A stretch of 10,973 bases of DNA from Gallionella sp. (lineage in GTDB: Bacteria > Pseudomonadota > Gammaproteobacteria > Burkholderiales > Gallionellaceae), in contig JAUYGW010000209.1 of the NCBI GenBank assembly GCA_030690245.1, forward strand, positions 1 to 10,973, written 5' to 3'. Position numbers and translations under genes: made by a program. Numbering within the stretch: position 1 is the first letter of the stretch; every line of letters begins with the position of its first letter. Positions 1 through 10,973 of this stretch are shown here, one piece after another. Below the pieces are notes generated by a model. The model was not told the origin of the DNA and made no database searches. It was given only the letters and a program-made list of their open reading frames with translations.

Positions 1-808
1 CCGGCGCCTGCTTGTTCCAGTCCAGGGTTTCCAGGTAATCGCGGACGAACTGCTTGTCGAAGCTGGGTGGGCTGATGCCCACCTTGTATTGGTCGGCCGG
101 CCAGAAACGCGAGGAATCCGGCGTGAGCGCTTCATCGATCAGATACAGCTTGCCCGCCTCATCCACGCCGAATTCGAATTTGGTGTCGGCGATGATGATG
201 CCCTTGCTCGCCGCATAATTTGCCGCTTCGGTATACAGCGCGAGCGTCGCGTCGCGCACTTCGTTGGCGCGCGCTTCGCCGAGCAATTCAATGGTCTGCG
301 CAAAGGTAATGTTTTCATCGTGATCGCCGACCGCCGCCTTGGTGGACGGCGTAAACAACGGCTGCTGCAGCTTTTGCGCCTCGCGCAGTCCGGCAGGCAA
401 TGCAATCCCGCATACCGCGCCGGTCTTCTGATAATCCTTCCAGCCGGAGCCCGCCAGGTAACCGCGCACGATCGCCTCGATCGGCAACGGCTTGAGTTTC
501 ATGGTGACGAAGGCGCGCCCCTTCACCTGCGCCTGCTCCTGCTCGCCCTTGACCACCGACTCGGGCGCGATGCCGGTCAGGTGATTCGGAATGACATGCC
601 GCAGTTTGTCGAACCAGAAATTCGACACGCGGGTCAGCACTTCGCCCTTGCCCGGGATCGGATCGGGCAGGATCACGTCGAAGGCGGAAAGGCGGTCGGT
701 CTGCACGATCAAGAGATGCTTTTCATCGACTTCATAGAGGTCGCGCACCTTGCCGCGATGCAGGAGCGGCAGGCTGTTGATGTCGGATTGGAGTATCGGA
801 GTGTTCAT
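1..808 (-). CDS. purC: SAICAR synthase (phosphoribosylaminoimidazole-succinocarboxamide synthase), C-terminus cut by window edge
   Basis: The reverse strand stays open from the ATG at 808-806 to base 1, giving 269 residues; the stop lies beyond the window. PurC joins aspartate to CAIR with ATP to make SAICAR, a cytoplasmic step of purine synthesis. The N-terminus has the family signature [20 protein letters not shown] (residues 17-36) followed by [11 protein letters not shown]. The middle has [14 protein letters not shown], and further on are [11 protein letters not shown] and [15 protein letters not shown], which are substrate and nucleotide binding regions in the family. The protein belongs to the longer class of roughly 290-300 residues found in betaproteobacteria and yeast rather than the short E. 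coli type, so about 25-30 residues should be missing. Two ATGs are in tandem (811 and 808). The GAGA upstream is only 2 nt from the first and 5 nt from the second, so I favour 808. It follows psiE across a repeat-bearing spacer and may have its own promoter. Confidence 0.95.
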
Positions 809-843
809 CATGTTCTCAAAAAATTAACTTAATAACGGCGACT

Positions 844-975
844 AGCCACGGATATACACGGATTGCCACCGACAAAACAAACCGCTGCGGGAAATCTGCC
901 ATTCAACAGGAAGGCGACTCGGATAAACAGGTGGCGCTCATAATAACCCGTGCTCATCTGTGTAAATCCGTGGCT
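844..975. repeat. Intergenic inverted repeat (AGCCACGGAT...ACAC type) between psiE and purC
   Basis: The left arm (844-863, AGCCACGGATATACACGGAT) and the reverse complement of the right arm (956-975, AGCCACGGATTTACACAGAT) agree at 18 of 20 positions and enclose about 92 bp. Each arm contains short internal repetitions of the ACACGGAT kind. Repeats built on CCACGGAT/ACACGGAT are common in intergenic DNA of environmental proteobacteria (recalled from general experience, not searched). The element fills most of the 809-1017 gap between psiE and purC. A 61-codon reading frame on the minus strand (829-1014) runs through it but has no recognisable protein features. Whether this is a mobile remnant or a transcript-end structure cannot be told from one copy. 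Confidence 0.7.
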
Positions 976-1017
976 GAGCTGCTTTTTCCAAAACAACCAT
1001 TGCCTGAAGCGCACTCC

Positions 1018-1413
1018 CTAATCGTCGCTGGGGTAAGGGTAGCGCACATGCCCGATGCGCACTACCAGCACCGCCAGCGTCAGCAGCAGAATCGAGCCGG
1101 TTACGGCAAGCATGCGCCAATCGTCCATGCCCTTGATATCGAGCACCAGGTAGCGAGCCAGCGCCACCATTCCGATGTACAGCGGGAAACGCACCGGCAG
1201 CTTGCCGGACCGGTAATATGCGCCGACCATGGCGAGCACTTCCAAATAAAGGAAGAGCAGCAGCAGATCGGCCAGGGTCACTTGCCTCGCAAGCGCCATG
1301 GCCGTGACCTCGCTGGTCATCGCAATCACCGTGGCGATGGCGATGACCAGCAGGCCGATATGTTCTACCAGCGAGAGCAGCTTCTGGTTGAAGTCCTGAA
1401 TGGCATTTTTCAC
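1018..1413 (-). CDS. psiE: PsiE-family inner-membrane protein (phosphate-starvation-inducible family)
   Basis: This is a 131-residue protein with a GTG start (1413-1411) preceded by AGAGG at a usable distance, ending at TAG (1018-1020). Four hydrophobic segments are visible at about residues 18-36, 46-66, 74-92 and 101-120, joined by short polar loops. Acidic and basic residues within or near the segments, such as the VEH of TM1, LYLEVLAM in TM2 and ARYLVLDIKG after TM3, resemble the PsiE family. In E. coli psiE is a phosphate-starvation-induced gene of about 136 residues with no settled biochemical function. Here it sits 44 nt after purE in the same direction, in the place where many betaproteobacteria carry purK. 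I see no convincing pho box. The family assignment comes from length, topology and sequence feel, so it is good but not certain; the role is unknown. Confidence 0.8.
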   Translation of the reverse strand: MKNAIQDFNQKLLSLVEHIGLLVIAIATVIAMTSEVTAMALARQVTLADLLLLFLYLEVLAMVGAYYRSGKLPVRFPLYIGMVALARYLVLDIKGMDDWRMLAVTGSILLLTLAVLVVRIGHVRYPYPSDD

Positions 1414-1444
1414 TGGCTACCTCTTTGGCGACATTGCAGCAGGA

Positions 1445-1457
1445 GGGCGCTGCGCCC
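1445..1457. repeat. Short GC palindrome directly after the purE stop
   Basis: GGGCGC-T-GCGCCC is a perfect 6-bp inverted repeat around a single base, abutting the purE stop codon at 1458-1460. It has no T-run on the minus strand, so it is not a standard intrinsic terminator. It could be a fragment of a palindromic intergenic repeat or an RNA-stabilising 3' structure. Confidence 0.35.
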
Positions 1458-1952
1458 CTACGATAGAACCGGCAGGGCAGTCGCCGCGATGGCCGCCGCC
1501 TGTTGCTTGCGGTACTCGGCCAGCTTCTGCGCCAGTGGCGCGTCGTGCAGCGCCAGCATCGAAATCGCGAACAGCCCGGCATTCGCCGCGCCCGCCTCGC
1601 CGATCGCGAAGGTCGCCACCGGGATGCCCTTGGGCATTTGCACGGTGGACAACAGCGAGTCGATTCCTTTGAGATACTTGGACGGCATCGGCACGCCCAG
1701 CACCGGCAACGTGGTCTTGCCGGCAATCACGCCGGCCAGATGCGCGGCGCCGCCGGCGCCGGCGATGAAACACTGCACGCCCTGCGCGCTGATTTCCTTG
1801 ATGTAGTCGAACAGCAGGTCGGGCGAACGATGCGCGGAAATCACCCGCGCGTCATAAGCCACGCCGAAGTCCTGCAACTGCCGTGCGGCCTGCTGCATGA
1901 TCTCCCAGTCATTGGCGCTGCCCATTACGATGGAAACCAGCTGCTTTCCCAT
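1458..1952 (-). CDS. purE: N5-carboxyaminoimidazole ribonucleotide mutase, catalytic subunit PurE
   Basis: The 164-residue protein starts at ATG 1952-1950. PurE class I converts N5-CAIR to CAIR in the cytoplasm, using N5-CAIR made by PurK. Visible signatures are VMGSANDWEIMQ (residues 9-20, phosphate-binding loop), VISAHRSPD (38-45, containing the catalytic-site histidine H41) and IAGAGGAAHLAGV (63-75), then LPVLGVPMPS (82-91) and QMPKGIPVATFAIG (105-118). The length matches bacterial class I PurE. The start codon lies 2 nt past the fbp stop codon. Its ribosome binding site AAGGAG (1966-1961, 8 nt spacer) is inside the last codons of fbp, so translation is probably coupled to fbp. PurK, its usual neighbour and required partner for the class I route, is not in this window; psiE follows instead. 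The C-terminal end runs into a short GC palindrome. Confidence 0.97.
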   Translation of the reverse strand: MGKQLVSIVMGSANDWEIMQQAARQLQDFGVAYDARVISAHRSPDLLFDYIKEISAQGVQCFIAGAGGAAHLAGVIAGKTTLPVLGVPMPSKYLKGIDSLLSTVQMPKGIPVATFAIGEAGAANAGLFAISMLALHDAPLAQKLAEYRKQQAAAIAATALPVLS

Positions 1953-1954
1953 GG

Positions 1955-2956
1955 CTAGCTCTCCTTGTGGTAACGCACGATGCGCTCGACTTCGTTCTTC
2001 GAGCCGAGTATTACCGGCACGCGCTGGTGCAGTCCGGAAGGCTTGACGTCCATGATGCGCTCGTAACCGGTGGAAGCCATGCCGCCCGCCTGTTCGACGA
2101 TGAAAGACATCGGGTTCGCCTCGTACAGCAGGCGCAGCTTGCCGGCCTTGGTGGGATCCTTGGTGTCCTTGGGGTACATGAACACGCCGCCGCGGATCAG
2201 GATACGATGCACCTCGGCGACCATCGACGCGACCCAGCGCATGTTGAAATTTGCACCGCGCGGCCCGTTGGTGCCGGCAACGCATTCTTCCACATAACGC
2301 TGTACCGGTTTTTCCCAGTGGCGCTCGTTGGACGCGTTGATCGCAAACTCGCGGGTGTCCTCGGTAATTTTCATGTTCGGATGGGTCAGCATGAATTCGC
2401 CGATGTCGCCGTCCAGCGTAAAACCGTTCACGCCGTGCCCGCTGGTAATGACCAGCATAGCCGAGGGGCCGTACAGCGCATAGCCGGCGCAAACCTGCGT
2501 GGCGCCGGGTTGCAGGAAGTCCTCCGCGGTCGGATTTTCAATGCCCTTGGGCGCGCGCAGGATCGAAAAAATCGTGCCAACGGAAATATTCACATCGATG
2601 TTGGAGGAGCCGTCGAGCGGATCAAACACCAGCAAGTACTTGCCCTTCGGATACCTGGCCGGAATAGGATAAACATCATCCATTTCCTCGGAAGCCATCG
2701 CGGCCAGGTGGCCTGCCCATTCGGTCGATTTGATGAAGATTTCGTTGGTGATGATATCCAGTTTTTTCTGGGTTTCACCCTGCACGTTCTCGCTGCCCGC
2801 ACTGCCCAAGACGCCGATCAGCGCGCCCTTGTTGACGTCGTGTGCGATCTGCTTGCAGGCGATCACGATGTCGCTGATCAGGCCGGTGAAATCGCCGCTC
2901 GCGCCCGGAATGGCACGCTGCTCTTCGATGATGAACTGGATCAAACTTTTGCTCAT
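1955..2956 (-). CDS. fbp: Fructose-1,6-bisphosphatase, class I
   Basis: The 333-residue protein removes the 1-phosphate of fructose-1,6-bisphosphate. The step is irreversible and serves both gluconeogenesis and RuBP regeneration in the CBB cycle. The class I signature [13 protein letters not shown] is at residues 111-123. Metal-binding acidic residues precede it in ASEEMDD (88-94), and the C-terminal conserved block [19 protein letters not shown] is at 274-292, with the family's usual total length. The start is the ATG at 2956-2954, because AAAGGAAG sits about 5 nt upstream; an earlier in-frame ATG at 3019 would add 21 residues not typical of the family. The gene follows cbbO after 67 bp and precedes purE by 2 nt. 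Its place in a RubisCO operon supports a CBB role, though it may also be the cell's only gluconeogenic FBPase. Confidence 0.97.
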
Positions 2957-3023
2957 AATTTCTTCCTTTATCAAGATTTTCAATTGGTGTGATTTTACCG
3001 CTTTTACAGGTTGCTCCATACGG

Positions 3024-5399
3024 CTATTTGGTCAACGAGATGAATAGCTGTGGCAGTCGTTCAGGCAACTGAGCCACCCGGTCGATGATGGTGTATTGCT
3101 TACCGAAGATATCCGCGACATATTCATCGGCCTTGCGGTCGAGGTTGATGCAATAGGCATAAATGCCTTGCCGGTCCAGCTCCATTACCGCCTGGCGCGC
3201 ATCCTCGATCAGCAACCTGCCGTCCTTGCTGTCGATGTCCGATGGCTCGCCATCGGTGAGGATCAGCATCAGCTTTTTATCGGCCTGTTGCTGTTCCAGA
3301 TAGTGCGCGGCATGGCGCATCGCCGCCCCCATACGCGTGGAATAGCTGGCTTCCATCGCCGCCAGCCGCCCCTTCACGCTATCGTCCCAGCGCTCGCTGT
3401 AACCCTTGATGTGCAGGTAGCGCACGTCATGCCGGGTGTTGGAATGGAAGCCGGCAATCGCGAACGGGTCGCCCAGCTTCTCGATCGCCCATGCCAGCAG
3501 CGATACTGCTTCCTGGCTCAGCTCCAATATGGTCTGGTCGCAGCCCGCGGCCTTTTCGTTGAGCGACTCCGACAAGTCCAGCAACAGCATCACCGCGATG
3601 TTGCGCCCGCTGGTCTTGTGGCTCATGTTGATGCGCGGGTCGGGCATCGCACCGCTCTTGTAGTCGATCAGCGAGCGCAACGCGACATCCAGGTCCAGCT
3701 CGCTGCCTTCCTCCTGGTAGCGGATGCGCACTTTGTCCTGCGGCTTGAGCAGGTCGAGCATCTTCTTCAGGCGCTTGGCCAACGCGCCGTGTTTGGCCAG
3801 CAGCCGGTCGATGTCCGCCGCGTTGCCGGGCGGATGCAGTGCTTCATACACGCTCACCCAGTCCGGGCGGTAACTCTGGTTAAGATAATCCCACTCGGGG
3901 TAATGGCGCGGCGGCAGGCCTTTGATTTCCTCGCCCGGTTCGATCTTGCGCGGCGCGTCGAAGGCTTCCTCCTCGTCGCCCTCCTCGATGAATTTCCACA
4001 TCTGGCGGTTGTCGTCGCGATAGCCCACCACCGTGTCCTTGAAGTGGATTTTCGCGAGCTGGTCGCTCTGGCGGCGTGTCTGAACGATGAAGGCAACCGC
4101 CAGATCGGCGGTCTCCGGCGTGCTGGAATCGCCTTGCTGCATCAGCATATGGAAGCGCTGCGCGAACTCGGCGATCTGCGGATTTTTATAGGGATGCTGC
4201 GGGTCGAGGATCGCGCGCGACAGCATCACCAGGCGATGGCGTATACCGGACTCCTGCTCGGGATCGCAGGCATCTTCGGCGGGGATGGGATGCAATGCCG
4301 TGAAAATACGGCGCAGGCCGGGATACCCGCGCATCGCCAGATATTCCACGCGGCTGTCCTCCAGAAACTCCGCCGCCATGCGCTGGAACGGGCTGAAGTT
4401 GTCGGCGAATATTGCCGTCGTCCAGCGGCGGTGCGCAGCAATATGCGCCAGCACGGCACGATAACGATCCAATCCAGATACAACGATTTCTTCCGCAGGG
4501 AGACAATTGCTCTCTCTCCCGTTCAACGGGAGAGAGTTGGAGAGAGGGCTTTCTTGTGCACCCTCTCCCCCAACCCCTCTCCCGCTTGCGGGAGAGGGGC
4601 GTATGAAGTCGTCGTACACATCCGGCAGGCGAATGCCGAGCTTGTCGTAATAGGGGATCGGCTGGCGCAGGATGTCGAATGCGGTGGAATAGGGAATCAA
4701 TGGCTGCTCGTCATGCCATAACCCGCGCAAATACATGTCCAGCTTGCGTTCATTGTCCACCAGCAGCGTGCCGTGCCGCTCGCGCTGCAACACCGCGCGG
4801 CTGTCCGCCGATTGCAGGCTGAAGTAATCAATCTGCCGATCCGGATGATCCTTGTAATAGCGCACACCGTATTCCACCCAGTTCTTCAGCCCCGCCAGCG
4901 AAAGCTGTCCGAGCAACAGCGGGATCTGCTTGAAAAATTCCGGTAGCCCCGGGCTGGGAAAAGTCTGGTGGATGCCGTGGATCGATCCGGTGGTGCGCTC
5001 CATGAAATCGAGCACGATGTCCAGATAGCCGCGCAACTGCTGCGGCGATTGCAATCGCCGCGCGGTGGCCGGCAACGATTGCAGGAATGGTGTAATTGAA
5101 TTGCCGTTAGGCGACTTCCACATCCTGTGGATGCACTCCATGATGGAGGACAGCGCGTCTTCGCCCAGCGTCTTGGCCACCGCCGGCCATTCCTCCAGGA
5201 AGATCAGGATCGGCTCTGCGCCGCGCCCCATCTTGCCGAGGAAACGCGCGTGTTCGATGTAGGCATCCACTCCCTGTTTGGAAAGCGTCGTCAATGCCTC
5301 GTGCATGCAATCGGCAAACACTGGCTCGACGCGCGGGAAGCCGCAATCAAGCTGCCTCCAGTAGGCTTCAAGTTCGGCGGGGATGGTTGTGGCTTCCAT
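3024..5399 (-). CDS. cbbO: RubisCO activation protein CbbO (VWA domain), with an in-frame repeat insertion
   Basis: This 791-residue protein is the partner of the AAA+ ATPase CbbQ. In characterised systems the CbbQ hexamer plus one CbbO remodels inhibited RubisCO to release tight-binding sugar phosphates. The C-terminal von Willebrand A domain (about residues 600-791) has a complete MIDAS metal site: DLSES at 608-612, T688 in TRMGAAM, and D716 in ILTDGEPSD. The long N-terminal region has the soluble helical character of the CbbO/NorD family. An acidic stretch ([12 protein letters not shown]) lies in the central region. Residues about 267-299 ([14 protein letters not shown]... to ESNC) come from an 88-bp palindromic repeat and split an otherwise family-like join between VYDDFI and [11 protein letters not shown]. 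The frame is intact, so the protein may still work with a surface loop. The ATG at 5399-5397 has no clear ribosome binding site and lies 14 nt after a hairpin repeat. Without the insert it would be about 758 residues. Confidence 0.95.
4512..4599. repeat. 88-bp three-stem palindromic repeat inserted in frame in cbbO
   Basis: Three inverted repeats sit end to end. Stem 1 is CTCTCTCCCGTT (4512-4523) with AACGGGAGAGAG (4525-4536), perfect over 12 bp. The middle stem pairs TTGGAGAGAGGG (4537-4548) imperfectly with CCCTCTCCCCCAA (4561-4573) around a loop of about 12 nt. Stem 2 is CCCCTCTCCCGC (4574-4585) with GCGGGAGAGGGG (4588-4599), again perfect over 12 bp. The whole would fold as a cloverleaf. 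Repeats of this CCCTCTCCC/GGGAGAGGG kind are usually intergenic and often produce spurious peptides with [12 protein letters not shown] (recalled, not searched). The extra protein segment spans about 4503-4601, 99 bp or 33 codons, so reading frame is kept. Confidence 0.9.
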
Positions 5400-5413
5400 A
5401 AATTTTAGTCTGC

Positions 5414-5461
5414 TGTAGGTCGGGCTTCAGCCCGACATGTCGGGTTAAAACCCGACCTACA
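5414..5461. repeat. 48-bp palindromic repeat in the cbbQ-cbbO spacer
   Basis: The ends TGTAGGTCGGG (5414-5424) and CCCGACCTACA (5451-5461) are perfect inverted copies. Inside are two more perfect hairpins: GTCGGGC-TTCA-GCCCGAC (5419-5436) and GTCGGGTT-AA-AACCCGAC (5439-5456). The element fills most of the 69-bp spacer between cbbQ and cbbO and ends 14 nt before the cbbO start codon on the transcribed strand. Similar GTCGGG...CCCGAC repeats are familiar from betaproteobacterial intergenic DNA (from memory). It may stabilise the cbbQ message or dampen cbbO translation. Confidence 0.88.
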
Positions 5462-5468
5462 AATGCGG

Positions 5469-6272
5469 TTACCCGAACACCGCGTCAATTGCATGATCCA
5501 GCGTATCTCGGATATCCGCATCGTCGGTGATTGGGCGTACCAGCGCCATACGGCACGCGGCGCGCGGCTCGACACCACCCTTGATCAGGGTCGCCGCATA
5601 TACCAGCAAGCGCGTCGATATGCCTTCGTCCAGGCCGTGCCCCTTCAGGTTGCGCGCCGCCTGGCCGATTTTCACCAGTTGCGCGGACAGGTCGGCTTCG
5701 ATGCCAGTTTCCTTGCTGAGGATATGCGCCTCGACATCAGCCGCCGGATAATCAAACTCGAACGCGGTAAAGCGCTGTTTGGTGGATTGCTTCAAATCCT
5801 TCAGCAGGCTCTGGTAGCCGGGGTTGTAGGAAATCACCATCTGGAAGTCTGGATGTGCCTCGAGCAGCTCGCCCTTCTTGTCCAGCGGCAGCTTGCGTCT
5901 ATGGTCGGTCAGCGGGTGGATCACCACCGTGGTGTCCTGGCGCGCTTCGACGATTTCGTCGAGGTAGCAGATCGCACCGATACGCGCGGCCGTGGTCAGC
6001 GGGCCGTCCAGCCAGCGCGTGCCGTTGGCGTCGAGCAGGTAGCGCCCGACCAGGTCGCTGGCGGTCATGTCTTCGTTGCAGGCCACGGTGATCAGCGGCT
6101 TGCCCAGCTTCCACGCCATGTACTCGACGAAGCGCGATTTGCCGCAGCCCGTCGGGCCTTTTATCATCACCGGCAGGCGCGCCGCGTAGGCGGCTTCGTA
6201 CAGCGTTATCTCATCATCCTGCGCCTGATAGAACGGCTCTTTGCTTACCTTGTACTGTTTTTTATCGATCAT
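5469..6272 (-). CDS. cbbQ: RubisCO activation AAA+ ATPase CbbQ (MoxR/NorQ-like)
   Basis: The 267-residue protein is of the usual CbbQ length. Walker A is GPTGCGKS at residues 39-46 and Walker B is ICYLDE at 101-106. A sensor-type asparagine is seen in FQMVISYNPGYQ, and STKQRFTAFEFDYP carries the expected arginine region. The protein forms a ring ATPase that acts with CbbO to strip inhibitors from RubisCO active sites. The start chosen is the ATG at 6272-6270, preceded by GAGG with a 6-nt spacer and giving MIDKKQYKV; an upstream in-frame ATG at 6308 lacks such support. The gene lies 201 bp downstream of cbbM, past a terminator-like hairpin and an inverted repeat, so expression is probably lower than cbbM or comes by readthrough. 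Its pairing with cbbO and cbbM makes the CbbQ call firm over the related NorQ and GvpN families. Confidence 0.96.
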   Translation of the reverse strand: MIDKKQYKVSKEPFYQAQDDEITLYEAAYAARLPVMIKGPTGCGKSRFVEYMAWKLGKPLITVACNEDMTASDLVGRYLLDANGTRWLDGPLTTAARIGAICYLDEIVEARQDTTVVIHPLTDHRRKLPLDKKGELLEAHPDFQMVISYNPGYQSLLKDLKQSTKQRFTAFEFDYPAADVEAHILSKETGIEADLSAQLVKIGQAARNLKGHGLDEGISTRLLVYAATLIKGGVEPRAACRMALVRPITDDADIRDTLDHAIDAVFG

Positions 6273-6318
6273 CGTAACCTCAAAAGTGCGTATTCTTCTC
6301 CCTTGCAAAAAGTTGCGC

Positions 6319-6391
6319 GGGAGCGCCGACGTCCTCGTCGGCTGGTTTTCATTTTTGGAGGCTTTATGCCGACGTCCCCGTCGGCGCTCCC
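6319..6391. repeat. Inverted repeat (GGGAGCGCCGAC type) in the cbbM-cbbQ spacer
   Basis: The left arm is 6319-6342 and the right arm 6368-6391, each 24 nt. They are inverted copies differing only in the central bases: each arm has GGGAGCGCCGACG at its outer end and CGTCGGC at its inner end. Each arm also contains a small internal hairpin, GCCGACG...CGTCGGC. The loop is 25 nt and T-rich on the plus strand. The element lies between the cbbM terminator and cbbQ. It looks like a REP- or BIME-type sequence; a repeat search of the genome would settle that. Confidence 0.85.
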
Positions 6392-6425
6392 ATTTTTCTC
6401 TGCCGGTTTAAACCCCGGAACAAAA

Positions 6426-6446
6426 CGCCCCCAGCAAGTGGGGGCG
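6426..6446 (-). terminator. Intrinsic terminator hairpin after cbbM
   Basis: On the minus strand CGCCCCCA-CTTGC-TGGGGGCG forms a perfect 8-bp GC-rich stem with a 5-nt loop, directly followed by TTTT, and starts 27 nt past the cbbM stop codon. On the plus strand the hairpin is followed, after two bases, by GTTTTT, so it could work both ways. Since cbbQ and cbbO lie downstream in the same direction, it probably gives partial termination that keeps RubisCO mRNA in excess. Confidence 0.8.
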
Positions 6447-6473
6447 CGTTTTTACTACTCGGCTACACCCGGG

Positions 6474-7853
6474 TTATTTATGTACGCCGAGCTTTTCGCG
6501 CCAGCCCGGGAATATCTTATCGGCATCTTTCGGGAAGGATTCGAACGCGCGCGCGAATTCCTTGTGCTCCTTCGCGTACTGGATCGGATCGGAACCGGAT
6601 TTCCAGCAATCGTAAGCCTGGCGCAGCGAGACCGCACCGGCTGCCGGGGAATCGATGTGGCCGTAGGAACCGCCGCCGGCAGTGTTGATCACGTTGCCGT
6701 GGCCGAGGTTCTCGAAGAAACCGGGCAGGCGCAACGCGTTCATGCCGCCGGAAATGATCGGCGTGGTCGGCTTCATGCCATACCATTCCTGATGGTAGAA
6801 CGGGCCAGTGCAGCTGTCGCGTTCGATCATGTAGGCGATGATGCGGTCGTCCTTGCCGCCTTCCATCTTGCCGTAACCCATGGTGCCGACGTGGATGCCG
6901 GAAGCGCCCTGCAACCGCGACATCTTGGCCAGTACGAATGCGGTATAGCCGCGCTTGGAAGAGGGCGAAGTGACTGCGCCGTGACCGGCACGGTGGTAGT
7001 GCAGGTACTGGCTCGGGTATTGACGGCGCGCGGTCGTGATCATGCCGGGGCCGCCGACGTAGCCGTCCACCAGGAAGGCCAGCTTGTCCGCATCGGGGCC
7101 GAAGGTTTCCAGCGCGAAGTCGGCGCGGGCGCACATTTCGTAGTGATCGTCGGCGGTGATGTTCATCGAGAATAGCTTGGCCTGGCCGGTTTCGTCCTGG
7201 GCGCGCTTGAGCGAATCATAGACCAGCGGCAGCACTTTCTTGATCGGGCAGAACACCTGATTGCCTTGCGGCTCATCGTTTTTGATGAAGTCGCCGCCCA
7301 GCCAGAACTGGTAAGCCGCTTGGGCGAACGGCTCGGGGCGCAGGCCCAGCTTAGGTTTGATGATCGTGCCGGAGATGTAGCCGCCATCCTTGACCGGTCG
7401 GCCGAGAATGCGCCACAGGTCGGAAATATCCTTGGCCGGGCCATCGAATAGTTGCAACATGCGCGGCGGCACGTAGAAATCCTGCATTTGCAGATTTGCA
7501 ATGTCACCCATGCCCTGATTGTTGCCGATACACAGGGTCAGGAAGGACACGATCATCACGCGGCCATCGGTAACGTTGCGGTCGAACAGGTCATTCGGAT
7601 AAGCCACCTTCATGATGCCCTTGGCTTCGTCGATGAAATACACCAGCGCATCCACGCCCTTGGTGAAGTCGTCGGTGGTGCTCACCTCTACGTTGGTGCC
7701 GGTGGAGGATTCCGCCGCGATATGCGCCGCCGCTTCCAGATAGCCGGTGCCCGCAGCAGGCTCCATCGTGTAAGCGACCAGAATATGGTTGCCGCCCTTG
7801 ATCAGGTCTTCTTCTTTCAGACTCAGATCCGCATAACGATTCGATTGATCCAT
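6474..7853 (-). CDS. cbbM: Ribulose-1,5-bisphosphate carboxylase/oxygenase, form II large subunit
   Basis: This 459-residue protein is a form II RubisCO, which fixes CO2 onto RuBP as a homo-oligomer of large subunits; no small-subunit gene accompanies it. Its residue numbering fits the Rhodospirillum rubrum enzyme: K166 in [10 protein letters not shown], the carbamylated lysine K191 with metal ligands D193 and E194 in [15 protein letters not shown]287 in HYHRAGHGA, and loop 6 lysine K329 in [11 protein letters not shown]. The phosphate-binding segments [11 protein letters not shown] and [10 protein letters not shown] follow. No key residue is missing. The start is the ATG at 7853-7851, backed by AGGAGA with a spacer of about 8 nt; the in-frame ATG at 7886 is not supported. 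It is the first gene of the minus-strand operon, divergent from cbbR. Form II enzymes are known to suit low-O2, high-CO2 settings. Confidence 0.98.
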
Positions 7854-7886
7854 AGCTTTTTCTCCTGTGATAACGATCGGTTTCAA

Positions 7887-7903
7887 GTTGCAATGACGGC
7901 AAC
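7887..7903. other. Small dyad GTTGC-N7-GCAAC near the predicted cbbM transcription start
   Basis: GTTGC (7887-7891) and GCAAC (7899-7903) are perfect 5-bp inverted copies with a 7-nt spacer. They lie just downstream of the putative cbbM -10 box, so they would either overlap the start site or form a weak hairpin at the 5' end of the message. A five-base arm can easily occur by chance. Confidence 0.3.
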
Positions 7904-7907
7904 TATA

Positions 7908-7935
7908 GGGATATCCACATATAAACGACAGTCAA
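7908..7935 (-). promoter_or_regulatory. Putative cbbM promoter
   Basis: On the minus strand TTGACT (7935-7930) is a good sigma-70 -35 box. Sixteen nt later comes TATCCC (7913-7908), a poor -10 box. A start near 7901 would give a leader of about 48 nt before the cbbM ATG. A strong -35 with a weak -10 and an operator just upstream fits a promoter that needs CbbR activation. Only one candidate pair was convincing by eye. Confidence 0.5.
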
Positions 7936-7944
7936 TTCTTTTTA
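7932..7944. promoter_or_regulatory. Possible second CbbR site over the cbbM -35 region
   Basis: TCA-N7-TTA matches the published CbbR pattern TNA-N7-TNA. It overlaps the -35 box, and its centre is 22 bp, about two helical turns, from the main dyad at 7950-7970. LysR regulators often bind such a weaker activation site next to a strong recognition site. The motif is short and degenerate, so chance is possible. Confidence 0.4.
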
Positions 7945-7979
7945 TAAAGACCATAAGGATGGCTTATGGTTTGTTATAA
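7942..7979. promoter_or_regulatory. CbbR operator dyad in the cbbM-cbbR intergenic region
   Basis: ACCATAAG (7950-7957) and CTTATGGT (7963-7970) are perfect 8-bp inverted copies with a 5-nt spacer. The core TAA-N7-TTA (7954-7966) fits the CbbR consensus TNA-N7-TNA and the general LysR T-N11-A motif. Outer TTATAA copies at 7942-7947 and 7974-7979 extend the symmetry almost concentrically. The site lies just upstream of the cbbM -35 box and runs into the cbbR -10 box, the classic arrangement for activation of the divergent operon and self-repression of the regulator. Confidence 0.75.
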
Positions 7980-7980
7980 T
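7975..7980 (+). promoter_or_regulatory. -10 box of the cbbR promoter
   Basis: TATAAT is a perfect sigma-70 -10 hexamer 27 nt upstream of the cbbR ATG. No good -35 is seen at 16-18 nt upstream; that position is occupied by the operator dyad. A start near 7987 implies a short leader of about 20 nt and rules out the upstream in-frame ATG at 7966 as the translation start from this promoter. Confidence 0.6.
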
Positions 7981-8007
7981 CGCACCATTCCATTTACACC
8001 TTGCGCC

Positions 8008-8901
8008 ATGCTCCACATCACCCTGCGCCAGCTTCAGGTCTTCGAAAAGGTGGCCAGCCACCTGAGCTACTCGCGCGCCGCTGAAGAACTATACCTATCG
8101 CAACCGGCAGTGTCCATGCAGATCAAGCAGTTGGAGGGCAATATCGGCTTGCCGTTATTCGAGCAGATGGGCAAAAAGACCTTTCTCACCGAAGCCGGGC
8201 GCGAGCTGTTCCATTACAGCCGCAACATCGCCCAGCAGCTCGCCGAAATGGAAGCGGTGTTCGATGAAATGAAAGGGCTGGAGCAGGGCAAGCTCACGCT
8301 GTCGGTGGTCAACACCGCCAATTATTTCACCCCGCAACTGCTGGCGAAATTCTGCCGGATGCACCCCAATATCAACGTGATCCTGCAAGTCGCCAACCGC
8401 GATGCCGTGCTCAAACAGCTCGCCGACAACAGCACCGACCTCGCCATCATGGGGCGGCCGCCGGACGGGCTGGATATCAGCGCGGAACCATTTCTGGACA
8501 ACCCGCTGGTGGTGATCGCCGCGCCAAATCATCCGCTCGCCAGACTCAAGCGCGTCAAGCTCGCGCAACTCGCGCAGGAAACCTTTTTGTCGCGCGAAAA
8601 GGGCTCCGGCACGCGCAGCGCGATGGAGCGCGTCTTCGCGGAACACCAGATCCAGCCGCGCATCAGCATGGAGATGGAAACCAACGAAGCGATCAAACAG
8701 GCGGTACAGGCCGGGATGGGGCTGGGCATCCTGTCGCTGCACAGCATCGAACTGGAGCTGGAAACCAAACGGCTCGCGATGCTTAAAGTCGAACATTTTC
8801 CGCTGCTGCGCCACTGGTTCGTCGCGCATCGCGCCAACAAGCGCCTGTCCAGCGCCGCGCTGGCATTCAAGGAGTTTTTGCTGGGTGAAGCCGGCAAATG
8901 A
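8008..8901 (+). CDS. cbbR: LysR-type transcriptional regulator CbbR
   Basis: The 297-residue protein has the N-terminal winged helix-turn-helix of the LysR family (about residues 3-62), with LRQLQVFEKVA, the recognition stretch YSRAAEELYLSQPAVSMQIK (21-40) and LPLFEQ. A linker helix follows (about 63-90), then the two-lobed effector-binding domain (about 92-295), including LSVVNTANYFTPQLLAKF and GMGLGILSLHSIELE. CbbR controls CBB genes and senses metabolites such as RuBP, NADPH or PEP depending on the species. The divergent position next to cbbM and the dyad operator between them make this assignment strong. The ATG at 8008 is chosen because the family N-terminus begins there and a TATAAT lies at 7975-7980; no clear Shine-Dalgarno is seen. 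The 133 bp after its stop hold only a weak 5-bp hairpin (8904-8917) and the pilE leader. Confidence 0.94.
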   Translation: MLHITLRQLQVFEKVASHLSYSRAAEELYLSQPAVSMQIKQLEGNIGLPLFEQMGKKTFLTEAGRELFHYSRNIAQQLAEMEAVFDEMKGLEQGKLTLSVVNTANYFTPQLLAKFCRMHPNINVILQVANRDAVLKQLADNSTDLAIMGRPPDGLDISAEPFLDNPLVVIAAPNHPLARLKRVKLAQLAQETFLSREKGSGTRSAMERVFAEHQIQPRISMEMETNEAIKQAVQAGMGLGILSLHSIELELETKRLAMLKVEHFPLLRHWFVAHRANKRLSSAALAFKEFLLGEAGK

Positions 8902-9034
8902 CCGCCGTCCAAACGGCAATCCCAGCCTTTCGTCCTTTCCCATGCCGCTCATCCGGACAGCCGTTCCTCTGGTCGGTTTGGAGTAGAAACCCTAAAATGA
9001 ACTCTCTACTATGCACAACCATAAGGAGAACGCA

Positions 9035-9469
9035 ATGAAAACGCAAAAAGGCTTTACCCTCGTTGAACTGATGATAGTCGTGGTAATTGTCGGCATTCTG
9101 GCGAGCATCGGCATTCCCGCTTACGGCGATTATGTGCAGCGCGGCAAGCTGACCGAAGCCATGACCGAGCTGGCCGGGATGCGGGTAAAGCTTGAGCAGT
9201 ATTACCAGGACAACCGGACTTACGTGGGCGGCTGCGCTGCTGGGACCGTTGCGCCGCTTCCTTCAGGCACCAAATATTTCACCTATACCTGCCCGGTACT
9301 GAGCGCTTCGGCCTTCACGGTAACCGCTACCGGCATTGAAGCCCAGGGCATGGACGGCTTCGTCTACACCATCGACCAGAGCAACACCAAGCAGACGACC
9401 GATGCGCCGACCGGCTGGGGAACCATGCCTGTAAATTGCTGGATCTCCAAAAAAGGCGAGACATGCTGA
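9035..9469 (+). CDS. pilE: Type IV pilin, PilE-like
   Basis: This 144-residue prepilin has the short class III leader MKTQKG, cut after G6, so the mature protein starts with the phenylalanine of FTLVELMIVVVIVGILASI. The glutamate at mature position 5, needed for assembly, is present. The hydrophobic N-terminal helix spans the inner membrane before export, and the rest forms the globular pilin head. Four cysteines lie in the head: two in the middle (GGC...YTC) and two at the C-terminus (NCW...ETC), suggesting disulfides including a C-terminal D-region-like loop. The start is ATG 9035, with AAGGAG at 9023-9028. An upstream ATG (9011) would give a longer leader and has no ribosome site. It heads the pilus cluster and overlaps the next gene by 7 nt. 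It could be a major or minor pilin; sequence alone does not say which. Confidence 0.92.
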   Translation: MKTQKGFTLVELMIVVVIVGILASIGIPAYGDYVQRGKLTEAMTELAGMRVKLEQYYQDNRTYVGGCAAGTVAPLPSGTKYFTYTCPVLSASAFTVTATGIEAQGMDGFVYTIDQSNTKQTTDAPTGWGTMPVNCWISKKGETC

Positions 9470-10077
9470 TAATCCGCAGGCAAAACGGGGTTTCGCTGCT
9501 CGAGCTCATGATCGGCATAGCCATCGTTTCTTTGCTGATGGTGCTAGGCACGCCCTCCTTTAGTCTGTGGATACAAAATACCCAGACGCGCACGGCGGCC
9601 GAATCCATCCAGAGCGGCTTGCAGATTGCGCGTACCGAAGCAGTGCGGCGCAATGTCAACGTACGTTTTAACCTCACCGACGCGGGCGGCACGGTAGCCT
9701 GGACTGTAGATTGCGTGAATGTGACGGCTGACTGTCCTGCGGGAATCCAAAGCCGCAGCGGCGGCGAAGGTGGGGTAAATGCCCGCGCGGGCATCAGCGT
9801 AGCCGCGCTGCCCTCACCGATACCGGTCGGCCATTTCAACACTGCGCTTGCCGCCGGAACGGGATTGCCAGCCGGTGTTACCTTCGACGGCATGGGCCGG
9901 GTGCCTGCACTCAATCCGGACGGTACGGCAAATAACGACGACATCACCCGTGTTGATATCACCAATGCGGCCAACGCAGGAGTACGCCGCATGGTTATCG
10001 TGATCGGGACTGGCGGCCAAACCCGGATGTGCGACCCGGCTATTGCCCTCGCCACCAATCCACAGGGATGCTCTTAA
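9463..10077 (+). CDS. fimT: GspH/FimT-family minor pseudopilin
   Basis: The 204-residue protein has a class III leader ending in RRQNG, cleaved before VSLLELMIGIAIVSLLMVLG, with glutamate at mature position 5. The helix continues into TPSFSLWIQNTQTRTAAESI, followed by QSGLQIARTEAVRRN, a hallmark stretch of the FimT/FimU/GspH family. Cysteine pairs occur in VDC...ADC and near the C-terminus in MCD...GCS. Minor pilins of this type help prime the pilus tip complex with PilV, PilW, PilX and PilY1; some FimT proteins bind DNA for uptake. The ATG at 9463 overlaps the pilE stop (shared ATGCTGA) and has AAGGCGAG upstream, so it is likely translationally coupled. A start at 9436 would lie deeper inside pilE and break the short-leader pattern. 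FimT and FimU are not separable here. Confidence 0.88.
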   Translation: MLIIRRQNGVSLLELMIGIAIVSLLMVLGTPSFSLWIQNTQTRTAAESIQSGLQIARTEAVRRNVNVRFNLTDAGGTVAWTVDCVNVTADCPAGIQSRSGGEGGVNARAGISVAALPSPIPVGHFNTALAAGTGLPAGVTFDGMGRVPALNPDGTANNDDITRVDITNAANAGVRRMVIVIGTGGQTRMCDPAIALATNPQGCS

Positions 10078-10085
10078 CTGTCATT

Positions 10086-10090
10086 GGAGA
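10086..10090 (+). promoter_or_regulatory. Ribosome binding site that picks the TTG start of pilV
   Basis: GGAGA lies 7 nt before a TTG at 10098 and 16 nt before the ATG at 10107. Ideal spacing favours TTG as the start codon. Confidence 0.6.
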
Positions 10091-10097
10091 AGCTGCC

Positions 10098-10520
10098 TTG
10101 AAAACGATGCACTCAAAACAGCAAGGATCTATGGTACTGGAAGCATTGATCTCAATCCTGCTTTTTTCGATTGGGATTCTGGCTATAGTCGGGCTGCAGG
10201 CCGCTTCGATTAAAAATACTGCCTCCGCCAAGTATCGCACCGATGCCAGCCTGCTGGTCAACCAGGTCATCGGGCAAATGTGGGTAAGCAACAAAATCAA
10301 TGCAAACCTGGTAGCAAACTTCAGCAGCCCGTCCGGAGCCAATTACGTGGCTTGGGCAAGCTCTGTGGCACAGGCCTTGCCGGGCGTTTCCGGCGTGTCG
10401 GCAAATGCCCCGACCATTGCTATCGACGCCAGCAACAACGTTACTATTACCCTATTCTGGCAGGCGCCGGGTGAGGCTGCCGCCCACAACTACACCGCCA
10501 TCGCCGTTGTGACCGACTAG
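10098..10520 (+). CDS. pilV: Type IV pilus minor pilin / modification protein PilV
   Basis: The 140-residue protein starts at TTG (10098), which is 7 nt after GGAGA; the ATG at 10107 is the alternative and gives 137 residues. The leader MKTMHSKQQG is cut before SMVLEALISILLFSIGILAI, with glutamate at mature position 5 and the LEALISILLFSIGILA pattern typical of PilV. The remaining domain is short, and the pattern KYRTDASLLVNQVIGQMW after the helix is seen in PilV proteins. It is thought to act in the minor-pilin priming complex in the inner membrane and at the pilus tip. It follows fimT by 20 nt and precedes pilW by 15 nt, within one operon. Confidence 0.88.
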   Translation: MKTMHSKQQGSMVLEALISILLFSIGILAIVGLQAASIKNTASAKYRTDASLLVNQVIGQMWVSNKINANLVANFSSPSGANYVAWASSVAQALPGVSGVSANAPTIAIDASNNVTITLFWQAPGEAAAHNYTAIAVVTD

Positions 10521-10535
10521 CCCGAGAGACCAGCC

Positions 10536-10973
10536 ATGCCATCACATCAACTTAACAGGCATCACAATACCGGTTTCAGCCTGGTCGAGATCATGGTCGG
10601 CATGGTTATCGGCCTGATCAGCACCATCATCGTCATGCAGGTGTTTGCCACCTTTGAAGGGCAAAAACGCACCACCACCGGCGGCTCGGACGCGCAAACC
10701 AACGGCGGAGTCGGCCTCTACACCCTCGAGCGCGATATGCGCATGGCCGGATACGGGTTTGCCGATGCCACCGGCTGCGCCTTGGCCAGCTCCTTTAACG
10801 GCACGGCACTGGCGCCATTGGTGCTGGCCCCTGTCACTATCACCGACGGCGCTGGCGGCCTGCCCGACAGCATCACCGTACTCTCCGGCAACAAATCGAG
10901 CTGGAGCGTGCCTATCAGGGTTATTTCCATCCACACCCAAGCCGCCACCCAATTCAACACCAACGCTACATTG
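10536..10973 (+). CDS. pilW: Type IV pilus minor pilin PilW, C-terminus cut by window edge
   Basis: The frame is open from ATG 10536 to the window end, giving 146 residues. The leader of 13 residues ends in HHNTG and is cut before FSLVEIMVGMVIGLISTIIV, with glutamate at mature position 5. The helix continues into MQVFATFEGQKRTTTGGSDA, followed by TLERDMRMAGYGFADATGC, a conserved PilW landmark. GAGAG lies upstream with a usable spacing. PilW proteins are usually over 250 residues, so about half is missing. The order fimT-pilV-pilW predicts pilX and pilY1 further right. Confidence 0.9.
   Translation, partial: MPSHQLNRHHNTGFSLVEIMVGMVIGLISTIIVMQVFATFEGQKRTTTGGSDAQTNGGVGLYTLERDMRMAGYGFADATGCALASSFNGTALAPLVLAPVTITDGAGGLPDSITVLSGNKSSWSVPIRVISIHTQAATQFNTNATL

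What the first reader, a model, noticed from the sequence alone, without database searches (positions are those of the whole stretch)
4503..4601. Palindromic repeat inserted in frame in the RubisCO activase subunit cbbO
A three-stem 88-bp palindrome sits inside cbbO and codes for about 33 residues rich in P, S, G and R that do not resemble the rest of the protein. The extra length is 99 bp, a multiple of three, and none of the repeat codons in this frame is a stop. Both sides join as normal CbbO sequence. This resembles the in-frame palindromic elements known from Rickettsia genes. It is either a tolerated surface loop, a fresh insertion, or a step to a pseudogene. The cloverleaf RNA could also slow the ribosome within cbbO mRNA.
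Basis: partly seen in the sequence, partly recalled or inferred. Interest (0 to 1): 0.75.

Follow-up and report, generated by a model that had tools for sequence, protein, structure and literature searches.

The report
Repeat-insertion hotspot inside Rubisco activase gene
In some relatives of Gallionella, one loop of a Rubisco-activating protein is built, in frame, from unrelated families of small hairpin-forming DNA repeats, while close relatives have nothing there; a second gene shows the same, so these genomes record how repeat DNA becomes protein sequence.

Summary
The insert is real. Window 4512-4599 holds two inverted copies of a CCCTCTCCC/GGGAGAGGG hairpin repeat with a third G-rich arm, in frame in an open cbbO. 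Against insert-free relatives the loop (4476-4607) gives 44 residues in place of 5: net +39 aa (117 bp), not 99 bp. The repeat matches block by block the 'intrastrand triplex motif' reported as always intergenic in E. coli K-12 (PMC4666352). Its core lies at 70 places of this genome (up to 2 mismatches; control 3); at least 13 of 48 other copies inspected lie in recognisable genes. It is not simply a fresh insertion: the same loop carries in-frame inserts of at least three unrelated repeat families (A 53, B 14, C 12, mixed 2, short 12, empty 163 of 256 CbbO rows). States interleave among close relatives: at least 20 changes on a tree of 73. The row most identical outside the loop (96%) is empty. 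The family in a genome's cbbO tends to be one abundant in that genome. UvrD, the one other gene tested, has a second such loop (14 of 28 loci). Best reading: repeats enter genes often, survive in tolerant loops and turn over there. In-frame genic palindromes are known; one loop recycled by several families I did not find in my searches. Effect on CbbO unknown.

The parts
3024..5399 (-). cbbO (CbbO/NorD-type VWA protein, Rubisco activase adaptor), 791 aa, open frame
   Evidence: PF00092 VWA at residues 603-758; follows cbbQ and the Rubisco gene; similar by profile to solved NorD chains 9qhd/9qh6 over the C-terminal part only; no NCBIfam match
4476..4607 (-). variable loop, residues 265-308 ([44 protein letters not shown]); replaces 5 residues of insert-free CbbO
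4561..4599 (-). repeat copy 1: CCCCTCTCCCGC-AA-GCGGGAGAGGGG-TTG-GGGGAGAGGG, hairpin plus third G-rich arm (intrastrand triplex motif type)
4512..4549 (+). repeat copy 2, inverted to copy 1: CTCTCTCCCGTT-G-AACGGGAGAGAG-TTG-GAGAGAGGG
   Evidence: arms; third arm read by eye, not matched by the pattern; fold
4483..4502 (-). right border of the insert (CTCCCTGCGGAAGAAATCGT), shared by many A-type cbbO inserts, not part of the dispersed repeat
5469..6308 (-). cbbQ (AAA+ motor partner)
   Evidence: PF08406 CbbQ_C, PF07728
6474..7886 (-). Rubisco large subunit; the form (cbbM-like) is my reading, start codon not settled
   Evidence: PF00016, PF02788

Best explanation
The segment is an inverted pair of a dispersed hairpin repeat (family A, the G/C-rich intrastrand triplex motif kind) sitting in frame in a loop of CbbO that tolerates extra length. 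SHOWN: the loop carries in-frame inserts of at least three unrelated repeat families (A; B = GTTCGCCCTGAGCCTGTCGAAGGGC.../TTCGACAGGCTCACCACGAACGG; C = GTAGGGTGCACTCCGTGCACC.../GTGCACCCTAC), sometimes combined (L051, P0003). States interleave among close relatives, and the family present tends to be abundant in the same genome. The host gene stays under purifying selection. INFERRED: repeats land in or are copied into genes often; those that break a frame or a fold are lost, so inserts accumulate in a few permissive loops. Palindromes already there are unstable and are deleted, eroded to short remnants, or replaced by or nested with other repeats. Some borders are inherited or exchanged between lineages by recombination. 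Low stop content in the repeat's frames helps it pass as protein. The extra peptide is probably a neutral, solvent-exposed loop.
For: Anatomy and fold. Match to the published triplex motif TMECO, which also occurs as five inverted pairs. Dispersal: 70 places at up to 2 mismatches, control 3; 31 of 36 genomes hold the exact core. Site: five or more extra residues in 85 of 256 rows after residue 264 (position 273 of the stop-to-stop frame), against 1, 3, 3 and 5 rows at frame positions 87, 433, 434 and 624 (gaps left out of this comparison: 12 and 16, with 17 and 25 rows, because start codons are unsure; 313, 17 rows, the right part of the same loop; 68, 495, 504, 505, filled only by the distant L048/L049). 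Families at the site. Trees: at least 56 changes among empty/A/B/C over 256 protein rows; at least 20 over 73 DNA rows, with (window A, L028 A) sister to (L029 empty, L050 B) at 100/98. Copy number in the same genome: C carriers 16-43 further half-sites against a median of 1 in the others, p = 0.0018; B p = 0.0009; A p = 0.024 (from 51-53). Selection: in four pairs measured both ways, dN inside the A insert is 0.110, 0.158, 0.153, 0.076 against 0.025, 0.057, 0.074, 0.064 outside; dN/dS inside is 0.31-0.65 over six pairs (ratios worked out) against 0.09-0.11 outside for A pairs. Other genes. Second hotspot in UvrD: 14 of 28 loci. Six-frame openness: 21 of 29 copies open in all six frames against 38% of shuffles and 22% of random 39-mers.
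Against: The left border YDDF[IV]xP/S is shared by most carriers of all three families. The right border CTCCCTGCGGGAGAAATCGT (up to 3 mismatches) is nearly confined to cbbO: 9 places in 7 of 22 genomes, six of them in cbbO of A carriers. So many A inserts share ancestry or were exchanged, and independent insertions are fewer than state changes. One insert pair (L022-L028) shows hardly more dN inside than outside (0.076 against 0.064). The flank test found no haplotype effect next to the site (z -0.84 and +0.80), but other 20-codon windows ranged from -2.55 to +3.14, so it is weak. No enzyme that moves family A is identified. The copy-number tests ignore relatedness, use 36 genomes that I picked, and count the mixed carrier G112 as B. 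Insert classes rest on peptide patterns that I wrote; some rows are borderline (L058, L063, L169, P0041, P0046, P0062). On the 73-row tree all states together need 21 changes against a shuffled mean of 23.5 (as low in 13 of 200): the labels follow the tree only weakly. Loop exposure is not shown: structure prediction was off.
Confidence: 0.78

Rival explanations
1. One old insertion polymorphism spread by homologous recombination: insert-bearing and empty alleles of cbbO are exchanged among relatives, so the interleaving reflects allele swapping and not repeated insertion and loss.
For: Shared left and right borders across distant lineages; the right border is nearly confined to cbbO. L029 and L050 differ by 13/60 in the window 20-40 codons left of the site against 0-3/60 in the other five left windows, and by 10/60 at 100-120 codons right against 2-6/60 in the other right windows: possible recombination tracts.
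Against: It does not explain why three unrelated families occupy the site, nor why the family matches the genome's own abundant repeats. No general clustering of flanks by state next to the site (weak). UvrD shows the same without association with CbbO state (Fisher p = 0.70).
Confidence: 0.3
2. The insert is functional: the loop is a tunable element (protein contact, or an mRNA structure that slows ribosomes or adjusts expression), and variation is selected.
For: Very stable hairpins in the mRNA; repeated occupation of the same loop; it lies between two conserved blocks of a Rubisco activase subunit.
Against: Unrelated peptides in different frames at one place, many empty orthologues among close relatives, weaker constraint inside the insert than in its flanks, and the same pattern in UvrD suggest tolerance. 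Nothing here measured expression.
Confidence: 0.12
3. Sequence-specific targeting: the repeats or their transposases recognise a motif or hairpin at this site, and later repeats target earlier ones.
For: Nested or mixed cases read by eye (L051, P0003, L183, L027). REPs are known targets of insertion sequences (title and abstract start of PMC1525189 in a search listing). Internal inserts in CbbO concentrate in one gap.
Against: Unrelated families use the same gap, including L107, which lacks the usual left border. UvrD's site has a different sequence. Target duplications were not examined.
Confidence: 0.2
4. Assembly or binning artefact.
For: The window's genome is a draft of 357 contigs, 82.5% complete, 4.45% contamination.
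Against: The same site carries inserts in many separate assemblies, including a 2.67 Mb contig (P0043) and low-contig genomes G027 and G007; frames stay open.
Confidence: 0.03

Closest known systems
Intrastrand triplex motif TM/TMECO of E. coli and more than 260 bacterial genomes (Holder et al. 2015, PMC4666352)
   Same: Same block anatomy CCCTCTCCC-loop-GGGAGAGGG-short linker-GGG[AT]GAGGG, many dispersed copies, inverted pairs, and a reported link to local instability and deletion (abstract, passages with Table 1, sections 15 and 18 read)
   Different: TMECO is reported as always intergenic in E. coli K-12; here it is in frame in cbbO and other genes. Triplex formation was not tested. BLAST of the 100-bp segment found nothing in E. 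coli genomes at E 1e-5, so the link rests on the block pattern.
Rickettsia palindromic elements (RPE) in protein-coding genes
   Same: Palindromic repeats inserted in frame in unrelated genes (passages of PMC10969869 and PMC3733652; the original papers not seen)
   Different: RPEs are given there as about 150 bp; here an 88-bp doublet, in Gallionella relatives, with several families in one loop. No RPE sequence was compared.
Intragenic GTAG/CGTC REPs (BMC Genomics 2013, PMC3733652)
   Same: REP monomers and dimers inside ORFs of several species, many in replication and repair genes, suggested to sit in flexible linkers or loops; family C here begins with GTAG
   Different: Family A shows no GTAG or CGTC tag. 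The passages I read do not describe one site occupied by different families in close relatives
REPIN/RAYT system
   Same: Inverted doublets of short hairpins; Y1 transposase genes (PF01797, which covers RAYT and IS200-type) match in 51 of 61 genomes of the genus
   Different: Only 1 of 34 PF01797 loci read contains family A at all, about 570 bp from the central frame
Enterobacterial RU small mobile sequences found intragenically (PMC2759123, abstract and headings only)
   Same: Small mobile repeats contributing open reading frame to genes
   Different: Longer units (103-168 bp), other hosts, no site recycling in the abstract

Membership tests
Intrastrand triplex motif (TM) | hairpin of C-rich and G-rich blocks followed by a third G-rich block on the same strand | tested here: met
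   (window 4561-4598, minus strand; 34 of 51 own-genome copy loci), compared by eye with Table 1 sequences
Intrastrand triplex motif (TM) | many dispersed, closely similar copies | tested here: met
Intrastrand triplex motif (TM) | intergenic location (reported for E. coli K-12; a property, not part of the sequence definition) | tested here: not met
   cbbO itself and at least 13 of 48 other copies inside or between matches of one protein
Intrastrand triplex motif (TM) | forms a DNA triplex | not testable with these tools
   needs CD, NMR or footprinting
REPIN / RAYT-mobilised REP (family A) | inverted doublet of hairpin repeats | tested here: met
   for the cbbO copy; not counted for the other copies
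REPIN / RAYT-mobilised REP (family A) | GTAG or CGTC tag next to the hairpin | tested here: not met
   column consensus of 47 copies, read by eye
REPIN / RAYT-mobilised REP (family A) | cognate RAYT gene flanked by the same repeat | tested here: not met
   family A in 1 of 34 PF01797 loci, about 570 bp from the central frame; loci are the best hits only and RAYT was not separated from IS200-type genes
REPIN / RAYT-mobilised REP (family C) | GTAG tag and inverted doublet | tested here: met
   L023, L025, L074; paired places
REPIN / RAYT-mobilised REP (family C) | cognate RAYT gene flanked by the same repeat | tested here: inconclusive
   C-like half sites about 60-90 bp from the central frame in 2 of 34 loci, L212 and L275
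Rickettsia palindromic element | palindromic repeat in frame in genes | tested here: met
Rickettsia palindromic element | sequence homology to an RPE family | not tested
   no RPE sequences were fetched; not filed as a member

The most novel reading that the evidence does not exclude
In Gallionella relatives several unrelated repeat families keep converting themselves into protein at a small set of permissive loops. Each such loop (CbbO after residue 264, UvrD between WLKLLAG and LFAVGDDDQS) is a landing pad whose content turns over as fast as species diverge. Intrastrand triplex motifs, described in E. coli as intergenic and destabilising, are one driver of this change in coding sequence.
Probability: 0.4. 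Interest if true: 0.78.

Novelty: new variant of a known kind. Interest (0 to 1): 0.62.

Why it matters
In-frame palindromic repeats in genes have been described from Rickettsia and some REP-rich genomes. Here related species give empty, filled, mixed and short states of the same loop in a known enzyme, with the likely donor repeats in the same genome. That makes open questions testable: how small palindromes move, whether triplex motifs are mobile, how fast repeat DNA becomes protein, and which loops proteins can spare. It also warns annotators: segments such as [32 protein letters not shown] or TPCTENGARSAPY in these proteins are repeat-derived.

Tried and rejected
Rfam at gathering threshold gave no match in the window. 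A single fresh insertion was rejected by the orthologue survey, a pseudogene by dN/dS and open frames. Coupling of the two loops by lineage found no support: 9 of 16 CbbO carriers and 5 of 11 empties have a UvrD insert, Fisher p = 0.70 (G012, with one filled and one empty UvrD locus, counted as filled; G028 had no UvrD match). A mobile unit that includes the cbbO right border was rejected (A carriers G010 and G085 lack that border). A RAYT as mover of family A was not supported. A distant BLAST of the 100-bp segment against E. coli genomes gave no match at E 1e-5. Loop position could not be modelled; the only convincing solved relatives cover the C-terminal part (NorD). Rows dropped: proteins under 600-700 residues, which left 2 of 155 distinct loci rows unlabelled. 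P proteins were chosen by similarity to the query, so the 256-row frequencies are not population frequencies. The less biased count is the 105 same-family loci: 72 empty, 16 A, 7 B, 3 C, 1 AB, 5 short, 1 unlabelled (two loci from G028). Five of the 109 hit genomes were not read at the site (G062, G107, G116, G141, G142).

Full report
WHAT IS THERE. The window holds a Calvin-cycle cluster on the minus strand: Rubisco large subunit (7886-6474), cbbQ (6308-5469), cbbO (5399-3024), then fructose-bisphosphatase. The nearest named records are Gallionella and Ferrigenium; that these oxidise iron is general knowledge. Within cbbO, 4512-4599 holds two copies of a hairpin repeat in inverted orientation. 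Each is a C-rich arm, a short loop, a G-rich arm, a short linker and a third G-rich block (the third block of the 4512-4549 copy read by eye). The two third blocks pair with each other, which gives the middle stem of the 'cloverleaf' (z = -7.6). The cbbO frame is open; five of the six frames of the doublet are open.

SIZE OF THE INSERT. Insert-free CbbO reads YDD, 5 residues, GIDRYRA; the window reads YDD, 44 residues, GLDRYRA (window 4476-4607). The net gain is 39 residues.

WHAT THE REPEAT IS. The 39-bp unit matches block by block the intrastrand triplex motif of Holder et al. 2015 (PMC4666352; abstract, passages with Table 1, and sections 15 and 18 read). They report 23 copies in E. coli K-12, always intergenic, five times as inverted pairs, with raised local variability. 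In the window's own genome the core palindrome occurs at 70 places with up to 2 mismatches, control 3. I read the surroundings of 48 other copies and picked 20 spanning frames, the 19 best by codon score on both sides plus L216. For 13 of the 20 a family match runs across the repeat or matches lie on both sides in one frame: aroA-cmk (L004), uvrD (L229), a polyprenyl synthase (L224), mpl (L008), mutL (L225), a Mur ligase (L221), a glycine dehydrogenase subunit (L010), bioA (L011), gatB (L234), an MMPL (L242) and an AcrB-type transporter (L239), mutS (L002) and an Eco57I-type methylase (L006). The other seven (L007, L214, L013, L236, L016, L215, L216) are weaker or unmatched.

THE SITE IN RELATIVES. 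I collected the best 120 of 4089 homologous proteins, the best 80 of 98 named genome loci and loci from the 109 of 158 family genomes with a hit (five not read at the site). After removing duplicates and short rows, 256 CbbO rows remained: 163 without insert, 53 with family A (three reassigned by hand), 14 with B, 12 with C, two mixed and 12 with a short stretch. Classes rest on peptide patterns that I wrote; DNA was read for loci only, and some rows are borderline. The B and C peptides come from quite different palindromes. Among the 105 same-family loci, 72 are empty, 27 carry a recognisable repeat, 5 are short and 1 is unlabelled. Inserts of at least five residues occur in 85 of 256 rows at this place, against 1, 3, 3 and 5 rows at frame positions 87, 433, 434 and 624. 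Left out of that comparison: N-terminal gaps 12 and 16 (17 and 25 rows; start codons unsure), gap 313 (17 rows; right part of the same loop) and gaps filled only by the distant L048/L049.

INTERLEAVING. With the loop left out, the protein tree needs at least 56 changes among empty/A/B/C. A DNA tree of 73 rows (49 of 70 inner branches starred) needs at least 20; starred branches alone force 11 changes for 'empty', 10 for A, 6 for B and 3 for C. All states together need 21 changes against a shuffled mean of 23.5, so state follows the tree only weakly. The window's CbbO and L028 (both A) are sister to a pair of which one is empty and the other B, at 100/98. The row of highest identity outside the loop, P0006 at 96%, is empty; by path L028 (A) is marginally nearer.

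SOURCE OF THE INSERTS. In 36 genomes picked for known state (8 A, 6 B including one mixed, 3 C, 19 empty), the three C carriers hold 17-44 half-sites of C against 0-10 in the other 33. B and A carriers are also enriched (p = 0.0009 and 0.024 against all others). Relatedness was not corrected for. This points to supply from within the same genome. Against a purely local origin each time, most inserts share the left border F[IV]xP/S, and the A right border is nearly confined to cbbO, so ancestry or exchange contributes. Adjacent flanks show no haplotype effect, but the test is weak, and one close pair shows possible recombination tracts.

NOT ONLY CBBO. UvrD was chosen because the window's genome has a family A copy in it. 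Of 28 UvrD loci from 27 genomes, 14 carry in-frame inserts between WLKLLAG and LFAVGDDDQS, and 14 have four residues there. By eye 13 of the 14 look repeat-derived; L293 does not. Five of the 28 matched stretches were reported with stop codons somewhere inside; I did not follow these. CbbO and UvrD states are not associated. No third gene was tested in relatives.

SELECTION. Outside the insert dN/dS is 0.09-0.14 in eight pairs. In the four pairs measured both ways, dN inside the A insert is 0.110, 0.158, 0.153 and 0.076 against 0.025, 0.057, 0.074 and 0.064 outside; dN/dS inside is 0.31-0.65 over six pairs (ratios worked out from its numbers). The protein is kept; the loop peptide is more loosely constrained. 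The inserts are short (132 bases), so these are rough.

MECHANISM (inferred). Low stop content (21 of 29 copies open in all six frames, against 38% of shuffles and 22% of random 39-mers) and a permissive loop would let in-frame copies survive. Instability of the motif, published for E. coli, could remove or replace them. Family C carries the GTAG tag of RAYT-mobilised REPs; for A no mover was found. CbbO binds Rubisco through its C-terminal VWA domain, while the preceding ~550 residues are described as poorly conserved (PMC4660213, passages). The insert lies in that N-terminal part.

NOVELTY. In-frame palindromes in genes are known in Rickettsia and several REP-rich species (PMC3733652 and PMC10969869, passages). 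The listings of my searches (several showed only the top 8-15 of many papers) held no title or abstract start that reports one coding site recycled by several repeat families, or triplex motifs in frame in genes. The library holds only open-licence papers. I therefore call it a new variant of a known kind.

Noticed in passing
window 5414-5461 and 6319-6391: Both intergenic gaps of the Rubisco-cbbQ-cbbO cluster carry other inverted repeats: TGTAGGTCGGGCTTCAGCCCGACA/TGTCGGGTTAAAACCCGACCTACA and GGGAGCGCCGACGTCCTCGTCGGC...GCCGACGTCCCCGTCGGCGCTCCC.
   Followed up: no
window 844-975: Inverted pair AGCCACGGATATACACGGAT / ATCTGTGTAAATCCGTGGCT between two genes.
   Followed up: no
L030, L093, P0034, P0050, P0060; CbbO frame position 624 (residue 615 of the window's protein): A 14-residue insertion (SVFAGMGGKPPNSQ in the four rows printed) just after the DLSESLNE motif in five CbbO rows, with identical 42-base DNA in the distant L030 and L093; possibly exchanged.
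   Followed up: partly
L074, P0025, P0078 at CbbO frame position 434 (residue 425); also L027, L183 in the main loop: A further repeat family (ATAACCA.TGACTTGGCTG...CAGCCTAGTC..ATGGCTAGTAGTT and variants) inserted in frame.
   Followed up: partly
G028 (L028 and L168): One draft genome holds two CbbO genes, one with the A insert and one empty; could be two copies or mixed bins.
   Followed up: no
own-genome family A copies: By eye two subfamilies: a 39-bp short form and a longer form with a conserved left part (..AACGTGAA.CTCGCG.AGCGA.TCGTTTGC..) and right part (..AACGGGCATGGC..).
   Followed up: partly
L210: A PF01797 gene with GTAG-type repeats GGGCGAAT.AATTCGCCCCTAC on either side, a likely separate REP family of this genome.
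   Followed up: no
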